From Sulfurimonas sp. HSL3-2 (GTDB lineage Bacteria > Campylobacterota > Campylobacteria > Campylobacterales > Sulfurimonadaceae): DNA of 64,000 nt. Of the stretch, positions 1-64,000 are shown one piece after another. The position numbers were made by a program, and so were the translations under genes. The number at the start of each line of letters is the position of its first letter. Positions within the stretch are counted from its first letter, which is position 1. The stretch is taken from positions 1,922,001 through 1,986,000 of the forward strand of contig NZ_CP147917.1 of the NCBI RefSeq assembly GCF_039645965.1, read 5' to 3'. Below the pieces are notes generated by a model. It made no database searches and was not told where the DNA came from. It was given only the letters and a program-made list of their open reading frames with translations.

Positions 1-214
1 AGGCTCAAACCAAGAGAAACTTTTAAAACTTTCAAATGAGTATGGCCTGCAATGTAAAGGGTACGGTATCTTAGACAATGCCGTAAGCGAAATAGCCAAA
101 GTTCTAAAAGCTGATGAAGTCGCACTGCTCTCGCCTGCGGCCGCAAGTTTAGATCAGTTTACTTCCTATGCTCACCGCGGGGACAGATTCAAAGAGCTAG
201 TCCGTAGTCTCTAG
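1..214 (+). CDS. murD: UDP-N-acetylmuramoylalanine--D-glutamate ligase MurD (3' part)
   Basis: This is the last 70 or so codons of a gene entering from the left, read in the frame that begins at base 2 and ending at TAG 212-214. The translation contains LLSPAAASLDQF and then RGDRFKELV, which match the well-known C-terminal block of MurD (LLSPACASFDQF...RGDxF). MurD adds D-glutamate to UDP-MurNAc-L-Ala in the cytoplasm during peptidoglycan precursor synthesis. The N-terminal and ATP-binding domains lie outside the window, so only the family assignment is supported, not integrity of the gene. Confidence 0.85.
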   Translation, partial: GSNQEKLLKLSNEYGLQCKGYGILDNAVSEIAKVLKADEVALLSPAAASLDQFTSYAHRGDRFKELVRSL

Positions 215-351
215 CTCTTCTGTTTTACCCTTATATATAGGTATTCTACATTTATTACTCTTTATCAAATAAAATTTCTCAGAAAATATAGGGATATTAA
301 AAAAATTAATATATAATGACGCAGTTTTTAAATACTTCAAAAAGGAAAAAT

Positions 352-651
352 ATGAAAAAATTTACACTATCGGCTTTATTATTGGCTGCAATGATGTTTA
401 TAGGTGCATCTTCACTAAATGCTAGTGATATGAAATGTGGTGCAGGAAAATGTGGTACTGCAATGAAATGTGGCGCTGCTATGTCAAAAGATATGAAAGT
501 AAAAGGTTGTAAATGTAAAGACTGCAACCATCCAAACTGTGCGGCAAAACTAGATCCGACAAAAGCTTGTGACTGCCCTATGAAACCTATCAAAAAATGT
601 AACGGTAAAAAAGCTGATATGCCTGCAAAAAAATGCGGTAACTCGAACTAA
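352..651 (+). CDS. small exported Cys/Lys-rich protein with CG-x-GKCG motifs, probable metal binder
   Basis: I do not recognise a named family. The 99-residue product starts at ATG 352, preceded by AAGGA; an upstream in-frame ATG at 316 lacks a ribosome site and would spoil the signal peptide. Residues 1-22 form a typical Sec signal peptide (MKK, hydrophobic core, SLNAS). The mature part holds about 13 cysteines in 75 residues, arranged as MKCGAGKCG, MKCGAAM, CKCKDC, CDC and KKC, with many Met and Lys residues. Spaced KCG/GKC motifs recall the copper-binding bufferin type (BufA), but no DUF692 or DUF2063 partner lies nearby, so the role as a periplasmic soft-metal (possibly copper) buffer is inference. 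A palindromic terminator follows at 661-693. Confidence 0.75.
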   Translation: MKKFTLSALLLAAMMFIGASSLNASDMKCGAGKCGTAMKCGAAMSKDMKVKGCKCKDCNHPNCAAKLDPTKACDCPMKPIKKCNGKKADMPAKKCGNSN

Positions 652-660
652 TTTTTCTCT

Positions 661-693
661 TTTACATGTAAGGGTATCTTCCTTACATGTAAA
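661..693. terminator. bidirectional terminator-like hairpin built from two TTACATGTAA copies
   Basis: A perfect 13-bp inverted repeat (661-673 and 681-693, loop of 7) sits between two convergent genes. Each arm contains a full TTACATGTAA palindrome (662-671 and 683-692). The position after both stop codons fits a shared terminator, although the T-runs are short. Confidence 0.6.
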
Positions 694-724
694 CTCTTCT
701 CTTTATAAAATCTACTTTATTACT

Positions 725-1171
725 CTAAACCGATATACTTAAACTTCCGCCGTTTGTCTGTGACTGGCTGGTATTATATGCCGACAGTATATTTTTCATC
801 AGTATCGATTGCAGACCGTTTTGCGCATGGCTGTTTGTTTTACAGTTAGCTTTAGGTGCCTGCGGGCTGCACTGCCCAAGTGCACTTAAAAGTTCATTGC
901 CGTCTATCATGCCGTCTGAATTTTGATCCAGTCTGCTAAAGAGCTTGTCTGACTCGGCCATATCCTGCGATAACTGCATAGCAGCACTGCTGAACTCAAT
1001 TTTATCGATAGAGCCGTTTTTGTTAGTATCTAAAGTACTTAGGAGCTGATTGCTGATCTCCTTCATCTTAGAACTAAAATCATTTTTTGCTAGTGCGTTT
1101 ACTCCGCTTTGACTTTGTGTATTTAGCATAGATGCATAGTTTTTTGACACCATACTACTATTTACTATCAT
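725..1171 (-). CDS. EF-hand calcium-binding protein, cytosolic
   Basis: The 148-residue protein has two canonical EF-hand loops: D48-N50-N52-S54-D56-E59 and D82-N84-D86-M88-D90-E93. There is no signal peptide. The N-terminus is Ser/Asn/Gln-rich and the C-terminal 45 residues hold two Cys and a Gly/Ser-rich end. The start is supported by AAGGAG seven bases upstream. Paired EF-hands in bacteria usually bind Ca2+, but the target is unknown. It is transcribed alone, convergent to the Cys-rich gene and divergent from rsmG. Confidence 0.8.
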   Translation of the reverse strand: MIVNSSMVSKNYASMLNTQSQSGVNALAKNDFSSKMKEISNQLLSTLDTNKNGSIDKIEFSSAAMQLSQDMAESDKLFSRLDQNSDGMIDGNELLSALGQCSPQAPKANCKTNSHAQNGLQSILMKNILSAYNTSQSQTNGGSLSISV

Positions 1172-1312
1172 AGTTATCTCCTTTCTTCGATCTTACCTAG
1201 CTTGAATAGATATGGATGCTTAGCAAAAACAATTCCATCTTATTAGAAACCGTTTTGGATGTTTCAAAAGCTACCTTATGCTAAAATATGTTTACATGTA
1301 AAGGATGATAGT

Positions 1313-1894
1313 TTGGATTTAAAAGCTCAAATACTTAAAGACGGCATCGATGTTCCCGATAACTTTTTTTATAACGTACAAAAGTACAAAGAACATCTCT
1401 TAAAATGGAACAAGATCCATAACCTTACAGGCGCTAAAGATGAAAAGACACTGGATGATTTCATCTATGATGCCGTGTTCCCGGTCAAATTTCTACCACA
1501 TGTCGATACATTAATGGATATAGGGACAGGTGCAGGATTTCCGGGGATGATACTTGCTTTTGCCCTGCCTGATACCAAAGTGACCCTTGTAGAGCCTCTT
1601 GCAAAGCGTGCGAGTTTTTTACAGTTTATAAAAGCTGATCTGAAACTTGACAATGTCGAGGTCAAAAAATGCAGGGTTGAAGAACTGGAAAACAGAACAT
1701 TTGATATAATAACATCACGCGCAGTGACTGAGACGAAGATGTTACTTGAACTCAGCCGTCCTTTTAGAACCGAAGCTACCATGCTTCTTTTTTACAAGGG
1801 TGAAAAAGTGTATGATGAAGTGGACGAAGGGTATGACCATGAGGTCATCAAGACCCATAACCGTCATTACCTCATCATAAAAAATATAAAATAG
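1313..1894 (+). CDS. rsmG: 16S rRNA (guanine527-N7)-methyltransferase RsmG
   Basis: RsmG (GidB) methylates G527 of 16S rRNA with SAM; loss is known to give low-level streptomycin resistance. The SAM-binding loop [10 protein letters not shown] lies at residues 69-78, followed by the family segment [13 protein letters not shown] place the start at TTG 1313, with AAGGA eight bases upstream and an N-terminus ([12 protein letters not shown]) that aligns with family members. An ATG at 1259 in frame lacks a ribosome site and would add 18 unusual residues across a TTACATGTAA palindrome. The product is about 193 residues, normal for Campylobacterota. Confidence 0.93.
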
Positions 1895-1906
1895 TCAGGA
1901 AATAAA

Positions 1907-2134
1907 ATGTTAAAGTATCTAGTAGTCATCGGTGTGATAGCCGCAGTTTATTATTTTTTTATAAAGAAAAAACCAGCTGTCACTTCATCGAACAAATCCG
2001 ATAAATCTGAAAAGCTGCAAGACAATGACATGGTCCAATGTGCCCAGTGCGGGATATATACCGAAGTAAACGATGCGATCGTCTCTAACGGGAAATATTA
2101 CTGCTCAAAAGATTGTCTGGAAGATTCAAAATGA
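1907..2134 (+). CDS. PP0621-like small membrane-anchored zinc-ribbon protein
   Basis: The 75-residue protein has one N-terminal membrane segment (residues 2-18), a Lys/Ser linker, and a Cys4 knuckle: CAQC at 45-48, then YYC and DCL near the end. The VxCxxCGxYxxxxDA pattern is typical of small PP0621-family proteins found next to rRNA or signalling genes; their function is not known. It starts 12 bases after rsmG and its TGA overlaps the ATG of the next gene, so rsmG and the three genes after it probably form one transcript. Confidence 0.75.
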   Translation: MLKYLVVIGVIAAVYYFFIKKKPAVTSSNKSDKSEKLQDNDMVQCAQCGIYTEVNDAIVSNGKYYCSKDCLEDSK

Positions 2135-2523
2135 TACTTTTCGGACACAGATTTATAGAGAGCGAAAGTTTTTATCATATAGATGATATCTCGTCTATTA
2201 AAAAAACTCCATCAAACTCGCTTATCTATCTTGATTTTAGTGAAGAGAATCTGGATATCATCGACCATCTAGTCCAAAACGACATACGGTTTGCTCTTTA
2301 TGTAAAATCGATAAAAGAGGTTATCTATGCCGAAAACCTCGGTGCATCTTACATAGTACTCGAGCACTCTCTTGCTAAAGATGCTCAAAAGATAGCAAAC
2401 GACTATCTGTTCGATGCGAAGATATTAGCGCATATAGAGAGTGAAGACGATATAGAAGAGCTGGCATATCAAGGGATAGACGGTGCTATCTTTTTAAAGG
2501 CGATAATCAAGATAAGCTCATGA
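2131..2523 (+). CDS. conserved hypothetical protein
   Basis: I do not recognise this 130-residue soluble protein. The start is taken as ATG 2131 within an ATGA overlap with the previous gene; an in-frame alternative start lies 18 bases upstream. The sequence is rich in Asp, Glu and Ile, with alternating short hydrophobic and charged runs that suggest an alpha/beta fold (ALYVKSIKEVIYAENLGASYIV resembles a Rossmann-like or barrel repeat). No signal peptide, Cys cluster or catalytic motif is evident. Its stop overlaps the start of the lipoprotein gene that follows. Confidence 0.7.
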   Translation: MILFGHRFIESESFYHIDDISSIKKTPSNSLIYLDFSEENLDIIDHLVQNDIRFALYVKSIKEVIYAENLGASYIVLEHSLAKDAQKIANDYLFDAKILAHIESEDDIEELAYQGIDGAIFLKAIIKISS

Positions 2524-3044
2524 TAAAGCTATCGATAATAGTCACGCTATTACTTATCTTAACCGGCTGTTCAAAAGCCCCCACCTACCCATCACACTAT
2601 GTAAAACCGCAACAAACTTCCAAATCTTCAAAACCCGTTTCAAAAGACCCTGTCATCAACAGCCTGCATGCAGAATATAAAAAATGGCATCATACCCCCT
2701 ATAAATACGGCGGAGTATGTCTGGACGGAGTGGATTGTTCTGGACTTGTAAAAGTGATCTATAAAAATGCTTTTGGCGTGGATATCCCGCGAACGACGAA
2801 AGATCAGGTAAAAATAGGTAAAAAGATAAAGTATGCTCAGATAAGACCGGGCGATCTGATATTTTTCAGGACGGGATATAACAAAAGGCATGTAGGCATC
2901 TACTTTGGAGATAACACCTTTTTACATACCTCTAAAAAGTACGGGGTGATCATATCGAGTATAAATAACCCCTATTGGAGGGAAAAGTACTGGATGTGCA
3001 GGCGTGTCCTAAGCACAGCTAGGACATACACCGCAAAATACTAG
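2520..3044 (+). CDS. NlpC/P60 family lipoprotein, putative peptidoglycan endopeptidase
   Basis: The N-terminus is a lipoprotein signal (hydrophobic 3-13, lipobox LTGC with Cys17). An NlpC/P60 cysteine peptidase domain fills residues 48-165, with DCSGLV (Cys73), RHVGIY (His124) and FLHTS (His136) as the likely catalytic residues. Such enzymes cut gamma-D-Glu-diamino acid bonds in stem peptides. The length of 174 residues resembles Spr/MepS-type proteins. It starts inside an ATGA overlap with the preceding gene. Its 3' end overlaps the convergent regulator gene by 36 bp, so the two transcripts are antisense at their tails. Confidence 0.9.
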   Translation: MIKLSIIVTLLLILTGCSKAPTYPSHYVKPQQTSKSSKPVSKDPVINSLHAEYKKWHHTPYKYGGVCLDGVDCSGLVKVIYKNAFGVDIPRTTKDQVKIGKKIKYAQIRPGDLIFFRTGYNKRHVGIYFGDNTFLHTSKKYGVIISSINNPYWREKYWMCRRVLSTARTYTAKY

Positions 3045-3407
3045 ACTTGTCTCAAGCATTTTATAGTGACTTTTTTTTGTCACATCTTCGACAATTTTTT
3101 CTATATCCATCTCAATATCTACGAAGTTGCCGCAGCTATTACATAAGAGGTGCCCGTGAGGAGATTTTACTATCTCAAATTTAGATTTTTGCTGTGGGAC
3201 TTTGACCTCTTTTATAAGTGAAGCTTCACTCATCGCGATTATATTTTTATACATAGTCGCTAACGATATTGACGAGAACTGTTTTTTTATCTCACGATAC
3301 ATCTCGTCAACATTGATATGACCATATAAATCCATCAGTGAAAGTATCCCTAATCGTTGAGGGGTTACTTTTAATCCATGTTCTCTTAATAAGTTTTCAT
3401 AATTCAT
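3009..3407 (-). CDS. Fur-family transcriptional regulator, PerR-like
   Basis: The 132-residue protein has the Fur winged helix (GLKVTPQRLGIL, then SSISLATMYKNI as recognition helix) and a dimerisation domain with HGHLLCNSCG and CGVCPSC, two CxxC pairs for structural zinc. It resembles Campylobacterota PerR more than Fur. The family represses peroxide-defence or iron genes with Fe or Mn as corepressor. A Fur-like box lies 44 bp upstream of its start, which suggests autoregulation. The neighbouring cytochrome c peroxidase gene is a plausible target, though I see no matching box directly in front of it. Confidence 0.88.
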   Translation of the reverse strand: MNYENLLREHGLKVTPQRLGILSLMDLYGHINVDEMYREIKKQFSSISLATMYKNIIAMSEASLIKEVKVPQQKSKFEIVKSPHGHLLCNSCGNFVDIEMDIEKIVEDVTKKSHYKMLETSLVFCGVCPSCA

Positions 3408-3450
3408 ATCGCGATTATAACTTTTAATTTTTAAATAATTTGTTAAAAGA

Positions 3451-3465
3451 AAATGATTATCATTT
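3451..3465. promoter_or_regulatory. Fur/PerR-type 7-1-7 inverted repeat
   Basis: AAATGAT-t-ATCATTT is a perfect 7-1-7 inverted repeat of the form recognised by Fur-superfamily dimers. It lies 44 bp upstream of the PerR-like gene and about 140 bp upstream of the divergent EF-hand gene. Autoregulation is the simplest reading. Confidence 0.65.
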
Positions 3466-3545
3466 ATATTAAACTAAAACTATAAATGTATTAATGAGAT
3501 AACAATTATTAAAATAAAATCAAAAAATAATTTGATAGTATTTGT

Positions 3546-3578
3546 ATTAACATTAAATTAACAGTAATCTGTAATAAT
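3546..3578 (+). promoter_or_regulatory. 11-bp tandem repeat operator plus -10 for the Met-rich EF-hand gene
   Basis: ATTAACATTAA (3546-3556) is followed directly by ATTAACAGTAA (3557-3567), identical at 10 of 11 positions. A -10-like TAATAAT stretch lies at 3572-3578. The TAACA core of the second copy begins 13-14 bp before the -10, the same geometry as at 7778-7808 and 12118-12148. The repeat period of one helical turn is typical of OmpR/PhoB-type regulators. Confidence 0.55.
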
Positions 3579-3603
3579 GTTTAAAACGCTAAAGGAGTTC
3601 AAT

Positions 3604-3999
3604 ATGAAACGTTTTACAATCGCTACATTGTTAATCACTAGTTCCCTTATGGCTGCAATGGGCAATAATATGCCTTCATTTAAAGACTACGACACGAACA
3701 ACGACGGTAAGATAACCCAACAAGAGTTCAATTATGAACACCAACACAGAATGCAAGAAAGAGCGGAGGAAGGCAGGATGATGCGTAATGCACAAAATGC
3801 TCCCGACTTTGCAGATATAGACACAAACGGTGACGGCATCATCAATAGGAATGAGTTCAGAAACCATCAAAAGATGCAGATGCAAAATAAAAATATGAAT
3901 ATGAATAAAAACACCATGGGTAAATGTACAGGTCAGGGTATGAATCAAGGAATGGGTAAATGCACAGGTCAAGGAATGGGTCAAGGTCCAAACAGATAA
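3604..3999 (+). CDS. exported EF-hand protein with Met/Cys-rich repeat tail
   Basis: The start at ATG 3604 follows AAAGGAG and gives a clean signal peptide (residues 1-20, cleavage near MAAMG). Two EF-hand loops are intact: D30-N32-D34-K36-T38-E41 and D73-N75-D77-I79-N81-E84. The tail (residues 91-131) is Met, Asn and Gln-rich and ends in two copies of MGKCTGQGMxQG, encoded by a 36-bp tandem repeat at 3916-3987. Met and Cys clusters suggest soft-metal binding such as Cu(I), while the EF-hands suggest Ca2+. The promoter shares its repeat architecture with the copper genes downstream, which supports a metal-linked role by inference only. Confidence 0.78.
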   Translation: MKRFTIATLLITSSLMAAMGNNMPSFKDYDTNNDGKITQQEFNYEHQHRMQERAEEGRMMRNAQNAPDFADIDTNGDGIINRNEFRNHQKMQMQNKNMNMNKNTMGKCTGQGMNQGMGKCTGQGMGQGPNR

Positions 4000-4069
4000 C
4001 TTTTGTTTAAGTTTGTTACCACTATAATCCCAAACGATAAAAATTATCCATTAAATTCAAGGAGAAAAT

Positions 4070-5083
4070 ATGAAAATTGCCGTACTATTAAGTACCGTGA
4101 CTGCTGTAGCTTTAATGGCTACTCCACTTATGAAAGATGCTAAAAATGCCGGATTAGTGCCTATTCCGGCAAAACAAAAAGAGTTATATAAACTTACAGA
4201 TAATCCAAAAAACCCTATCTCTAAAGCGAAAGTCGAACTTGGAAAAAAACTTTTCTTCGATACAAGACTTTCAAAAAGCGGACTTATCAGCTGTAACACT
4301 TGTCACAACCTCGCAACAGGCGGTGTTGACGGTGTACCTGCGGCAATCGGACATAAATGGACACCAAATCCACACCATTTAAACTCTCCGACTGTTTATA
4401 ATGCGGTATTTTTCAGTTCTCAATTTTGGGACGGACGTTCACCTGATGTCGAAGATCAAGCTCAGGGACCTATCCAGGCAGCTCCTGAGATGGCAGCGAC
4501 TCCTAAACATATAGTCGATGTCGTGACTTCAATGCCTGAGTATGTAAAAGAGTTTAAAAAAGCATACGGAAAAAAACCTATCACTTTTGAACTTGTAGCT
4601 GATACTATCGCAACGTTCGAGCGTACTTTAGTAACGCCAGCGCCTTACGATAAGTTTTTACAAGGCGATGATAAGGCATTGACTGCTACACAAAAAAGAG
4701 GTCTGAAGACTTTTATAGACAAAGGCTGTACGACTTGTCATACAGGTATAGCTTTAGGTGGTGAGATGCAGCCGTTTGGCGTAGTCGCTCCATACAAATA
4801 TGCGCATATCGGTGATTTTAAAGGAAACAAAAATGGACTTGTAAAAGTTCCTACGTTAAGAAACATCACTGAGACTGCTCCATATTTCCATAATGGTGCG
4901 ATCGGGACTTTAAAAGAGGCTATTCAGGAGATGGGACGTATCCAGCTTGGTGTCAAGATCACAGATAAAGAAGCTGCTGATATCGAAGCATTCTTTGGAT
5001 CACTTGAAGGTAAAAAACCTACTATCGTCTATCCAATGCTTCCTGCAGTAACTGCAACTACTCCGAAACCGGATATGAACTAG
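4070..5083 (+). CDS. di-haem cytochrome c peroxidase
   Basis: The 337-residue protein is a periplasmic di-haem peroxidase that reduces H2O2 to water with electrons from cytochrome c. A signal peptide covers about residues 1-18. Two haem c motifs are present, CNTCH at 75-79 and CTTCH at 220-224. Conserved family blocks FFDTRLSKSGLISC, NSPTVYN, FWDGRS and PTLRNITETAPYFHNG are intact. The length matches the bacterial CcpA/MauG family peroxidases. AAGGAG precedes the start. It lies next to a PerR-like regulator, which fits peroxide stress, and is followed by a perfect hairpin terminator. Confidence 0.93.
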   Translation: MKIAVLLSTVTAVALMATPLMKDAKNAGLVPIPAKQKELYKLTDNPKNPISKAKVELGKKLFFDTRLSKSGLISCNTCHNLATGGVDGVPAAIGHKWTPNPHHLNSPTVYNAVFFSSQFWDGRSPDVEDQAQGPIQAAPEMAATPKHIVDVVTSMPEYVKEFKKAYGKKPITFELVADTIATFERTLVTPAPYDKFLQGDDKALTATQKRGLKTFIDKGCTTCHTGIALGGEMQPFGVVAPYKYAHIGDFKGNKNGLVKVPTLRNITETAPYFHNGAIGTLKEAIQEMGRIQLGVKITDKEAADIEAFFGSLEGKKPTIVYPMLPAVTATTPKPDMN

Positions 5084-5100
5084 AGAGATCCTCTCTAGTT
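5078..5100. terminator. bidirectional hairpin terminator
   Basis: A perfect 10-bp stem (5078-5087 and 5091-5100) with a 3-base loop spans the stop codons of the peroxidase gene and the convergent cytochrome b gene. On the plus strand it runs into a short T-tract. Confidence 0.75.
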
Positions 5101-5673
5101 TTTACCGCCGTTTATCATATCTGAGGTGATCCCTTTTTCATCTCTTATATCAGCTGCAACGACTCCGATAATATGTAACGGAACAAAATATAAGACTATC
5201 TGATAAACAGCTTCGTGAAGATCTTTTATCTTCCCCGCAGTCTCTTTAAGCAAACCAAGATCCTGATAAAAATGAATCACAAGACCGCTTACCGTCATAA
5301 AGAAAAGTGTCGCATAGATCACTACGTACCCAGCACTTACAAGTTTATGATGAGTATTCAACTCTTTAAACTGGAAGCTTTTCTTGCCGCTCTGTGTAAA
5401 AAACAGGACAATGCGGTAAATGACTAGAAATGCCAGTGCATACCCTAAGATGATATGCCACTCCCACATAGGTTCACGGATAGCACGTGCTATCGTCTTT
5501 GCCTGATCCAGAGTGATGCTTACATCGATAGCTGAAAGTTTATCGAGGATGACCTGTGCATTTTCTCTGTAGCTTAGAAACCCTTTTCTCAGTAAGACAG
5601 TACCTATAAGTCCCATTACGACAATTGCATTAGCCCAGTGCCATATTCTAAAGTTAATGCTCCATTTTTTCAT
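5095..5673 (-). CDS. cytochrome b561 family protein
   Basis: The 192-residue integral membrane protein has four predicted membrane helices. Conserved histidines suit two b-type haems: His12 in RIWHWANA, His73 in WEWHIILGY, one in the HHKL segment and the last in VPLHIIGV. The layout matches the cytochrome b561/NiFe-hydrogenase b-subunit superfamily, which passes electrons between quinones and periplasmic partners. The electron partner is unknown; the convergent peroxidase is a possible one. Its start overlaps the alr stop (ATGA), so the two are translationally coupled. Confidence 0.85.
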   Translation of the reverse strand: MKKWSINFRIWHWANAIVVMGLIGTVLLRKGFLSYRENAQVILDKLSAIDVSITLDQAKTIARAIREPMWEWHIILGYALAFLVIYRIVLFFTQSGKKSFQFKELNTHHKLVSAGYVVIYATLFFMTVSGLVIHFYQDLGLLKETAGKIKDLHEAVYQIVLYFVPLHIIGVVAADIRDEKGITSDMINGGKN

Positions 5674-6698
5674 ATTACACTCCTTTTGATATAGTATCTC
5701 ATCCCCACTAGTATCTCATAGCCGATCGTATCGCAAGATGCTGCATAACTGTTTGCATTGTCAAAGATACATATATCCTCTTTGTCGCTGTTTATGCTTA
5801 CGTTATCCATTGAGATACGGCCGAGTATCTTAGAGCCGTCCGGCGTAGTAAAGTTATTGGAAGCATTACGGAGAAGTCCGTCTGCATATCCTACATCATA
5901 CGTACTTACTACCATATCTTTGTCTGCTTCGAAGATCCCGCCGTAGCCGATGCGTTCGCCAGTTTTAAACAATCTGCTTGAAAGCTTCGAAGCATAAAGG
6001 GAAAGTACCGGCTGCAGTGCTTCTACACCTACCTCTTTATAGAGGTTGTCATCCGGACTCAGACATCCGTATGCAGCGATCCCGACTCTTACCATATCGT
6101 GCATACACTCTTTAGCACGGAAAAGCGCTGCAGAGTTTTGAGAATGGAAATTCAGTCTTGGGATATTGTATTTCTTTGCAAGACCAAGAGCATGCTCTTT
6201 TAACTGTTTAAAGTTTTTTTCCTGAGTAAACCATTCGCTTGAAAGTTCGTCCGCACTTCTGTGGTGAGTAAATACGCCCTCTACATGTAAGCCTCTTTCG
6301 ATACATAAAAAGAAGGCTTTGTCCAGTTCATAGATACTTACACCGTTACGATGCATCCCGCTGTCAGTCTTGATCTCCACTCTTGTGTTTTTTGGGAACT
6401 TCTCTATTGCTTCTATGCTGTTTACTGTATATACGGCATTTTGAAGAGGAACGTCGGGGATATCCGCAAGGACTAAGATGTACTCAAAAAAATCTCTTGC
6501 TTTTAATGCTTCATCCTGATTTCTAACGACAGCTTTTTTTATGCCGTATTCATGACAAAGCGGAGCCATAAGTGAGAGTCCGTGACCATATGCATTATCT
6601 TTAAGTACCACCGCAATTTTATCTTTTGATGATGTTAATTGTGCGATAATGTCAAGGTTATTAAAAAACGATTTTTTATTGAGGTTTATATGCGCCAT
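5670..6698 (-). CDS. alr: alanine racemase
   Basis: The enzyme interconverts L- and D-alanine for peptidoglycan. The PLP lysine is in VVLKDNAYGHG (Lys33), and the family blocks SGMHRNGV, FHSQNSA, RVGIAAYG, GERIGYGG, DVGYADG and GRISMDN are all present, giving a complete 342-residue enzyme. I chose the start at 6698 because MAHINLNKKSF matches the family N-terminus; the open frame continues to 6785 and the ribosome site is weak. Its first nine bases overlap the first bases of the divergent agmatine deiminase gene, so each gene's promoter must lie inside the other. Confidence 0.92.
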   Translation of the reverse strand: MAHINLNKKSFFNNLDIIAQLTSSKDKIAVVLKDNAYGHGLSLMAPLCHEYGIKKAVVRNQDEALKARDFFEYILVLADIPDVPLQNAVYTVNSIEAIEKFPKNTRVEIKTDSGMHRNGVSIYELDKAFFLCIERGLHVEGVFTHHRSADELSSEWFTQEKNFKQLKEHALGLAKKYNIPRLNFHSQNSAALFRAKECMHDMVRVGIAAYGCLSPDDNLYKEVGVEALQPVLSLYASKLSSRLFKTGERIGYGGIFEADKDMVVSTYDVGYADGLLRNASNNFTTPDGSKILGRISMDNVSINSDKEDICIFDNANSYAASCDTIGYEILVGMRYYIKRSVI

Positions 6699-7703
6699 AC
6701 TGAAATTATATCCCAATGTGGACAAAAAAGATGCTTTCCCGGTGAATTTGAGAAACAAAGTTTTGTCCAAGTTATCTTCCCGCACGAAAAAAGCGACTGG
6801 ATAGATTACCTTGAAGAAGCAAGAAAAAACTTTGTAAACATAGTAAATGCCATAGCAAAATATGAGAGATGTCTGGTAGTCTGTGATGACATCGAGCTAG
6901 TCAAAAGCTACTTTAGCGAGAATGAGAACATAGAGTATGTCCAGTTTGAAACAAACGATACATGGGCGAGAGACTGCAGCGCTATCTCCATCATAGAAAA
7001 CGGCGAAAAGAAGCTTTTGGACTTCACCTTCACGGGATGGGGTTCAAAGTTTGACGCGAGCAAAGACAATGAGATGAGCCGCGCTTTGGCAGCTCATTAT
7101 AAAACACCGATGAAGACGATCGATTTTATTTTAGAAGGCGGTGCGATCGAGAGCAACTCTAAAGGGCTTTTGCTTACTACTTCTATCTGCGTACTCAATA
7201 AAAACAGAAACGCCTCTTACTCCAAAGAGGAGACGACACAGCTTTTAAAAGAGGAACTCGGAGTCAATGAGATACTCTACCTTGACTACGGCTATCTTGC
7301 AGGAGACGATACGGACTCTCATATTGATACATTGGCAAGATTTGTCGATGAAAAGACGATCATGTACCTTAAATGTGACGATCAGGATGATGAGCATTAC
7401 GAACAGCTTTTTAAGATGCAGGAGCAGTTAAAAGAGCTGGCAAAACAGTACGACTTGGATCTTATAGCGCTTCCGTTTACAGATGCGATCTATTATGACG
7501 ACGAAAGACTTCCTGCGACCTATGCCAACTTTCTGATCATCAACGGCGCGGTCATTGTACCGACTTACGGTGTCAGACAGGATGAAGAAGCGTTATCGGT
7601 ATTTAGGGATTTCTTTAAAGACAGAGACGTTGTCGCAGTCGATTGTTCAGTCCTGATCCGTCAACACGGCTCACTTCACTGCGTGACTATGCAGTTTTTA
7701 TAA
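6690..7703 (+). CDS. aguA: agmatine deiminase / peptidyl-arginine deiminase family protein
   Basis: This 337-residue guanidine-group-modifying enzyme should hydrolyse agmatine to N-carbamoylputrescine. Family blocks are WARDCSAI, LDFTFTGWGSKF, LEGGAIE, GDDTDSHIDTLARF and, at the end, HGSLHCVTMQ with the nucleophile Cys331 near the C-terminus. The start at ATG 6690 has GAGG seven bases upstream. Its first nine bases overlap the 5' end of alr on the other strand. Substrate is assigned from family membership alone. Confidence 0.88.
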   Translation: MRHTEIISQCGQKRCFPGEFEKQSFVQVIFPHEKSDWIDYLEEARKNFVNIVNAIAKYERCLVVCDDIELVKSYFSENENIEYVQFETNDTWARDCSAISIIENGEKKLLDFTFTGWGSKFDASKDNEMSRALAAHYKTPMKTIDFILEGGAIESNSKGLLLTTSICVLNKNRNASYSKEETTQLLKEELGVNEILYLDYGYLAGDDTDSHIDTLARFVDEKTIMYLKCDDQDDEHYEQLFKMQEQLKELAKQYDLDLIALPFTDAIYYDDERLPATYANFLIINGAVIVPTYGVRQDEEALSVFRDFFKDRDVVAVDCSVLIRQHGSLHCVTMQFL

Positions 7704-7726
7704 TCCTCTCCAACACTATAATCTAT

Positions 7727-7762
7727 AGGCAGATTGTAAACGCTTTGACGCGGAATCTGCCT
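7727..7762. terminator. 9-bp inverted repeat after the deiminase gene
   Basis: AGGCAGATT (7727-7735) and AATCTGCCT (7754-7762) form a perfect 9-bp inverted repeat around an 18-base loop. It lies 23 bp after the deiminase stop and 16 bp before the receptor operator. There is no T-run, so it could be a factor-dependent terminator or an operator. Confidence 0.4.
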
Positions 7763-7777
7763 GTAAATGCCCATCCT

Positions 7778-7808
7778 TAACACTTTTGTAACACTCTTTT
7801 CCTATTAT
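7778..7808 (+). promoter_or_regulatory. 11-bp tandem repeat operator plus -10 for the copper receptor gene
   Basis: TAACACTTTTG (7778-7788) is followed directly by TAACACTCTTT (7789-7799), identical at 9 of 11 positions. TATTAT at 7803-7808 is the -10 candidate, and the second TAACA starts exactly 14 bp before it. The same arrangement is found in front of the copper efflux operon. Confidence 0.55.
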
Positions 7809-7835
7809 TGTCTATAGAAAAATTGGGAGAGATGA

Positions 7836-9818
7836 ATGAAACTAAACAAATTTATAGTACTTTCTTTTGCATGTGCTACTACATTGTTGGCAGCAGAGGC
7901 TGTACAACTTGATACTATTAATGTCGATGCGACAACACTGAGTGACGTCAGCCACGAGCAGATAAAATCTGCTGACTTAGCGGATGCACTGCAAAAAGCG
8001 GTACCGTCTATCTCTATAAGCCGTCGTAGCGGTATAGCGAACGACATCATTCTAAGAGGAATGAAAAAAGACGATATCAACGTTTTAGTCGACGGGACAA
8101 AGACTTACGGTGCATGTCCAAACAGAATGGACCCGCCTATCTCACACGTACTTGCTAACAATATCGAAAGCATCCGTATCATCGAGGGACCATATGACGT
8201 TGAAAACTTCGGTACTCTAAGCGGTGCAGTCAAAATGGAATCAAAAGCGCCAAGTAAAGATTTTAATGCTGAAGTAAATCTGGGATTTGGTAGTTTCAGT
8301 TATAAGAAAGCTGCTACGACTATCAGCGGAGGAAATGATTTTATCCGTATGATGGTAAGTGCTTCTGCTGAGACAAGTGATCAATATAAAGACGGTAACG
8401 GCGATACTTTCAATGACCAGATGCATAACAAGATAACAGATATGTCAAAATACTATAAGACAGCATATACTGATCTTCAAGCTTACGAAAAAAAGACGTT
8501 AATGGCAAAAGCGTTTATTAACCCGACTGAAAACCAAGAACTTCGTCTTAGCTATACTGCAAACAGAAGTGATGATGTTCTCTATCCATCATCAGGAATG
8601 GATGCACTTTACGACAACTCAAACATCTATGATGTGCAATATGAGATCAAAAAACTTGGTGATTTCTCTAAAAAACTTGTCCTGCAATACTATGCGACAG
8701 ATGTCGACCATCCGATGTCTACAAAATACAGAAATGCTTCCGGCGGTATGATGGGAGAGATGGTAAGTCATCTAACGACCAATACACAAGGTGCAAAGAT
8801 CAAAAATACACTTGATCTGGGAAATTATGAACTTCTTGTGGGAGTTGACGGTAGTAAACGTAACTGGGACGGAAGATACTATAACCATTCTACGACATAC
8901 ATGTTTAAAAGTATTCCTGATGCATATACGAACAATGCAGCTCTGTTTTCAGAGTTAAGTCGTGATTTTGGCGACTTCTCATTCAAAATGGGTGTACGTT
9001 ACGACTCTACTAATATAAAAACTACTGATTATGATACTAATAACTATGATGCTTTCAGTGCAAATATCTTGACAAACTATAAACTAAATGCCAACAATAA
9101 ACTGATCTTCGGCATAGGAAAATCATCTCGTGTTCCTGATGCGAAAGAACTTTTCTTCAAATCTAGTTCAGGTGCAGTAGCAGGTAATCAAGGTCTTGAC
9201 CAAGTAAAAAACTATGAAGCTGATCTTGGACTTGAGAACAACTATGAAAACTTTATATTAAAAACGAAAGCATTTTACTCAAAACTAAAAGATTATATCA
9301 TCTACAATTACCAAAGTTCTACAGCAACAAAATATGAAAATATCGATGCTTCTATCTACGGTCTTTCTGTAAACGGTTCTTACTTTATCTCTGACTCTCT
9401 TACATTAGATGCCGGAGCAAACTATCAAGTAGGTCGTAAAGATACTTTGGCTACAAACCAAACTGACAGAGACCTTCCAAACATCACACCTTTAAAAGGA
9501 AATCTTGCTCTGACTTATGATTATAAGAAAAACTCTTACCTAAAAGCGGAAGTCGTTGCGACTGATGCATGGAGCAAGTATGACAGCGATGATAAAGAGC
9601 AAGCGATAGACGGCTGGTCAGTGTTGAACTTAAAAGCTTCACATGAGATCAATCCTCATGTACAGTTCGACCTTGGTATAGATAACGTATTTAACACAGT
9701 CTATGCGATCAGTAATACATATGCCGATCTTACACTTCTTGACGGAACAGACGGTTCAAGAATGCTTTTAAACGAGCCTGGCCGTTACGTATATACAAAC
9801 TTAACAGTTAAATTCTAA
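7836..9818 (+). CDS. TonB-dependent copper receptor, OprC/NosA type
   Basis: The 660-residue protein has a signal peptide (1-20), a plug domain (about 30-140) and a 22-strand-type barrel ending in ...TNLTVKF with terminal Phe. The plug contains GACPNRMDPP, the hallmark of OprC/NosA copper receptors. The Cu-binding CxxxM pair is Cys94/Met98, and the HxM pair of the same site appears as His292/Met294 in DVDHPM. Family knowledge: OprC takes up copper across the outer membrane and NosA supports nitrous oxide reductase in Pseudomonas. It is followed by a strong hairpin and lies beside a copper efflux operon. Confidence 0.9.
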   Translation: MKLNKFIVLSFACATTLLAAEAVQLDTINVDATTLSDVSHEQIKSADLADALQKAVPSISISRRSGIANDIILRGMKKDDINVLVDGTKTYGACPNRMDPPISHVLANNIESIRIIEGPYDVENFGTLSGAVKMESKAPSKDFNAEVNLGFGSFSYKKAATTISGGNDFIRMMVSASAETSDQYKDGNGDTFNDQMHNKITDMSKYYKTAYTDLQAYEKKTLMAKAFINPTENQELRLSYTANRSDDVLYPSSGMDALYDNSNIYDVQYEIKKLGDFSKKLVLQYYATDVDHPMSTKYRNASGGMMGEMVSHLTTNTQGAKIKNTLDLGNYELLVGVDGSKRNWDGRYYNHSTTYMFKSIPDAYTNNAALFSELSRDFGDFSFKMGVRYDSTNIKTTDYDTNNYDAFSANILTNYKLNANNKLIFGIGKSSRVPDAKELFFKSSSGAVAGNQGLDQVKNYEADLGLENNYENFILKTKAFYSKLKDYIIYNYQSSTATKYENIDASIYGLSVNGSYFISDSLTLDAGANYQVGRKDTLATNQTDRDLPNITPLKGNLALTYDYKKNSYLKAEVVATDAWSKYDSDDKEQAIDGWSVLNLKASHEINPHVQFDLGIDNVFNTVYAISNTYADLTLLDGTDGSRMLLNEPGRYVYTNLTVKF

Positions 9819-9829
9819 TCCACATAATA

Positions 9830-9859
9830 TTCCTTATATGTAGAGATACATATAAGGAA
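9830..9859 (+). terminator. hairpin terminator after the copper receptor gene
   Basis: A perfect 13-bp stem (9830-9842 and 9847-9859) closes a GAGA loop eleven bases after the receptor stop codon. The following T-tract is short. Confidence 0.65.
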
Positions 9860-9910
9860 CTTTAAGCCTCCCTCCTGTAGAATTGACTACCAATTAAAAA
9901 GGATTTACTT

Positions 9911-10120
9911 ATGAAAGCGATGATCAAAGAGTTTGAAAGCAGACGCGGTGAGATAGAAAAAGCATTGGAGCTTTTATTTAAGGTCAATATGAAGATAAGC
10001 GACTGGGATATCCCCGAAGCTGACGATACTGAAGCTGCTACTATCCTTCTGGCAATACTGCAGGAAAAACTCGATACAATCAGAGAAGATGTAAAATCCG
10101 GTAAATTCAAAAACTACTAA
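9911..10120 (+). CDS. small hypothetical protein
   Basis: I do not recognise this 69-residue acidic, largely helical protein. AAAGGA precedes the ATG. It has no signal peptide, Cys or His cluster. It is followed after ten bases by another 69-residue gene, and the pair sits between the copper receptor gene and the two-component system, convergent to the latter. Function is unknown; a copper link would rest on position only. Confidence 0.65.
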   Translation: MKAMIKEFESRRGEIEKALELLFKVNMKISDWDIPEADDTEAATILLAILQEKLDTIREDVKSGKFKNY

Positions 10121-10130
10121 GGAAGATATC

Positions 10131-10340
10131 ATGAGTTCACACAAACACCACGAACATATACAAAAGATAAAAGAGGAAGTACAAAAAGCACCTCATCTAA
10201 GCGAACAGGAAAAATCAGACACTATCAAACGTCTTGAGGAATGGGTCGCTGAAGATAAAGCTGAAGGGCTTTTATATGAAGAACTTTTTGAGATCACACA
10301 AGGGATCAAACCGATCCTGGCAGAACTCGGTCTGCTTTAA
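10131..10340 (+). CDS. small His-rich-N-terminus hypothetical protein
   Basis: The 69-residue soluble protein begins MSSHKHHEHIQ, with four His in the first nine residues, followed by a charged helical region (SEQEKSDTIKRLEEW) and a hydrophobic end. AAGGA lies ten bases before the ATG. The N-terminal His cluster could bind Cu or Zn, but I know no family to confirm this. Its stop is six bases from the convergent histidine kinase gene stop. Confidence 0.65.
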   Translation: MSSHKHHEHIQKIKEEVQKAPHLSEQEKSDTIKRLEEWVAEDKAEGLLYEELFEITQGIKPILAELGLL

Positions 10341-10345
10341 AAAAA

Positions 10346-11461
10346 TTACCAGCTAAGACTAAAGACAGTGCCTTGGTCTAGCTGGGATTCTACCTCTATT
10401 TTTATCCCCGCCTCATCACAGATCTGTTTTACGATGCTAAGACCCACACCAAACCCGCCCGCAAGATCAGAACCTCTTTCATAAAGATCGAATATCTTAT
10501 CCAGTTTCTCTTTTGCAATTCCTGCTCCCTCGTCTTTGATGACAAAGCTGTTTTTCTTCAGAGTCAAAGTTATACTCTTATGCGGCATAGAGTATTTTAC
10601 GGCATTTGAGAGAAGGTTGGAAAAAAGAAGTCTTGCCCTTTCTTCATCTATCTTTATAAATGCATCCTCTACATGTAAGTTGACCATGATCTCTTTTGCA
10701 AGACAAAGTTCAGCGTAAAACTCCACAACCTCCACGACTATCTCTTTTAGATTGATGCTCTGTACCTCTTTTGCTCTTGTGGAGAAACTAAGATAGCAAA
10801 GAGACTGATAGATGGAGTAAAGCTGTTTGGTGCTGATCGAGATATTCTTTAGTATCTTCTCATCGTACACACCCTTTTGCATCGCTCTTTTTGAACTCAT
10901 CTGCAGTGCGGTCACAGGAGTGTTGAGTTCATGCGAGACATCTTGTATGAACTGCTCTATCTGCTGCACTTTTTGATGGATAGGACGCATAAAAAGTCTT
11001 GCCAGTAAAAACGAGATAAGGACTATCAGTAAAAAGATGACGCTCATAACGGATATGACCTCTTTTTTCAGAGATTCTACTTTTTTATGAACTTCATCTG
11101 TTTTAACCACCACATACTTGATATCTAAGTGTTCCTGCGGAGAGGTCGATACCAAGACCGTGTACCCGTTTTCCTGGTAGTAGTTACTCGGGAACTCCCT
11201 CTTTTCATCAGTCCTGACCAGAAAATACTCATACCCCTCTTCTAGTCTAGGAAGTTTTAAGACCGTACTGTGCATCTGTGCATTTATGATAAGTCCGCCG
11301 ATGGTATCGCTGTAGTGCTGCAGTTTATAATACGCCGTGCTCTCAACTGCATTTTTTTGTGCTTTATAGTACCAAAAACCCGACATCGTCAAAAAGAGAA
11401 ACGACGAACCGATGTAGAGTGCCAAAAATGAATAGAACGATCTCTTCTCTAGACTATTCAA
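10346..11461 (-). CDS. sensor histidine kinase of the copper locus
   Basis: The 371-residue kinase has two membrane segments (about 13-32 and 136-157) flanking a roughly 100-residue periplasmic sensor region. The DHp helix carries the phosphorylated His177 in VSHELNTPVTALQ, and the ATPase domain has the N-box NLLSNAVKYS and G-boxes DEGAGIAKEKL and GGFGVGLSIVK. It overlaps the response regulator gene by eight bases. Its location between copper uptake and efflux genes suggests a CusS-like metal sensor, though the sensor region shows no clear Met/His cluster. Confidence 0.9.
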   Translation of the reverse strand: MNSLEKRSFYSFLALYIGSSFLFLTMSGFWYYKAQKNAVESTAYYKLQHYSDTIGGLIINAQMHSTVLKLPRLEEGYEYFLVRTDEKREFPSNYYQENGYTVLVSTSPQEHLDIKYVVVKTDEVHKKVESLKKEVISVMSVIFLLIVLISFLLARLFMRPIHQKVQQIEQFIQDVSHELNTPVTALQMSSKRAMQKGVYDEKILKNISISTKQLYSIYQSLCYLSFSTRAKEVQSINLKEIVVEVVEFYAELCLAKEIMVNLHVEDAFIKIDEERARLLFSNLLSNAVKYSMPHKSITLTLKKNSFVIKDEGAGIAKEKLDKIFDLYERGSDLAGGFGVGLSIVKQICDEAGIKIEVESQLDQGTVFSLSW

Positions 11462-12104
11462 ACCTGTACCCTTCGCCTCTTATATTGATGATATGTTCTT
11501 TGCCCACATATTTTCGAAGCTCTTTTATAAGTGTTCGAATAGCATCGGATGAGGGCAGGTCATCATACTTCCAAAGGTTTTGCAGCATCTCGTCCTGACT
11601 AATAACACGGTTTTTATGCCTGTAGAGATAGAGCAGAAGTTCACTCTCTTTTGCGGTTAGATGAAAAAGATGTTTTGGGGTTTTAAGCACGTGAGTCTGA
11701 GTGTTTAGCTCCATATCATCGCCCAGTGGGACAACAAGGTTCAGCCCAAAATGCTTTTTGATGTTCTCTATGCGTACAGAGAGTTCCTCAAGTTCAAATG
11801 GCTTTCGTATAAAGTCATTGGCTCCCGATGCGAATGCTTTTGTCAGATACTTCGTATCATGAAAAGCCGTTATAAATATGGTCGGAGTCTCATCATAAAA
11901 ACTGCGAAGCTCCCGTAAAAGTGTCAAACCGTCACCGTCAGGGACATTAATATCGAAGATATACAGATCATAGGAGTTCTCTTCACTGAGACTTAACGCT
12001 TCTTTCATACTGTAGGTATGAGTTACATCGTAATACTCCCGCAGATAATCCAACAAAATATCCGATAAGACCGTATCGTCTTCAAGCAGTAAAATTTTCA
12101 TCAT
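11454..12104 (-). CDS. OmpR-family response regulator of the copper locus
   Basis: The 216-residue regulator has a receiver domain with acidic pocket EDD, phospho-acceptor Asp51 in YIFDINVPDGDG, and KPFEL, followed by a winged-helix DNA-binding domain (LTAKESELLLYLYRHK...IRTLIKELRKYVG...RGEGYRFE). A -10 (ATTATA on the plus strand, 12110-12115) ends only five bases before the first ATG and there is no ribosome site, so the mRNA is probably leaderless. The promoter is back-to-back with that of the efflux operon, with a tandem repeat between them. It probably controls the efflux operon. Confidence 0.9.
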   Translation of the reverse strand: MMKILLLEDDTVLSDILLDYLREYYDVTHTYSMKEALSLSEENSYDLYIFDINVPDGDGLTLLRELRSFYDETPTIFITAFHDTKYLTKAFASGANDFIRKPFELEELSVRIENIKKHFGLNLVVPLGDDMELNTQTHVLKTPKHLFHLTAKESELLLYLYRHKNRVISQDEMLQNLWKYDDLPSSDAIRTLIKELRKYVGKEHIINIRGEGYRFE

Positions 12105-12109
12105 CAGGT

Positions 12110-12148
12110 ATTATAACTCACAAACTCCTCACAAACTCTAAATATAAT
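12110..12148. promoter_or_regulatory. divergent promoters sharing an exact 11-bp tandem repeat operator
   Basis: CTCACAAACTC occurs twice in exact tandem (12117-12127, 12128-12138). On one side ATTATA (12110-12115) is the minus-strand -10 of the regulator gene; on the other TATAAT (12143-12148) is the plus-strand -10 of the efflux operon. The repeats take the place of the -35 element of both promoters. Tandem direct repeats with an 11-bp period are the usual target of OmpR/PhoB-family dimers, so this is the likely site of the adjacent regulator. Confidence 0.7.
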
Positions 12149-12172
12149 TGTAAAAACTTAAAAGGACAGATT

Positions 12173-12553
12173 ATGAAAAAACTACTAAAAATATTTACGG
12201 CTCTTGTACTTGGAGTGACACTTCTGCAAGCAGCAGCTTTTGAAAAAACGGCAAAAGGGGGCGGGACAGAGATCATGATCAGTTCTGACAAACCACTTAC
12301 ACCCGGTAACAACAAGCTGCTTATAACCATCAAGGATACAAAATACAAAGATGCAAAAGTAAGTGTAAAAGTGTTTATGCCCGAGATGCCGGGAATGCCG
12401 CGTATGGAAGCAGAAGCCGATGCTACAGCGATGGGAGACGGCATGTATGATGCGGATCTGAACTTCTCTATGAGCGGGACTTGGCAGGTGTGGGTCTACA
12501 TCGCTCCAACTGATGGCAAAAAAGTACGTATTAAAACATCTTTGAATATATAA
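12173..12553 (+). CDS. YtkA/FixH-like periplasmic protein of the copper efflux operon
   Basis: The 126-residue protein has a signal peptide (1-21) and a beta-sandwich domain resembling the YtkA-like family. It carries a Met-rich stretch MPEMPGMPRM and further Met residues in AMGDGMYDADL, suited to Cu(I). It is the first gene of the efflux operon, ten bases before the outer membrane component. Such proteins often accompany heavy-metal RND systems and may deliver metal to the pump, which is inference here. AAAGGA precedes the start. Confidence 0.8.
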   Translation: MKKLLKIFTALVLGVTLLQAAAFEKTAKGGGTEIMISSDKPLTPGNNKLLITIKDTKYKDAKVSVKVFMPEMPGMPRMEAEADATAMGDGMYDADLNFSMSGTWQVWVYIAPTDGKKVRIKTSLNI

Positions 12554-12563
12554 AGAACATACT

Positions 12564-13760
12564 ATGAGAGCGTTTCTGTCTTTACTTTTTCTTGCAGTAC
12601 TACTGTCAGGCGATACTCTTGATAATATCCTAGAGTACAGCCTGAATAATCACGGCTCACTAAAAAGTATACAGGAGAGGCTCTCTGCGATAGAAAATGA
12701 AAAGAGCCGCTCAAGGAACTTTTCAAATCCCGATATCTCCTTTACCGTTAGCGATATACAGTTTGACAACCCTTCTGACCGCACACTCGAACCCATGCAG
12801 TTCAGTGCCGTCAATATCAAGCAGAAGATCCCCTACTTCGGAAAACGCGATGCACTGACGCAGAAGGTCGAGTCTAAAAAAAGATTTTTAGATATGAGTC
12901 TGCAGGACCTCAAGTCTGAGCTTGCAAAAGAGATCAAGATAACGGCCTACTCGCTCTGGGATGTTCAAAAACGGCTTAGTGTCTTGGATTCATACATAGA
13001 CATAACCAACCAGAACATCTCGCTTAACGAAGCGTATAACATCACTTCAAGCAACACGCATCTAGCCCTGATGTCGGCGAAACTCACCCTGAGCGAGTTG
13101 AAGATCAAAAAAAGTTCCCTGCAGACTCTTAGAAACTCTCTTTATGAAAAGCTTTCATATCTTGCAGGCAAAAAGATCGAGACACTCGAACTCTCTTTAA
13201 GTGTGGATGAACCGCAGAGTCTGGCATTTTACGAGGACAAAGTCACAGCTTCTAGCGCTTTACATGTAAAAGAGGCTGAAGTGCAGATGCAAAAAGCGGA
13301 TCTTCATATACAAGAGCTCTCCGGTAAGATAGACCCATACATCCAAGCGGGATACTACTACAGAGAAAACCATCCCGACTATGCGACCGTGACCATCGGT
13401 GCATCTCTGCCGCTTTACGGAAGCGAAAAAGAGAGCCAAGAGGAGGCAAGAAAACTACTTCTTGCAAAGAGTTTAGAACAGAACGATCTAAAAGCGAAGT
13501 TGAGCTCCAACATCGCACAGCTTTATGAAAATATGCAAAACGATTACAAGGTGTATAGGATCATAACAGAGGAGTCCATGCCGCAGATCGAACATCTTTT
13601 TGAGCTGGTCGATAGTTCCGTCAAAAGCGGAGACACGCTTTTTGAATACATCGATATGCTTAACAAAAAGCTCAAACTCGAAGAGCAACTTATCCAAGTG
13701 ACAGCCGAGTATAACAAAACAAAAGCATCGCTTGATGCACTTACAGGAGAAAAACTATGA
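12564..13760 (+). CDS. outer membrane efflux protein, TolC/CusC family
   Basis: The 398-residue protein has a short signal peptide (1-16) and two long TolC-type repeats rich in heptad Leu and Lys/Glu, including FSNPDISFTV and QKIPYFGKRDAL. It should form the outer membrane and periplasmic channel of a tripartite pump. Its stop overlaps the start of the membrane fusion protein gene by four bases. The first domain is compact and no lipobox Cys is visible, unlike E. coli CusC. Confidence 0.88.
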   Translation: MRAFLSLLFLAVLLSGDTLDNILEYSLNNHGSLKSIQERLSAIENEKSRSRNFSNPDISFTVSDIQFDNPSDRTLEPMQFSAVNIKQKIPYFGKRDALTQKVESKKRFLDMSLQDLKSELAKEIKITAYSLWDVQKRLSVLDSYIDITNQNISLNEAYNITSSNTHLALMSAKLTLSELKIKKSSLQTLRNSLYEKLSYLAGKKIETLELSLSVDEPQSLAFYEDKVTASSALHVKEAEVQMQKADLHIQELSGKIDPYIQAGYYYRENHPDYATVTIGASLPLYGSEKESQEEARKLLLAKSLEQNDLKAKLSSNIAQLYENMQNDYKVYRIITEESMPQIEHLFELVDSSVKSGDTLFEYIDMLNKKLKLEEQLIQVTAEYNKTKASLDALTGEKL

Positions 13761-14743
13761 AACTTTTAACGATTTTACTGCTTTTACATGTAATCTTGTT
13801 TTCTAAAGACGCAACGGTAGAACAGCTCTTTAACGTGCAAACCGTAAAGGTAAAGAAAGTAGAGAGTTCACAGAGCAAAAAATACTACGGCTATGTCAAA
13901 GCAAATGAAGCAAATGTCTACGACGTATCTCCGAGATTCGGTGGCTACATCGAAGAACTTAAAGCAGACAAACTCTACATGTATGTCAAAAAAGGCGCTC
14001 TTTTGGCAACCGTCTACTCACCCGAGGTCCTGCGTGCAAAAGAGGAGTACCTAAACACTTTAAAATACACGCAAAAGATCCCGAATAAAGCTATGCTTGA
14101 GAGTGCAAGAGAGAAACTTCTACTTTTAGGCCTTTCGGCTCAGGAAGTAGACGAGATAAAAGTCGATTGCAAAGTATTACGCTACACAAATATCTACGCT
14201 CCCGCAAGCGGCTACATCTTTCTAAAAAACGTCGCAAACGGCTCAGCCTTTTCTATGAAACAAAAACTGTTTACTATCGTAGATCTGGATGATGTCTGGA
14301 TAGAGACTTCGATCATGCCTCAGGATATCGCTCTTATCTCCAAGTTTACGGATTTTCGCATAAGCTCTCCCGTAGGAGATTTTGAAGCCAAAAAAGAGCA
14401 GTTGTATCCAAAGCTGAGCCAAAAAGACGCCCTCTTGACCTTGCGACTCGATGTCAAAAACAAAGCAGATGCCCTGCTTCCAAATATGTATGTGAGCGTT
14501 ACGGCAAAGATGACAAAAGAGAGCTATCTCACGCTTCCCTCTACTGCCGTCATCTTTAAAAACGCAAAACATTACGTGTTTATAAAAGGGGAGTATGAGG
14601 GAGAGTATGAACCAAAAGCGGTGGATGCAAAAGAACTCGATGCGCATACATACAGAGTCCAAGGTCTGAACGAAGGCGATGAAGTCGTAAACAACGCACT
14701 CTTTATGATGGACAGCGACGCACAGATAAACGGGCTGTATTAG
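13757..14743 (+). CDS. membrane fusion protein, CusB-like
   Basis: The 328-residue periplasmic adaptor has a signal peptide (1-17), then the barrel-sandwich/lipoyl half-motifs around YDVSPRFGGYIEEL and IYAPASGYIFLKNVANGS, a short alpha-hairpin, and a beta-barrel domain with VWIETSIMPQD and PNMYVSVTAK. It should link the outer membrane channel to the RND pump. It is shorter than E. coli CusB and lacks an obvious N-terminal Met-rich metal-transfer segment; the YtkA-like protein may take that role (inference). Confidence 0.9.
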   Translation: MKLLTILLLLHVILFSKDATVEQLFNVQTVKVKKVESSQSKKYYGYVKANEANVYDVSPRFGGYIEELKADKLYMYVKKGALLATVYSPEVLRAKEEYLNTLKYTQKIPNKAMLESAREKLLLLGLSAQEVDEIKVDCKVLRYTNIYAPASGYIFLKNVANGSAFSMKQKLFTIVDLDDVWIETSIMPQDIALISKFTDFRISSPVGDFEAKKEQLYPKLSQKDALLTLRLDVKNKADALLPNMYVSVTAKMTKESYLTLPSTAVIFKNAKHYVFIKGEYEGEYEPKAVDAKELDAHTYRVQGLNEGDEVVNNALFMMDSDAQINGLY

Positions 14744-14749
14744 GAGTCT

Positions 14750-17700
14750 ATGATGATAGAAAAGCTGATAGAACTAAGTGTAAAAAACAGATTTCTGCTC
14801 CTTGTCTTTACGCTCGTGCTCATAGGAGGTTCTATCTGGTCAATGAGAAACACTTCACTTGACGCACTTCCCGACATCTCACCTCCACAGGTGATCCTGC
14901 AGGTAAAATGGGCGGGACAGTCACCCGATATCATAGACCAGCAGGGAACGTATCCTCTTATCACCGCACTTCTCTCGACTCCGAACGTCAAGACCGTAAG
15001 AGGTTTTTCAAGCTATGAAAATGCCCTTATCTACATCATCTTTAAAGAGGGAAGCGACATCTATGAAGCCAGAAGCAGAGTCCTCGAACAGCTCTCATCC
15101 ATAGGCTCGACTCTGCCAAAAGAGATGCACGTCTCTCTAGGACCAGATGCAAGCGGTGTGGGCTGGGTGTATGAGTACGCGCTCTCCTCCAAGACAAAAA
15201 ATCTTTCAGAGCTCCGTACTCTGCAGGATTACTACTACAAAAATGCTCTTTTAGGCGTAGACGGCGTGAGTGAAGTCGCGACCATCGGCGGATTTGTACC
15301 TACATATCAGGTAAGCATAAAGAACGATATGCTCGTACGCTATGACCTCGGCATACAAGATATCGCAAAGACACTCAGACAGAACAACGACAACACGGGC
15401 GGACGCATCGTCGTCAAAAACGGCTATGAATGGATGGTGCAAGCAAAAGGGTATGTCCATAATCTCGATGAGATAAGAGATCTCGTCATCACGACTAAAA
15501 ACGGTACGCCGCTGACTCTCGGCGATATAGCCAGAGTTGAGAAAGTTCCAGCAGGCAGACGCGGTATGGCTGACCTTAACGGTGATGGCGAAGTCGTCGG
15601 CGGGATAGTGATAGTCAGATACGGTGCAGATGTCTACAAGACCATACAAAACGTAAAGAAAAGACTCTCACAGCTCAAAGTTGCTGATGTAAACATAACG
15701 ACTACCTATGACAGATCAAGCCTGATAGACAAAGCCGTAGACACACTCAAAGACACGCTTTTTGAAGAGTCAGTTATAGTCATCATCGTTATCGCACTCT
15801 TTTTAATGCATCTAAGAAGTTCGCTTATCGTACTTATCATCCTGCCTATCACTATCGGTATGACCTTTTTACTGATGAAACTTTTTGGCATAGGTTCAAA
15901 CATCATGAGTCTAGGAGGTATCGCCATAGCCATCGGAGCGATGGTCGATGCGTCCATTATCATGATAGAAAACGCGCACCAGACACTTCACAAGTTACAA
16001 GAAAAGGGCGAGATCACAAAAAAAGTGAGGATCGATGCCATCATCAGCTCCTCTCAGCTCGTCGGACGCCCCATCTTTTTTGCACTCGTCTTAGTCGTCG
16101 TCTCTTTTCTCCCTATCTTTTCTTTGAGCGGGCAAGAGGGGATGCTCTTCTCGCCTTTGGCGTTTACCAAGACCTTTGCCATGAGTGCGGGAGCGATACT
16201 CTCCATCACTCTTGTACCCGTATTGATGATCTATTTTCTAGGAGGCAAGATACCTTCGGAAGAGAAAAATCTTTTAAGCAGGTTTTTCACATTTGTTTAC
16301 CGACCGCTTCTGATATATGGACTCAGGTTCAAATATATAGTCCTGATCCTGCTTTTTGCATCATTGGCATATATGTACCCTCTTTACAGATCTCTAAAAT
16401 GGGAGTTTATGCCCACACTCAATGAAGAGACCTTTATGTATATGCCCGTCACCCCTTACGGAACCAGTATCGATATGAGCAAAGAGCTGACGCAGAGAAC
16501 GGACAAGATACTTAAAAGTTTCCCCGAAGTGGACACCGTCTTTGGAAAAGGGGGACGTGCAGATACTGCGACCGACCCTGCTCCGCTAGGAATGTTTGAG
16601 ACCATCATCACTTTTAAACCGCAATCACAGTGGCGCGAAGGGATGACATACAAAAAGCTTCAGGACGAGATGGAAAGTGCCTTACATGTAAACGGACTTG
16701 TAAACTCCTGGACATATCCCATAAAAGGGCGCATCGATATGCTTCTAAGCGGAATCCGCACACCCATCGGGATAAAACTCTACGGCGACGATATAAAAAA
16801 ACTGCAGTTTTATGCAGGGCAGATAGAGCAGAAACTAAAAGCTGATCCCATGACGATGTCTGTCTTTGCGGACAAGACCACTGCGGGATACTACTTAAAT
16901 ATAGATATAAACGAAGAAGCACTCAAAAGATACGGTATGACAAAAGAGACTCTGCTAAACTACACTTCACTTGCCATAGGCGGTGCAAAGATATCGACTA
17001 TGTACAAAGGGCTCGAGCGCTATGCCATCACTATGAGGCTTGAGGACGATGAGAGAGATTCGATAAATGCTATCAAAAACATCATAATAAAGACGCCTCT
17101 TGGTTTTGTGCCTCTTTCGACTTTTGCGGATGTCGCATACAAAGAGAGCCCCTCTATCATCAAAAGCGAGATGGCGATGCCTGTCACCTACGTCTATATC
17201 ACGCCAAAAGACGGAGTAAGCTCATCCGAATATAAAACGATGGCAAAGAAACTCTTAAAAGATATCAAACTCCCCGATGGCTACTACACCGAATTTGCAG
17301 GAGAGAGCGAGTATCTAGAATCGGCAATGGCGAAGATAGTGTGGATAGTCCCGGCGGTCACTCTTATCGTGCTTCTGCTTATCTACTTTGCACTTAGAGA
17401 CCTTATAGCATCGCTTATCGTGTTTTTTACGCTTCCGTTTGCACTTTTGGGCGGACTTATCTTTATGGATCTGCTGAACTTTAGTATGAGCATAGCTGTT
17501 ATCGTAGGATTTTTAGCACTTCTCGGGATCGCATCGGAGTCTGCTATAGTGATGATCGTCTATCTGCAGCAAAGTGTCAAAAACTCTTTACAGAAGTATG
17601 AAGAGAGTTTTGATGCGGGTAATCTCAAAGACGCCATCTATGACGGAGCTATCCGACGTCTTAGACCTAAGCTTATGACTGTATTTGCCATTATCGCAGG

Positions 17701-17860
17701 GCTTTTGCCCATCATGTATTCTAACGGTGTGGGGAGTGAGATCATGCAGCGCATCGCCGCACCTATGATCGGAGGAATAGTGACATCTTCACTGCTGAGT
17801 CTGGTCATCATCCCCATACTCTTTGAGATATATATAAAAAGGAAATATCTAAGAAGATAG
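14750..17860 (+). CDS. cusA: heavy-metal RND efflux pump, CusA-type (Cu(I)/Ag(I))
   Basis: The 1036-residue pump is full length for the HME-RND family, with twelve predicted membrane helices. The proton-relay segment GGIAIAIGAMVDASIIMIEN in TM4 is intact. Three methionines match the Cu(I) site of E. coli CusA (M573, M623, M672): Met565 in MYMP, Met615 in PLGM and Met664 in GRIDML, each shifted by exactly eight. This makes monovalent Cu/Ag a far better prediction than Co/Zn/Cd. AGGAG precedes two successive ATGs (14750, 14753). The gene ends in a strong hairpin. Confidence 0.94.
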   Translation: MMIEKLIELSVKNRFLLLVFTLVLIGGSIWSMRNTSLDALPDISPPQVILQVKWAGQSPDIIDQQGTYPLITALLSTPNVKTVRGFSSYENALIYIIFKEGSDIYEARSRVLEQLSSIGSTLPKEMHVSLGPDASGVGWVYEYALSSKTKNLSELRTLQDYYYKNALLGVDGVSEVATIGGFVPTYQVSIKNDMLVRYDLGIQDIAKTLRQNNDNTGGRIVVKNGYEWMVQAKGYVHNLDEIRDLVITTKNGTPLTLGDIARVEKVPAGRRGMADLNGDGEVVGGIVIVRYGADVYKTIQNVKKRLSQLKVADVNITTTYDRSSLIDKAVDTLKDTLFEESVIVIIVIALFLMHLRSSLIVLIILPITIGMTFLLMKLFGIGSNIMSLGGIAIAIGAMVDASIIMIENAHQTLHKLQEKGEITKKVRIDAIISSSQLVGRPIFFALVLVVVSFLPIFSLSGQEGMLFSPLAFTKTFAMSAGAILSITLVPVLMIYFLGGKIPSEEKNLLSRFFTFVYRPLLIYGLRFKYIVLILLFASLAYMYPLYRSLKWEFMPTLNEETFMYMPVTPYGTSIDMSKELTQRTDKILKSFPEVDTVFGKGGRADTATDPAPLGMFETIITFKPQSQWREGMTYKKLQDEMESALHVNGLVNSWTYPIKGRIDMLLSGIRTPIGIKLYGDDIKKLQFYAGQIEQKLKADPMTMSVFADKTTAGYYLNIDINEEALKRYGMTKETLLNYTSLAIGGAKISTMYKGLERYAITMRLEDDERDSINAIKNIIIKTPLGFVPLSTFADVAYKESPSIIKSEMAMPVTYVYITPKDGVSSSEYKTMAKKLLKDIKLPDGYYTEFAGESEYLESAMAKIVWIVPAVTLIVLLLIYFALRDLIASLIVFFTLPFALLGGLIFMDLLNFSMSIAVIVGFLALLGIASESAIVMIVYLQQSVKNSLQKYEESFDAGNLKDAIYDGAIRRLRPKLMTVFAIIAGLLPIMYSNGVGSEIMQRIAAPMIGGIVTSSLLSLVIIPILFEIYIKRKYLRR

Positions 17861-17896
17861 TCTTACATGTAAAGTACCCTGGAGGTGTAAGACTAT
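17857..17896. terminator. bidirectional hairpin terminator containing TTACATGTAA
   Basis: A perfect 11-bp inverted repeat (17857-17867 and 17886-17896) includes the stop codons of cusA and the convergent GGDEF gene. One TTACATGTAA palindrome (17863-17872) overlaps the left arm. Confidence 0.65.
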
Positions 17897-18711
17897 TGAA
17901 ACAGTATCGATCTTTGTCTGCTTTTCTCTTTGTCTTCATACATCAAGCTGTCTATGACAGTCAGGATATCTTGAAAGTTGTCATTGGCTTTAAAGTCCGT
18001 TATACCGTAAGAGTAAGATGTCTTAAAAGTGTTCTCTTTAAACTGCAGCTCTTTTTTCATTATCTGTTCTCTATTTTTCTGCAAAATCGTTTCGACTTGT
18101 TTGATTGAAAGTCCATCTTGAAAGATCAATAGAAATTCATCTCCGCCATACCTGATAAGATCGCCGTTTGTCTTTCTAAGATACATCGCCGCAAACTCTA
18201 AGACTTTGTCTCCTGCGATATGACCGTAATTGTCATTGATCTCTTTAAAATTGTTCATATCTATCAAGACGATGATCCCGTTACCGTTAAAGTGCTCGGC
18301 ACCGTTGATATATTTGGTATATAACCATTGTCTGTTATGCGCTTTTGTCAACGTATCGGTAAAAACAGATTTTCTCAGCTTATCGACCTCTTTACGAAGC
18401 GATGCCATCTCTTCTATGACTGCTTCAAGTCTATCTTCATCTTTATCTTTAATAGCTGAGATAGCCTCTTTCGTACTGCTGTCTAGTTTTTCTATATTGA
18501 CTGAAGTGTTTTCTTGGATAGCATTTATGGCAAACAGCTTTTCATCTAGTATCTTATTTACCAGTTTTTCCTCATCTTCCAGATCAATTTTATATTTTGA
18601 CAGTAGATTCGTGAACAATGCTTTATATAAAAGAGGCGGAGCGATGTCAACATCTGCTATCTGATATTTGACTTCGTTCGTTATGTCCGTTAGCTCTTTT
18701 TTATTTTTCAT
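17893..18711 (-). CDS. diguanylate cyclase (GGDEF domain)
   Basis: The 272-residue soluble protein makes c-di-GMP if active. Its N-terminal 115 residues are helical and end in a coiled coil (EEMASLRKEVDKLRKS), followed by the GGDEF domain with DTLTKAHNRQW, DMNNFKEINDNYGH and an intact RYGGDEF (GGDEF at 189-193). No RxxD inhibitory site precedes the GGDEF motif, so product feedback may be absent. The N-terminal region matches no sensor domain I recognise. It is a single gene, upstream of glcD on the same strand order. Confidence 0.9.
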   Translation of the reverse strand: MKNKKELTDITNEVKYQIADVDIAPPLLYKALFTNLLSKYKIDLEDEEKLVNKILDEKLFAINAIQENTSVNIEKLDSSTKEAISAIKDKDEDRLEAVIEEMASLRKEVDKLRKSVFTDTLTKAHNRQWLYTKYINGAEHFNGNGIIVLIDMNNFKEINDNYGHIAGDKVLEFAAMYLRKTNGDLIRYGGDEFLLIFQDGLSIKQVETILQKNREQIMKKELQFKENTFKTSYSYGITDFKANDNFQDILTVIDSLMYEDKEKSRQRSILFQ

Positions 18712-18729
18712 AATATATCCATTGAATGT

Positions 18730-20115
18730 TTAGTCAAGCCCCATTTTTGCAGGATTGAGTATATTATTTGGATCGAACGCTTTTTTAATCGCTTTAAAAA
18801 GGTTCATCTCTTCACCCGTAAACGCCATATGCATATAAGGAGCTTTTGCAAGACCAATACCATGTTCGCCGCTTAAAGTTCCGCCTAAGTCTATTGTAGC
18901 CTGAAAAACCTCTTCAATAGCTTTATAAGCAATTTTAACTTGTTCCGGATCTTTTCCGTCAACCATAACATTCGTATGGACATTGCCGTCACCCGTGTGT
19001 CCGAAACACGGAATCTTCACATTGTATTTATCGGCTATCGCGTAAAATCTTTCTAACAGTGCAGGAAGAGCCGCACGCGGAACCGTTACATCTTCGTTAA
19101 GTTTCTTGCTTCCGTAAACACTGAGTGCCGGAGAAGCATTACGTCTTGCAAACCAAAGATCAGCCGCTTCGGCTTTCGTCTGAGCGATCTTAAAGTCGCT
19201 GCATCCGTTTTCACGAAATACCTTCTCAATGACTGAAAGCTGAAACTCAAGATCGTCTTCCATATTTCCGTCGACATCCGTTACTAAAATCGCACCTGCA
19301 TCAACTGGAAGACCTTTGTTAAACGTCTGTTCTACCGCACGGATAGTAAGATTGTCCAAAAATTCCATCGCGACAGGTGTCACACCGCTTGCCATTGTCT
19401 TATAAACAGCTTCCATAGCTTGATGCACACTGTCAAAGATCCCCATAGCGGTCTTTGTCAGTTTCGGTTTTGAAAGGAGCTTGAGCGTCACTTCCGTTGT
19501 GACCGCAAGTGTGCCCTCAGATGCTATCAGTATTCCTGCTATGTTATACCCCGCAACATCTTTGATGGTCTTTTTACCCGCTTTGATGACATCACCGTTT
19601 GGAAGTACCGCACGCATCGCCATAACGTAGTCTTTTGTGATCCCGTATTTTGCCGCACGCATTCCGCCTGCGTTCTCACTTACATTCCCGCCGATAGTAG
19701 AGTAGTCCTGGCTTGCAGGATCCGGCGGATAAAAAAGCCCGACTGCTTCAACTGCACGCTGCAGTTCCATATTGACCACACCCGGCTGTACCACTGCGAC
19801 CATGTTTTGCATATCGATCTCGAGTATCTTATTCATATGCTTTTCAAACGCTAAAACGATGCCGCCCTGACTAGGTAATGCACCGCCTGTAAAACCGCTG
19901 CCCGCTCCGCGAGGAACGATAACGATCTTGTGTTCATTACAGTATTTTAAGACATCGCTGACATCCTGTTCATGACGAGGAAATATTACGGCATCCGGCT
20001 CAAAATGTTCACGGGTAGCATCATAAGAGTATGCCAACAGATGGGCTTTATCACTGTAGATGTTTTCAGCACCTACTATGTTTGCAAAGTTTTCTAAGTG
20101 TTTTTTATCTATCAC
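18730..20115 (-). CDS. glcD: FAD-linked oxidase, glycolate oxidase GlcD type
   Basis: The 461-residue protein has an FAD-binding type 4 domain (VPRGAGSGFTGGALP; PPDPASQDYSTIGGNVSENAGG in family terms) and the C-terminal FAD-oxidase domain with GHTGDGNVHTN and SGEHGIGLAK. It should oxidise glycolate or D-lactate in the cytoplasm and pass electrons to a membrane acceptor. No glcE or glcF lies beside it. It starts with GTG in a GTGA overlap with the preceding gene, with AAGGA upstream. Confidence 0.9.
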   Translation of the reverse strand: MIDKKHLENFANIVGAENIYSDKAHLLAYSYDATREHFEPDAVIFPRHEQDVSDVLKYCNEHKIVIVPRGAGSGFTGGALPSQGGIVLAFEKHMNKILEIDMQNMVAVVQPGVVNMELQRAVEAVGLFYPPDPASQDYSTIGGNVSENAGGMRAAKYGITKDYVMAMRAVLPNGDVIKAGKKTIKDVAGYNIAGILIASEGTLAVTTEVTLKLLSKPKLTKTAMGIFDSVHQAMEAVYKTMASGVTPVAMEFLDNLTIRAVEQTFNKGLPVDAGAILVTDVDGNMEDDLEFQLSVIEKVFRENGCSDFKIAQTKAEAADLWFARRNASPALSVYGSKKLNEDVTVPRAALPALLERFYAIADKYNVKIPCFGHTGDGNVHTNVMVDGKDPEQVKIAYKAIEEVFQATIDLGGTLSGEHGIGLAKAPYMHMAFTGEEMNLFKAIKKAFDPNNILNPAKMGLD

Positions 20116-20915
20116 TTTTCATCCTTTATATCGAATTCATTTAAAAGAGAGGTCAAATTCTGCTCTTTGTTTTTTATGAGATCATAGAGTTGTTTGTTTT
20201 TTGGATTAGTTTCTACTAAAAGTTCATAATAGTAAGGATCATAAGCTTCAAGTTCATCACTTCCCTCTCCGAACCAATTCGCATTTATCTTCTCCACTCT
20301 TGAGTAGAATGGTAACTGCAGCGATTCTTGTTTCAAAGGAGCATCCGTTATCTGCAATATAGTCATACTTTTACAATCTAAAGTAAAAAGGTTTTCATGA
20401 ATATAAAAGTAAAGCAGTCCTACAGATGAGACACTGCACATATTATAGAAATCCTCTTTTAGAGGTGTCGGATGACCGTTAAACGAAAGTACCGTCGCAA
20501 AAAGGTCCGGATGTACCCATTCAAGTGTCGGAAGGGCTTTTGTGATACGGTGGTATATCTCTTCGTTAGGTGCTATAAGCAGTGCACGGGAGTATCCAAA
20601 AGCAAGAACTGCCTCATCGCCTACTGCAACATCCCACTTTCCGTTTGGAAGAGAGTTCTGTTTTAAAGCATCGTAATCGCTCATGCTTAAAGTCGCTGTT
20701 TTCGTCTCTTTATCAAATCCGCTTACAACTGCATTTTTTAGTATTATGCTATGTTCGCTGTCTATATGTTTTACTATAAAACCGCTCATGCCGACATCGA
20801 TATTATCTATCTTGATAGTCGCTGTATCCTCGTCTACACCAACGATCGGCTGAGAGATCATACTTGCAAAACCGATAAAATATAGTGATAAAAACAGTAG
20901 TAAAAATCTAATCAT
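20112..20915 (-). CDS. PgbA-type plasminogen-binding N-terminal domain protein
   Basis: The 267-residue protein has an N-terminal signal peptide or anchor (1-20) and a beta-rich domain with DIDVGMSGFIVKHI and GDEAVLAFGYSRALLIAPN, which I associate with the N-terminal domain of Helicobacter PgbA/PgbB and widespread Campylobacterota homologues. The Lys-rich plasminogen-binding tail of the pathogens is missing, so a surface or periplasmic housekeeping role is more likely. It is coupled to glcD by overlap, and no functional link is obvious. Confidence 0.75.
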   Translation of the reverse strand: MIRFLLLFLSLYFIGFASMISQPIVGVDEDTATIKIDNIDVGMSGFIVKHIDSEHSIILKNAVVSGFDKETKTATLSMSDYDALKQNSLPNGKWDVAVGDEAVLAFGYSRALLIAPNEEIYHRITKALPTLEWVHPDLFATVLSFNGHPTPLKEDFYNMCSVSSVGLLYFYIHENLFTLDCKSMTILQITDAPLKQESLQLPFYSRVEKINANWFGEGSDELEAYDPYYYELLVETNPKNKQLYDLIKNKEQNLTSLLNEFDIKDEK

Positions 20916-21032
20916 AAAAGCTCTCTCTTTTTTTATTGGATTATATCAAAGAAACCTTAGACTTTTTCCAAGAAGTCTTTTATAAGTCAAGTTTTGATAG
21001 TCTTACAAAATATTTTATTTCTAGGTTAATTG

Positions 21033-22244
21033 ATGTTACGTTTATTGTTATTATTTTTTATTCCGATGGCTCTTTTTTCATCGCAGGTCAAAAACCTCCG
21101 TTGGGATGACGGAGAGACATACCTTATGTTTTTACAAAGGCTCAATCTACCAAATAAACCTTTATATTATAATCTTGATAAAGACGACAAACAGTTAACA
21201 GAAGAGATAAGAACAGGTGTTAACTACCAGATCTTAGAAGACCAAAACGGTTCGATCGAACAGGTTCTTATCCCTATCAATGACGAGCTGCAGATACACA
21301 TCACAAAAAACAAAGACGACCTTGATTTTGAGGTGATCCCCATTGTCAGCGAGACAAGAAAAGAGGCGTTTACTTTAGAGATAAACAACTCCCCCTACTA
21401 TGACATCATCAAAGCAACGAACTCTAAAAAGATAGCACAGATATTTGTGGACGGTTTTAAAAACTCTCTTAACTTTAAAGTCGATATCCATAAGGGTGAT
21501 AAACTTGTTATGATCTATGACCGTATGTACAGACTTGGCCGCCCTTTCTCAATGCCGACACTCGATGTATCGATGATACAGATGGGTAAAAAACGCCATT
21601 ACGTATACCGCTACACAGATGACAGGTTTTATGATGAGAACGGAGCGGAAGTAGAAGGATTCCTGCTTGCCCGTCCTGTAAGAGGAGCTAGGATCAGCTC
21701 AGGCTTCACACTAAAAAGATGGCATCCTATCCTTCATAAGTACCGTGCCCACCTGGGGATCGACTATGCAGCACGTCCGGGAACACCAATCCTTGCAGCG
21801 GGAAGCGGAAGGGTCATATTCTGCGGCAGGACAAACGGTTACGGAAATCTGACAAAGATCGCCCACGGCGACGGTTATATTACTTTATACGCGCATCAAA
21901 AAGCTTTTAGAAAAGGAATAAAACGCGGAAAGTACGTAAAGCAGGGACAGGTCATCGGCTATGTAGGGACAACCGGTCTTTCAACAGGACCTCACCTACA
22001 CTTCGGACTCTATAAAGACGGCCGTGCCATCAACCCTGCCCGCGTTGTAAGGGTGACTACAAACAAGCTTAAAGGCAAAGACAGAATCGCATTTAACAAG
22101 TTAAAAGAAAACCTCAACCAAAGTGTCGATCTCTACCTAAATGCCAATACAAAGCCGATCGTCTTAGGGCAATATGAACCTGTCTATTATGTAGATAAAA
22201 ACGGTCAGCAGATAGAAAAAAAACAGGAAAAATCAGTAAACTAA
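21033..22244 (+). CDS. M23 family metallopeptidase, peptidoglycan endopeptidase
   Basis: The 403-residue exported protein has a signal peptide (1-17), a beta-rich N-terminal region, and a C-terminal LytM/M23 domain (about 225-330) with HLGIDYAA, ITLYAHQ and GPHLHFGLY, which supply the zinc ligands and catalytic His. Such enzymes cut peptide cross-links and in Helicobacter and Campylobacter relatives determine cell curvature (Csd/Pgp proteins). ATG 21033 is preferred; an in-frame TTG lies three bases upstream. The NUDIX gene follows on the same strand. Confidence 0.9.
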   Translation: MLRLLLLFFIPMALFSSQVKNLRWDDGETYLMFLQRLNLPNKPLYYNLDKDDKQLTEEIRTGVNYQILEDQNGSIEQVLIPINDELQIHITKNKDDLDFEVIPIVSETRKEAFTLEINNSPYYDIIKATNSKKIAQIFVDGFKNSLNFKVDIHKGDKLVMIYDRMYRLGRPFSMPTLDVSMIQMGKKRHYVYRYTDDRFYDENGAEVEGFLLARPVRGARISSGFTLKRWHPILHKYRAHLGIDYAARPGTPILAAGSGRVIFCGRTNGYGNLTKIAHGDGYITLYAHQKAFRKGIKRGKYVKQGQVIGYVGTTGLSTGPHLHFGLYKDGRAINPARVVRVTTNKLKGKDRIAFNKLKENLNQSVDLYLNANTKPIVLGQYEPVYYVDKNGQQIEKKQEKSVN

Positions 22245-22279
22245 AGATATAATTCTTCTACTTACATGTAGGAGAATAT

Positions 22280-22843
22280 ATGAGCCCCGTTATAAAAGAG
22301 ACCACGCGACTGGAAAACCCTTCTTTTGTAAAACCTCTTTTGATCCACTACAAACAAAACGATATCCATAGAACCTGGGAAGCGGTAAGAAGCCACGACA
22401 GTGTTTCTATACTGCTTTATAACATCGATCTGGACTCATTTGTAATCGTCAAACAGTTCCGTCCCCCCGTACTTTTAAACAATGAGACAAACGGCATGAT
22501 GTATGAGCTTTGTGCCGGTATCGTAGATAAAAAGTTATCCCTTCAAGAGATCGCCAAAGAGGAGATACACGAAGAGTGCGGATATGATGTCCCTTTGCAA
22601 ATGATCGAAGAGATAACATCGTTTTACACCAGTGTCGGCATCTCCGGAGCGAAACAGACACTCTACTACGCGCAGATCGATGAGAGCATGAAAGTAAGCG
22701 AAGGCGGCGGTCTGGAAGAGGAAAGTATCGAAGTCATACATGTAAAAAAAGAGGATGCTAAAGAGTTTATTTTAAATCCAGCCTATCAAAAGACTCCCGG
22801 ACTGATGGTCGCTTTTTACTGGTTTTTTGACAAAAAAAGTTAA
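22280..22843 (+). CDS. NUDIX hydrolase, NUDT14-like (UDP-sugar/ADP-sugar diphosphatase)
   Basis: The 187-residue protein carries a Nudix box from Gly80 to Tyr102, AGIVDKKLSLQEIAKEEIH and EECGY, in which the first Glu is Leu86 and the usual Arg is Glu94. The same departures, plus the downstream EGGGLEEESIEV and KTPG...WF segments, fit the NUDT14 subgroup as I recall it, whose human member hydrolyses UDP-glucose and ADP-ribose. A TTACATGTAG palindrome variant lies just upstream. The gene precedes cheB with a 20-base gap, perhaps in one transcript. Confidence 0.82.
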   Translation: MSPVIKETTRLENPSFVKPLLIHYKQNDIHRTWEAVRSHDSVSILLYNIDLDSFVIVKQFRPPVLLNNETNGMMYELCAGIVDKKLSLQEIAKEEIHEECGYDVPLQMIEEITSFYTSVGISGAKQTLYYAQIDESMKVSEGGGLEEESIEVIHVKKEDAKEFILNPAYQKTPGLMVAFYWFFDKKS

Positions 22844-22863
22844 AATATGTATATAAACTCAGG

Positions 22864-23442
22864 ATGCATGATTTGAATACTCTACATAAACTTATACTTA
22901 TCGGTTCTTCTACAGGAGGCCCGGGCCATATAGAAAAGATAATATCATCACTTCCAAGCGACTTCAATGCGACGATCATAATCGCGCAGCATATGGGTGA
23001 TGAATATCTGCAGAGTTTTGCAACAAGGCTTGATAGAGAATCAAAGCTGCAGGTATCTTTAGCTTACGACAAACAAATAATAGAAAACTCCCATATCTAT
23101 ATATGTACGAAAAAAAGTGAAATCGAGTGCAACAAAACGATGAGCTTTATAGTCTCAGACAATAAACAGAGTAACTATAATCCAAATATTAACTCTCTGT
23201 TTAATTCCGCAGTCCATATAGACCGTTCATGTCAGATCCTTGCAATAATACTCACAGGTATCGGTGATGACGGTGTAGAAGGGATAAAAAACATTTCTGA
23301 GAGCGGCAGTATGACCATAGCGGAATCCCCAAAAAGTGCCATCGTCTACGGCATGCCCATGAGAGCAGCAGAGATCGTAAAAGATATCAAGATACTCTCA
23401 TTGGATGAGATCATAAGCTATATAAACAGATTTGGAGCATAG
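22864..23442 (+). CDS. cheB: chemotaxis protein-glutamate methylesterase CheB without receiver domain
   Basis: The 192-residue protein is only the CheB catalytic domain. The catalytic triad is visible as Ser16 (SSTGGP), His43 (AQHM) and Asp137 (TGIGDDG). It removes methyl groups from chemoreceptors and may deamidate Gln. The lack of a phospho-receiver domain is known from Campylobacter CheB and means activity is not set by CheA phosphotransfer in the classical way. ATG of cheR follows its stop with no gap. Confidence 0.92.
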   Translation: MHDLNTLHKLILIGSSTGGPGHIEKIISSLPSDFNATIIIAQHMGDEYLQSFATRLDRESKLQVSLAYDKQIIENSHIYICTKKSEIECNKTMSFIVSDNKQSNYNPNINSLFNSAVHIDRSCQILAIILTGIGDDGVEGIKNISESGSMTIAESPKSAIVYGMPMRAAEIVKDIKILSLDEIISYINRFGA

Positions 23443-24228
23443 ATGTTCAGTATATTTTTTAAAAATAAAAAAGATAAAAAGACGGATGAAAAACATGAGA
23501 TAGTCGAAGTCGAAGATTACAACGACGTGACACCCATCGCTATATATATAAAAGAGCAGACAGGCATAAACTTCGATAAACAGTTAGATATCTTAAAAAG
23601 CAAGATGACGAGCTTTTGTAAGATCAGATATATCAAAAGCTTCAAAACATGTCTGGACAGAGTTCATAGCGATCCGGCATTTAAACAGGAACTCATCAAC
23701 TATCTGACCACAAACGAAACCTATTTTTACAGAGAACATAGACAGATAGAGGATTTTGTAAAAGATGCCAAGTCTTTACATAAAAAGATCGATGTCCTGT
23801 GTGCTCCATGTTCGACGGGAGAAGAACCCTACTCTCTTGTGATCGCACTTTTAGAAGCGGGAATCCCTTCAAGAGAGTTTCATATCACTGCTATCGATAT
23901 AAGTACCGAAGCACTTGATCTTGCAAAAGAAGCCGTCTACAAAGAGAGAAACGTGAAGAACCTCACTCCCGAGATAAGGGTGAAATACTTTGACCACAAA
24001 AACAATACGTACATCTTAAAAGAGCATGTCAAGGACCTGGTAACTTTTAAACAGGTCAATGTATTTGAGAGAGAGTTTTTGGAGTTGGGGAAATTCGACT
24101 ACGTGTTTTCCAGAAATATGCTGATCTACTTCGATAAAGAGACAAAACAAAAAGCAAAAGAGATACTAGAGTCGATGTTAAAAGACAAAGATAAAGGGGT
24201 TTATTTCGGTCATGCGGATCTGTATTAG
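23443..24228 (+). CDS. cheR: chemotaxis protein methyltransferase CheR
   Basis: The 261-residue SAM-dependent methyltransferase modifies chemoreceptor glutamates. It has the N-terminal helical region with LTTNETYFYRE, the SAM-binding LCAPCSTGEEPYSL, ITAIDIS and VFSRNMLIYFD. The first 30 residues are Lys- and Asp-rich and unlike E. coli CheR. It is translated directly after cheB. The gene ends two bases before a convergent response regulator gene, so no terminator separates them. Confidence 0.92.
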   Translation: MFSIFFKNKKDKKTDEKHEIVEVEDYNDVTPIAIYIKEQTGINFDKQLDILKSKMTSFCKIRYIKSFKTCLDRVHSDPAFKQELINYLTTNETYFYREHRQIEDFVKDAKSLHKKIDVLCAPCSTGEEPYSLVIALLEAGIPSREFHITAIDISTEALDLAKEAVYKERNVKNLTPEIRVKYFDHKNNTYILKEHVKDLVTFKQVNVFEREFLELGKFDYVFSRNMLIYFDKETKQKAKEILESMLKDKDKGVYFGHADLY

Positions 24229-24230
24229 AC

Positions 24231-24911
24231 CTAAGTCAGCATGTACCCGATTTTTGCCACATTAAAAAGATTACTGTCGTCATGCATCTTTTTACGAATC
24301 CTAAAAACAAGATTTTTTAGTGCCCCGTCCGACATATTTTGATTAAACATCTGAGAGATCATATCATATGTCACCACCTGCCCTCTATTTAAAAGCAGCA
24401 GTTCGATCGTATATATCTCATTTTTTGTCAAGACTGTTTTTGAACCGTCCCTAAATACAAACGACTTACTATAGTAGCTATATGAGACCGTATCATTTAC
24501 TCTGGCTACCAGCATATCGTTCGTCTTCAGATAGTCAACAGCTTCATAAAGTACTTTTATCCATGCATTAAACTCTATAGGTTTATGAATGTAATCGATT
24601 AGGTTTAGTTTACATGCGGCTAACAGATCATCAGTCGCTATAGATCCGGAGACGATGACTATGGGGACTTTATTATTGTATTGACGTATTCGTTTGGCTA
24701 CTTCTATACCCCCTACATTTCCCATATAAATATCTAAAATGACTACGTCTATTGAATGTTTATGGTATATATCCAAAGCTTCTGAACCGTCAGCTACTGC
24801 ATATACTTGATTTACGACCAACTGTAGTGTCTTTTTTGTAATCTCACGTAATGTGCTGTCATCTTCAGCATATAATACAGACAGATTTTTTAGATCATTT
24901 AGTTTTGACAT
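24231..24911 (-). CDS. response regulator with OmpR-type winged helix
   Basis: The 226-residue protein has a receiver domain (EDD pocket, phospho-acceptor Asp60 in VVILDIYMG, HKPIEF) and a C-terminal winged-helix domain (LTKNEIYTIELLLLNRG, ALKNLVFRIRKKM, KIGYMLT). It lies seven bases after the HD-GYP gene, the third member of a kinase / HD-GYP / regulator operon. Targets are unknown; an 11-bp tandem repeat at 28503-28524 is one candidate. Confidence 0.88.
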   Translation of the reverse strand: MSKLNDLKNLSVLYAEDDSTLREITKKTLQLVVNQVYAVADGSEALDIYHKHSIDVVILDIYMGNVGGIEVAKRIRQYNNKVPIVIVSGSIATDDLLAACKLNLIDYIHKPIEFNAWIKVLYEAVDYLKTNDMLVARVNDTVSYSYYSKSFVFRDGSKTVLTKNEIYTIELLLLNRGQVVTYDMISQMFNQNMSDGALKNLVFRIRKKMHDDSNLFNVAKIGYMLT

Positions 24912-24918
24912 TGACCGC

Positions 24919-26352
24919 CTAATCCTTATATCTCAAAAAGATTTCATGAAACTTATCAATATGCTCTACAAAGATATCAACCAGTACAGGATCAAAATGT
25001 TTAGCACGTTGATCCAACAGATATGCAACCGTTGTTTCAAGATCCCATGCTTTTTTATAGACTCGCTCACTGACTAGCGCATCAAAAACATCTGCTAACG
25101 CGATGATACGTCCATATATATGAATATTCTCGCCTTCGACTGCATTAGGGTAACCTGTTCCGTCCCATTTTTCATGATGTTCATGTGCTATTATGGCAGC
25201 TGCTTGAAGAAGCGGACGGTTACATCTTTTTAAAATCTCGTATCCGATCTTCGTATGTTTTTTGATCGACTCATACTCATCCGCATCCAATTTTCCCTGC
25301 TTGAGTAAAATAGAGTCTGCTATCCCTATCTTTCCGATGTCATGCATTGGAGCCGCACTATAAAGCAGTCTGAGCTCATCTTCTTCTAACCCATATAACG
25401 CACCGAGAAGTTTTGCAAACTTTGCGACTCTCCTTACATGGTTTCCTGTTTCTTGTGACCTTGTCTCACCGACTTCTCCCAGTGTTAAAAGCATCTCCTG
25501 CTGAGTCTGCCATATCTCTTCATTTATATTATAAAGCTCTGTCGTATTGTAGCTAATACTGATAAAATCGATGATATTATCATATTCATCCAGTATCGGT
25601 CTAATAGTTGCATTAGTGATATACTGGTTCCCGTCTCTGCTTAAATTTCTAATGACACCGTGCCAAGTCTCTTTATTTAAAATAGTGTCCCAAAGATTTT
25701 TGTAAAACTCTGGACTGACATCGGGATGACGAACTATATTGTGGCTTTTTAAAATGACTTCATCATATCTGTAGCCTGTAGTATTACAAAATGCGTCATT
25801 GACATATGTTATATTGCCGTTTATGTCCGTCTGTGTTACGATCGCTGAGACATCCACGACCTCTTTATACTGTTGTAATAATCTGGATTGATGAACAAGC
25901 TCTTGTTGTAAACGATTATTCAGCTCATCTGTTTTACGTTTGTTATAGATATCCGTTACGATTTCATCGAGAACTTCGACCATCTGTTCTGTTTGGATCG
26001 GTTTGAGTAAAAATTGAATTATTCCAAGATTGATAAGCTCTAATAGATATGCACTTTCCAAACAAGCGGATATTACTACCACAGGTTGATCCGGACTTAG
26101 CTCTTTTATTTTTTGTACGATCTCTATACCGTTCATCTCCGGCATCAATATATCGGTAATAACAATATCAAACTTCCGTTCTTTATATAGCTCGAAACCC
26201 TCTATACCGTTTGAAGCCGTCTGGACATCTTTAAAGATCGTATCAAGAAACAGCTTTATATTTTCTCTGATCAATGCTTCATCTTCTACATAAAGGACAC
26301 TCATTCCATCTACAAGCGATGATAAGCGGTTTATTCTCTCTTTTAATGTCAT
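24919..26352 (-). CDS. response regulator with PAS and HD-GYP domains (c-di-GMP phosphodiesterase)
   Basis: The 477-residue protein has a receiver domain (Asp67 in IVITDILMPEMNG), a coiled linker, a PAS domain (about 155-275, TGYRYDEVILKSHNIVRHPD), and an HD-GYP domain with MHDIGKIGI, HEHHEKWDGTGYP and RIIALADVFDAL. HD-GYP enzymes break c-di-GMP down to pGpG or GMP, and the metal-binding His/Asp residues are present. Its start overlaps the histidine kinase stop (ATGA). The kinase upstream is the probable phosphodonor. Confidence 0.92.
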   Translation of the reverse strand: MTLKERINRLSSLVDGMSVLYVEDEALIRENIKLFLDTIFKDVQTASNGIEGFELYKERKFDIVITDILMPEMNGIEIVQKIKELSPDQPVVVISACLESAYLLELINLGIIQFLLKPIQTEQMVEVLDEIVTDIYNKRKTDELNNRLQQELVHQSRLLQQYKEVVDVSAIVTQTDINGNITYVNDAFCNTTGYRYDEVILKSHNIVRHPDVSPEFYKNLWDTILNKETWHGVIRNLSRDGNQYITNATIRPILDEYDNIIDFISISYNTTELYNINEEIWQTQQEMLLTLGEVGETRSQETGNHVRRVAKFAKLLGALYGLEEDELRLLYSAAPMHDIGKIGIADSILLKQGKLDADEYESIKKHTKIGYEILKRCNRPLLQAAAIIAHEHHEKWDGTGYPNAVEGENIHIYGRIIALADVFDALVSERVYKKAWDLETTVAYLLDQRAKHFDPVLVDIFVEHIDKFHEIFLRYKD

Positions 26353-28088
26353 GTATCCTCCTTTTTATATGGCAAGATAATGGTAAATATGGTCTCATCC
26401 TCTTCACTAAAGACATCTATTTCACCGTTACAATGTTCATGTATGATCAGCCAGCTCATATAGAGTCCAAGACCTGTACCGTTATTTTTATCTTTTGTAG
26501 TGAAATAGGGTGTGAAAAGTTTCTTCATTACATGTTGCGCAATCCCGCCGGCATTGTCATGTATGCTTATCTTACAGTGCATATCATCACGGTCGATCGT
26601 AATGACGATCTTACTGTCAGCTACATTATTCTCAACAAACATGTCTATCGAATTTTTTAAAAGGATTATGAGCACCTGCAGCACTTCATTACGGTATGTA
26701 TATACCGTTGCATCATTGACCAGATTGTTTTCCAATTCGATAGAATTACTTTTTAAGGTATGGTCAACAAGATTTAGAACATTTTCTACGATCGAAGATG
26801 CACTGAAATACTCTTTTGGTTTATCAACACTGAAAAAGTTTCTATAATCAGAAATCGTTTGTGAAAGATGAACGCTCTGCGCTTCTATATTTTTTAGGTT
26901 TTCAACATATTCGGAGGTCTCATCACCTGCTAAAAGTGCTTTTAAACGCATTTGTGACGTAATAGCATTGATGATCGACAACGGTTGACGCCACTGGTGT
27001 GCGATCATAGAGATCATCTCTCCCATCTGTGCCTGTCTGACATGCAGTTTAAATAACTTTTCCTCTTCGACCTGCTTGGTAATATCACGCGCGACCATAA
27101 TATATTTATTCTCATTCTTCGCACCGAATTTCGAGAGTGTGAACTCCACTATTTTCATCTCATCAGGACGAGTATGAAGACGCAGTGAGCACTCAGCGGT
27201 TTCAAATTCACCGACGTTTGCCAAATCCACATAATGATAAAAATCGTGTTCTTTACATTCTATGTCATATAAGGTATCCAAGATATGTTTACCGACAAAT
27301 AGCTTTTCTTTTGTTTCAAAAAGCTCCAGAGCCGACCTGTTACAATCTTTTACTATGTTATCTTCTAAAATAATAACGGCATCATTAAGTGATGCGAACA
27401 TCGTACGGTAAAACTCTTTACTTTCACTCAGTTCCATCTGGGCACGACGGATCTCTGTAATATCTTCTCCCGAACATAAGATACCGATAAAATTGTTTTT
27501 ATTGTCAAATAACGGACTATTACGCCATGCGATAAGACGCTCTTCCCCATTTTTTGTAAGCACACTGTTTTCATGATACTTCGCACCGTTATCATCTGTT
27601 TTCAATCTTTCGCGAACATCGACGACTTCACTATGAATACTCGGCGGCAAAAAGTTATCTATCCAATTTTTTCCTATCACCTCATCGCTCGAGTATCCTA
27701 TGATCTCACATCCTCTGCGGTTTAATAATTTTACATTATTTGATCTGTCCAATACCAATATCATAACATTGACTATGTCAAAATAATGCTGCATTGTCGT
27801 CTTTTCAAGTTCCAGTTCTGCCGTTTTATCTGAAAGTTTCTTACGATTTCTCGAGAGCTTCATAATAATATAAAAAAGAATAAAATATAAAATATAGACA
27901 AATATGACAAATGACAGGAGATAATTACTGTTTACACTTGAGTCAAGGATAAGTGTACTAGAAGAATAGATATTCCACGTGAAAACTATAAGGATGATTC
28001 CAAATACAAATCCGCTAATTAACAATAACCTACTTTCTAAATAATCTTTTTTGCTAATAACCTTCATTATATTTTCAAAAAATATCAC
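26349..28088 (-). CDS. PAS-domain sensor histidine kinase
   Basis: The 579-residue kinase has two membrane helices (about 22-42 and 57-78), two PAS domains (about 90-215 and 220-340), and a kinase core with the HisKA box MIAHQWRQPLSIINAI and ATPase G-box GTGLGLYMSWLI. There is almost no periplasmic loop, so sensing is likely cytoplasmic or within the membrane. The start is GTG 28088 with AGGAG; an internal ATG lies at 28067. It is the first gene of the three-gene signalling operon. Confidence 0.9.
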   Translation of the reverse strand: MIFFENIMKVISKKDYLESRLLLISGFVFGIILIVFTWNIYSSSTLILDSSVNSNYLLSFVIFVYILYFILFYIIMKLSRNRKKLSDKTAELELEKTTMQHYFDIVNVMILVLDRSNNVKLLNRRGCEIIGYSSDEVIGKNWIDNFLPPSIHSEVVDVRERLKTDDNGAKYHENSVLTKNGEERLIAWRNSPLFDNKNNFIGILCSGEDITEIRRAQMELSESKEFYRTMFASLNDAVIILEDNIVKDCNRSALELFETKEKLFVGKHILDTLYDIECKEHDFYHYVDLANVGEFETAECSLRLHTRPDEMKIVEFTLSKFGAKNENKYIMVARDITKQVEEEKLFKLHVRQAQMGEMISMIAHQWRQPLSIINAITSQMRLKALLAGDETSEYVENLKNIEAQSVHLSQTISDYRNFFSVDKPKEYFSASSIVENVLNLVDHTLKSNSIELENNLVNDATVYTYRNEVLQVLIILLKNSIDMFVENNVADSKIVITIDRDDMHCKISIHDNAGGIAQHVMKKLFTPYFTTKDKNNGTGLGLYMSWLIIHEHCNGEIDVFSEEDETIFTIILPYKKEDT

Positions 28089-28502
28089 TCATTCTCCTAT
28101 TCTTATATCATATTGTACAAACAATAAGCTTATTTTAAATTATTTTAAAACAAAAAAAAACGCATCACAAATAAGGAGTAACATTTAGCAGTCCTGCAAA
28201 ATCTGATAATATATACGACCTACCTACTACTTCACCCACAGTTTTAAAAATTGTTAATTGTTTTAGTGGACTCGTTAATATCTAAACTATATAAATAATA
28301 AATGCCTACAGTTCTTTTTACATGCAGTAAACCTACATATTATAGTTATTCTAAAGTCGTTTCAAGATTAGTTGCTTTGCTCTACATGTTAGTCGTTATT
28401 TGTATTTGTTCTGGTAATTCTTATGTATTTTCCTATCCGGTTTATTAGCTTTCGCTGATAAATATTTTGCCCTCCAATTTTACAGAAAAGAATATTAGCA
28501 TC

Positions 28503-28524
28503 AAATAATCATAAAATAATCATA
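28503..28524. repeat. exact 11-bp tandem direct repeat, candidate regulator site
   Basis: AAATAATCATA occurs twice in immediate tandem (28503-28513, 28514-28524), about 95 bp upstream of the -10 of the PAS-GGDEF gene. One-turn tandem repeats suit an OmpR-type regulator; the nearby regulator encoded at 24231-24911 is a candidate. AT-rich context makes chance possible. Confidence 0.4.
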
Positions 28525-28618
28525 GAAGGTAATTCAAATTGTAAAATGTTTTCTTATCGATAGTTATTTTGTTAACTTTTCCATTTAATTTTCTATATTT
28601 ATATTTAAATAATGGTAG

Positions 28619-28624
28619 TATAAT
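28619..28624 (+). promoter_or_regulatory. -10 element of the PAS-GGDEF gene
   Basis: TATAAT lies 36 bp upstream of the ATG in an AT-rich stretch with no clear -35, as is usual for Campylobacterota sigma-70 promoters. Confidence 0.5.
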
Positions 28625-28659
28625 ACAACTATATTAATGCGATAAGATAAAGAGTTGTT

Positions 28660-30030
28660 ATGATAAAGATAATAAATACAGATGAATTCTCCTATTTTTT
28701 AAGAGTAAATAGAAACGATATTATTAAAAGATGGTTAAATAAAAATGAAGTTCAAAACATACTTCATAGACATTCCCTTCCGATTATAGATAAAAACACT
28801 CATATACTTTATGAGTTCTGTGACTGTTTTATCAGTGTTATCCAATGGAGCTCTACTATATCCGAGTGCCAAGCAAAAATGGTTTTTTTACAACTGCTGA
28901 ACAATTACAACGTCACGACCCCAGAACTCTTTACACTCGTTACAAGACTAAGGACTTCGATAGAAGAGATCATCTTTGAAAATGGAAATCTCTCTTTTAA
29001 TCTGCAGTCTGAGATAGAAACTCATGCATTAGAGATAATCAGTGAACTATCATCGAACTTTGAGATCGTAAGAAGCGGAAAATTCGACTACAAAAGTGAG
29101 AACTCAAATCTTTTAACAGAATATAAAAGAGCGGTCGATCTTAGCAATATCGTTTCCAAAACAAATCCAAAAGGTGTTATCACCTATGTGAATGAGAAGT
29201 TTTGCGAAATATCCGGCTATACAAAAGATGAGTTGATAGGAAGACCGCATAATATCATAAGACATCCAGATATGCCCCGTGAAGCTTTTAAAGAGCTATG
29301 GGACACCATCAAAGCAAAAAAAAGCTGGCACGGCGTGGTGACAAATATGAAAAAAGACGGCGGACAATACATCGTAGACACGACTGTCGTGCCTATCTTG
29401 GATGTTGACGGAGACATCACCGAATATATCGCCATCAGACATGACATCACTGAGCTTGAAGAGACAAAACAGCAGCTAAGAAACATCAACAAAGCGATGA
29501 AGAACAAAGTAGATGAACTCTACTCCATGACTAACTCACTCGAAGAAAAAGCCAACAAAGACAACTTAACGGGTATCGGCAACAGAGACAGTTTTGAAGA
29601 TATTTTTTCATTTGAGATCCAAAAAGCAAAAGAGAATGACTCGCTATTAAGCCTAATGGTCTTTGATATTGATAACTTTAAACTCATCAACGACACATTC
29701 GGACATCAAGCCGGAGACAATATCTTAGTAGAGATCACAAGTATTATCTCCCACAATATGAAGACAAGCGATATCTTTGCAAGATGGGGCGGAGAAGAGT
29801 TTGTTATCTTAATGCCAAACACTAAACTTGAAGATGCATATACAGTCGCACAAAAGTTAAGAGAGCTGATAGCGTCACATGACTTTAATTATAACGACAA
29901 GATAACAGCCAGCTTCGGCGTTGCCCAGTTTAATGCTGAAGACACAAAAAACACTCTTTTTGAGAAAGCGGACGAAGCGCTTTATCTAGCAAAGAAACAT
30001 GGAAGAAACAGAGTAGAACAATATAGCTGA
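28660..30030 (+). CDS. PAS-GGDEF diguanylate cyclase
   Basis: The 456-residue protein has a helical N-terminal domain (1-140, starting with FLRVNRNDIIKRWLN, resembling RsbRD-type helical sensors), a PAS domain (about 150-270, SGYTKDELIGRPHNIIRHPD), a coiled linker, and a GGDEF domain with DNLTGIGNRDSF, DIDNFKLINDTFGH and RWGGEEFVIL. GGEEF is the active variant. The segment before it (KTSD) lacks the Arg of the inhibitory RxxD site. It has no membrane segment. Oxygen or redox sensing through PAS is possible but unproven. Confidence 0.92.
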   Translation: MIKIINTDEFSYFLRVNRNDIIKRWLNKNEVQNILHRHSLPIIDKNTHILYEFCDCFISVIQWSSTISECQAKMVFLQLLNNYNVTTPELFTLVTRLRTSIEEIIFENGNLSFNLQSEIETHALEIISELSSNFEIVRSGKFDYKSENSNLLTEYKRAVDLSNIVSKTNPKGVITYVNEKFCEISGYTKDELIGRPHNIIRHPDMPREAFKELWDTIKAKKSWHGVVTNMKKDGGQYIVDTTVVPILDVDGDITEYIAIRHDITELEETKQQLRNINKAMKNKVDELYSMTNSLEEKANKDNLTGIGNRDSFEDIFSFEIQKAKENDSLLSLMVFDIDNFKLINDTFGHQAGDNILVEITSIISHNMKTSDIFARWGGEEFVILMPNTKLEDAYTVAQKLRELIASHDFNYNDKITASFGVAQFNAEDTKNTLFEKADEALYLAKKHGRNRVEQYS

Positions 30031-30065
30031 TCAGTTTTTCAAAAGAGTATTCAAAAGGAGATAAG

Positions 30066-30275
30066 ATGTTCATCAAACTTTGTAAGAACTACTCGAAAAA
30101 AAATAAACTTGTAAAAAAACTCACTTTAAATTTCCCCGATGCAAAAATAAAAATAAAATCCTGCATCGGAATGTGTAAAGACTGCAAATCAAAACCTACA
30201 GCCAACATAGACGGCAAAAAATTCAAAAAGAAAAGTATCAAGAAGTTTATTAAAGTGCTTAAAGAAGAGATATAA
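30066..30275 (+). CDS. small Lys/Cys-rich protein, DUF1450-like
   Basis: The 69-residue basic protein has four Cys: Cys6 near the N-terminus, then CIGMCKDC (about residues 38-45), with ...SKPTANIDGKK after it. The layout (Cys near N-terminus, CxxxCxxC, then KPxAxxxG) resembles DUF1450 and thioredoxin-like ferredoxin proteins, which may bind a metal or iron-sulfur centre. The match is by eye and weak. AAGGAG lies before the ATG. It follows the GGDEF gene by 35 bases. Confidence 0.65.
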   Translation: MFIKLCKNYSKKNKLVKKLTLNFPDAKIKIKSCIGMCKDCKSKPTANIDGKKFKKKSIKKFIKVLKEEI

Positions 30276-30287
30276 AAGTAAAGATGA

Positions 30288-30372
30288 TGGTGCGCACGGG
30301 GAGATTTGAACTCCCACACCCGTAAGGCACTACCCCCTCAAGGTAGCGTGTCTACCGTTCCACCACGTGCGC
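30288..30372 (-). tRNA. tRNA-Leu (GAG)
   Basis: Read on the minus strand, the 7-bp acceptor stem GCGCACG/CGTGCGC, the D arm, anticodon stem CTACC/GGTAG with loop TTGAGGG (anticodon GAG), a long variable arm typical of class II tRNAs, and the T arm GGGAG-TTCAAAT-CTCCC are all intact. The 3' discriminator A and CCA (30288-30291) are encoded. Confidence 0.95.
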
Positions 30373-30401
30373 AAAAAATAAAAGGTTTAAAAATTGAGGT
30401 A

Positions 30402-30419
30402 TGTCAGCCGAAGCTGACA
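30402..30419 (-). terminator. UUCG hairpin terminator of atpE
   Basis: On the minus strand TGTCAGC-TTCG-GCTGACA forms a 7-bp stem closed by the very stable C(UUCG)G tetraloop, 17 bases after the atpE stop. A T-rich stretch follows about 10 bases later. Confidence 0.65.
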
Positions 30420-30435
30420 AATGTTTTATCGGAGA

Positions 30436-30774
30436 TTAACCGATGAATGGGTTCGCATATAATGCGATAAGAGCGATAACAAGTGTATAGATAACTTGTG
30501 CTTCGATCATTGCTAATGCGATGAACATTGTAGTCATTAGTTTTCCACCAAGACCTGGGTTACGTGCAGTACCAGCGATTGTAGCAGCAGCAGTATGACC
30601 CATACCGATAGCACCACCAAGAGCAGCAAGACCAAGACCAACACCAGCAGCGATAAGTGCGAATCCAGCAACTGAAGCACCGTCAGCAGTGTTTAAAGCG
30701 ATTTTTGCAGTTTCTGCATCAGCAGCAAAAGCAGCGCCAACTAAAGTTAGCATTAAGAATAGAATCTTTTTCAT
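30436..30774 (-). CDS. atpE: ATP synthase F0 subunit c
   Basis: The 112-residue protein forms the proton-driven c-ring. Two hairpin helices are present, with the loop ARNPGLGG and the ion-binding Glu91 in MIEAQVIYTLV; no sodium-type ligand set is evident. An N-terminal signal-like extension (residues 1-18, cut site near AFA-AD) is found in Campylobacterota c subunits. ATG 30774 is chosen because GGAG lies six bases upstream; a second ATG twelve bases earlier is poorly placed. It stands alone, apart from other atp genes, as is usual in this group. Confidence 0.95.
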   Translation of the reverse strand: MKKILFLMLTLVGAAFAADAETAKIALNTADGASVAGFALIAAGVGLGLAALGGAIGMGHTAAATIAGTARNPGLGGKLMTTMFIALAMIEAQVIYTLVIALIALYANPFIG

Positions 30775-30876
30775 AAGTTTCTCCATATAAAATTTTTACA
30801 AAGTCTGTTCGGCTTGCGTATCCCTACTTAACACTTTGAACGCGTGATTGTACACAAAATAAGTTTAAAGTTTGTT

Positions 30877-33051
30877 TTAGTTTGCGCGTCCTAAACCTAT
30901 TTTATTGCCTTTAAATTCTAATATCTCTACTTTTATAGCATCACCTTCACTTAGTACATCAGAGACTCTTTCGACTCTTGTATCTGAGACTTTTGATATA
31001 TGAAGCAGTCCGTCTACGCCGCCTGGAAGCTCGATAAATGCACCGAAATCGACTATCTTTTTGACTTTTCCGTCGACTATATCACCGACTTTATACTCTA
31101 TTTTGCTCTCTTTAGCAGATGAAGCGATGTTTTCTATATGTTCCTGTGCAGCTGAAAGAGACTCTTTATTTGTGCCTGAAAGTTTTACTTTACCCACTTT
31201 TTTATCTATGTCTATGGCTACTTCAAACTTCTCGATGATCTCACGTATAGTCTTTCCTGCTTGACCGATGATATCGCCTATGATGCTAGGATCGACATGA
31301 AAGATGCTCGTAGTAGGCAGAACACCATCGTTAAACTCGATCTTTCCGATAGCTTCGTTCATGATATCAAGGATATGTGCACGACCCTCTTTTGCTTGAT
31401 AAAGAGCTTTTTTCAATACTTCCAGACTGATACCGCCGAGTTTGATATCCATCTGCATTGCAGTGATACCCTCTCTTGAACCCGTCACTTTAAAGTCCAT
31501 ATCTCCATCATGATCTTCAAGACCCATAATATCGCTTAGTATTACATGCTTGTCGCCTTCGCTTACCATTCCCATAGCAATACCTGCGATCACATCTGAA
31601 GTCTCTATATCAGCTGCACGTAGAGCCATATACCCGCCACATACAGTCGCCATAGATGATGAACCGTTTGACTCAAGGATCTCAGAGACCAGACGTATAG
31701 TCTGACCGTCATCGTTTAAGATCGGTTCAAGTGCACGTTTGGCAAGGTTCCCGTGACCTAGTTCTCTACGTCTTGGAGCACCGATAGGTGAAGCCTCACC
31801 TACAGAAAATCCAGGGAAGTTATAGTGAACCATAAAGCTTTCATTTTGTGTTGCCGAGTCTGTAAGGTTCTCATACATCTGAGCGTCTTTCGGACCTCCG
31901 AGTGTAAGAGCAACAAGTGCTTGTGTCTGACCGCGTGTAAACAGACATGAAGAGTGAGCTGACGGAAGTACGTTCGTATCTATCGTGATAGGACGGACCT
32001 GATTTACCGCTCTGCCGTCTGCACGGACGTTATCGTGTAAGATCATATTTCTTACCACATCGCGTTTTACTGTCTCAACTGCATTTTTAAGATCAAGTTC
32101 ATTCCACTCAGGTTTCTCTTTTAAGATCTCTTTTCTTAATGTTCTTAGAGCAGTCGAGCGTTCGCTTTTTGCCATCTGTACAAGTGCAGCTTTGATGTCA
32201 GTGATATGTTTTTGAGCGACATAAGCGACCATCTCTTCATCGATGTGGTGTGCTTTTAACTCTAAAGGTTTTACCGTTTTACAAAACGGTTTAAACTCCT
32301 GCTCATAAAGAGTGTTTGCGTCTTTTAGTATCGCTTGTGCTTTTGCCAGGATATCGATCAGTTCATCTTCAGGCATCGCATTTGACGAATGGCTCTGCAT
32401 TGTCTGAGCGATAAGTGCCGGATCCAACATAGGATCGACCATAGGTGCTTCGCTCATCTCGACTTCAGTAGAACCAAGAGATCTCATCTCTATCATCAGC
32501 ATATCATCTTTCGTACCTGAAAGATAAAGATCGAATGTTGAGTTATTAAGCTCTTTTATCGTCGGATTGAACTTCAGTTCTCCATCGATCTTTGCAACAC
32601 GTACAGCACTTACAGAAGTAGATATATCGATGTCAGAAGCATATAAAGCAGCAGAAGCTGCATTTAACGCCAATGTTTGAAGGTCAGCATCTTCATCGAC
32701 ACTCAGTACCATAATAGAGATCTGTGTCGGATGACCGAAACCTTTTGGAAAGATCGGTCTAAGAGATCTATCTACTATACGTGATGTCAATGTCTCAAAA
32801 TCACTCGGTTTTGTCTCACGTTTAAAAAATCCACCCGGGATCTTTCCTGCTGCATATGTTTTTTCTATATACTGAACTGTTAATGGCAGGAAATCATCCT
32901 CGACCACTTCCGTCTCATCTATAACCACTGCAGCAAGTATGACAGTGTTGCCGCTTCTAAGCCATGCTGCACCGTTTGCTTGACGTGCTACATCATTAAA
33001 TGAGTAGCTCTCCTCTTTATTTGTCAGTGCTAAATTAACATCGTATTTCAA
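30877..33051 (-). CDS. pnp: polyribonucleotide nucleotidyltransferase (PNPase)
   Basis: The 724-residue exoribonuclease degrades RNA 3' to 5' by phosphorolysis. It has two RNase PH-type domains (GGFFKRETKPS; MVHYNFPGFSVGEASPIGAPRRRELGHG in family terms), a KH domain (IIGQAGKTIREI) and a C-terminal S1 domain (GKVKKIVDFGAFIEL...DGLLHIS). Its start overlaps the upstream gene stop (ATGA). It is the last gene of a five-gene operon beginning with purD. Confidence 0.96.
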   Translation of the reverse strand: MKYDVNLALTNKEESYSFNDVARQANGAAWLRSGNTVILAAVVIDETEVVEDDFLPLTVQYIEKTYAAGKIPGGFFKRETKPSDFETLTSRIVDRSLRPIFPKGFGHPTQISIMVLSVDEDADLQTLALNAASAALYASDIDISTSVSAVRVAKIDGELKFNPTIKELNNSTFDLYLSGTKDDMLMIEMRSLGSTEVEMSEAPMVDPMLDPALIAQTMQSHSSNAMPEDELIDILAKAQAILKDANTLYEQEFKPFCKTVKPLELKAHHIDEEMVAYVAQKHITDIKAALVQMAKSERSTALRTLRKEILKEKPEWNELDLKNAVETVKRDVVRNMILHDNVRADGRAVNQVRPITIDTNVLPSAHSSCLFTRGQTQALVALTLGGPKDAQMYENLTDSATQNESFMVHYNFPGFSVGEASPIGAPRRRELGHGNLAKRALEPILNDDGQTIRLVSEILESNGSSSMATVCGGYMALRAADIETSDVIAGIAMGMVSEGDKHVILSDIMGLEDHDGDMDFKVTGSREGITAMQMDIKLGGISLEVLKKALYQAKEGRAHILDIMNEAIGKIEFNDGVLPTTSIFHVDPSIIGDIIGQAGKTIREIIEKFEVAIDIDKKVGKVKLSGTNKESLSAAQEHIENIASSAKESKIEYKVGDIVDGKVKKIVDFGAFIELPGGVDGLLHISKVSDTRVERVSDVLSEGDAIKVEILEFKGNKIGLGRAN

Positions 33052-33707
33052 TTTTTATCTCCTAGTAATTTTTCTATCGTCTCATTATCTACATCATCTA
33101 AATTTTCATAATAGCATTTTGTTTGGACATAATCCTCTATCGCTTGGATGTAAAAGATATTGTCAGCCAAAGGTTCAAGGGCTTCAAGAACAGCTTTCGG
33201 GATTATAGGCACTGCGATATACACCGCTTTTGGCTGCATTGCAAGAACTGTTTTTAATCCAAGCATAAACTTCGATCCCGTCTCACTTCCTTCATCCACA
33301 AGTAGAACGATCTTATCCTTCAACGGTATAAGCTGTCTACCCTTTCTATACCTATAAGTATAACTTAATATTTTATCTTCATGCTTTCTGTGAGCTTCAC
33401 CATAAATATAATCATATTCTATCCCAAAAGAGCTGACTAACTCCTCATTTATGACAATCTCTTCGCTTTCGCTGACCCGAGCCACTTCACACTCGTCATT
33501 ATTTGGAGCATAAATAGGGGCATTAAACAAAAAGTCTATCTTGTTCTGTGTCTTTTTTGTCAAGTGAGATGCAATGACAAGACCGCCTGAGGACATAGCT
33601 ATGACCTTCCAATCTTCACTTTTCATCTGCGACATCGGAATAATATCTTTAAGTCTTGTAGCTGCACTCTCTCTGCTTTCGAGCATTACTTTATTACATT
33701 TCATCAT
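33048..33707 (-). CDS. phosphoribosyltransferase domain protein
   Basis: The 219-residue protein has the PRPP-binding loop of type I phosphoribosyltransferases in KIVLLVDEGSETGSKF and a flexible-loop region around YGEAHRKHED. The first Asp-Asp pair of the classical loop is replaced by Asp-Glu. Substrate cannot be assigned. Its start overlaps the lptD stop and its stop overlaps the pnp start, so expression is coupled to both; the combination is also seen near pnp in related genera, to my memory. Confidence 0.82.
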   Translation of the reverse strand: MMKCNKVMLESRESAATRLKDIIPMSQMKSEDWKVIAMSSGGLVIASHLTKKTQNKIDFLFNAPIYAPNNDECEVARVSESEEIVINEELVSSFGIEYDYIYGEAHRKHEDKILSYTYRYRKGRQLIPLKDKIVLLVDEGSETGSKFMLGLKTVLAMQPKAVYIAVPIIPKAVLEALEPLADNIFYIQAIEDYVQTKCYYENLDDVDNETIEKLLGDKN

Positions 33708-35872
33708 TGCCCCTTTACAGTTGTCGGGATTCTATAGTTTATCTCTGAACCGCCTATCGGTTTTAACGTTATCGTAAAAAATATGTATCTGTCTTCAATA
33801 GATGATGCGTCGTTCGCCGCTGTAAGTATCGGTCTGACATTTTCTACATATCTCAGTCCAAAGTCCCAGCATCTTTTAGAGTATAAAAAACCCACTTCGG
33901 AACTCTTCTTTTGTGCTGATTGTACATCATAATTATAAGAAGCGAAATAACGATAATGATCATTATACTTATATCCAAAACTTGATGTCAGATATTTTGT
34001 ATATCTTGGTGTAGAAGCCGGAGTCAACGGATCTATAAAACTGTCTTTATAGAGATACGAAAGATTGACATTGATGCTTCCGTCATTGTATCCTATCGTG
34101 TTTATCGTTTTTGAGACCAGCTCTTGGTCATAATTATAAAATGTATCATTATAATAGTTTATTGTTTTTGTTATCTTGTAGTCAAGTTCGTTTTCGATCT
34201 CACCGAGCTTTCCTTTTCCCGTTGCGTAAGATATCTGCTGAGAAAGTCTATGATACAAGAACTGCTCGCCCCTCTCATCAAATAGATATTGTGAAAGTTC
34301 AAGTCCCACTTTTTCCGTTACATCGTTAATATTATAAAACTCGCAATTAAGAGAGGTCGGATCGTTTGTACACTCATCTTTTCTTGATTTATAAAAACCG
34401 TATCTTGCATCTGAGCCCGGCTTCACGTATTGTGCACCCAATACTACTGTATGGGTTACCGTATCATATGATCTCGTCAGGTTCGTATTGATATCAAAGA
34501 TGTTGTACTGTCTTAAAAAGACACCGTCTTCATATACATTCGGATCTTCTCCGGCGACTTTATCGGCATCTCCGTTAAATGTCATATGCTCACCGTAAAG
34601 TTGTGACTCATAGCTTAGATTGATGTACTCGTCTGCGATGGACGTCTGTAGTCCGATAGGAATATTCATAGACGTTCTTAAAGCGTTTTTTCCAAGTTCT
34701 CTGTAAAGGTATACGGATGAAAGATCTATGTTGTATGTAAGATGATCGTCAAATAATGTTGACAGATAGTTGTGATACTGTACTGTAGGAAGTTTCTGTA
34801 TCGTTCTTGCATTGCTTTGTAACGACAGGTCTAAGTAGTGTTTAAAATATACACCGTAGTAATGCCTGTCGGTATTATAAAACATATTGATCTGAGACAG
34901 GATCTGGTTTGATGTAGTATTGTTGATGGTATCTGCAGTCGAAAGGTTTATATAGTCGACATCGTTCATCCAGTTGATATCTGCATAGATCCCTGACTGT
35001 CCTTCCAGATCAAATCCAAACCATCTATCTAAAAAATCATCGTTATTGTATTTGAAATTTACACCATAGTGAGTCTCGTGAGCAAGGTTGTTAAGATTCA
35101 CATAACTTTGCTGCTCTTTAAAGTACCCTGTCGTGATCGAACCGCCGGATGTCTTAGAATCGACAAATCTGAATGTCTCGTATGAACCGTATCCGCGTGA
35201 ACTTCTCACTTGCGGTTTTAGTTCTAGATCCCACCAGTTACTGACTGCAATGTAGATCGGTTGTTCATAATAGAACCCTTCATCGCTTGAAACTCCAAAT
35301 GCAGGGATAAGCAGACCAGAACGTCTCGTCGTATCGAGAGAATAACCAAAATAAGGCATGTAAAAAATAGGGATATCGTAGATATAGAGTCTGGCGTTAT
35401 AAAGATTCATCCATTTATCACTCGCATCATAGTTGGATGAACTGAACTTTATCTTCCACAGAGGTTTGTTTGGATTACATCCGGATATCATACCTGCCGT
35501 CACATCATAGTATTTATCTTTTATCTGCCCTTCGTCGGCGCTGAGCCAAAGCTGACTTTTTTGTTCTAGCATATAAAAGGGCTTAAACACTCTCTCTTTA
35601 TCTGCGATATTTAACTTTGCGTATTCACCAAGAAGTTGGTAGTTTGTGCCCTGTGTGGCTCTGACATTTCCGAAAAGTTCCAGATTACCGTTTTTTCTGT
35701 CATAAACGGCACTTTGTGCACTTAGATAGTAGTCTTTGTATAAGACGATCACATCGCCGCTGGCTTTTACTACACCTGCTTCATTATTAAGATTCGTCGC
35801 ATAGATCTCGACTTTATCGGCACCCAAAAGATAAAGGGGAAGCAGAATGAACAGCAGCCAGAGTTTACGCAT
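33704..35872 (-). CDS. lptD: LPS-assembly protein LptD
   Basis: The 722-residue outer membrane protein inserts LPS in the outer leaflet. It has a signal peptide (1-17), an OstA/LptA-like periplasmic domain (about 20-130, VVKASGDVIVLYKDYYLSAQ), and a large C-terminal barrel. Four Cys are visible in the barrel or its flanks (SGCNPN, DECTND, LNCEF, RCWDF), which could form the disulfides known for LptD. It overlaps the RDD gene by eight bases. No lptE is nearby. Confidence 0.92.
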   Translation of the reverse strand: MRKLWLLFILLPLYLLGADKVEIYATNLNNEAGVVKASGDVIVLYKDYYLSAQSAVYDRKNGNLELFGNVRATQGTNYQLLGEYAKLNIADKERVFKPFYMLEQKSQLWLSADEGQIKDKYYDVTAGMISGCNPNKPLWKIKFSSSNYDASDKWMNLYNARLYIYDIPIFYMPYFGYSLDTTRRSGLLIPAFGVSSDEGFYYEQPIYIAVSNWWDLELKPQVRSSRGYGSYETFRFVDSKTSGGSITTGYFKEQQSYVNLNNLAHETHYGVNFKYNNDDFLDRWFGFDLEGQSGIYADINWMNDVDYINLSTADTINNTTSNQILSQINMFYNTDRHYYGVYFKHYLDLSLQSNARTIQKLPTVQYHNYLSTLFDDHLTYNIDLSSVYLYRELGKNALRTSMNIPIGLQTSIADEYINLSYESQLYGEHMTFNGDADKVAGEDPNVYEDGVFLRQYNIFDINTNLTRSYDTVTHTVVLGAQYVKPGSDARYGFYKSRKDECTNDPTSLNCEFYNINDVTEKVGLELSQYLFDERGEQFLYHRLSQQISYATGKGKLGEIENELDYKITKTINYYNDTFYNYDQELVSKTINTIGYNDGSINVNLSYLYKDSFIDPLTPASTPRYTKYLTSSFGYKYNDHYRYFASYNYDVQSAQKKSSEVGFLYSKRCWDFGLRYVENVRPILTAANDASSIEDRYIFFTITLKPIGGSEINYRIPTTVKGQ

Positions 35873-36314
35873 CGATCACCAAAGTCTTTGCTGTAAGGTC
35901 ATGCCATGCCTGTCTTGAAGGATTAAGTATCCCCCACAAAAATCCCAGATAAAAGATCATCTCACTTATGACTCTAAAGACTGCCCTGTTAAACGATACG
36001 ACAAGTCTAGGCTTGTCTAAAGTCTCGATCTCGATTACTCTTATCTTAGCAACGATCTTGCCGATACTGGCTCCATACATCGTCACAAAAAAAGTCTGAT
36101 ACACTATCTTGATCGCCATATATTCCAAGACAAAAGAATTAGTCAGATCTATCATCTGCTCAATACCCGTCGCCTGAGTAACATAGTTCCAGATAATAAC
36201 GGTAAAGACTATCGATAACAGCACCTCATCGATAAAAAATGCCAATGCACGTTTTTGGATGGATGCTAATGCGAACTGCTCACGATTTAGTAGGTTTTCA
36301 ATCTCTTCATTCAT
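35865..36314 (-). CDS. RDD family membrane protein
   Basis: The 149-residue protein has three predicted membrane helices and a start-proximal charged stretch (IQKRALAFFIDE) equal to the R-D-D signature region, with the family tail PSRQAWHDLTAKTLVI. RDD proteins are small membrane proteins of poorly known role, in some cases linked to ion transport. It is three bases downstream of purD and overlaps lptD. Confidence 0.85.
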   Translation of the reverse strand: MNEEIENLLNREQFALASIQKRALAFFIDEVLLSIVFTVIIWNYVTQATGIEQMIDLTNSFVLEYMAIKIVYQTFFVTMYGASIGKIVAKIRVIEIETLDKPRLVVSFNRAVFRVISEMIFYLGFLWGILNPSRQAWHDLTAKTLVIDA

Positions 36315-36317
36315 CTA

Positions 36318-37583
36318 TTAAAGTGCCTGATATGCTATATCCGTACGAAGCTTTTTGCCTACATAATGTACTTGCCCGCAAAGCATATATGCTCTATCTC
36401 TGGCTTGTTTTATAGAGTCACCCAAACCGACACAGACTAAGACACGTCCGCCTGTCGCATAAAGGATACCGTCCTCTTTTGTCACACCGGCATAAGAGAT
36501 ATGTGTATTTTCTTTGATATCTTCATGAACGATCTCATCGACTACTATCTCCGCAGGAACAGAGTCGGAGTACGGATAGTTTCCGCTTGCCATTACGACA
36601 CCGACTGCAAACTTGTTTTCAAACTCTACGTTTAACTCGTCAAGCTTACCTGTTGCAGCTTTATAGAAAAGCTCACGTGCAGGAGTCTTCATAAGAGGCA
36701 TAAGGATCTCACACTCAGGATCGCCGAAACGGACATTGAACTCTAACGTGATAGGCTCGCCGTTTACGATCATAAGACCGATGAAAAGTACACCTTCAAA
36801 AGGTGCTCCCTCTTTTTGCATCCCGTCTAACGTAGGACGGATCACTCTCTCTTTTACTTTTTGGTAGATCTCTTCGTTTACCAAAGGAGTCGGAGCGTAT
36901 GCACCCATCCCGCCTGTATTTGGACCTTCATCGTTATCCATAAGACGTTTATGGTCTTGTGCCGCAGGAAGAAGGATATAATCTTTTCCGTCACAGATCG
37001 CGAACATAGAAAGTTCATAACCGTCCAGGAACTCCTCGACGATCACTTTTTTTCCTGCATCGCCGAAACTTTTTCCGCTTAGCATCTCAGAGACCGCTAT
37101 TTTTGCCTCATCGTGAGTCGTAGCTATGATAACGCCCTTACCTGCACAAAGACCGTCAGCTTTTACGACGACCGGTGTCGGAAGTGTGTCGATAAACTTG
37201 AATGCATCATCAATCGAATCTGTCTCGATATAACGTGCCGTAGGGATATTGTATTTTGCCAAGAAGTTTTTCATATAGACTTTTGAGCCCTCTAAGCGTG
37301 CCGCTTCTTTGCTCGGTCCGAATATCGTCAGCCCTTTTGCTTTAAAAATATCTACTATACCGTCTACCAAAGGTGCTTCAGGTCCTACGATCGTAAGATC
37401 GATAGCGTTTGCTTTTGCAAAGTCCGCGAGTTCATTGTAATCTTTAATCGAAAGGTTTTCTCCTAAAGAGTCAGTAGCACCGTTTCCTGGAGCAAAATAC
37501 AGTTTTTCAACTACAGAATCTTTTTTAAGCATACGCCCAATCGAGAATTCGCGTCCACCGCTACCAACAACTAAAATATTCAT
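36318..37583 (-). CDS. purD: phosphoribosylamine--glycine ligase
   Basis: The 421-residue ATP-grasp enzyme joins glycine to phosphoribosylamine in purine synthesis. Family blocks include [12 protein letters not shown] at the N-terminus, [43 protein letters not shown] and [10 protein letters not shown]. It is the first protein gene of the purD-rdd-lptD-PRTase-pnp operon and lies 24 bases downstream of the 6S-like RNA terminator on the same strand. purF of the same pathway is at 54.2 kb. Confidence 0.96.
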
Positions 37584-37606
37584 AACAATCCTTAAAATAA
37601 TGTATC

Positions 37607-37856
37607 TATAAAAAAATAGCTACTTTAGACTACAAAAATAATCTAAAGTAGCTATTTAAGCCCGAGCAGCCGTTGTGCAAATAGCTTTGGTTCTCAAAGC
37701 AAAAAAACTAGCAAAGCGAGAATCTTATCAGGCGACAGTCTCTCGGCAGAGTTAACGTACCTCAAACGAGATCATCAACACACAAAGATTTCTACGAAAT
37801 TCACTAAATGTATACGTAGAACCCTCTCATACGCACGTAGTCGAACCACCCAGACT
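37607..37856 (-). ncRNA. ssrS: probable 6S RNA upstream of purD
   Basis: A minus-strand transcript unit without ORF runs from a consensus -10 (37863-37868) to a strong terminator (37614-37657). The predicted 5' end AGTCTGGGTGGTT (37844-37856) pairs fully, with G-U pairs, with GGCTGCTCGGGCT (37659-37671) at the 3' end. A second short pairing, GUGC/GCAC, continues inward, and an internal hairpin TTCTACG/CGTAGAA forms next. A closed-end stem around an open centre, a core of about 200 nt, and a position beside a purine gene fit 6S RNA, the RNA polymerase regulator. tmRNA, RNase P and SRP RNA signatures are absent. Confidence 0.6.
37614..37657 (-). terminator. strong intrinsic terminator of the 6S-like RNA
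   Basis: A perfect 16-bp stem (37614-37629 and 37642-37657) with a 12-base loop is followed on the minus strand by a run of seven T. Confidence 0.85.
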
Positions 37857-37862
37857 ATTAAA

Positions 37863-37895
37863 ATTATACACTTTTTTTGCTTACTTAGTTATAAT
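37863..37895. promoter_or_regulatory. divergent promoters of the 6S-like RNA and bioF
   Basis: ATTATA at 37863-37868 is the minus-strand -10 (TATAAT) for the 6S-like RNA. TATAAT at 37890-37895 is the plus-strand -10 for bioF; it ends seven bases before the ATG at 37903. The two share one short upstream region. Confidence 0.65.
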
Positions 37896-37902
37896 ATCCT
37901 TC

Positions 37903-39009
37903 ATGAATTACTACACAAATGAGCTAAAAGCGCTTAAAAAATCAAACCGTTACAGAACAAGAGAAATCGTTGATTATAGTTTAAAGGATTTTGCTTCAAA
38001 CGACTACCTTGGGCTTTCATCAAACAAAGAGCTTCACACCCTTACATGTAATGAACTTGCATCTGCTCCCGTTCATTCACCAAAAGCATCTTTACTGGTT
38101 AACGGGTATCACCAGATACACAAAGATTTTGAAACGACATTATGTGAAGTAAACGGATTTGAAGACGCTGTAGTTTTAGGGAGCGGGTTTAATGCAAATA
38201 TCGCACTTATAGAGAGTCTGGTAAGAAAAAACGACACTCTTTTTATGGATGAGAAGTTTCACGCTTCAGGTGTGCTTGCCAGCAATCTAAACGAGTTACA
38301 TGTAAAATTCTTCAAACATAACGATGCAGATGAGTTAAAACAGCTTTTGCAAAACTCCGATGCAAAAAGAAAGATAGTCGCGGTCGAAGGGATCTACTCA
38401 ATGGACGGTGATCTGATGAACAGAGAGATATTTGAGATCTGTGATAAAGAGGATGCCATACTCATCGTAGATGAAGCTCACAGTAGCGGAGTCGTAGGTG
38501 AAAATCTTATGGGTGTATATGACCTTTTTGATATAGATATAAAACCAAACCATATCAAGATGGGGACGCTTGGAAAAGCGTACGGAAGTTTCGGTGCTTA
38601 TATACTTGCATCGGCACATATTATAGAGTATCTTATTAACCGTGCAAAACCCGTTATCTACGCGACTTCCCTTTCATTGTATGACACTCTGTTAGCACAT
38701 AACTCGCTAAAATATATCTTGCAAAACAGAGAAAGCTTGACAAAAGAGATAAAAGAGCGTCAAAAGATCGCCAAAGAGCTCTTACATGTAGAGACACCCT
38801 CTTTAATAATCCCGATCATAATCGGCGACAATAAAAAAGTGGTGAGCATAAAAGATGAACTTCGTAAAGATGGTTTTATCATCGGTGCTATAAGACAGCC
38901 CACGGTTGAGAGTGCGATATTGCGCATCATTGCGAGAGTCGATGATGATATCTCCGTATTTGAGGAGCTATGTAAAAAAGTAAAAGGGCTTTTAGATGAA
39001 AATATCTAA
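37903..39009 (+). CDS. bioF: 8-amino-7-oxononanoate synthase family aminotransferase
   Basis: The 368-residue PLP enzyme condenses pimeloyl-thioester with alanine in biotin synthesis. Family blocks are FASNDYLGLS near the start, GSGFNANIALI, DEKFHASG, DEAHSSGVVG (Asp190) and GTLGKAYGSFGAY with PLP Lys225. 2-Amino-3-ketobutyrate ligase is the alternative within the family. There is no ribosome site and the -10 ends seven bases before ATG, so the mRNA is probably leaderless. Two TTACATGTAA copies and one variant lie within it. It overlaps the ABC ATPase gene by 14 bases. Confidence 0.88.
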   Translation: MNYYTNELKALKKSNRYRTREIVDYSLKDFASNDYLGLSSNKELHTLTCNELASAPVHSPKASLLVNGYHQIHKDFETTLCEVNGFEDAVVLGSGFNANIALIESLVRKNDTLFMDEKFHASGVLASNLNELHVKFFKHNDADELKQLLQNSDAKRKIVAVEGIYSMDGDLMNREIFEICDKEDAILIVDEAHSSGVVGENLMGVYDLFDIDIKPNHIKMGTLGKAYGSFGAYILASAHIIEYLINRAKPVIYATSLSLYDTLLAHNSLKYILQNRESLTKEIKERQKIAKELLHVETPSLIIPIIIGDNKKVVSIKDELRKDGFIIGAIRQPTVESAILRIIARVDDDISVFEELCKKVKGLLDENI

Positions 39010-39685
39010 ACTTTATATCACACTCAAAGAGGATACTTTAGTCGATATAGATTTTAATATAAACTCATCTTTAGCTCTTGTAGGCCAAAGCGGCAGCGGA
39101 AAAAGTCTTACGATCAAAGCACTTTTAAATATGCTGCCAAATGAGATGAGATCAAAACTGGAAGTAGAGAGCAGTTTTGATCTTGTAGCCGGCGATACCA
39201 TAGGTTTTGTCCCTCAGAATCCTTTTACCGCTCTTTCACCTCTGACAAAGATAAAAGATCAGATATTCGTACCTTTTGATGAGATAAAAAAACTTTTTGA
39301 TCAGGTAAATCTGGATATCGCTCTTTTAGACAGGTACCCGCCGGAACTTTCAGGCGGACAGCTACAGCGTGTAATAATAGCCATATCGCTTAGCTGCTAT
39401 CCAAAGCTTCTGCTCCTTGATGAGCCGACCACTGCACTTGACCCGCAGACGAGGGTTACGATCATCGATCTGATCAAGAGTCTCCAAAAGGAGTTTGGTT
39501 TTAAACTCCTTTTTGTCACTCACGATATGAGTTCCGCAAAACTTTTATGTGAGGAGATATGTGTCATTAAAAACGGAAAGGTCATAGAATTTGGTAAAAT
39601 GGCAGATGTATTACAAGATCCACAAGACAACTATACAAAAACACTCATAGAAGCAAACTTTGCAAATAGGAAATATCGCGAATGA
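38996..39685 (+). CDS. solitary ABC transporter ATP-binding protein, OppD/DppD-like
   Basis: The 229-residue ATPase has Walker A VGQSGSGKS, Q-loop VPQNPFTALSP, signature LSGGQLQRV, Walker B LLLLDEPTTALDP and switch His in THDMSS. The Q-loop sequence and helper text are of the peptide/nickel importer type. No permease or binding protein lies nearby, and the usual C-terminal oligopeptide domain is absent. It overlaps bioF (14 bases) and the PBP gene (ATGA), so it is coupled to both. Its transport partner, if any, is unknown. Confidence 0.88.
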   Translation: MKISKLYITLKEDTLVDIDFNINSSLALVGQSGSGKSLTIKALLNMLPNEMRSKLEVESSFDLVAGDTIGFVPQNPFTALSPLTKIKDQIFVPFDEIKKLFDQVNLDIALLDRYPPELSGGQLQRVIIAISLSCYPKLLLLDEPTTALDPQTRVTIIDLIKSLQKEFGFKLLFVTHDMSSAKLLCEEICVIKNGKVIEFGKMADVLQDPQDNYTKTLIEANFANRKYRE

Positions 39686-41628
39686 AAAAAACACTTATCT
39701 ATATATTTTTACTACTCTTTATATCTCCATTTATAATCGTCGGATATTACTATACTCAGTACAATTATGATCTAGATAAACTTATAAATTACAAACCGTT
39801 GCTTACGACAAGGATATACGACAGAAACGGCGAGAAAATAGCAAATCTCTTCAGTACAGAGCATAGATATTATGCGACTTTCGATGAGATCCCGCCAAGA
39901 CTTATAGAAGCTCTTCTAGCCATAGAAGACACCACTTTTTTCGAACACCACGGTGTTAACTTTGACGCTATTTTTCGTGCGATCATCAAAGATATCAAAG
40001 CAAGAAAAATGGTCGAGGGTGCAAGTACTCTAACGCAGCAGCTTGTTAAAAACACCCTGTTGACTCGTGAGAAAAAACTATCACGTAAGGTCAAAGAACT
40101 TATATTTTCAATGAAACTCGAACGTGAACTGAGTAAAGAGGAGATCTTAGAACGCTACTTGAACGAAGTCTACCTCGGACACGGTTACTACGGTATGAAA
40201 ACAGCGGCTGACGGCTATTTTCATAAAGACCTTAAAAATCTTACGCTTAAAGAGATGGCGATGCTCGTAGGACTTCCAAAGGCACCGAGCTTCTACTCAC
40301 CTACAAAAAACTATGAGATATCCCTAGGTCGTGCAAACCGTGTTATCGAGCGTATGCATTCTCTGGGCTGGATAGATGACAAGACCTATGACAAGGCGAC
40401 AAAAGAACAGCCTCACGTGTATGACACGACTCTTACTCAAAATCAGGCACCGTTTATCGTAGATGAAGTCTTAAGAGAGCTGATCAAGGATTTTCCTGAT
40501 ATAAAAACTGGCGGATACGATATCTATACGACAGTCGATCTGAATATGCAAAGAAGCGGTAGAGAAGCATTAAAGTATGCGTATGATAGAAATATTGCAA
40601 GGGTCTCTTCTAGCGAAGACTCAAATGATACGAATCTGACACAGCTTAACGGTGCACTGGTGAGTATTGAACCAAGCAGCGGAGACATCTTGGCACTTGT
40701 CGGAAGCGTGGACTATGATAAAAGCCCTTACAATCGTGCGACTCAGGGAAGACGCCAGCCGGGAAGTGCGTTTAAGCCTTTTATCTATCAAGTCGCTATC
40801 GATCTGGGATATTCAGGGGCCACTCAGCTAGTCGATATCGCAAAGACCTACGAGTATGAAAAAGACGGCGAAGAGATGAAATGGCAGCCCGATAACTATG
40901 AGAAAAACTATAAAGGGCTCATCCCTCTTCGTGAGGCACTTATACACTCAAGAAACCTTGCAACGATCAATCTTGTCACCGATATAGGGCTTGATACGAT
41001 GATACAGTCATTAGAGAACTACGGGATCAAAAACCTTCCGCGTGATCTTTCACTCTCTCTTGGCTCTATCTCACTCTCTCCGCTTGAACTGGCGCAGTAC
41101 TACAGCTCTTTTGCAAATCACGGCGTTCAGGTAGAACCTATCCTGATTAAAAAAGTGGAGAAGAACTCTCAGGTCGTGTTTAGACAAGAAGCAAAAAGAA
41201 AATATATCACCTCTCCTGAACAGACCTATCTTATGACTTCTATTCTAGAGGATGTCGTCAAAAAAGGGACCGGAAGAAATGCCCGTGTAAGCGGCATCGA
41301 ACTTGCAGGAAAGACAGGGACTACCAATAACAATGTCGATGCATGGTTCGCCGGATATTCACCGAGCATCGAGACCATAGTATGGTTTGGAAACGATGAC
41401 AATACTCCTATGCATGCCAAAGAGACAGGGGGCAGAACGGCAGCTCCTGCTTTTAGTTACTTCTATAAAGAACTCTTAAAAAGCAATCCTCAGGTGCAAA
41501 GAAAATTTGTCAAGCCTGAAGGCGTTATAGAGGTCAAGATAGGCGGTGAGACAGAGTATTTTACAAACACGTCAAAACCTCCTAAAAATGACAGTACCGA
41601 GAAGAAAAACGAGGAGTTGATCTTCTAA
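39682..41628 (+). CDS. penicillin-binding protein 1A (transglycosylase/transpeptidase)
   Basis: The 648-residue bifunctional peptidoglycan synthase has one N-terminal membrane anchor (5-25), a GT51 domain with EDTTFFEHHGV, EGASTLTQQLVKN and RKVKELIFSMKLE, and a transpeptidase domain with the active Ser in GSAFKPF (SxxK), HSRN and KTGTTNN. All catalytic motifs are intact. The length matches the Campylobacterota PBP1A type (pbpA), which is shorter than E. coli PBP1a. It is cotranscribed with bioF and the ABC ATPase. Confidence 0.94.
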   Translation: MKKTLIYIFLLLFISPFIIVGYYYTQYNYDLDKLINYKPLLTTRIYDRNGEKIANLFSTEHRYYATFDEIPPRLIEALLAIEDTTFFEHHGVNFDAIFRAIIKDIKARKMVEGASTLTQQLVKNTLLTREKKLSRKVKELIFSMKLERELSKEEILERYLNEVYLGHGYYGMKTAADGYFHKDLKNLTLKEMAMLVGLPKAPSFYSPTKNYEISLGRANRVIERMHSLGWIDDKTYDKATKEQPHVYDTTLTQNQAPFIVDEVLRELIKDFPDIKTGGYDIYTTVDLNMQRSGREALKYAYDRNIARVSSSEDSNDTNLTQLNGALVSIEPSSGDILALVGSVDYDKSPYNRATQGRRQPGSAFKPFIYQVAIDLGYSGATQLVDIAKTYEYEKDGEEMKWQPDNYEKNYKGLIPLREALIHSRNLATINLVTDIGLDTMIQSLENYGIKNLPRDLSLSLGSISLSPLELAQYYSSFANHGVQVEPILIKKVEKNSQVVFRQEAKRKYITSPEQTYLMTSILEDVVKKGTGRNARVSGIELAGKTGTTNNNVDAWFAGYSPSIETIVWFGNDDNTPMHAKETGGRTAAPAFSYFYKELLKSNPQVQRKFVKPEGVIEVKIGGETEYFTNTSKPPKNDSTEKKNEELIF

Positions 41629-41639
41629 AAGGAGATACG

Positions 41640-42131
41640 ATGAAAAACTTCATCTTCATGCTGATGATACTTTTTTCAGCTCTATATGCCGATACTTTTC
41701 AAAAAGGAAGTATCGGTCTGGGTATCGCTGTCGGAGGCGGTTCTTTAACTACAAATGAAGGCACTAAAAACTACACGATCTTCGGTGCCAATGCAGACTA
41801 TTTTTTTGCCGATGATATCTCTCTTGGAGTCGGATATATGCATTGGTCCGGAGACACTCCAAGCATCTCACAAGTAACGATCCCACTTAACTACTATATA
41901 CCGTTAGATAAAACATATACACCCTATTTAGGAGTTTTTTACAGATATACATCTATGGGCACTCCCTATAGTGACTACAGCTCATACGGAGCTAAAGCAG
42001 GTATCGCTATGAAGGTCTCGAAAAAGCTCTATCTGGGTGCAGGATGGGTACAGGAGTATTATGGGGATTGTTCTAATTTTAAAGAGTGCAGTACCGGATA
42101 CCCGGAACTGCTTTTGATATTTACGTTTTAG
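41640..42131 (+). CDS. small outer membrane beta-barrel protein
   Basis: The 163-residue protein has a signal peptide (1-17) and alternating aromatic/Gly strands (GIAVGGGSL, YFFADDISLGVGYMHW, TPYLGVFYRYTS, LYLGAGWVQEYYG) ending in LLLIFTF with terminal Phe, as in eight-strand OmpA/OmpW-like barrels. Function is unknown. AAGGAG precedes the start, eleven bases after the PBP stop. Its last four bases overlap the convergent leuA stop. Confidence 0.8.
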   Translation: MKNFIFMLMILFSALYADTFQKGSIGLGIAVGGGSLTTNEGTKNYTIFGANADYFFADDISLGVGYMHWSGDTPSISQVTIPLNYYIPLDKTYTPYLGVFYRYTSMGTPYSDYSSYGAKAGIAMKVSKKLYLGAGWVQEYYGDCSNFKECSTGYPELLLIFTF

Positions 42132-43795
42132 TTAAAAGCTCTGTTTAGTGCAGAGAAAAGTGCTTTTATAGAAGCGATCGTAATGTCGCTGTCCACACCT
42201 ACACCAAAGAATGATTTCAATTCGCTTGTTTCTATCTCTATATACGCGACAGCGTTCGCAGAGCTTTGCTCACCGCATGAGTGCTCAGAGTATGACTTGA
42301 TCTTAAAAGTGTACTCACACTCTTTAGAAAGTGCATTTTTACATGCATCTATAGGACCGTTACCGTGACCTTCAGAGACTATCTCTTTACCGTTACATGT
42401 ATAGGTTAGTTTGCACCATACGTTCTTGTCTTTAGATGTCGGCGAACTGATAGCAAAATCTACAAGTTCAACGCCGCCGTTTGACTCTAGATAAGTCTTT
42501 GTAAAGATATCAAGGATCTCGTCATTGTTTAACTCTCTGCCCTCTTTATCCGTTACACTTTGGATAACTCTACCAAACTCGGGATGCATCTTTTTAGGCA
42601 GCTGATACCCGAACTCATTTTCTAGGATATATGCGACTCCGCCTTTTCCTGATTGTGAGTTGATACGGATAATACCCTCGTATGAACGGCCGACATCTTC
42701 AGGGTCTATCGGAAGGTACGGAACTTCCCAAAGCGGATCATCTTTTAATTTTTGAAATGCCAGACCTTTATTTATCGCATCTTGGTGTGAGCCTGAGAAT
42801 GCCGTATACACTAGCTCTCCAACATACGGATGACGACAATGTGTCTCGATCTCCGTACATCTCTCGACTACATCCAGGACTTCGTTCACATTAGAAAAAT
42901 CAAGTCCGCTGTCAACGCCTTGAGTCGTCATATTAAGCGCCAAAGTGATGATATCGACATTCCCCGTTCTCTCGCCGTTACTAAGCAGTGTTCCCTCTAC
43001 TCTATCGGCACCCGCTAACAAAGCAAGTTCGGTAGCTGCCACACTCGTACCTCTATCGTTATGAGTGTGCGTAGAGATCAATACATGCTCACGGTTGTCT
43101 AAGTGTCTGCTCATCCACTCGATCTGGTCTGCATACACGTTTGGTGTAGCGACCTCGACAGTTGCCGGCAAGTTGATGATGACAGGACGCTCTTTTGAGA
43201 TGCCCCAACGCTCAGTAACCGCGTTACAGATGCGAGCAGCAAACTCTAGTTCAGTTCCCGTAAAGCTCTCCGGAGAGTACTCCAAGATGATCTCTCCGTC
43301 ATGACCTTCAGCATACTTTTTAACAAGATCGACACCCTCTAAAGCAAGTTTGACTATCTCATCCTGTGTCTTTTGAAAGACGATCTTTCTTTGCGCGACA
43401 GATGTCGAGTTATATAGGTGGACTATAGCTTTTTTAACACCCTTTAGAGACTCGAAAGTCTTCTCTATCAAGTGTTCTCTAGCTTGTACCAAGACCTGTA
43501 TCGTAACATCATCAGGGATCAGATTGTCATCGACCAACTTACGTAAGAAGTCAAATTCCACTTGAGAAGCAGAAGGAAAACCTACCTCAATATTTTTAAA
43601 TCCGATTTTGAGTAAGAGTGCAAATAGTTCAAGTTTTTTATCCATGTTCATTGGTGTGATCAACGCTTGATTACCGTCGCGAAGGTCGACACTACACCAT
43701 ACAGGTGCTTTTGTGATCGTATTAGAAGGCCATTGTCTTTCTGGCAAGTCTATCTGAGGATACGGGCGATATTTACCCATTGTTATGTTTTTCAT
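42128..43795 (-). CDS. leuA: 2-isopropylmalate synthase
   Basis: The 555-residue enzyme condenses acetyl-CoA with 2-oxoisovalerate, the first step of leucine synthesis. The HMGL-like domain has VDLRDGNQALITPM (here preceded by KAPVWCS), GFPSASQVEFDF and STHTHNDRGTSVAATELALLAGADRVEG; the C-terminal allosteric LeuA dimer domain is present. The form, with long N-terminus starting MKNITMGKYRPYP, is the LeuA2-like type. It is monocistronic between convergent neighbours, and leucine feedback is expected from the domain. Confidence 0.93.
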   Translation of the reverse strand: MKNITMGKYRPYPQIDLPERQWPSNTITKAPVWCSVDLRDGNQALITPMNMDKKLELFALLLKIGFKNIEVGFPSASQVEFDFLRKLVDDNLIPDDVTIQVLVQAREHLIEKTFESLKGVKKAIVHLYNSTSVAQRKIVFQKTQDEIVKLALEGVDLVKKYAEGHDGEIILEYSPESFTGTELEFAARICNAVTERWGISKERPVIINLPATVEVATPNVYADQIEWMSRHLDNREHVLISTHTHNDRGTSVAATELALLAGADRVEGTLLSNGERTGNVDIITLALNMTTQGVDSGLDFSNVNEVLDVVERCTEIETHCRHPYVGELVYTAFSGSHQDAINKGLAFQKLKDDPLWEVPYLPIDPEDVGRSYEGIIRINSQSGKGGVAYILENEFGYQLPKKMHPEFGRVIQSVTDKEGRELNNDEILDIFTKTYLESNGGVELVDFAISSPTSKDKNVWCKLTYTCNGKEIVSEGHGNGPIDACKNALSKECEYTFKIKSYSEHSCGEQSSANAVAYIEIETSELKSFFGVGVDSDITIASIKALFSALNRAFN

Positions 43796-43935
43796 AAGAA
43801 AACCTTTACTTGAAATATTTTAATAGTCGCACTCTTACCTACAACTATTCGCGCAATTATAGCTAATTTTATAAATGAGTTATTTTAAAGCAGAGTATAT
43901 ATGGTTTAATTTAAGAAAGTTTTTGAAAAAGAGGT

Positions 43936-43964
43936 TTACATGTAAGCCAAAAGCTTACATGTAA
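43936..43964 (-). terminator. glnA terminator made of two TTACATGTAA palindromes
   Basis: A perfect 12-bp inverted repeat (43936-43947, 43953-43964) has a 5-base loop and lies four bases after the glnA stop; on the minus strand it is followed by a T-rich stretch. Each arm is itself an exact TTACATGTAA palindrome plus GC. Confidence 0.75.
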
Positions 43965-43968
43965 GAGA

Positions 43969-45399
43969 TTAACACTGGTAAGTAGTTTTAAACTCGTAAG
44001 CTGTTGGACGACCTTCGTCTGGCCATACATCACGCTCAAATCTGTAGTGTTGGTAAGCATCTAAGAACTCTGGAGTAAATACAGGTTGTAAGAACTCGTT
44101 ATCACGGATAAGTGACTCTAATGCACCACGTAGAGTGTGTGGCATTTGAGGGATACCTTTTTCACGGATCTCGTCAAGAGATAGTTCAAATAGATCCTCA
44201 TCCATTGGACCAACCGGGATATCTTTGTTTTTGATACCGTCAAGACCTGCCATCATCATTACTGCGAATGCAAGGTATGGACAAGCAGTAGAATCCGGGA
44301 ATCTCATCTCGATACGAGTAGCTTTTTCACCTGCACCGTATGGGATACGGCAAGATGCTGAACGGTTTTGAGAAGAGTAAGTCAAGATACTTGGTGCTTC
44401 GAAACCTGGAAGTAATCTTTTGTATGAGTTAGTTGACGGGTTAGTAAACGCAGCAACTGTACGAGCATGTTTAAAGATACCACCGATATAGTTGATAGCC
44501 ATTTCAGAAAGGTTACCGTAGTTTCCTTCTTTATAGAAAAGGTTTTTACCGTCTTTCCATAGTGATTGGTGAACGTGCATACCGTTTCCGTTGTCACCGT
44601 AAAGTGGTTTAGGCATAAACGTAGCTGTTTTACCGTTTAGGTGAGCTATCATTTTTACAACATATTTATATTTTTGTACGTTATCTGCTGCACCAATGAT
44701 GTCAGAGAAAACGATACCGATCTCACCTTGACCTTGTGCAACTTCGTGGTGACCAAGAACAACTTCTAAACCAACTTGTTCAAGAACTTGCATCATCTCA
44801 GCACGTAGATCTACCATAGAATCTGTTGGAGCTACCGGGAAGTAACCACCCTTCGTTCCAGGACGGTGACCAGTATTGTACATATCTTCATAAGTAGTAC
44901 CTGAATTCCATTCACCCTCTTCAGTATCTATTTTGTATCCAGCTTCATTCATGTTGTCAACAAATTTTACGTCATCGAAAATAAAGAACTCGTTTTCAGG
45001 ACCGAAGTAAGCAGCATCTGCGATTCCTAAAGACTCAGCATGTTTAAGAGCTGCTTTTGCGATTGAACGAGGACATCTTTCATACATTTGACCTTTATAG
45101 ATATCATAAACGTCACAAAAAAGGATTACTGTCGGATCAGCTGTAAAAGGGTCTAAAAACGCTGTAGGTACATCAGCTATTAAAAGCATATCTGACTTAT
45201 TGATCGGCTGCCATGCTTCTACTGAAGAACCGTCGAATGGGAAACCATTTTCTAAGTTACCTTCATTTACCGCACTCATACGGTATGTAAGATGGTGCCA
45301 CGCACCTTTAATGTCTGTAAAACGAAGGTCTACAAATTGAACTTCGTTCTCTTTACAAAATGTAAAGAACTCTTCTACGTTATTAACAAATTTTCCCAT
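43969..45399 (-). CDS. glnA: glutamine synthetase type I
   Basis: The 476-residue enzyme makes glutamine from glutamate, ammonia and ATP. Family blocks include [57 protein letters not shown] and [10 protein letters not shown]-like [10 protein letters not shown]. The segment that holds the adenylylation Tyr in E. coli (NLYDLP) reads DLFELS, with Phe404 in place of Tyr, so control by adenylylation is not possible at that site; Helicobacter GlnA is similar. ATG 45399 follows GGAGAG. Confidence 0.96.
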
Positions 45400-45509
45400 C
45401 AAATCTCTCCTGAACTTATTATTGCTGATATTGTACCGAAGATTTCACTAGAAAAATAGTTATTTTTGCTTAAAAAATAAGCAATTTTCTTTTTTGTTTC
45501 ATATAGTTA

Positions 45510-47945
45510 TCAATTTTTATATGGTTTTAATATTAACAAAAGAGCAGGAAGCAATAAAAGGTCTGTCATAAGAGCACTGAACATCGCTAGGACTGTCAGC
45601 AGTCCAAAGTATATCGTAGGCGTAAATTCCGACAGAACAAGAACCAAAAATCCGATCATGATCGTTATGGAAGTGTAATACATCGCATACCCCACACTTT
45701 GATGTGATCGCTTCATCGCTTCAACATAATTGTTATCTTTTTGATACTCTTTTTTATACCTGTGAAGATAGTGAATAGTATCGTCAACTGCAATACCGAT
45801 GGCGATCGATGCTATAGTGATGCTCATCATATCAAGCGGCATATCAAAGAAGCCCATAACCCCGAAAATAATAGATATAGGGATGATATTTACGATCATC
45901 GCTATCATCATGATCTTTAAAGATCTGAAAAGAAGAAAAAAGAGAATCCCAAGCAAAATAAGCATCAATCCAAGCGTCTTAATTTGAGAATTAAAAAGAG
46001 ACTGGAGCATATTATTATACAGGACCATCAGGTTGGACAGATGCACATTTTCCTCTTTGAGTCCGAGCTTATGTACCAGATCGTATTTGATCTTCTTTAG
46101 CAACTTATCTCTTTGCAGAGTAGGATTGGAATCGACGATACGCATAGAGAAGCGTACCTCATTTGCCTCAATGTTCACATACGGAGAGAGGACGATCTTA
46201 CGGAATCTCTGAGGAAGCTCGTTATAAAGCATTGCAAGTGCAAAATCATCCAGTTCTTCATTATCGTTCAGGCTGCGTCCCAGTTCTAAAACACTGCCTA
46301 AAGAGAGCACTTTTCCGACTTCAGGGATCGATTCAAGATAGGTATGGACTCTTCTTACAACATCCATTTTATCGGCACTGAACCAGTACTGATTTTGATT
46401 TTTAATAGCATTATACTCATCTTCAAACTCATCAAATTCATCATTAGAGGCACTTTTTTTTGTACTCTGTACTGGTGCATCTTTAGGTTTTGGAAAGTCG
46501 ATAATAACATCTAACGGGGTCGTCCCACCCAGAGATCTGTCGATGACCTCCATCCCCTTATATATCTCCGTCGATTTTTTAAAGTAGTTGATAAAACTGT
46601 TTTCAACACGGATATCAAACATATAGATCATGCTTAAAACAAACACAAACAGACTCATAAAGACGACTGCATTTCTATGTTTTTCGACTAAATATGAACA
46701 AACGGCCGTTAAAGAAAACCCTGTTCTAAAATAGACCTTTCTGTCTGATTTCTTCATCAGGATCAGTATCGCGGGAAAACTTATAAATATGATTATTAAA
46801 GAGACGAATATTGCTATGCTCATCATCCATCCAAGCATGATGACCGGAAGTATCCCTGAGAGTATCAGTGAACTAAATCCGGCGATAGTAGTGATGATGG
46901 CAAAAAACGAAGGCTTAAGTATCGATGTTACCGTCTGTAGTACCAACTCCTTCTGAGAAAGCTCGTTTTGAGTGATAAAAAGTTCTCTGTACCTGACCAT
47001 AAGGTGTATGATTATCGATATGGTGACAATGAGCTGCAGTGAGATAAAGTTTGATGAGACAACGGTGACCTCAAACCCAAGAAGCCCGAAAAGTCCAGTC
47101 GAAGCGATGATGGAAGCCGTAGATATAACGACGGGGATGAACACCCATTTTAACTCTCTAAAGACAGCATAAAGCATCAAGACCAAGATTACAAGTACGA
47201 TAGTCCCATATGTCTTTATATCGCTTTTCACATAGGTTATCATATCATCGGCGATCATATCTACGCCGCCTAAGAACAGTTGTGCATCATTTGAATGTTT
47301 TTTTATAACGGTTCTTATCTCTTGAAGATCAAGATGCTCTCTTGCTCTTTTTAGCTCTCTATACTCTTTAAACTCTTTGATATCACTCGGTTTTTTAGTC
47401 GCATTTTTTTTGTCCAAAAGAGCCTTGAACTTCTTGTCCTCTTTAAGGTTTATAACGACTGCCGTGGTGATAAAATCCTTTCCGACAAGATTGTCTCTAT
47501 ATATCGGATTCGATAAGAACTCTGCTTTTGCCAGCGTTTTGTCTGTCGTATTCGTTTCTAGTGTCGGTATGTTTTGGATCAACTCTTTTAAAGGTTTTGG
47601 AGGACTTTTAAAAAGCGGTACATCGAGAATGGAGACGACATTGTCTACAAAATTCAAAGACTCCAGATCATCTTTTAGACTTTTTAGGCTTTTTAGACTT
47701 TCATCACTTAACAGAGGGCTGTTTGGAGTATATGTGATGACCAAAAAATCAGGCGCATCGTATCTGGAGTTGATCTCTCTTGTATACATAAGATCTTTAT
47801 CATTTTCTAAAAGGAGAGTCTCAGCGGATGCATCAACGCTAAGTCGTGGGATATAAAAAGCTAGAAATGTGACTATGAAAAGCAGTATGAACAGTGTGAT
47901 CTTTGGATACTTGATTACACCGTTTTCATAAAACTTTTCTATCAT
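45510..47945 (-). CDS. RND/MMPL family lipid transporter, Mla-associated
   Basis: The 811-residue membrane protein has two MMPL-type repeats, each with one helix, a large periplasmic loop and a bundle of about five helices, for about twelve in total. It begins YPKITLFILLFIVTFLAF and ends with LLPALLLILKP. It resembles HpnN/MmpL-type lipid exporters. It follows mlaC with a four-base overlap. In C. jejuni the same gene order is known (Cj1371-1373), and the RND protein takes the place of the MlaFEDB ABC system. Direction of phospholipid flow is not established. Confidence 0.88.
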   Translation of the reverse strand: MIEKFYENGVIKYPKITLFILLFIVTFLAFYIPRLSVDASAETLLLENDKDLMYTREINSRYDAPDFLVITYTPNSPLLSDESLKSLKSLKDDLESLNFVDNVVSILDVPLFKSPPKPLKELIQNIPTLETNTTDKTLAKAEFLSNPIYRDNLVGKDFITTAVVINLKEDKKFKALLDKKNATKKPSDIKEFKEYRELKRAREHLDLQEIRTVIKKHSNDAQLFLGGVDMIADDMITYVKSDIKTYGTIVLVILVLMLYAVFRELKWVFIPVVISTASIIASTGLFGLLGFEVTVVSSNFISLQLIVTISIIIHLMVRYRELFITQNELSQKELVLQTVTSILKPSFFAIITTIAGFSSLILSGILPVIMLGWMMSIAIFVSLIIIFISFPAILILMKKSDRKVYFRTGFSLTAVCSYLVEKHRNAVVFMSLFVFVLSMIYMFDIRVENSFINYFKKSTEIYKGMEVIDRSLGGTTPLDVIIDFPKPKDAPVQSTKKSASNDEFDEFEDEYNAIKNQNQYWFSADKMDVVRRVHTYLESIPEVGKVLSLGSVLELGRSLNDNEELDDFALAMLYNELPQRFRKIVLSPYVNIEANEVRFSMRIVDSNPTLQRDKLLKKIKYDLVHKLGLKEENVHLSNLMVLYNNMLQSLFNSQIKTLGLMLILLGILFFLLFRSLKIMMIAMIVNIIPISIIFGVMGFFDMPLDMMSITIASIAIGIAVDDTIHYLHRYKKEYQKDNNYVEAMKRSHQSVGYAMYYTSITIMIGFLVLVLSEFTPTIYFGLLTVLAMFSALMTDLLLLPALLLILKPYKN

Positions 47946-48526
47946 TGTTCTGTTTTATCTTTATCTAATTCATCTAAAAACTGCTCAAAACTCTTTGTCT
48001 TTAGTGCTGCTGAAAACTGGTTTCTATATGTTTGGACGATACTGACACCGAAGATATCGACATCATAGATCAGCCACTGTTTTTCATCATTTTCATAAAA
48101 CTTATAAAGAACCGGTTTTTTCTCTGTTTTTGTTATAAGATAACTAAGAAGAGTGATGCGTGTCGCTTTTACTCTCTGTGCTTTTTCAAACTCCAGTTTT
48201 TCATCCGTATACAGATGCAGTTTGTTTATATAGGACTCTTTGATCTTTTTGTTGAACACCACGTGAAAGTTATTTTTTTGTACTTTCGTCAGTGTATTGT
48301 AGATACTTTTGCCAAGACAGAGTTTACCCATTAGATTAAAATCAAAAAGAGGGTCAACGAGTCTTATGATCTCAGCGTCCTGTTCCTCTTTCGGCATCAC
48401 TTTATCTTTCAATATTCCTGTGACTTTTTCACTGTTTTTAACCATCATATCGGTGATGTCATCTTCTACACTAGCATTGAGAGTCAGAAACATACCAAAA
48501 ATTAAAATCATTAAAAATGATTTCAC
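47942..48526 (-). CDS. mlaC: MlaC-like periplasmic phospholipid-binding protein
   Basis: The 194-residue protein has a signal peptide (1-18) and a Tol-Tol-Q/MlaC-type domain with DPLFDFNLMGKLCLG, TRITLLSYLI and WLIYDVDIFGVSIVQTYRNQF, the last being the clearest family block. It should ferry phospholipid between MlaA and an inner membrane partner. It starts at GTG, two bases after the mlaA stop, with GGAG upstream, and its stop overlaps the RND gene start. Confidence 0.88.
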   Translation of the reverse strand: MKSFLMILIFGMFLTLNASVEDDITDMMVKNSEKVTGILKDKVMPKEEQDAEIIRLVDPLFDFNLMGKLCLGKSIYNTLTKVQKNNFHVVFNKKIKESYINKLHLYTDEKLEFEKAQRVKATRITLLSYLITKTEKKPVLYKFYENDEKQWLIYDVDIFGVSIVQTYRNQFSAALKTKSFEQFLDELDKDKTEQ

Positions 48527-48528
48527 TA

Positions 48529-49254
48529 CTACTCCTTAATCAACATATTGCGGTTTTGTTCATAAGCGTCACGTATAAAAGGGTAAAGATCGATAGCATC
48601 TTTTCTTAACTCTTTGTACTCTTTTGCCCTGAGTGATCCCTCATTGAATTTTTTATACGAGATTATACCCCAAGATTCATACTTATTATCGACAACATTG
48701 TATTTTCTATAATCAACATAATAGATAGGATCTGCTGCTGCATCGACATACACGCCTGCGAGATCTCTAAGGTTATACTGTCCGAAAAACGGCAGGGTAA
48801 TAGGAAAACCGCTGCCTACTCCGTAATATCCCAAAGTCTGTCCGAAATCTTCATCGCTTTTGTCCAGTTTTAACCACGTATATGCAGGATCAAAAAAGCC
48901 AAAAAGCCCCACCGTAGTGTTTACTCCGAATCTTTCGACATCGATCCATGCTCTTTTAAACTTCAATTGAAGCAGATTATTGACAAATGTTACAGGAAAC
49001 TTCAGGTTATCAAAAAAGTTTTGTATAGATGAACGGACGACTTTTGGAGCCACATAGTTGTAGCCTTTAAAGAGATAAGGATCTAAAACATTCATATAAA
49101 GGTAATCGTTAAAATTTGTCATAACGCGGTTATAACCGCTTAGAGGGTCGAAAGGCTCATACTTTTTTGTAACGAACTCATCGTCAAAATCATCTATATT
49201 ATCAGCGTACGAATAGAAATTAAAAATCAAAAATACTAATAACAAAAAACGCAT
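48529..49254 (-). CDS. mlaA: MlaA/VacJ family protein without lipobox
   Basis: The 241-residue protein matches MlaA with DPLSGYNRVMTNFNDYLY, LLQLKFKRAWIDVERFGVNTTVG, GFFDPA, DFGQTLGYYGVGSGFPITLPFFG and NLRDLAG. MlaA extracts mislocalised phospholipid from the outer leaflet. The start at 49254 has GAGG and a signal peptide (1-17, MRFLLLVFLIFNFYSYA); no Cys follows, so this is not a lipoprotein. The open frame extends 78 codons upstream but lacks a signal and overlaps the ilvE region. Confidence 0.92.
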   Translation of the reverse strand: MRFLLLVFLIFNFYSYADNIDDFDDEFVTKKYEPFDPLSGYNRVMTNFNDYLYMNVLDPYLFKGYNYVAPKVVRSSIQNFFDNLKFPVTFVNNLLQLKFKRAWIDVERFGVNTTVGLFGFFDPAYTWLKLDKSDEDFGQTLGYYGVGSGFPITLPFFGQYNLRDLAGVYVDAAADPIYYVDYRKYNVVDNKYESWGIISYKKFNEGSLRAKEYKELRKDAIDLYPFIRDAYEQNRNMLIKE

Positions 49255-49401
49255 TCGCACCTCACAAATATTTAAAAATAGTATCCTGATACTACTTTTA
49301 AATACCTTATTATTTATAATATATGTAAATTTAATAAAATCCAAATGGCTATTTTGGTAGAATATCTGACTTTTAACTTTGGCAACAACGGAGACAATAG
49401 A

Positions 49402-50322
49402 ATGGATAAAGCCAAATATATTTGGATGAATGGAAAGTTTGTAAATTGGGATGATGCACAGGTACATGTACTCTCTCATACTATTCACTACGGAAATGGT
49501 GTAATCGAAGGAACAAAAGCGTATAAGACTGCAAAAGGTTATGCGATTTTTCGTCTAAACGACCATACGAAAAGACTTAAAGAGTCTGCAAAGATGACTC
49601 TTATCGATATCCCGTACAGTGTCGAAGAGCTAAATAAAGCACAGATAGAGCTTGTAAGAAACAACGAGTTTACGGGTGATAACGTTTATATCCGTCCATT
49701 TGCATTTTTAGGTTACGGTGTTATGGGTGTTTACCATAAAAACGCACCTGTCGAGACTGTTTTATCTGCTTGGGAATGGGGCGCTTATCTTGGTGAAGAG
49801 GGTATGAAAAAAGGTATTAAACTTAAGATCGTATCTATGACACGTCCTGCAAATACGTCAAATATGGGTAAAGCAAAAGCTACGGCAAACTACCTTAACT
49901 CTCAAATGGCAAAATATGAGGCGATCGACTGCGGTTATGATGAAGCACTTTTACTTGATGACCAAGGGTATGTCGCAGAAGCAAGCGGAGCAAGTTTCTT
50001 TATGGTAAAAGACGGAAAACTTATCACTCCTCCAAATGACAACTCATTAGAGTCTATCACTCAAAAGACTGTTATCGAGATGGCACAAAACCTAGGTATC
50101 GAAGTCGTCCGTAAACGTCTTTCACGTGAAGATGTCTATGTTGCAGATGAAGCATTCCTGACAGGGACTGCGGCTGAGATAACACCTGTTCGTAATGTAG
50201 ACGCAAGAGAGATAGGAAACGGTGCTAGAGGCGAGATGACGGAAAAACTGCAGTCGATGTATTTCGACATAGTTTTTGGACGTAACAAAGAGTACGAACA
50301 CTACTTGACGTATGTCAACTAA
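49402..50322 (+). CDS. ilvE: branched-chain amino acid aminotransferase
   Basis: The 306-residue PLP enzyme transfers amino groups to and from Leu, Ile and Val. Fold type IV blocks are ALSHTIHYGNGVIEG-like VLSHTIHYG, RPFAFLGYG, GKAKATANYLNSQ with PLP Lys159, DEALLLD and TGTAAEITPV. ATG 49402 follows GGAGA eleven bases upstream; the open frame continues to 49345. The upstream region holds an inverted repeat TAGTATC-ct-GATACTA (about 49278-49293) between ilvE and mlaA. Confidence 0.93.
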   Translation: MDKAKYIWMNGKFVNWDDAQVHVLSHTIHYGNGVIEGTKAYKTAKGYAIFRLNDHTKRLKESAKMTLIDIPYSVEELNKAQIELVRNNEFTGDNVYIRPFAFLGYGVMGVYHKNAPVETVLSAWEWGAYLGEEGMKKGIKLKIVSMTRPANTSNMGKAKATANYLNSQMAKYEAIDCGYDEALLLDDQGYVAEASGASFFMVKDGKLITPPNDNSLESITQKTVIEMAQNLGIEVVRKRLSREDVYVADEAFLTGTAAEITPVRNVDAREIGNGARGEMTEKLQSMYFDIVFGRNKEYEHYLTYVN

Positions 50323-50336
50323 TAGAATCTAAAAAA

Positions 50337-50375
50337 CATCTCTTAGAGATGTATCAGTTTCCCGCATAGGGAAAC
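50337..50375 (+). terminator. two successive hairpins between ilvE and the SPFH gene
   Basis: CATCTC-TTA-GAGATG (50337-50351) and GTTTCCC-GCATA-GGGAAAC (50357-50375) are perfect hairpins. The first may terminate ilvE and the second may be a 5' UTR element of the SPFH gene; neither has a good T-run. Confidence 0.45.
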
Positions 50376-50400
50376 AAAACAAAATGAAGGAACAACAACT

Positions 50401-51483
50401 ATGGCATCAGATATGAACGATTATTTTAACAAGAAAAAGAGCCAAGGCGGTGGATTTGGCGGTGGAGGAGACAACTCTTCACCAAAAGCACCCAGACCTC
50501 CAAAGATCGACTTTAATTTCGGTGGCGGAAAATCGATCATACTATATTTTATAGTCGGTCTTGTACTTCTTTTAGTTATCGCAAAACCTTTTGTGATCAT
50601 CAACGAGGGTGAACGCGGGATCCTTTCTACAAACGGAAAGTACCAAGAACAAGCACTTCTACCGGGACTGCATTTTATACTTCCAGTCATTCAAAAAGTC
50701 TTTGCGGTCGATACAAAAGTCAGAATCATTAACTATGCAAGCGGTTTGGAAAAAACGGATCAGGGTGACGGAATAAAGACAAAACCTGCAGTTACTGTCC
50801 TTGACAGACGCGGTCTTCCGGTTTCTATCGAGTTGACAGTTCAGTACAGATTAAATGCACAGTTTGCGGCACAAACTATCTCTAACTGGGGATTCAGCTG
50901 GGAAGACAAGATCATCAATCCTGTTGTACGTGATGTTGTAAGAAACGTCGTGGGTAACTACGATGCAGAATCTTTACCGAACGAGAGAAATACTATCGCA
51001 GCAAAGATCGAAGCTGGGATCAGCGACAATGTGAAATCTCTTCCAAACTCTCCTGCGATCCTACAATCTGTTCAACTGCGTGAGATCGTTCTGCCTACAA
51101 AAGTAAAAGATCAGATCGAACGTGTTCAGATCGCAAAACAGGAAGTACAAAAAGCGGAGCAAGAGGTCGCACGTGCAAAACAAGAAGCTCTAAAACGTGC
51201 TGCTGAAGCTCAAGGTCGTGCAGACGCTGTTAGAATCGAAGCAGAGGGTAAAGCACAGGCTATTACGATAGAAGCTGATGCAAATGCTAAAGCAAACCTG
51301 CTTATATCTAAATCATTGACTCCAAAACTTCTACAGCTTGAGCAGATAAAAGTTCAAGGGAAGTTTAACGAAGCACTTCAAACAAACAAAGATGCGAAGA
51401 TATTCTTAACACCTGGCGGTTCGACTCCAAATATCTGGGTCGATATGAAAGAGTCTCGTTCAAAAGTAACTTCATCAAATTAA
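50401..51483 (+). CDS. SPFH/prohibitin-like membrane protein
   Basis: The 360-residue protein has a Gly- and Pro-rich cytoplasmic N-terminus (GGGFGGGG), one membrane helix (about 49-66), an SPFH/Band 7 domain (about 67-240, NEGERGILSTNGKY...PGLHFILP...LREIVLP) and a long Ala/Glu/Lys coiled coil (KQEVQKAEQEVARAKQEALK). The N-terminal Gly-rich stretch recalls HflK, while the domain resembles prohibitin. It may act as a scaffold for membrane proteases such as FtsH. No HflC partner is adjacent. Confidence 0.88.
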   Translation: MASDMNDYFNKKKSQGGGFGGGGDNSSPKAPRPPKIDFNFGGGKSIILYFIVGLVLLLVIAKPFVIINEGERGILSTNGKYQEQALLPGLHFILPVIQKVFAVDTKVRIINYASGLEKTDQGDGIKTKPAVTVLDRRGLPVSIELTVQYRLNAQFAAQTISNWGFSWEDKIINPVVRDVVRNVVGNYDAESLPNERNTIAAKIEAGISDNVKSLPNSPAILQSVQLREIVLPTKVKDQIERVQIAKQEVQKAEQEVARAKQEALKRAAEAQGRADAVRIEAEGKAQAITIEADANAKANLLISKSLTPKLLQLEQIKVQGKFNEALQTNKDAKIFLTPGGSTPNIWVDMKESRSKVTSSN

Positions 51484-51484
51484 A

Positions 51485-51509
51485 GGCTTACATGTAAGTA
51501 AGCCTTTTT
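51485..51509 (+). terminator. intrinsic terminator using a TTACATGTAA copy
   Basis: GGCTTAC (51485-51491) pairs with GTAAGCC (51498-51504), followed by five T. TTACATGTAA at 51488-51497 forms part of the stem and loop. It closes the SPFH gene. Confidence 0.8.
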
Positions 51510-51523
51510 ACTCAAGGAAATAT

Positions 51524-52204
51524 ATGCAAGAGATACTAAACCGTATTGACTGGCAAAAGCAGGAGCTTCTTCCTGTCATCGTCCAAGACGTTACTAACAA
51601 TGAAGTCTTGATGATGGCATATATGGATAAAGAAGCTCTTGAACTCTCTTTACAAACAGGGATCGCGCACTACTTTTCACGTTCAAAACAACGTATCTGG
51701 AAAAAAGGCGAGAGTAGCGGACATATCCAGACTATCCATTCTTTTAACATTGACTGCGATAACGATACACTGCTGATCAAAGTCACACAGGAGGGTGTAG
51801 CATGCCATACGGGAAGACGTTCATGCTTTTTTACCGAACTCAAATCAGGTGATGTTCAGACAGAAGTCGAAGTAAACACTGATGCGATGTACGGAGTCAT
51901 AGACACTCTTTACCATACGATCCAAGAAAGAAAAAATGCCGATCCGTCAACCTCATGGACGGCAAAACTTTTTAGCAAGGGTGAAAACACAATACTAAAA
52001 AAAGTGATCGAGGAATCAGGCGAGTTTACCTTTGCATTTAAAGACAATGACGAAGCCGAGATGATCTACGAGGCAGCTGATCTGACATACCATATGTTAG
52101 TCGCTCTTGCATACAAAAACATCTCTCCTGACCGTATCAAACAGGAACTTGCCCGCAGATTCGATATTAGCGGAATAGCAGAAAAGAACTCAAGAGAATC
52201 ATGA
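51524..52204 (+). CDS. hisI: bifunctional phosphoribosyl-AMP cyclohydrolase / phosphoribosyl-ATP pyrophosphatase
   Basis: The 226-residue HisIE fusion carries out steps two and three of histidine synthesis. The HisI part (1-115) has MAYMDKEAL, YFSRSKQRIWKKGE, DCDNDTLL and ACHTGRRSCFF (metal ligands); the HisE part (120-226) has WTAKLF, KKVIEESGEF and EAADLTYHMLVAL. AAGGAA precedes the start. Its TGA overlaps the next start (ATGA). Confidence 0.94.
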   Translation: MQEILNRIDWQKQELLPVIVQDVTNNEVLMMAYMDKEALELSLQTGIAHYFSRSKQRIWKKGESSGHIQTIHSFNIDCDNDTLLIKVTQEGVACHTGRRSCFFTELKSGDVQTEVEVNTDAMYGVIDTLYHTIQERKNADPSTSWTAKLFSKGENTILKKVIEESGEFTFAFKDNDEAEMIYEAADLTYHMLVALAYKNISPDRIKQELARRFDISGIAEKNSRES

Positions 52205-52716
52205 ATAGTAATAAAATACTCACCTTTCTTAATGGATTGACAAACTATGACTATGCATTATTTGGTGGGATATTTATTCTCTTTTTACTGCTGCTTGTCA
52301 TCACCCTGCTCTTAAGAAAAAAACCTCTTTTATCTGTCACTGTACTGCTGATAAGTATCATCCTCCTTGTTCTAGGACCGGTGATCGGGTATATAGAACT
52401 TCATAAATTCATTTACAAAAACAGTTGTAAAGTCACCAGTGTCAAAGAGCTGCAGTTTACTCCGGCAGTAGTCGTGACAGGGACTATCACTAACGAATCA
52501 AAAAGAGATTTTTCTACATGTAAGATAAGTGCAAAACTCTATAAAGTATCGCATAACAAAGTACTTGACAAGATATACACACTTAAGCCATTTAAAAAAA
52601 TGTCGATTATTGAGAATGATATAGAAAGAAATGAAACTAGACCTGTCAAGATTATAGTCGAACCTTTTGGCTACAAAAATGACTATAATGTATCTTTAGG
52701 AGCTGATTGCAGATGA
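52201..52716 (+). CDS. DUF2393 membrane protein
   Basis: The 171-residue protein has two N-terminal membrane helices (about 20-37 and 44-66) and a C-terminal beta-sandwich-like domain (VVVTGTITNESKRDFSTCKISAKLYKV in family terms). This matches DUF2393, found mainly in Campylobacterota, with no known function. It is coupled by overlap to hisIE and to a second DUF2393 gene, which suggests a hetero-oligomeric pair facing the periplasm. Confidence 0.8.
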   Translation: MNSNKILTFLNGLTNYDYALFGGIFILFLLLLVITLLLRKKPLLSVTVLLISIILLVLGPVIGYIELHKFIYKNSCKVTSVKELQFTPAVVVTGTITNESKRDFSTCKISAKLYKVSHNKVLDKIYTLKPFKKMSIIENDIERNETRPVKIIVEPFGYKNDYNVSLGADCR

Positions 52717-53261
52717 GTACATATTTAACTATTTGGCACTACCTTACTATGCTGTTAGGAGTAGTCGTTATTGCTCTTGGTATTTTTGCAGCCCTTAGAC
52801 AAGCAGACAAAAAAATAATCCTTTCTATGATATTCTCAATCGTTTTGATAGTCATATTAGTTGTCAGTTTTACTCTCGTTGCACTTGACAAGTACACTAA
52901 AAAAGTACAACTAGGCAATCTGGAAAATCATAGAATACTTTCTATCGAGAAGATCGTATATACAGGTTACGTAAAAAATATCGGTGATTACAAGATAGGC
53001 AAAGTCACACTTGAAGTAAAGATTGTAAATAAGGCACATACAAGAGGGAAAGTCAAACCGGGAAGTTTCTTTAGTCCAAGCGGATTTGCAGAATTTTTCG
53101 GTGGCGGGATGAATGTTTTATATAAACCTCAGACCGTTGTCAAAAGATTCGTGGTAGCGGAAGATCTAGAACCCGGGAAAACAAAGAGTTTTAGAGTGAT
53201 GTTTGATTATCCGCCATACTTTGAGAATGTAACACAGTTTACGAAAGTAACTGCACACTAA
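52713..53261 (+). CDS. DUF2393 membrane protein, second copy
   Basis: The 182-residue protein repeats the layout of the preceding one: helices at about 9-26 and 34-57, then a beta-rich domain with YTGYVKNIGDYKIGKVTLEVKIV and a Gly/Phe loop (FFGGGM). The start at ATG 52713 overlaps the previous TGA; a TTG six bases upstream is the alternative. The similarity of layout suggests ancient duplication. Its 3' end overlaps the convergent radical SAM gene by four bases. Confidence 0.8.
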   Translation: MSTYLTIWHYLTMLLGVVVIALGIFAALRQADKKIILSMIFSIVLIVILVVSFTLVALDKYTKKVQLGNLENHRILSIEKIVYTGYVKNIGDYKIGKVTLEVKIVNKAHTRGKVKPGSFFSPSGFAEFFGGGMNVLYKPQTVVKRFVVAEDLEPGKTKSFRVMFDYPPYFENVTQFTKVTAH

Positions 53262-54223
53262 TATTTAAAGCCTATTTTTTTCAAAGAGCTGTTGATATTT
53301 CTTATCTGCTCGTTTTTGTCTCTACACCAGGCTGGTGCGATAAGTGAATCATCGTCTACTCCGGCAGTGATCCTCTGCACACTTACATGATCAGGTTTCA
53401 TCAAAATAGCCTCATTTAAGACATCTAGATAATCCTCCTCAGTGATCGGTGTAAACTCTCCCCGTGCATATTCATTTGCAAGAGCTGTCTTTTTAACGAC
53501 ATAAAGAGGATGGTACTTTACGGAATCTATCCCCCATTCATACGCCTGCTTTGCAGTTTCCAGCATCATAGCCTTATCTTCACCCGGAAGTCCGAAGATA
53601 AGATGACCGCATACATTCAGACCTGCTTTTTTAGCTTTTAATATCCACTCTTTGACATTGGCACTTGTATGCCCGCGGTTAATGCGCTCTAGTGTCTCAT
53701 CATAGACTGACTGGATACCAAACTCTATCCATATCTCTTTTGTCTTTGCAAGCTCTCCTAGATACTCTAGTGTCTCATCAGTGATACTGTCGCTTCTTGT
53801 ACCTATACTGAGACCGATAACATCATCAAATGAAAGTGCTCTTTCGTAAAGTGTCTTTAGTGTCTCAAAAGGAGCATACGTGTTTGTGAAAGATTGAAAA
53901 TATACAAGGTATTTGTTGACACCGTATTCTCTTTTTTGACGGGAGCTGAGTGCATTGAACTGCATTTGCAACTGAAGAAGCTGTTTATCTAAAAAGGGAT
54001 TTTCTTTGGAAGTAAGATTTAGATGAAACCCCTTTAAGGGTTTTACACTGTCCAGACTAGGGCTGAATGAATCATTCTCACAAAAAGTACATCCGCCTTT
54101 TGCAACAGTCCCGTCTATATTCGGACATGTGAATCCCGATATCGATACAGCAGTTTTATGGACCTTTGTACCGAACTTTTCATTTAGGTATTTCCCAAAT
54201 GTATATATCTGTTTTACTGTCAT
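53258..54223 (-). CDS. TIGR01212-type radical SAM protein (YhcC-like)
   Basis: The 321-residue protein has the radical SAM cluster region in CPNIDGTVAKGGCTFC (the last part being CxxC after a longer first spacer, typical of this subfamily), followed by FSPSLDSVKP, IEFGIQSVYDETLERINRGHT and GHLIFGLPGED. Function is unknown; relatives may modify tRNA or cofactors. It is three bases downstream of purF on the same strand and probably shares its transcript. Confidence 0.88.
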   Translation of the reverse strand: MTVKQIYTFGKYLNEKFGTKVHKTAVSISGFTCPNIDGTVAKGGCTFCENDSFSPSLDSVKPLKGFHLNLTSKENPFLDKQLLQLQMQFNALSSRQKREYGVNKYLVYFQSFTNTYAPFETLKTLYERALSFDDVIGLSIGTRSDSITDETLEYLGELAKTKEIWIEFGIQSVYDETLERINRGHTSANVKEWILKAKKAGLNVCGHLIFGLPGEDKAMMLETAKQAYEWGIDSVKYHPLYVVKKTALANEYARGEFTPITEEDYLDVLNEAILMKPDHVSVQRITAGVDDDSLIAPAWCRDKNEQIRNINSSLKKIGFKY

Positions 54224-54226
54224 AAC

Positions 54227-55585
54227 CTAGACTATGTATTTACCTGTAAAACAAGCTGTACAGTATTTATCTTCACTATCGGCATTGACACTTCTTAAAA
54301 GTGCATCTTCCGTAAGATATGCTAACGAATCAGCTTCGATAAAATCACATATCTCATCTATAGACATATTTGCAGCTATCAGCTTGTCTTTGTCCGGGGT
54401 GTCGACACCGTAAAAACACGGATCAGTTGTCGGAGGAGACGAGATTCTCATATGGACTTCTCTTGCTCCTGCATCTTTAAGCATTCTAACGATTCTTCTT
54501 GAAGTAGTGCCGCGAACGATAGAATCATCTACTACGATCACTGACTTGCCTTTTATCGTATCGATCATCGGAGAAAGCTTCATCTTCACTTTCAGATCAC
54601 GCATCTCTTGCGTAGGCTCGATGAACGTACGTCCGATATAGTGATTTCTCATGATCCCCATCTCGTAAGGTATTCCGCTTCCTTGAGAGTATCCGATAGC
54701 CGCCGGGACACCACCGTCTGGAACAGGGATGACCATATCAGCTTCAACTGGTTTGATCTTTGCAAGCTCGATACCCATGTTTTTTCTCATCTGGTAAACA
54801 CTTTGTCCATAAACACTTGAGTCTGGACGAGCAAAGTAAACATACTCGAAAATACAGTGTTTTGGAGTCGGTTCGAATATTTTGATGCTTTGAGGTGCTT
54901 TATCCTCTTCAAATATAAGAAGTTCACCCGGCTCTACATCACGGATATATTTTGCGCCGATAAGATCGAATGCACAAGTCTCGCTTGCTACGACATACCC
55001 GCCGTTACCGATTCTACCTAGACTTAAAGGACGGAAACCGAATCTGTCACGCATCGCGAACATCTTCGTACGGCTTAAGAACACTAGTGAAAATGCACCC
55101 TCGATGCGTTTTACACCGTCGATAATACGGTCAACAAGATGCTCTTTTTCACTCTTTGCGATCAGATGGATAAGATTTTCAGTATCCATAAAAGTCTGGA
55201 ATATCGCACCTTTTTTAATGAGGGCGTCACGGACTTCCTGAGCATTTGTAAGGTTACCGTTATGAACGATAGACATCTCACCAAGGTCATATCTGGCAAA
55301 TACCGGCTGAGCATCAAGAATAGAATCGTCACCCGCAGTAGAGTATCTTGTATGTCCTATGGCATTGTTGCCTTTTAAAGTCCCTAACTTTTTCTCATCA
55401 AATACAGTTGTCACCAGACCTCTGTCTTTAATGGTATGAAGTTTTTTCCCGTCAGCTGACGATATACCAGCAGCCTCTTGACCGCGATGCTGTAATGCAT
55501 GTAGTGAAAAGTACGCTAATTTAGAAGCCTCTTTATGACCGAATATCCCGACAACTGCACACTTTTCATTCATATTTTCAAGCAA
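54227..55585 (-). CDS. purF: amidophosphoribosyltransferase
   Basis: The 452-residue enzyme makes phosphoribosylamine from PRPP and glutamine, the first step of purine synthesis. The nucleophile Cys is in NEKCAVVGIFGH after a short propeptide; HTRYSTAGD and a C-terminal PRTase loop VIVVDDSIVRGTTSRR are intact. I favour TTG 55585, with AAGGA about nine bases upstream, giving an eight-residue propeptide; ATG 55573 has no ribosome site and would leave four residues. Cys residues near the end may hold an iron-sulfur cluster as in B. subtilis PurF. Confidence 0.94.
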   Translation of the reverse strand: MLENMNEKCAVVGIFGHKEASKLAYFSLHALQHRGQEAAGISSADGKKLHTIKDRGLVTTVFDEKKLGTLKGNNAIGHTRYSTAGDDSILDAQPVFARYDLGEMSIVHNGNLTNAQEVRDALIKKGAIFQTFMDTENLIHLIAKSEKEHLVDRIIDGVKRIEGAFSLVFLSRTKMFAMRDRFGFRPLSLGRIGNGGYVVASETCAFDLIGAKYIRDVEPGELLIFEEDKAPQSIKIFEPTPKHCIFEYVYFARPDSSVYGQSVYQMRKNMGIELAKIKPVEADMVIPVPDGGVPAAIGYSQGSGIPYEMGIMRNHYIGRTFIEPTQEMRDLKVKMKLSPMIDTIKGKSVIVVDDSIVRGTTSRRIVRMLKDAGAREVHMRISSPPTTDPCFYGVDTPDKDKLIAANMSIDEICDFIEADSLAYLTEDALLRSVNADSEDKYCTACFTGKYIV

Positions 55586-55711
55586 GATAGAATCCTTGTA
55601 AATGTTAAATAGATTTATAAAAACTATTTCGAAAATAAAATCTTATAGTTTTTATAAATATATTTTGGAATTATACTAAAAAAGAGCTAAAACGGCTCTT
55701 TTTTAAATTAA

Positions 55712-56479
55712 TTAGAGTTCTAAACAATCAGCGATGTTATATAGACCTGCCGGCTTGTCTACAAGCCACTTAGCAGCACGGAGTGCTCCTTTACTAAACG
55801 TGTTTCTGCTTGTCGCCGTGTGATTGAGTTCTATAAACTCTCCATCATTGTAAAAACCGACCGTATGACGTCCTACGATATCACCGCCGCGAAGTGCCAT
55901 AACGGCGATCTCATCTTTTGTTCTTTCACCGATATTGCCGTTTCTGCCGCTGACTCTCACTTTATCAAGATCAAGATCTCTTCCCGCAGCCGCACTTTCT
56001 GCTAAAGTCAGTGCCGTACCGCTTGGTGCATCTTTTTTATGTCTGTGATGCTGTTCGACTATCTCGATATCAAAACCGTCTAGGCTCTGTGACGCTATAT
56101 ATACCAATTTATTTAAAAGTGCGACACCTAAAGACATGTTTGTCGCATACAAAATAGGCATCACTTCACTCGCATCCTTTAAAAGGTTCATCTGGTGCAA
56201 GTCAAGTCCTGTCGTGCCGATAACTAACGGTCTTGGAGCTTTTATGGACTCTTCCAAAAGCGATTGACATGCTTCAGGCAAAGAAAAATCAACGACGATG
56301 TCACAAGCGTTTAAAAAAGTGTGCAGATCGTTTGTCACTAATACCGATGGATCGATCGAGAAATCAAGGTTCTCTCTTACGTAAACCGTTGAAAGAGACA
56401 TATTATCCTCTAATTTCAGATCATCCAGTAGTAAACGACCTACTCTCCCGCTTGCGCCAAAGACTCCGACTTTTATCAT
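55712..56479 (-). CDS. dapB: 4-hydroxy-tetrahydrodipicolinate reductase
   Basis: The 255-residue NAD(P)H enzyme serves lysine and diaminopimelate synthesis. The nucleotide-binding [11 protein letters not shown] is at the start, and the substrate block [16 protein letters not shown] is intact, as is the family end [16 protein letters not shown] 56479 is chosen because AAGGA lies about nine bases upstream; the ATG at 56488 is directly against that site. Confidence 0.94.
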
Positions 56480-56615
56480 TATTTTCATTCCTTAATTTTA
56501 TTTCATAAAATGAAGGATACCTCCATTTTTTTTAAACGTCAAACAGACCAAGTCCATTTGACTACGTTAACACTAAATTTTCTTCAGCAGAAAGCTCATT
56601 ATGTATAATGTTGTT

Positions 56616-57572
56616 TTAGTGGCTTAGTTTTTCATCTACATAAGAGATAGCTTTAAGTGCCGCCACAGCACCGTCTCCAGCTGCACACACAACCTGTTTT
56701 GGAGCTTCGATCCTAATGTCTCCTGCAGCAAACAGACCCTCAACAGAAGTCCTCATGCTAAGATCGACTATAACCTCTCCTGCACTGTTAAGCTCACAAA
56801 GAGATGTACCGTCCTCTTGCATCAGCACCTGGTTGTTTACATTGTTCCCTACAAATGTAAATACTCCCGGTACTGCTATATCTCTGCTCTGTCCCTCTTT
56901 ATCGATAACACGGATACCCGTAACACCCATAGCATCACCGTATACTTCATCCGGTATCGAGTTTAGTACAAGTTCGATATTTGCTGTCGACTTCACACGT
57001 TCTACCGTATTTGGTGCAGAACGGAACGTATCACGTCTGTGTATAAGGTAGACTTTTGCACAGATCTTAGCAAGGTACAATGCTTCTTCTAGGGCAGTGT
57101 CTCCACCGCCGATAACTGCGACCTCTTTTCCTTTATAGAAAAACCCATCACAAGTGGCACAAGTACTCACGCCTCTTCCAAAGAACTTGTCTTCTCCTTT
57201 AAAGCCGGCACGACGAGGAGTAGAACCTGTACAGACTATAACGCTGTGAGCCTCTTGAGTCTTACCGTCACCCTTATGGATAACAAAAGTGCCGTTCTCA
57301 TTTCTCGAAACACGGGTCACTTCGACCATATCATGTTTTAAACCGAACTTTTGACACTGTTCAGGCCACGGGATCATAAGATCCATTCCAGTGATCTCAC
57401 CCGTCACGCCGGGATAGTTCTCGATCTCGCTGCTTTGAGTTATCTGACCGCCTGGCATCCCTTTTTCAAACATCACAACGTTTGCAAGACCGCCGCGCGT
57501 CGTATAAAGCCCTGCTGTCAAACCTGCAGGCCCTCCACCTATGATAGCACAATCTAAGATATTATTTTCCAT
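56616..57572 (-). CDS. trxB: thioredoxin reductase
   Basis: The 318-residue flavoenzyme reduces thioredoxin with NADPH. FAD-binding [12 protein letters not shown] at the start, the redox CATCDG and NADPH-binding [13 protein letters not shown] are present, as is the C-terminal FAAGDIR. It follows the Trx-like gene with no gap and is the last gene of the trxA / Trx-like / trxB operon. Confidence 0.95.
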
Positions 57573-58058
57573 TTAAAGCTCTTTTATTTTATTGTCAATT
57601 TGATCTAATGTATCTAATTTTCGTATCATACTATCTTGTTTATAAAGAGTATCTTTGACTTTTTTTATAATGAAAATAGATGGAGAATGATAGATGTTAA
57701 ATCTCTGAATAAACTGCAGGTTTGTATTTGTCCCTGAACGCAGGAATATTGTACTTTTTGTATTCTCAAAACTATTTTGATAAAAGTCTACCGCTATTAT
57801 TTTATACTCGGCATTGACGTTAGAGATGACCTCTTGGGTATTTTTATCTTTTGAACTGTACAGGACTACGATATATCTGTCATCGACCGGTTTAAAGATA
57901 TCACTTTTTTCATAAAAGATCCACTTACCGAAATCTATAAACTTATACTCTGAGAATTTGTAATTGAAGTATGCAAAAGCAGCTGCTATAAGTGCTGCTC
58001 CAAAGAAAGAAGCGAAAACGGTAGTGACGCTAAAAAGGCTTTTGCCTCCTTTAGCCAT
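57573..58058 (-). CDS. membrane-anchored thioredoxin-like protein lacking CxxC
   Basis: I know no named family. The 161-residue protein has one N-terminal membrane helix (about 12-32). The rest looks like a thioredoxin fold: a strand YIVVLYSS followed by KDKN where CxxC would be, IIAVDFYQ, LQFIQRFNIYHSPSIFIIKK, in which SPSIFII matches the cis-Pro segment of TrxA (SIPTILFF). All redox Cys are missing. It lies between trxA and trxB. The ATG at 58058 follows GGTGAG; a TTG is three bases upstream. A scaffold or redox-independent role is inference. Confidence 0.78.
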   Translation of the reverse strand: MAKGGKSLFSVTTVFASFFGAALIAAAFAYFNYKFSEYKFIDFGKWIFYEKSDIFKPVDDRYIVVLYSSKDKNTQEVISNVNAEYKIIAVDFYQNSFENTKSTIFLRSGTNTNLQFIQRFNIYHSPSIFIIKKVKDTLYKQDSMIRKLDTLDQIDNKIKEL

Positions 58059-58070
58059 CAACTCACCCTA

Positions 58071-58388
58071 TTATAAAAGAGAGTTTAGTTTATCTTCAAA
58101 AGCTTGTTTTGAAGCTGCACCAACCATTTGTTCAACCATTTCACCGTTTTTAAAGAAAAGAATAGTTGGAATTGAACGGATACCAAACTTCACAGCGATA
58201 TCTTGCTCTTCATCAGTGTTAACTTTACAGATTTTTGCTTTTCCGTCAAAGTCTTCTGCTAATTCTTCAATTACAGGAGCGATCATACGACAAGGTCCAC
58301 ACCATGGAGCCCAGAAGTCTACTAATACTACACCTTCGTTGATTGTTTCTTCAAAATTCGCTGAAGTAAGTTCTATATATTTACCCAT
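58071..58388 (-). CDS. trxA: thioredoxin
   Basis: The 105-residue cytosolic thioredoxin has the active site WAPWCGPCRM (Cys30, Cys33) and cis-Pro in IRSIPTILFF. It is the first gene of the trx operon; the Trx-like gene begins 12 bases after its stop. A run of A before its ATG with AAGGAA serves as ribosome site. Confidence 0.97.
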   Translation of the reverse strand: MGKYIELTSANFEETINEGVVLVDFWAPWCGPCRMIAPVIEELAEDFDGKAKICKVNTDEEQDIAVKFGIRSIPTILFFKNGEMVEQMVGAASKQAFEDKLNSLL

Positions 58389-58494
58389 TATCTTTAGTTC
58401 CTTTTTTTTTGTTATCTAGTTGCTGTATTATACAAATGAAATCTTTAAACTATCTTATAATATAGTTCTTGTTTTACTAAATAATAATTAAAAT

Positions 58495-59004
58495 TTAAAG
58501 AAAATTGTTCTCTTTTAGAGTTTTTACTACATCCTCAAAACCGCCCTCGACTATTTTCAATGCAGAACAAGAGATCATCAGATTTATCGGATAATCGAAA
58601 TCTTCTATCATCCTTCCTGATGTATCGACGTTCAAACCATCTACAAGCCTCTTTTCACTCTCATCAAACTGCTGCAAGTAGGGAACTGCGCAATCCATAT
58701 AGCCGTAAACGGGCTTGCCTAACCCATATGCATATCCACATTCCCAAACGGTGCCGCTGTCAGCTTCTTTTCCGCGAAACGCGTTTAAGTTTGCGATGAC
58801 GACATCGGCTTTTTTTATAAGATCGATATTAGCCAGAAATATATCGTTTGCTATCTTTTGTTTATCCTGTTCAAAGTCTACGATGTTATCCAGCGGATAC
58901 ATCCCCTCATAGCCATACTCTGCACAGATTTGAACATATCTCTTTCCTATTTCCACCGAATCCGCTTCAAAGACATCGGGACCCGCGATATATATTTTTT
59001 TCAT
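58495..59004 (-). CDS. nucleoside 2-deoxyribosyltransferase
   Basis: The 169-residue enzyme exchanges bases between deoxyribonucleosides. Family blocks are KKIYIAGPDVF at the start, NIDLIKKADVVIANLN (Asp), GKEADSGTVWECGYAYGLGKPVYG, with the nucleophile Glu of the family probably in TVWECGYA. It is divergent from a Tsx-like nucleoside channel gene 128 bases away, which points to nucleoside salvage. Confidence 0.9.
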   Translation of the reverse strand: MKKIYIAGPDVFEADSVEIGKRYVQICAEYGYEGMYPLDNIVDFEQDKQKIANDIFLANIDLIKKADVVIANLNAFRGKEADSGTVWECGYAYGLGKPVYGYMDCAVPYLQQFDESEKRLVDGLNVDTSGRMIEDFDYPINLMISCSALKIVEGGFEDVVKTLKENNFL

Positions 59005-59131
59005 AAATGGCTCTTTATCTGATTTAATATGCAGTTATAGTATCGATTTTTCATTAAAAACACACTTTGAGTTCTATAATTTTAAGTTATGGGATGATAG
59101 AATTGCCGCAAATTACAAGGTTGAATTTAAC

Positions 59132-59911
59132 ATGCATATTTCTCAAAGACTTCTTACTACACTGCTAACAATTGTTTCTTTACACTCTACGATTTTTGCA
59201 GAAAATGACCTTTTTAAAACCACCTACTCCTTTACAAATGTCAGTGTCAACTATCTTGACTGGACAAAACCTACAGAGAACCGTTCATTTCAAAGAGACT
59301 TCGGCTACCTGGAACTTGAAGGCGGTGCAGGATTTGAGTGGGGAGATATCTACGGGTATTTTGATATTGAGAATCCGACAAGAGGTTATGACGATTTACC
59401 GCAAAGTAACAGAAGATATGCATTCAAACCCGCACTTGATATCAAACTGTTTAACAGCAACTGGTATATCTATTCTCAAGACTTCAACCTTTATTCAAAA
59501 GATTTCCATGTTTCCAACCTGATCGTCGGCATCTCTTACAAGTATATAGATGACGGCCTGCTGTTTCAGCCATTTTTAGGTCCTCACTATCAAGAGAGTA
59601 CTTATTATACAGGCTATAACGGATATATGTTTGGCTGGATACTCAACTATGATTTTGCACTCGCTAAAGAGAAGTTCACGATATTTCAATGGCATGAGCA
59701 TGAGTTTGCAAGAGACAAAGAGCACTATCTTTTAAGCGACGGGACAAGAACAGGTGACGGAGAGTCTTTCGGCGTGCAAGGCTCTTTTGAGTTCTGGTGG
59801 CATACTACGGAGAATATAAGAGCGGGACTGCAGTACCGCTATGCACTCAACAAACTGGGCTACTACGGGTATCAAGACGGATTTATCTATTCACTGAGAT
59901 ACTATTTCTAA
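59132..59911 (+). CDS. Tsx/OmpK-like nucleoside-specific outer membrane channel
   Basis: The 259-residue outer membrane protein has a signal peptide (1-23) and a barrel typical of the Tsx/OmpK family: TTYSFTNVSVNYLDW, GFEWGDIYGYFDIEN, RYAFKPALDIKL, QWHEHEFARDKEHY and final LRYYF. It should admit nucleosides. It pairs with the divergent deoxyribosyltransferase gene. Its stop overlaps the convergent yraN stop by four bases. Confidence 0.85.
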   Translation: MHISQRLLTTLLTIVSLHSTIFAENDLFKTTYSFTNVSVNYLDWTKPTENRSFQRDFGYLELEGGAGFEWGDIYGYFDIENPTRGYDDLPQSNRRYAFKPALDIKLFNSNWYIYSQDFNLYSKDFHVSNLIVGISYKYIDDGLLFQPFLGPHYQESTYYTGYNGYMFGWILNYDFALAKEKFTIFQWHEHEFARDKEHYLLSDGTRTGDGESFGVQGSFEFWWHTTENIRAGLQYRYALNKLGYYGYQDGFIYSLRYYF

Positions 59912-60237
59912 AAGGTGATGTTTTCGATCAGATCGATCGATGAAGGTGTCACGATAACAGCGTCGTACATGTAAGCACATTCAAGTGCATTTTTTTTAAG
60001 ATACACATCACCTGTCTGCAAAAGTTTTCTCACCTTCTGCGGGGTGATGTTCTGTACTGCAAGCTCATAGTCCTCACCGCTTTTTACTTCGACAAAGTGT
60101 AAAACCTCATCTTTAAAAGCGATGATATCGACTTCTCCAAACTTGCTGTAAAAGTTTCTATCGACTACGGTGTAACCGCATGAAAGAAGATATTCACAGG
60201 CTTTACTCTCTGCGATATCTCCTTTAGCTCTACTCAT
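59908..60237 (-). CDS. YraN/UPF0102 family nuclease-fold protein
   Basis: The 109-residue protein has the UPF0102 signature: GDIAESKACEYLLSCGY, FGEVDIIAFKDEVLHFVEVKSG, a restriction-endonuclease-like core with Glu/Asp/ExK residues. The family may process DNA or recombination intermediates; function is not settled. Its start shares one base with the stop of the formate dehydrogenase gene (TAATG). Confidence 0.9.
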   Translation of the reverse strand: MSRAKGDIAESKACEYLLSCGYTVVDRNFYSKFGEVDIIAFKDEVLHFVEVKSGEDYELAVQNITPQKVRKLLQTGDVYLKKNALECAYMYDAVIVTPSSIDLIENITF

Positions 60238-62300
60238 TACGCGGGGAGTATCTCGACTTTTATCGACTTAAATGCTGCCGTCAAGATCAGCTCGTCACTT
60301 TTGTCTCCAAAGAGGTTGTTTATCTTTGACTTTGCATGGTGAAAAGTACTAAACAGCGTCTTTGGCTGGACTTTTTCGGTAAAACGCACCGTAAGCGGAT
60401 TCGTCTCGCCAAACTCAGACTTCAGTATCACCTTCTCAGTCGGGAAATCTGCTCTGTCACCCTCATATACAAGAAGGATATCCTCATCATAACGCTTATT
60501 GAGACTCTCGCTTCTTTTCGTCTGAGCTGCATTGTTATAATGAGCGATCGTACGTCCGGTCGTTAGATGATATCCCTGAAGATCTTTGTTGATAATCTCT
60601 TCTACCATTCCGCGGAGTTTATACTGATGGTAGTGAAACTCTCCAAGTCCGTCTTCAGTTCTAAAGTCTAACTGATGAAGGATCGGTGTGTCTTCCGTAT
60701 GTACAGGCCATTGGAGTCCTCTTTTTCTATGACGTTCAAGTCTCACGTAAGAAGCACCGCTAAAACGACGGTATGCAACCTCTCTTACCTCATCCCAGAC
60801 ATCTTTTGAACTTGCATAATTTGCCGTTCCGCCCATCTTGTTGTCAAGGATCTGCAACACTTCCCAGTCATCCGGAAGGTCTGATTTTACAAGCGGCTGA
60901 GAAAGATGAAGACGTCTCATAGCATTGACGTAGACACCCGTTTTCTCATAAGCGGATTTCACACCTACGACGATATCCGCACGAGAAGCGACATCAGTCA
61001 TAAATAGCTCCTGGACAAAAAGAAGTTCCAGTTTTTCAAACGCTCTGTCTACTTTGTTGAGATTCGGGTGGATATGGGTCAGATCCTCTCCGATGTTAAG
61101 AACAGCTTTTATGCGGTCTTCCAGCATCTCATCAACTAACTGAGGAGTCATAAGACCGATCTCTTTTGGAGTCTGATAATCAGGGTCATAGTATGGAAGC
61201 ATCCCCATATCACACGTTCCCTGAACATTATTCTGCCCTCTTAAAGGCATAAGACCTGCACCCTCTTTACCGACATTTCCCGTCATCAATGCTAAGTGTG
61301 TTATCGCCATGACCGCATATGAACCGTCGATATGTTCCGTGATTCCAAGACCCCAGAATATCATAGACTTTTTAAGCGCGTACTCACGGGCGATCTTCGG
61401 TATCATCTTTGAAAGGTACTCATACCCCTCTATCTGCTCAAAGTATTTCGGATTTGCATACGGGTCGTTTAATATCTTTTCTTTAAATTCCAAGAACCCT
61501 TTTGTCCTGTCGGCAATGAAACTCTCATGGTAAAGTTCCTCATCGATGATCGTATAAGCAAGCATATTGAGTACTAAAAGATTTGCTTCGTGAGGGATGA
61601 TCGCCTTGTATTTTGAAAATCTGTGAAGCTTGATCTCTCTTACATCAAATACCGCCAGATTGTCATGTTTTTGCGCCATATCGACGATACGGTTTGCGAT
61701 GATAGGATGAGCCTCTGTCGTGTTTGAACCGATGACGATCATGAACTCACAATTATAGATGTCGTTGTACGGATTTGTCGCCGCACCCTCGCCAATAGTG
61801 GTTCTCATCCCTTTTAGACTAGGAGAGTGACAGACTCTGGCACAGTTATCCACGTGAGGAGAGTTTAATGTATGACGAGTAAATTTTTGAAAAAGATATG
61901 AACTTTCACATGATGTTCTCGCTCCACCGATAGAACAAACACTTTTTTCACCGTAGTTTGTCTGTATCTCTTGGAGTTTCATAGCCGCTGCAGTAGTCGC
62001 ACTGTCAAGCGTAGTCTCATACCAGGTATCGTCTAGATCAACCAGTGTCGATGCGATACTCTCTTTTATATACGGGTTTTTCTCTAAAAAAGTTTTACGG
62101 ATACGAGGAGTCTTAAGTCTGTCCTGTGCATCTACGAAATCAAATCCGTATTTCCCTTTAATACAAAGCTTTCCTTGTGAAACTACGCCGTCCGGATGAG
62201 CAAAAATATTTTGTATTTTGTTATCTTTTACATTAGCTGCTATATCGCACCCAACACCACAGTAGGTACAAACGCTGTCTATAGTTTCAACATTTTCCAT
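60237..62300 (-). CDS. molybdopterin oxidoreductase, formate dehydrogenase alpha type
   Basis: The 687-residue enzyme has an N-terminal 4Fe-4S site (C11, C14, C18, C46) and Mo-bisPGD domains. The Mo ligand region HVDNCARVCHSPS (Cys158) matches formate dehydrogenase (RVUHGP in E. coli FdhF) with Cys in place of Sec. GMLPYYDPDY and NIGEDLTHIHPN fit the same family. No iron-sulfur or membrane subunit is nearby and there is no Tat signal, so it is a cytoplasmic enzyme or part of a complex encoded elsewhere. Formate as substrate is likely but assimilatory nitrate reductase is an alternative. Confidence 0.85.
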   Translation of the reverse strand: MENVETIDSVCTYCGVGCDIAANVKDNKIQNIFAHPDGVVSQGKLCIKGKYGFDFVDAQDRLKTPRIRKTFLEKNPYIKESIASTLVDLDDTWYETTLDSATTAAAMKLQEIQTNYGEKSVCSIGGARTSCESSYLFQKFTRHTLNSPHVDNCARVCHSPSLKGMRTTIGEGAATNPYNDIYNCEFMIVIGSNTTEAHPIIANRIVDMAQKHDNLAVFDVREIKLHRFSKYKAIIPHEANLLVLNMLAYTIIDEELYHESFIADRTKGFLEFKEKILNDPYANPKYFEQIEGYEYLSKMIPKIAREYALKKSMIFWGLGITEHIDGSYAVMAITHLALMTGNVGKEGAGLMPLRGQNNVQGTCDMGMLPYYDPDYQTPKEIGLMTPQLVDEMLEDRIKAVLNIGEDLTHIHPNLNKVDRAFEKLELLFVQELFMTDVASRADIVVGVKSAYEKTGVYVNAMRRLHLSQPLVKSDLPDDWEVLQILDNKMGGTANYASSKDVWDEVREVAYRRFSGASYVRLERHRKRGLQWPVHTEDTPILHQLDFRTEDGLGEFHYHQYKLRGMVEEIINKDLQGYHLTTGRTIAHYNNAAQTKRSESLNKRYDEDILLVYEGDRADFPTEKVILKSEFGETNPLTVRFTEKVQPKTLFSTFHHAKSKINNLFGDKSDELILTAAFKSIKVEILPA

Positions 62301-62470
62301 TAAAGTAATCCCGATTTTATTTATATGCGGAGTTTACAATTGTTTATCTTAAAAATTATGGAAGCGGATCGTGTCCTTTTATGATTAAATAAAACATAAG
62401 TGGAGATCGAAGCAAGAACCATAAGATTTATTGATATAATTATAAAAATTTTTAGATCGGTGTTAAATTT

Positions 62471-63562
62471 ATGTATAAAAGCTTTATTGCTGCCTTTATC
62501 GTTATTATCATCCTTATTATCACAATATTTTTCTATTTTAGAGGCGAAGTAAAAGAGCAAAAACTCGATCATATCTTGGATCAGATCACCTCTGAACTCA
62601 ATACTCAGCTCAAAACAAATCAGATGAATGCGCTTGAGATCGCTATCGTACTCTCACAAAACAGCGGACTGGTGAATGCTTTAGAAAATGATGATGAAGA
62701 TCTCGGTTATAGTATCCTCTCAAAGATCACGGAAAATATTAAGAAAAATACCGACAGGTTCGTAAGAACACAGGTCATTACAAGCGATTACCTTATCTTT
62801 GCAAGAAGCTGGGATAACGTATACGCAGGTATGCCCTTAGGTGATTATAGAACCGATCTTAATTATTTTAAAACTCACAGATCACCCCGTACTTCCATAG
62901 AAGTAGGAAGAAGACTGGGGATCAAAGCTACCGTACCTATCTATAAAGACAACACGTTGCTCGGCTTTATCGAAGTAATAGACTTTTTTGAACCTCTTAC
63001 AGAGTTGTTCCGTGCGCAGGGGATAGACCTCTATGTCTTACTAAATGACAAATATTTCAATACGGCTATATTTATGCAGGAAAATATGACCGTCAATAAA
63101 TATATCATCGCTAACACCAACTATAACTCGAGCCATATCAAGGTTTTAAAAAGTATCGATTTTAAACAGTTAAAAGCCAACAGGATGTTATCGGCAAAAG
63201 ACAGGCATATCTTTTATGAGACGATGTATAATGGAGACGGTGAAACTATCGGAGCTTTCGTCTTTATCCTCCCCGATAAATATCTTGAATATTTTAGAGA
63301 TCCTGAAGATGATATCTCGTTTTTGATCAATGTCACCAGAAGCAGTTTATACAGTATAGAGAAAAAACAAAATGACTTTCAGGCGTACAAGTCATACACT
63401 CCTTCGGAACTCTCCTACATCAAAGATATCATCTCTGAAGAGGATGAAGCGGAGTTTTCAGAAAATGCGTACAAAAAACTGGATCAATACTCAAAAGACG
63501 AGTTGATCCAACTTATTTTGAACCGTAAAGTTGTTAAAAAAATAGATGGGAAGATCAGATGA
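62471..63562 (+). CDS. membrane-anchored Cache-domain sensor protein
   Basis: The 363-residue protein has an N-terminal membrane helix (4-24) and a large periplasmic-type Cache region (about 30-280), with GDYRTDLNYFKTHRSPRTSIEVGRRLGIKATVPIYKD in family terms (dCache_3-like). I see no second membrane helix, kinase or GGDEF domain; the last 80 residues are charged and soluble. A stand-alone Cache protein coupled (ATGA) to a response regulator gene suggests an accessory sensor for a kinase that lies beyond the window. Confidence 0.82.
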   Translation: MYKSFIAAFIVIIILIITIFFYFRGEVKEQKLDHILDQITSELNTQLKTNQMNALEIAIVLSQNSGLVNALENDDEDLGYSILSKITENIKKNTDRFVRTQVITSDYLIFARSWDNVYAGMPLGDYRTDLNYFKTHRSPRTSIEVGRRLGIKATVPIYKDNTLLGFIEVIDFFEPLTELFRAQGIDLYVLLNDKYFNTAIFMQENMTVNKYIIANTNYNSSHIKVLKSIDFKQLKANRMLSAKDRHIFYETMYNGDGETIGAFVFILPDKYLEYFRDPEDDISFLINVTRSSLYSIEKKQNDFQAYKSYTPSELSYIKDIISEEDEAEFSENAYKKLDQYSKDELIQLILNRKVVKKIDGKIR

Positions 63563-64000
63563 AAATTTTACTTTTGGAAGATGAGTACTCTTTACGTATC
63601 AGTATAAAAGAGTTTTTAGAAGATATAGGTTACGAAGTGGACTGTTTTATGGATGGGCTAGAAGCATACGATGCTATCCATGAAAAAGCATACGAACTTT
63701 TACTTCTGGATGTCAATGTCCCTTCCATGAACGGTTTTAAACTTTTAGAGAACCTGCGCAATGATGATATGAAGATACCGACGATATTTTTGACATCAAT
63801 GACCGATGTGCAAAATCTCAAAGAGGGTTATGAAAGAGGCTGCTGTGACTACATAAGAAAGCCTTTTGACCTTGAAGAGCTGGAGCTTCGCATCAATCAT
63901 GCCTATAGAAGTTATTATCTCGATGACAGCGATATCATCGACCTCGGGCAGAATGCAACATACAATATGACCAAAGGAAAGCTCACCATCAACGGTGAAG
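63559..64000 (+). CDS. response regulator, OmpR family (5' part)
   Basis: The first 147 codons of a response regulator are present, cut by the window end. The receiver domain is complete: LLLEDEYS, phospho-acceptor Asp in LLLLDVNVPSMNG, LTSMTD and RKPFDLEEL. A linker and the start of a likely winged helix (NMTKGKLTINGE) follow. Its ATG overlaps the TGA of the Cache gene. A histidine kinase probably follows beyond the window. Confidence 0.88.
   Translation, partial: MKILLLEDEYSLRISIKEFLEDIGYEVDCFMDGLEAYDAIHEKAYELLLLDVNVPSMNGFKLLENLRNDDMKIPTIFLTSMTDVQNLKEGYERGCCDYIRKPFDLEELELRINHAYRSYYLDDSDIIDLGQNATYNMTKGKLTINGE

Follow-up and report, generated by a model that had tools for sequence, protein, structure and literature searches.

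In the marine sulfur bacterium Sulfurimonas sp. HSL3-2, the promoters of a copper efflux operon and of an OprC-like copper receptor carry two different operators, A and B, which very probably belong to different regulators, with the CrdR-like regulator encoded beside the efflux operon acting on operator A. The overall arrangement is probably one of parallel two-component systems that use one promoter layout with different half-sites. The DNA examined is a window of 64,000 nt (the whole stretch analysed, positions 1,922,001–1,986,000 of contig NZ_CP147917.1) from a genome of 2.24 Mb. The comparison sample comprised approximately 150 relatives, with a family set of 151 Sulfurimonadaceae genomes, and the argument is built on what these sequences show: the repeats and how they are spaced, how well they are conserved, whether they exclude one another, and which genes they co-occur with or adjoin. 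Coordinates refer to the window unless they are given as genome positions.

Three 11-bp tandem repeats were found where an earlier note on this DNA had placed them: TAACA at 3548/3559, TAACA at 7778/7789 and TCACA at 12118/12129, each with a period of exactly 11 bp. The second copy begins 14 nt before the -10 hexamers at 7803 (TATTAT) and 12143 (TATAAT), and the distance of 13 (TAATAA, 3572) or 14 nt (AATAAT, 3573) at the 3548 promoter also agrees with that earlier reading. The general pattern T[AC]ACA-N6-T[AC]ACA has three matches in the window, which are only these three promoters; under a first-order Markov model built on the window, 0.66 matches are expected on average (P(≥3) = 0.025), or 0.065 with the -10 added. 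The genome-wide scan that had been proposed returned 33 matches versus 21 for the backward pattern. In 10 of the 33 matches, TANNNT follows at a distance of exactly 14 nt from the first base of the second copy, against about one expected by chance (P between 1e-8 and 7e-6, varying with the A+T content assumed), so the repeat and -10 layout is a genuine promoter feature that is found beyond the three promoters. Among the 30 matches with context read, offset 14 is the most frequent, with 8 matches versus 4 at the next offset. OmpR/PhoB-type dimers bind 11-bp tandem repeats adjoining the -35 element. The proposal that an operator of this type stands in place of the -35 is supported. The repeats span roughly -37 to -22 and there is no -35 element besides them, which suggests class-II activation by analogy with what is established for the OmpR family. 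Comparison with the relatives indicates that T[AC]ACA lumps together at least two operators that they keep strictly apart.

The efflux operon begins with a gene (12173–12553, forward strand) encoding a CrdA-like exported protein of the YtkA family with a Met motif (FMPEMPGMPRM), identified by PF13115 and a family alignment. It is followed on the same strand by genes encoding an outer-membrane efflux component in the CrdB position (12564–13760; weak IhpA match and gene order), a CusB/HlyD-type membrane fusion protein (13757–14743; PF16576) and a CusA/CzcA heavy-metal RND transporter (14750–17860; 972 bits on TIGR00914, exceeding the curated cut-off). In content and order these genes agree with the CrdRS-CrdAB-CzcBA copper system, in which the gene of a Met-rich secreted protein of CrdA type comes before those of the outer-membrane, fusion and RND components. 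On the reverse strand are the genes for a predicted CrdR-like OmpR-family response regulator (11454–12104), with receiver and Trans_reg_C domains (PF00072 and PF00486, both above cut-off), and for an overlapping CrdS-like sensor histidine kinase (10346–11461; HisKA, HATPase_c). No CrdR model in NCBIfam was among the matches listed for the regulator, and CrdR orthologues were found in 45 of the 151 family genomes among the matches listed (E ≤ 1e-70).

Operator A, TCACAAACTCCTCACA, is located at 12118–12133 on the forward strand, ahead of the -10 hexamer TATAAT (12143–12148), of which TA-A-T is conserved at the same offset. The operator family can be written as TCACAAACNCCTCACA with the core CACA-N7-CACA-N9-(-10). 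The same 16-mer is identical beside CrdR orthologues at six loci from several genera (L060–L062, L080, L081 and L089), and this conservation bears out the idea that the neighbouring regulator likely governs the efflux operon. In a set of 79 crdA promoters, mostly from Sulfurimonas and also from Sulfuricurvum, Arcobacter and Hydrogenimonas, CACA-N7-CACA-N9-TANNNT is present at 60 (shuffled mean 0.01), and none of the 79 carries the CACA repeat at a gap of 6 or 8 (period 10 or 12 bp). The strict pattern, TCACAAACNNYTCACA, occurs in at least 27 genomes and is accompanied by a CrdR orthologue (E ≤ 1e-70) in 24 of them, and among the matches listed it is associated with CrdR across the family genomes (Fisher P 1.4e-12), with 21 CrdR genomes lacking strict A and 3 strict-A genomes lacking a detected CrdR. 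A near-identical site, TCACAAACACCTCACA, precedes a 70-aa SHOCT gene at genome position 2,012,072 of HSL3-2, and A-type sites elsewhere precede crdA, CusA, Cu P-type ATPase, multicopper oxidase, SHOCT and DUF302 genes. TCACA-N6-TCACA is not exclusive to CrdR, as genus g2 has TCACAATCACTTCACA at a cytochrome c gene that adjoins a different regulator.

The receptor gene (7836–9818, forward strand) encodes a TonB-dependent protein for which the best matches of known structure are OprC (6fok and others, E 3.5e-33). The alignment with 6fok shows the copper-site motifs CxxxM (GACPNRMD) and HxM (DHPM) in both proteins. The receptor is named OprC-like because it scores 212.5 bits on TIGR01778, under the equivalog cut-off of 472.45. 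Operator B, TAACACTTTTGTAACACT, precedes it at 7778–7795 on the forward strand, followed by the -10 hexamer TATTAT (7803–7808), the offset of which is conserved in 25 promoters. Operator B, in its general form TAACACTNNTGTAACACT, is kept at 24–27 of 30 receptor promoters (TAACA-N6-TAACA in 24, TAAC with the same period in 27), with a consensus of TTAACACTNNTGTAACACT-N7-TANNNT, and no TCACA or mixed half-sites occur at this spacing among the 30. For the pattern TAACACTN4TAACAN9TANNNT, matches were listed in at least 115 of the 151 family genomes, compared with 3 matches listed for the backward control. With an NNTG spacer, operator B occurs in 30/51 family genomes versus 2/346 other Campylobacterota (backward controls 0). 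The genes that follow operator B encode TonB receptors, NosL, PepSY_TM and DUF2202 proteins and, next to cbb3 oxidase genes, DsbD_2 proteins; in 20 genomes it also stands ahead of operons in which a second response regulator is encoded together with ExbB/ExbD. Copper receptors of the CrtA family are likewise accompanied by PepSY_TM and TonB-ExbBD genes (PMC12914433). An exact site at genome position 2,118,492 has no same-strand gene downstream and may be due to chance. At one locus, L085 of genome G055, a B site adjoins a CrdR orthologue but lies on the opposite strand.

The earlier note had proposed that the one regulator at 11454–12104 controls all three promoters, and through a relaxed T[AC]ACA half-site it would coordinate export, import and a secreted metal-binding protein. 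The period and -10 offset are equal at all three promoters, the three genes fall within 9 kb, and CrdRS of H. pylori controls copper genes, all of which would fit such an arrangement. The promoters of relatives argue against it, and it is now very unlikely. Receptor promoters carry a different operator and never TCACA (30 promoters), operator B is found at 0 of 79 crdA promoters, and the two were never seen swapped at orthologous promoters. Among the matches listed, 77 of the 106 genomes with no close CrdR orthologue carry B, and B exhibits no association with CrdR presence across the family genomes (P 0.15). Among the B sites listed, B heads the operon of the other response regulator in 20 genomes and never that of a same-strand CrdR, and EF-hand promoters of relatives keep only TTAAN-N6-TTAAN. 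The recognition helices are conserved within groups and differ between them at several positions (R-T-L/I-I/V-K in CrdR, R-V-Y-I-N-R in the exbB-linked group), and an activator that raised copper import and export together would presumably defeat its own purpose. Separate sensors for copper export and import are therefore probable, given the different switch sequences at promoters across approximately 150 relatives.

With operator B assigned to a regulator other than CrdR, the best candidate is the response regulator at genome position 427,030–427,686, outside the 64-kb window, which forms a pair with a kinase (427,030–428.5 kb) and is encoded ahead of exbB-exbD; the evidence leaves this assignment evenly poised. 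Among the 150 B sites listed, 20 are located 1.1–3.4 kb upstream, on the same strand, of an orthologue of this regulator, at loci with the gene order (tonB)-pgm-pyrC-RR-HK-exbB-exbD, also given as tonB/pgm-pyrC-RR-HK-exbB-exbD; 19 of these 20 sites belong to one genus. The exbB-linked operon of HSL3-2 itself has no B site, and two nearly complete genomes (G067 and G118) have a B site with no match to the exbB-linked regulator at E ≤ 1e-45. Co-occurrence is uninformative here because the regulator is nearly universal in the family. A possible but somewhat less probable reading is that the receptor operator is recognised by a regulator that is not exbB-linked, such as an L047-type or another OmpR-family member: the HSL3-2 genome has 17 Trans_reg_C genes, B-type sites with a YYAC spacer head L047-type operons, and a B-type site abuts a third regulator in G058. 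The spacer, however, sets the receptor site apart from the L047 type. It is NNTG at the receptor and at 20/20 exbB-linked sites, although the search pattern made no such demand, and YYAC at the L047-type operons (4/4 of the B sites listed), and the L047-type regulator was accordingly rejected for the receptor site. Also rejected was the pair of kinase and regulator genes that immediately precedes the receptor gene in three genomes of genus g7, as it has no HSL3-2 orthologue (best match only 41% identical).

The third promoter precedes a gene (3604–3999, forward strand) encoding an exported EF-hand protein (PF00036) with a Met/Cys-containing tail, homologues of which are present in 40 of the 151 family genomes. 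Putative operator C, TTAACATTAAATTAACA, is located at 3547–3563, followed by a weak -10 (TAATAAT, 3572–3578), both on the forward strand. Its TAACA form is absent in relatives, same-genus ones included, which would fit a chance repeat in an A+T-rich promoter, with the gene governed instead by the divergent Fur/PerR-type regulator (3009–3407). A Fur-box-like AAATGATTATCATTT at 3451–3465 and the separate promoter, with GATAAAAATTATC, of the downstream peroxidase gene (4070–5083) also favour this reading, which is a serious possibility though short of probable. Against chance, TTAAN, six bases and TTAAN are kept at the same position in most of 17 aligned EF-hand homologue promoters. The peroxidase gene was rejected as the true target of the 3548 site, as its orthologues have Fur-box-like promoters and no repeat. 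The conserved element resembles the operator of HP1043/HsrA of H. pylori (CosR in Campylobacter), ttTAAG-5bp-tTTAAg, in which two hexamers 11 bp (one helical turn) apart lie over the -35 in an activator position (PMC5253667, PMC8345958). Of this pattern, the EF-hand promoters conserve TTAAN-N6-TTAAN but not the G, and operators A and B differ from it in their half-sites, CACA and TAACACT. L034 of HSL3-2 (genome position 1,841,842) appears to be the HP1043/CosR orthologue. Operator C would be a third, looser element; action of the CosR/HP1043 orthologue on it is possible but doubtful.

Among known systems, OprC of Pseudomonas aeruginosa shares the receptor fold, as judged by sequence, and the CxxxM and HxM copper-site motifs, and differs in that the HSL3-2 receptor scores far under the TIGR01778 equivalog cut-off and in its regulation. 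The DccR operator of Campylobacter jejuni is reportedly WTTCAC-N6-TTCACW, an 11-bp direct repeat of TTCAC that is very near operator A, although the reported DccR targets are colonisation-related periplasmic and membrane proteins and those of operator A are copper efflux genes. The CrdRS/CrdAB-CzcBA system of H. pylori is also an OmpR-family two-component system for copper tolerance with the same gene order of Met-motif secreted CrdA, outer-membrane, fusion and RND genes (PMC9696931, PMC9182242), whereas in HSL3-2 the regulator genes adjoin the operon and diverge from it. No operator sequence for CrdR was found in the open papers searched. PceP of Sulfurospirillum is likewise an OmpR-family regulator from Campylobacterota with short direct repeats over the -35, but its repeats are CTATW with a 17-bp gap and it serves organohalide respiration (PMC7755780). 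The system appears to be of a known kind, with no description of operator B and its candidate regulator found in the open papers searched.

In the proposed mechanism, all three promoters would share a layout in which a tandem 11-bp repeat takes the place of the -35 and its second copy begins 14 nt upstream of the -10, the arrangement of class-II activation by dimers of the OmpR/PhoB family, but the operator sequences would be three different ones. The CrdR-like regulator would bind TCACAAACNCCTCACA and turn on the genes for copper export and tolerance. The receptor, with TAACACTNNTGTAACACT, would be under a different two-component system, most likely the exbB-linked pair at 427,030–428.5 kb, and the looser TTAAN-N6-TTAAN of the EF-hand promoter might be recognised by the CosR/HP1043 orthologue. 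We infer that the regulators bind these sites, that they activate and do not repress, and which of them act on B and C; copper as the signal is deduced from the target genes only. A wider proposal, plausible but not yet probable, is a Sulfurimonadaceae-wide copper-acquisition regulon in which the ExbB/ExbD/TonB-linked system acts via operator B on its own operon, on OprC-like and other TonB receptors and on DsbD_2/NosL copper-handling genes, while its separation from the efflux regulon of CrdR would come from paralogous regulators whose recognition helices and half-sites changed in step. The guess of one regulator gives way to two operators, for which any family member can be scanned, and to two named candidate regulators. 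If the two-regulator reading is right, paralogous OmpR-type regulators with a common promoter layout would provide a natural set for half-site specificity divergence, and copper uptake in these sulfur oxidisers would have a dedicated sensor tied to TonB energisation, opposite the efflux sensor.

The region between the Fur/PerR-type gene and the EF-hand gene contains a Fur/PerR-box-like element, AAATGATTATCATTT (window 3451–3465). A second such element, GATAAAAATTATC (window 4036–4048), lies directly 3' of the -10 of the peroxidase gene, and elements of this second type are also present upstream of the peroxidase gene orthologues. At the start of the window, a short exported Cys-rich protein (316–651) features a KCGxxKCG-like motif and scored 18.8 bits against the HvfA-type RiPP metallophore model, slightly below the cut-off of 19.5.

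Elsewhere in the genome, variants of the TTAACA-N5-TTAACA repeat are found at C1:992004, 1000514, 1387537, 2050290 and 664216 (loci L050, L052, L048 and L051), with a spacer of NNAAAT in most. The downstream genes encode a TonB receptor, ExbB, TolC-MacAB-like proteins, a DsbD_2 protein, whose gene itself precedes cbb3 oxidase genes, and cytochromes.

Seven A-type sites, which resemble the TCACA-type tandem repeat before the Cu-efflux operon, fall inside 15 kb in relative G006 (L277, C94:45500–60452), upstream of crdA, DUF302 and several exported proteins. In genus g2, TCACAATCACTTCACA (L153 519, L154 495, L155 16831) is located upstream of a small cytochrome c gene that adjoins another kinase-regulator pair; the A-type half-site is common to a further regulator besides CrdR.
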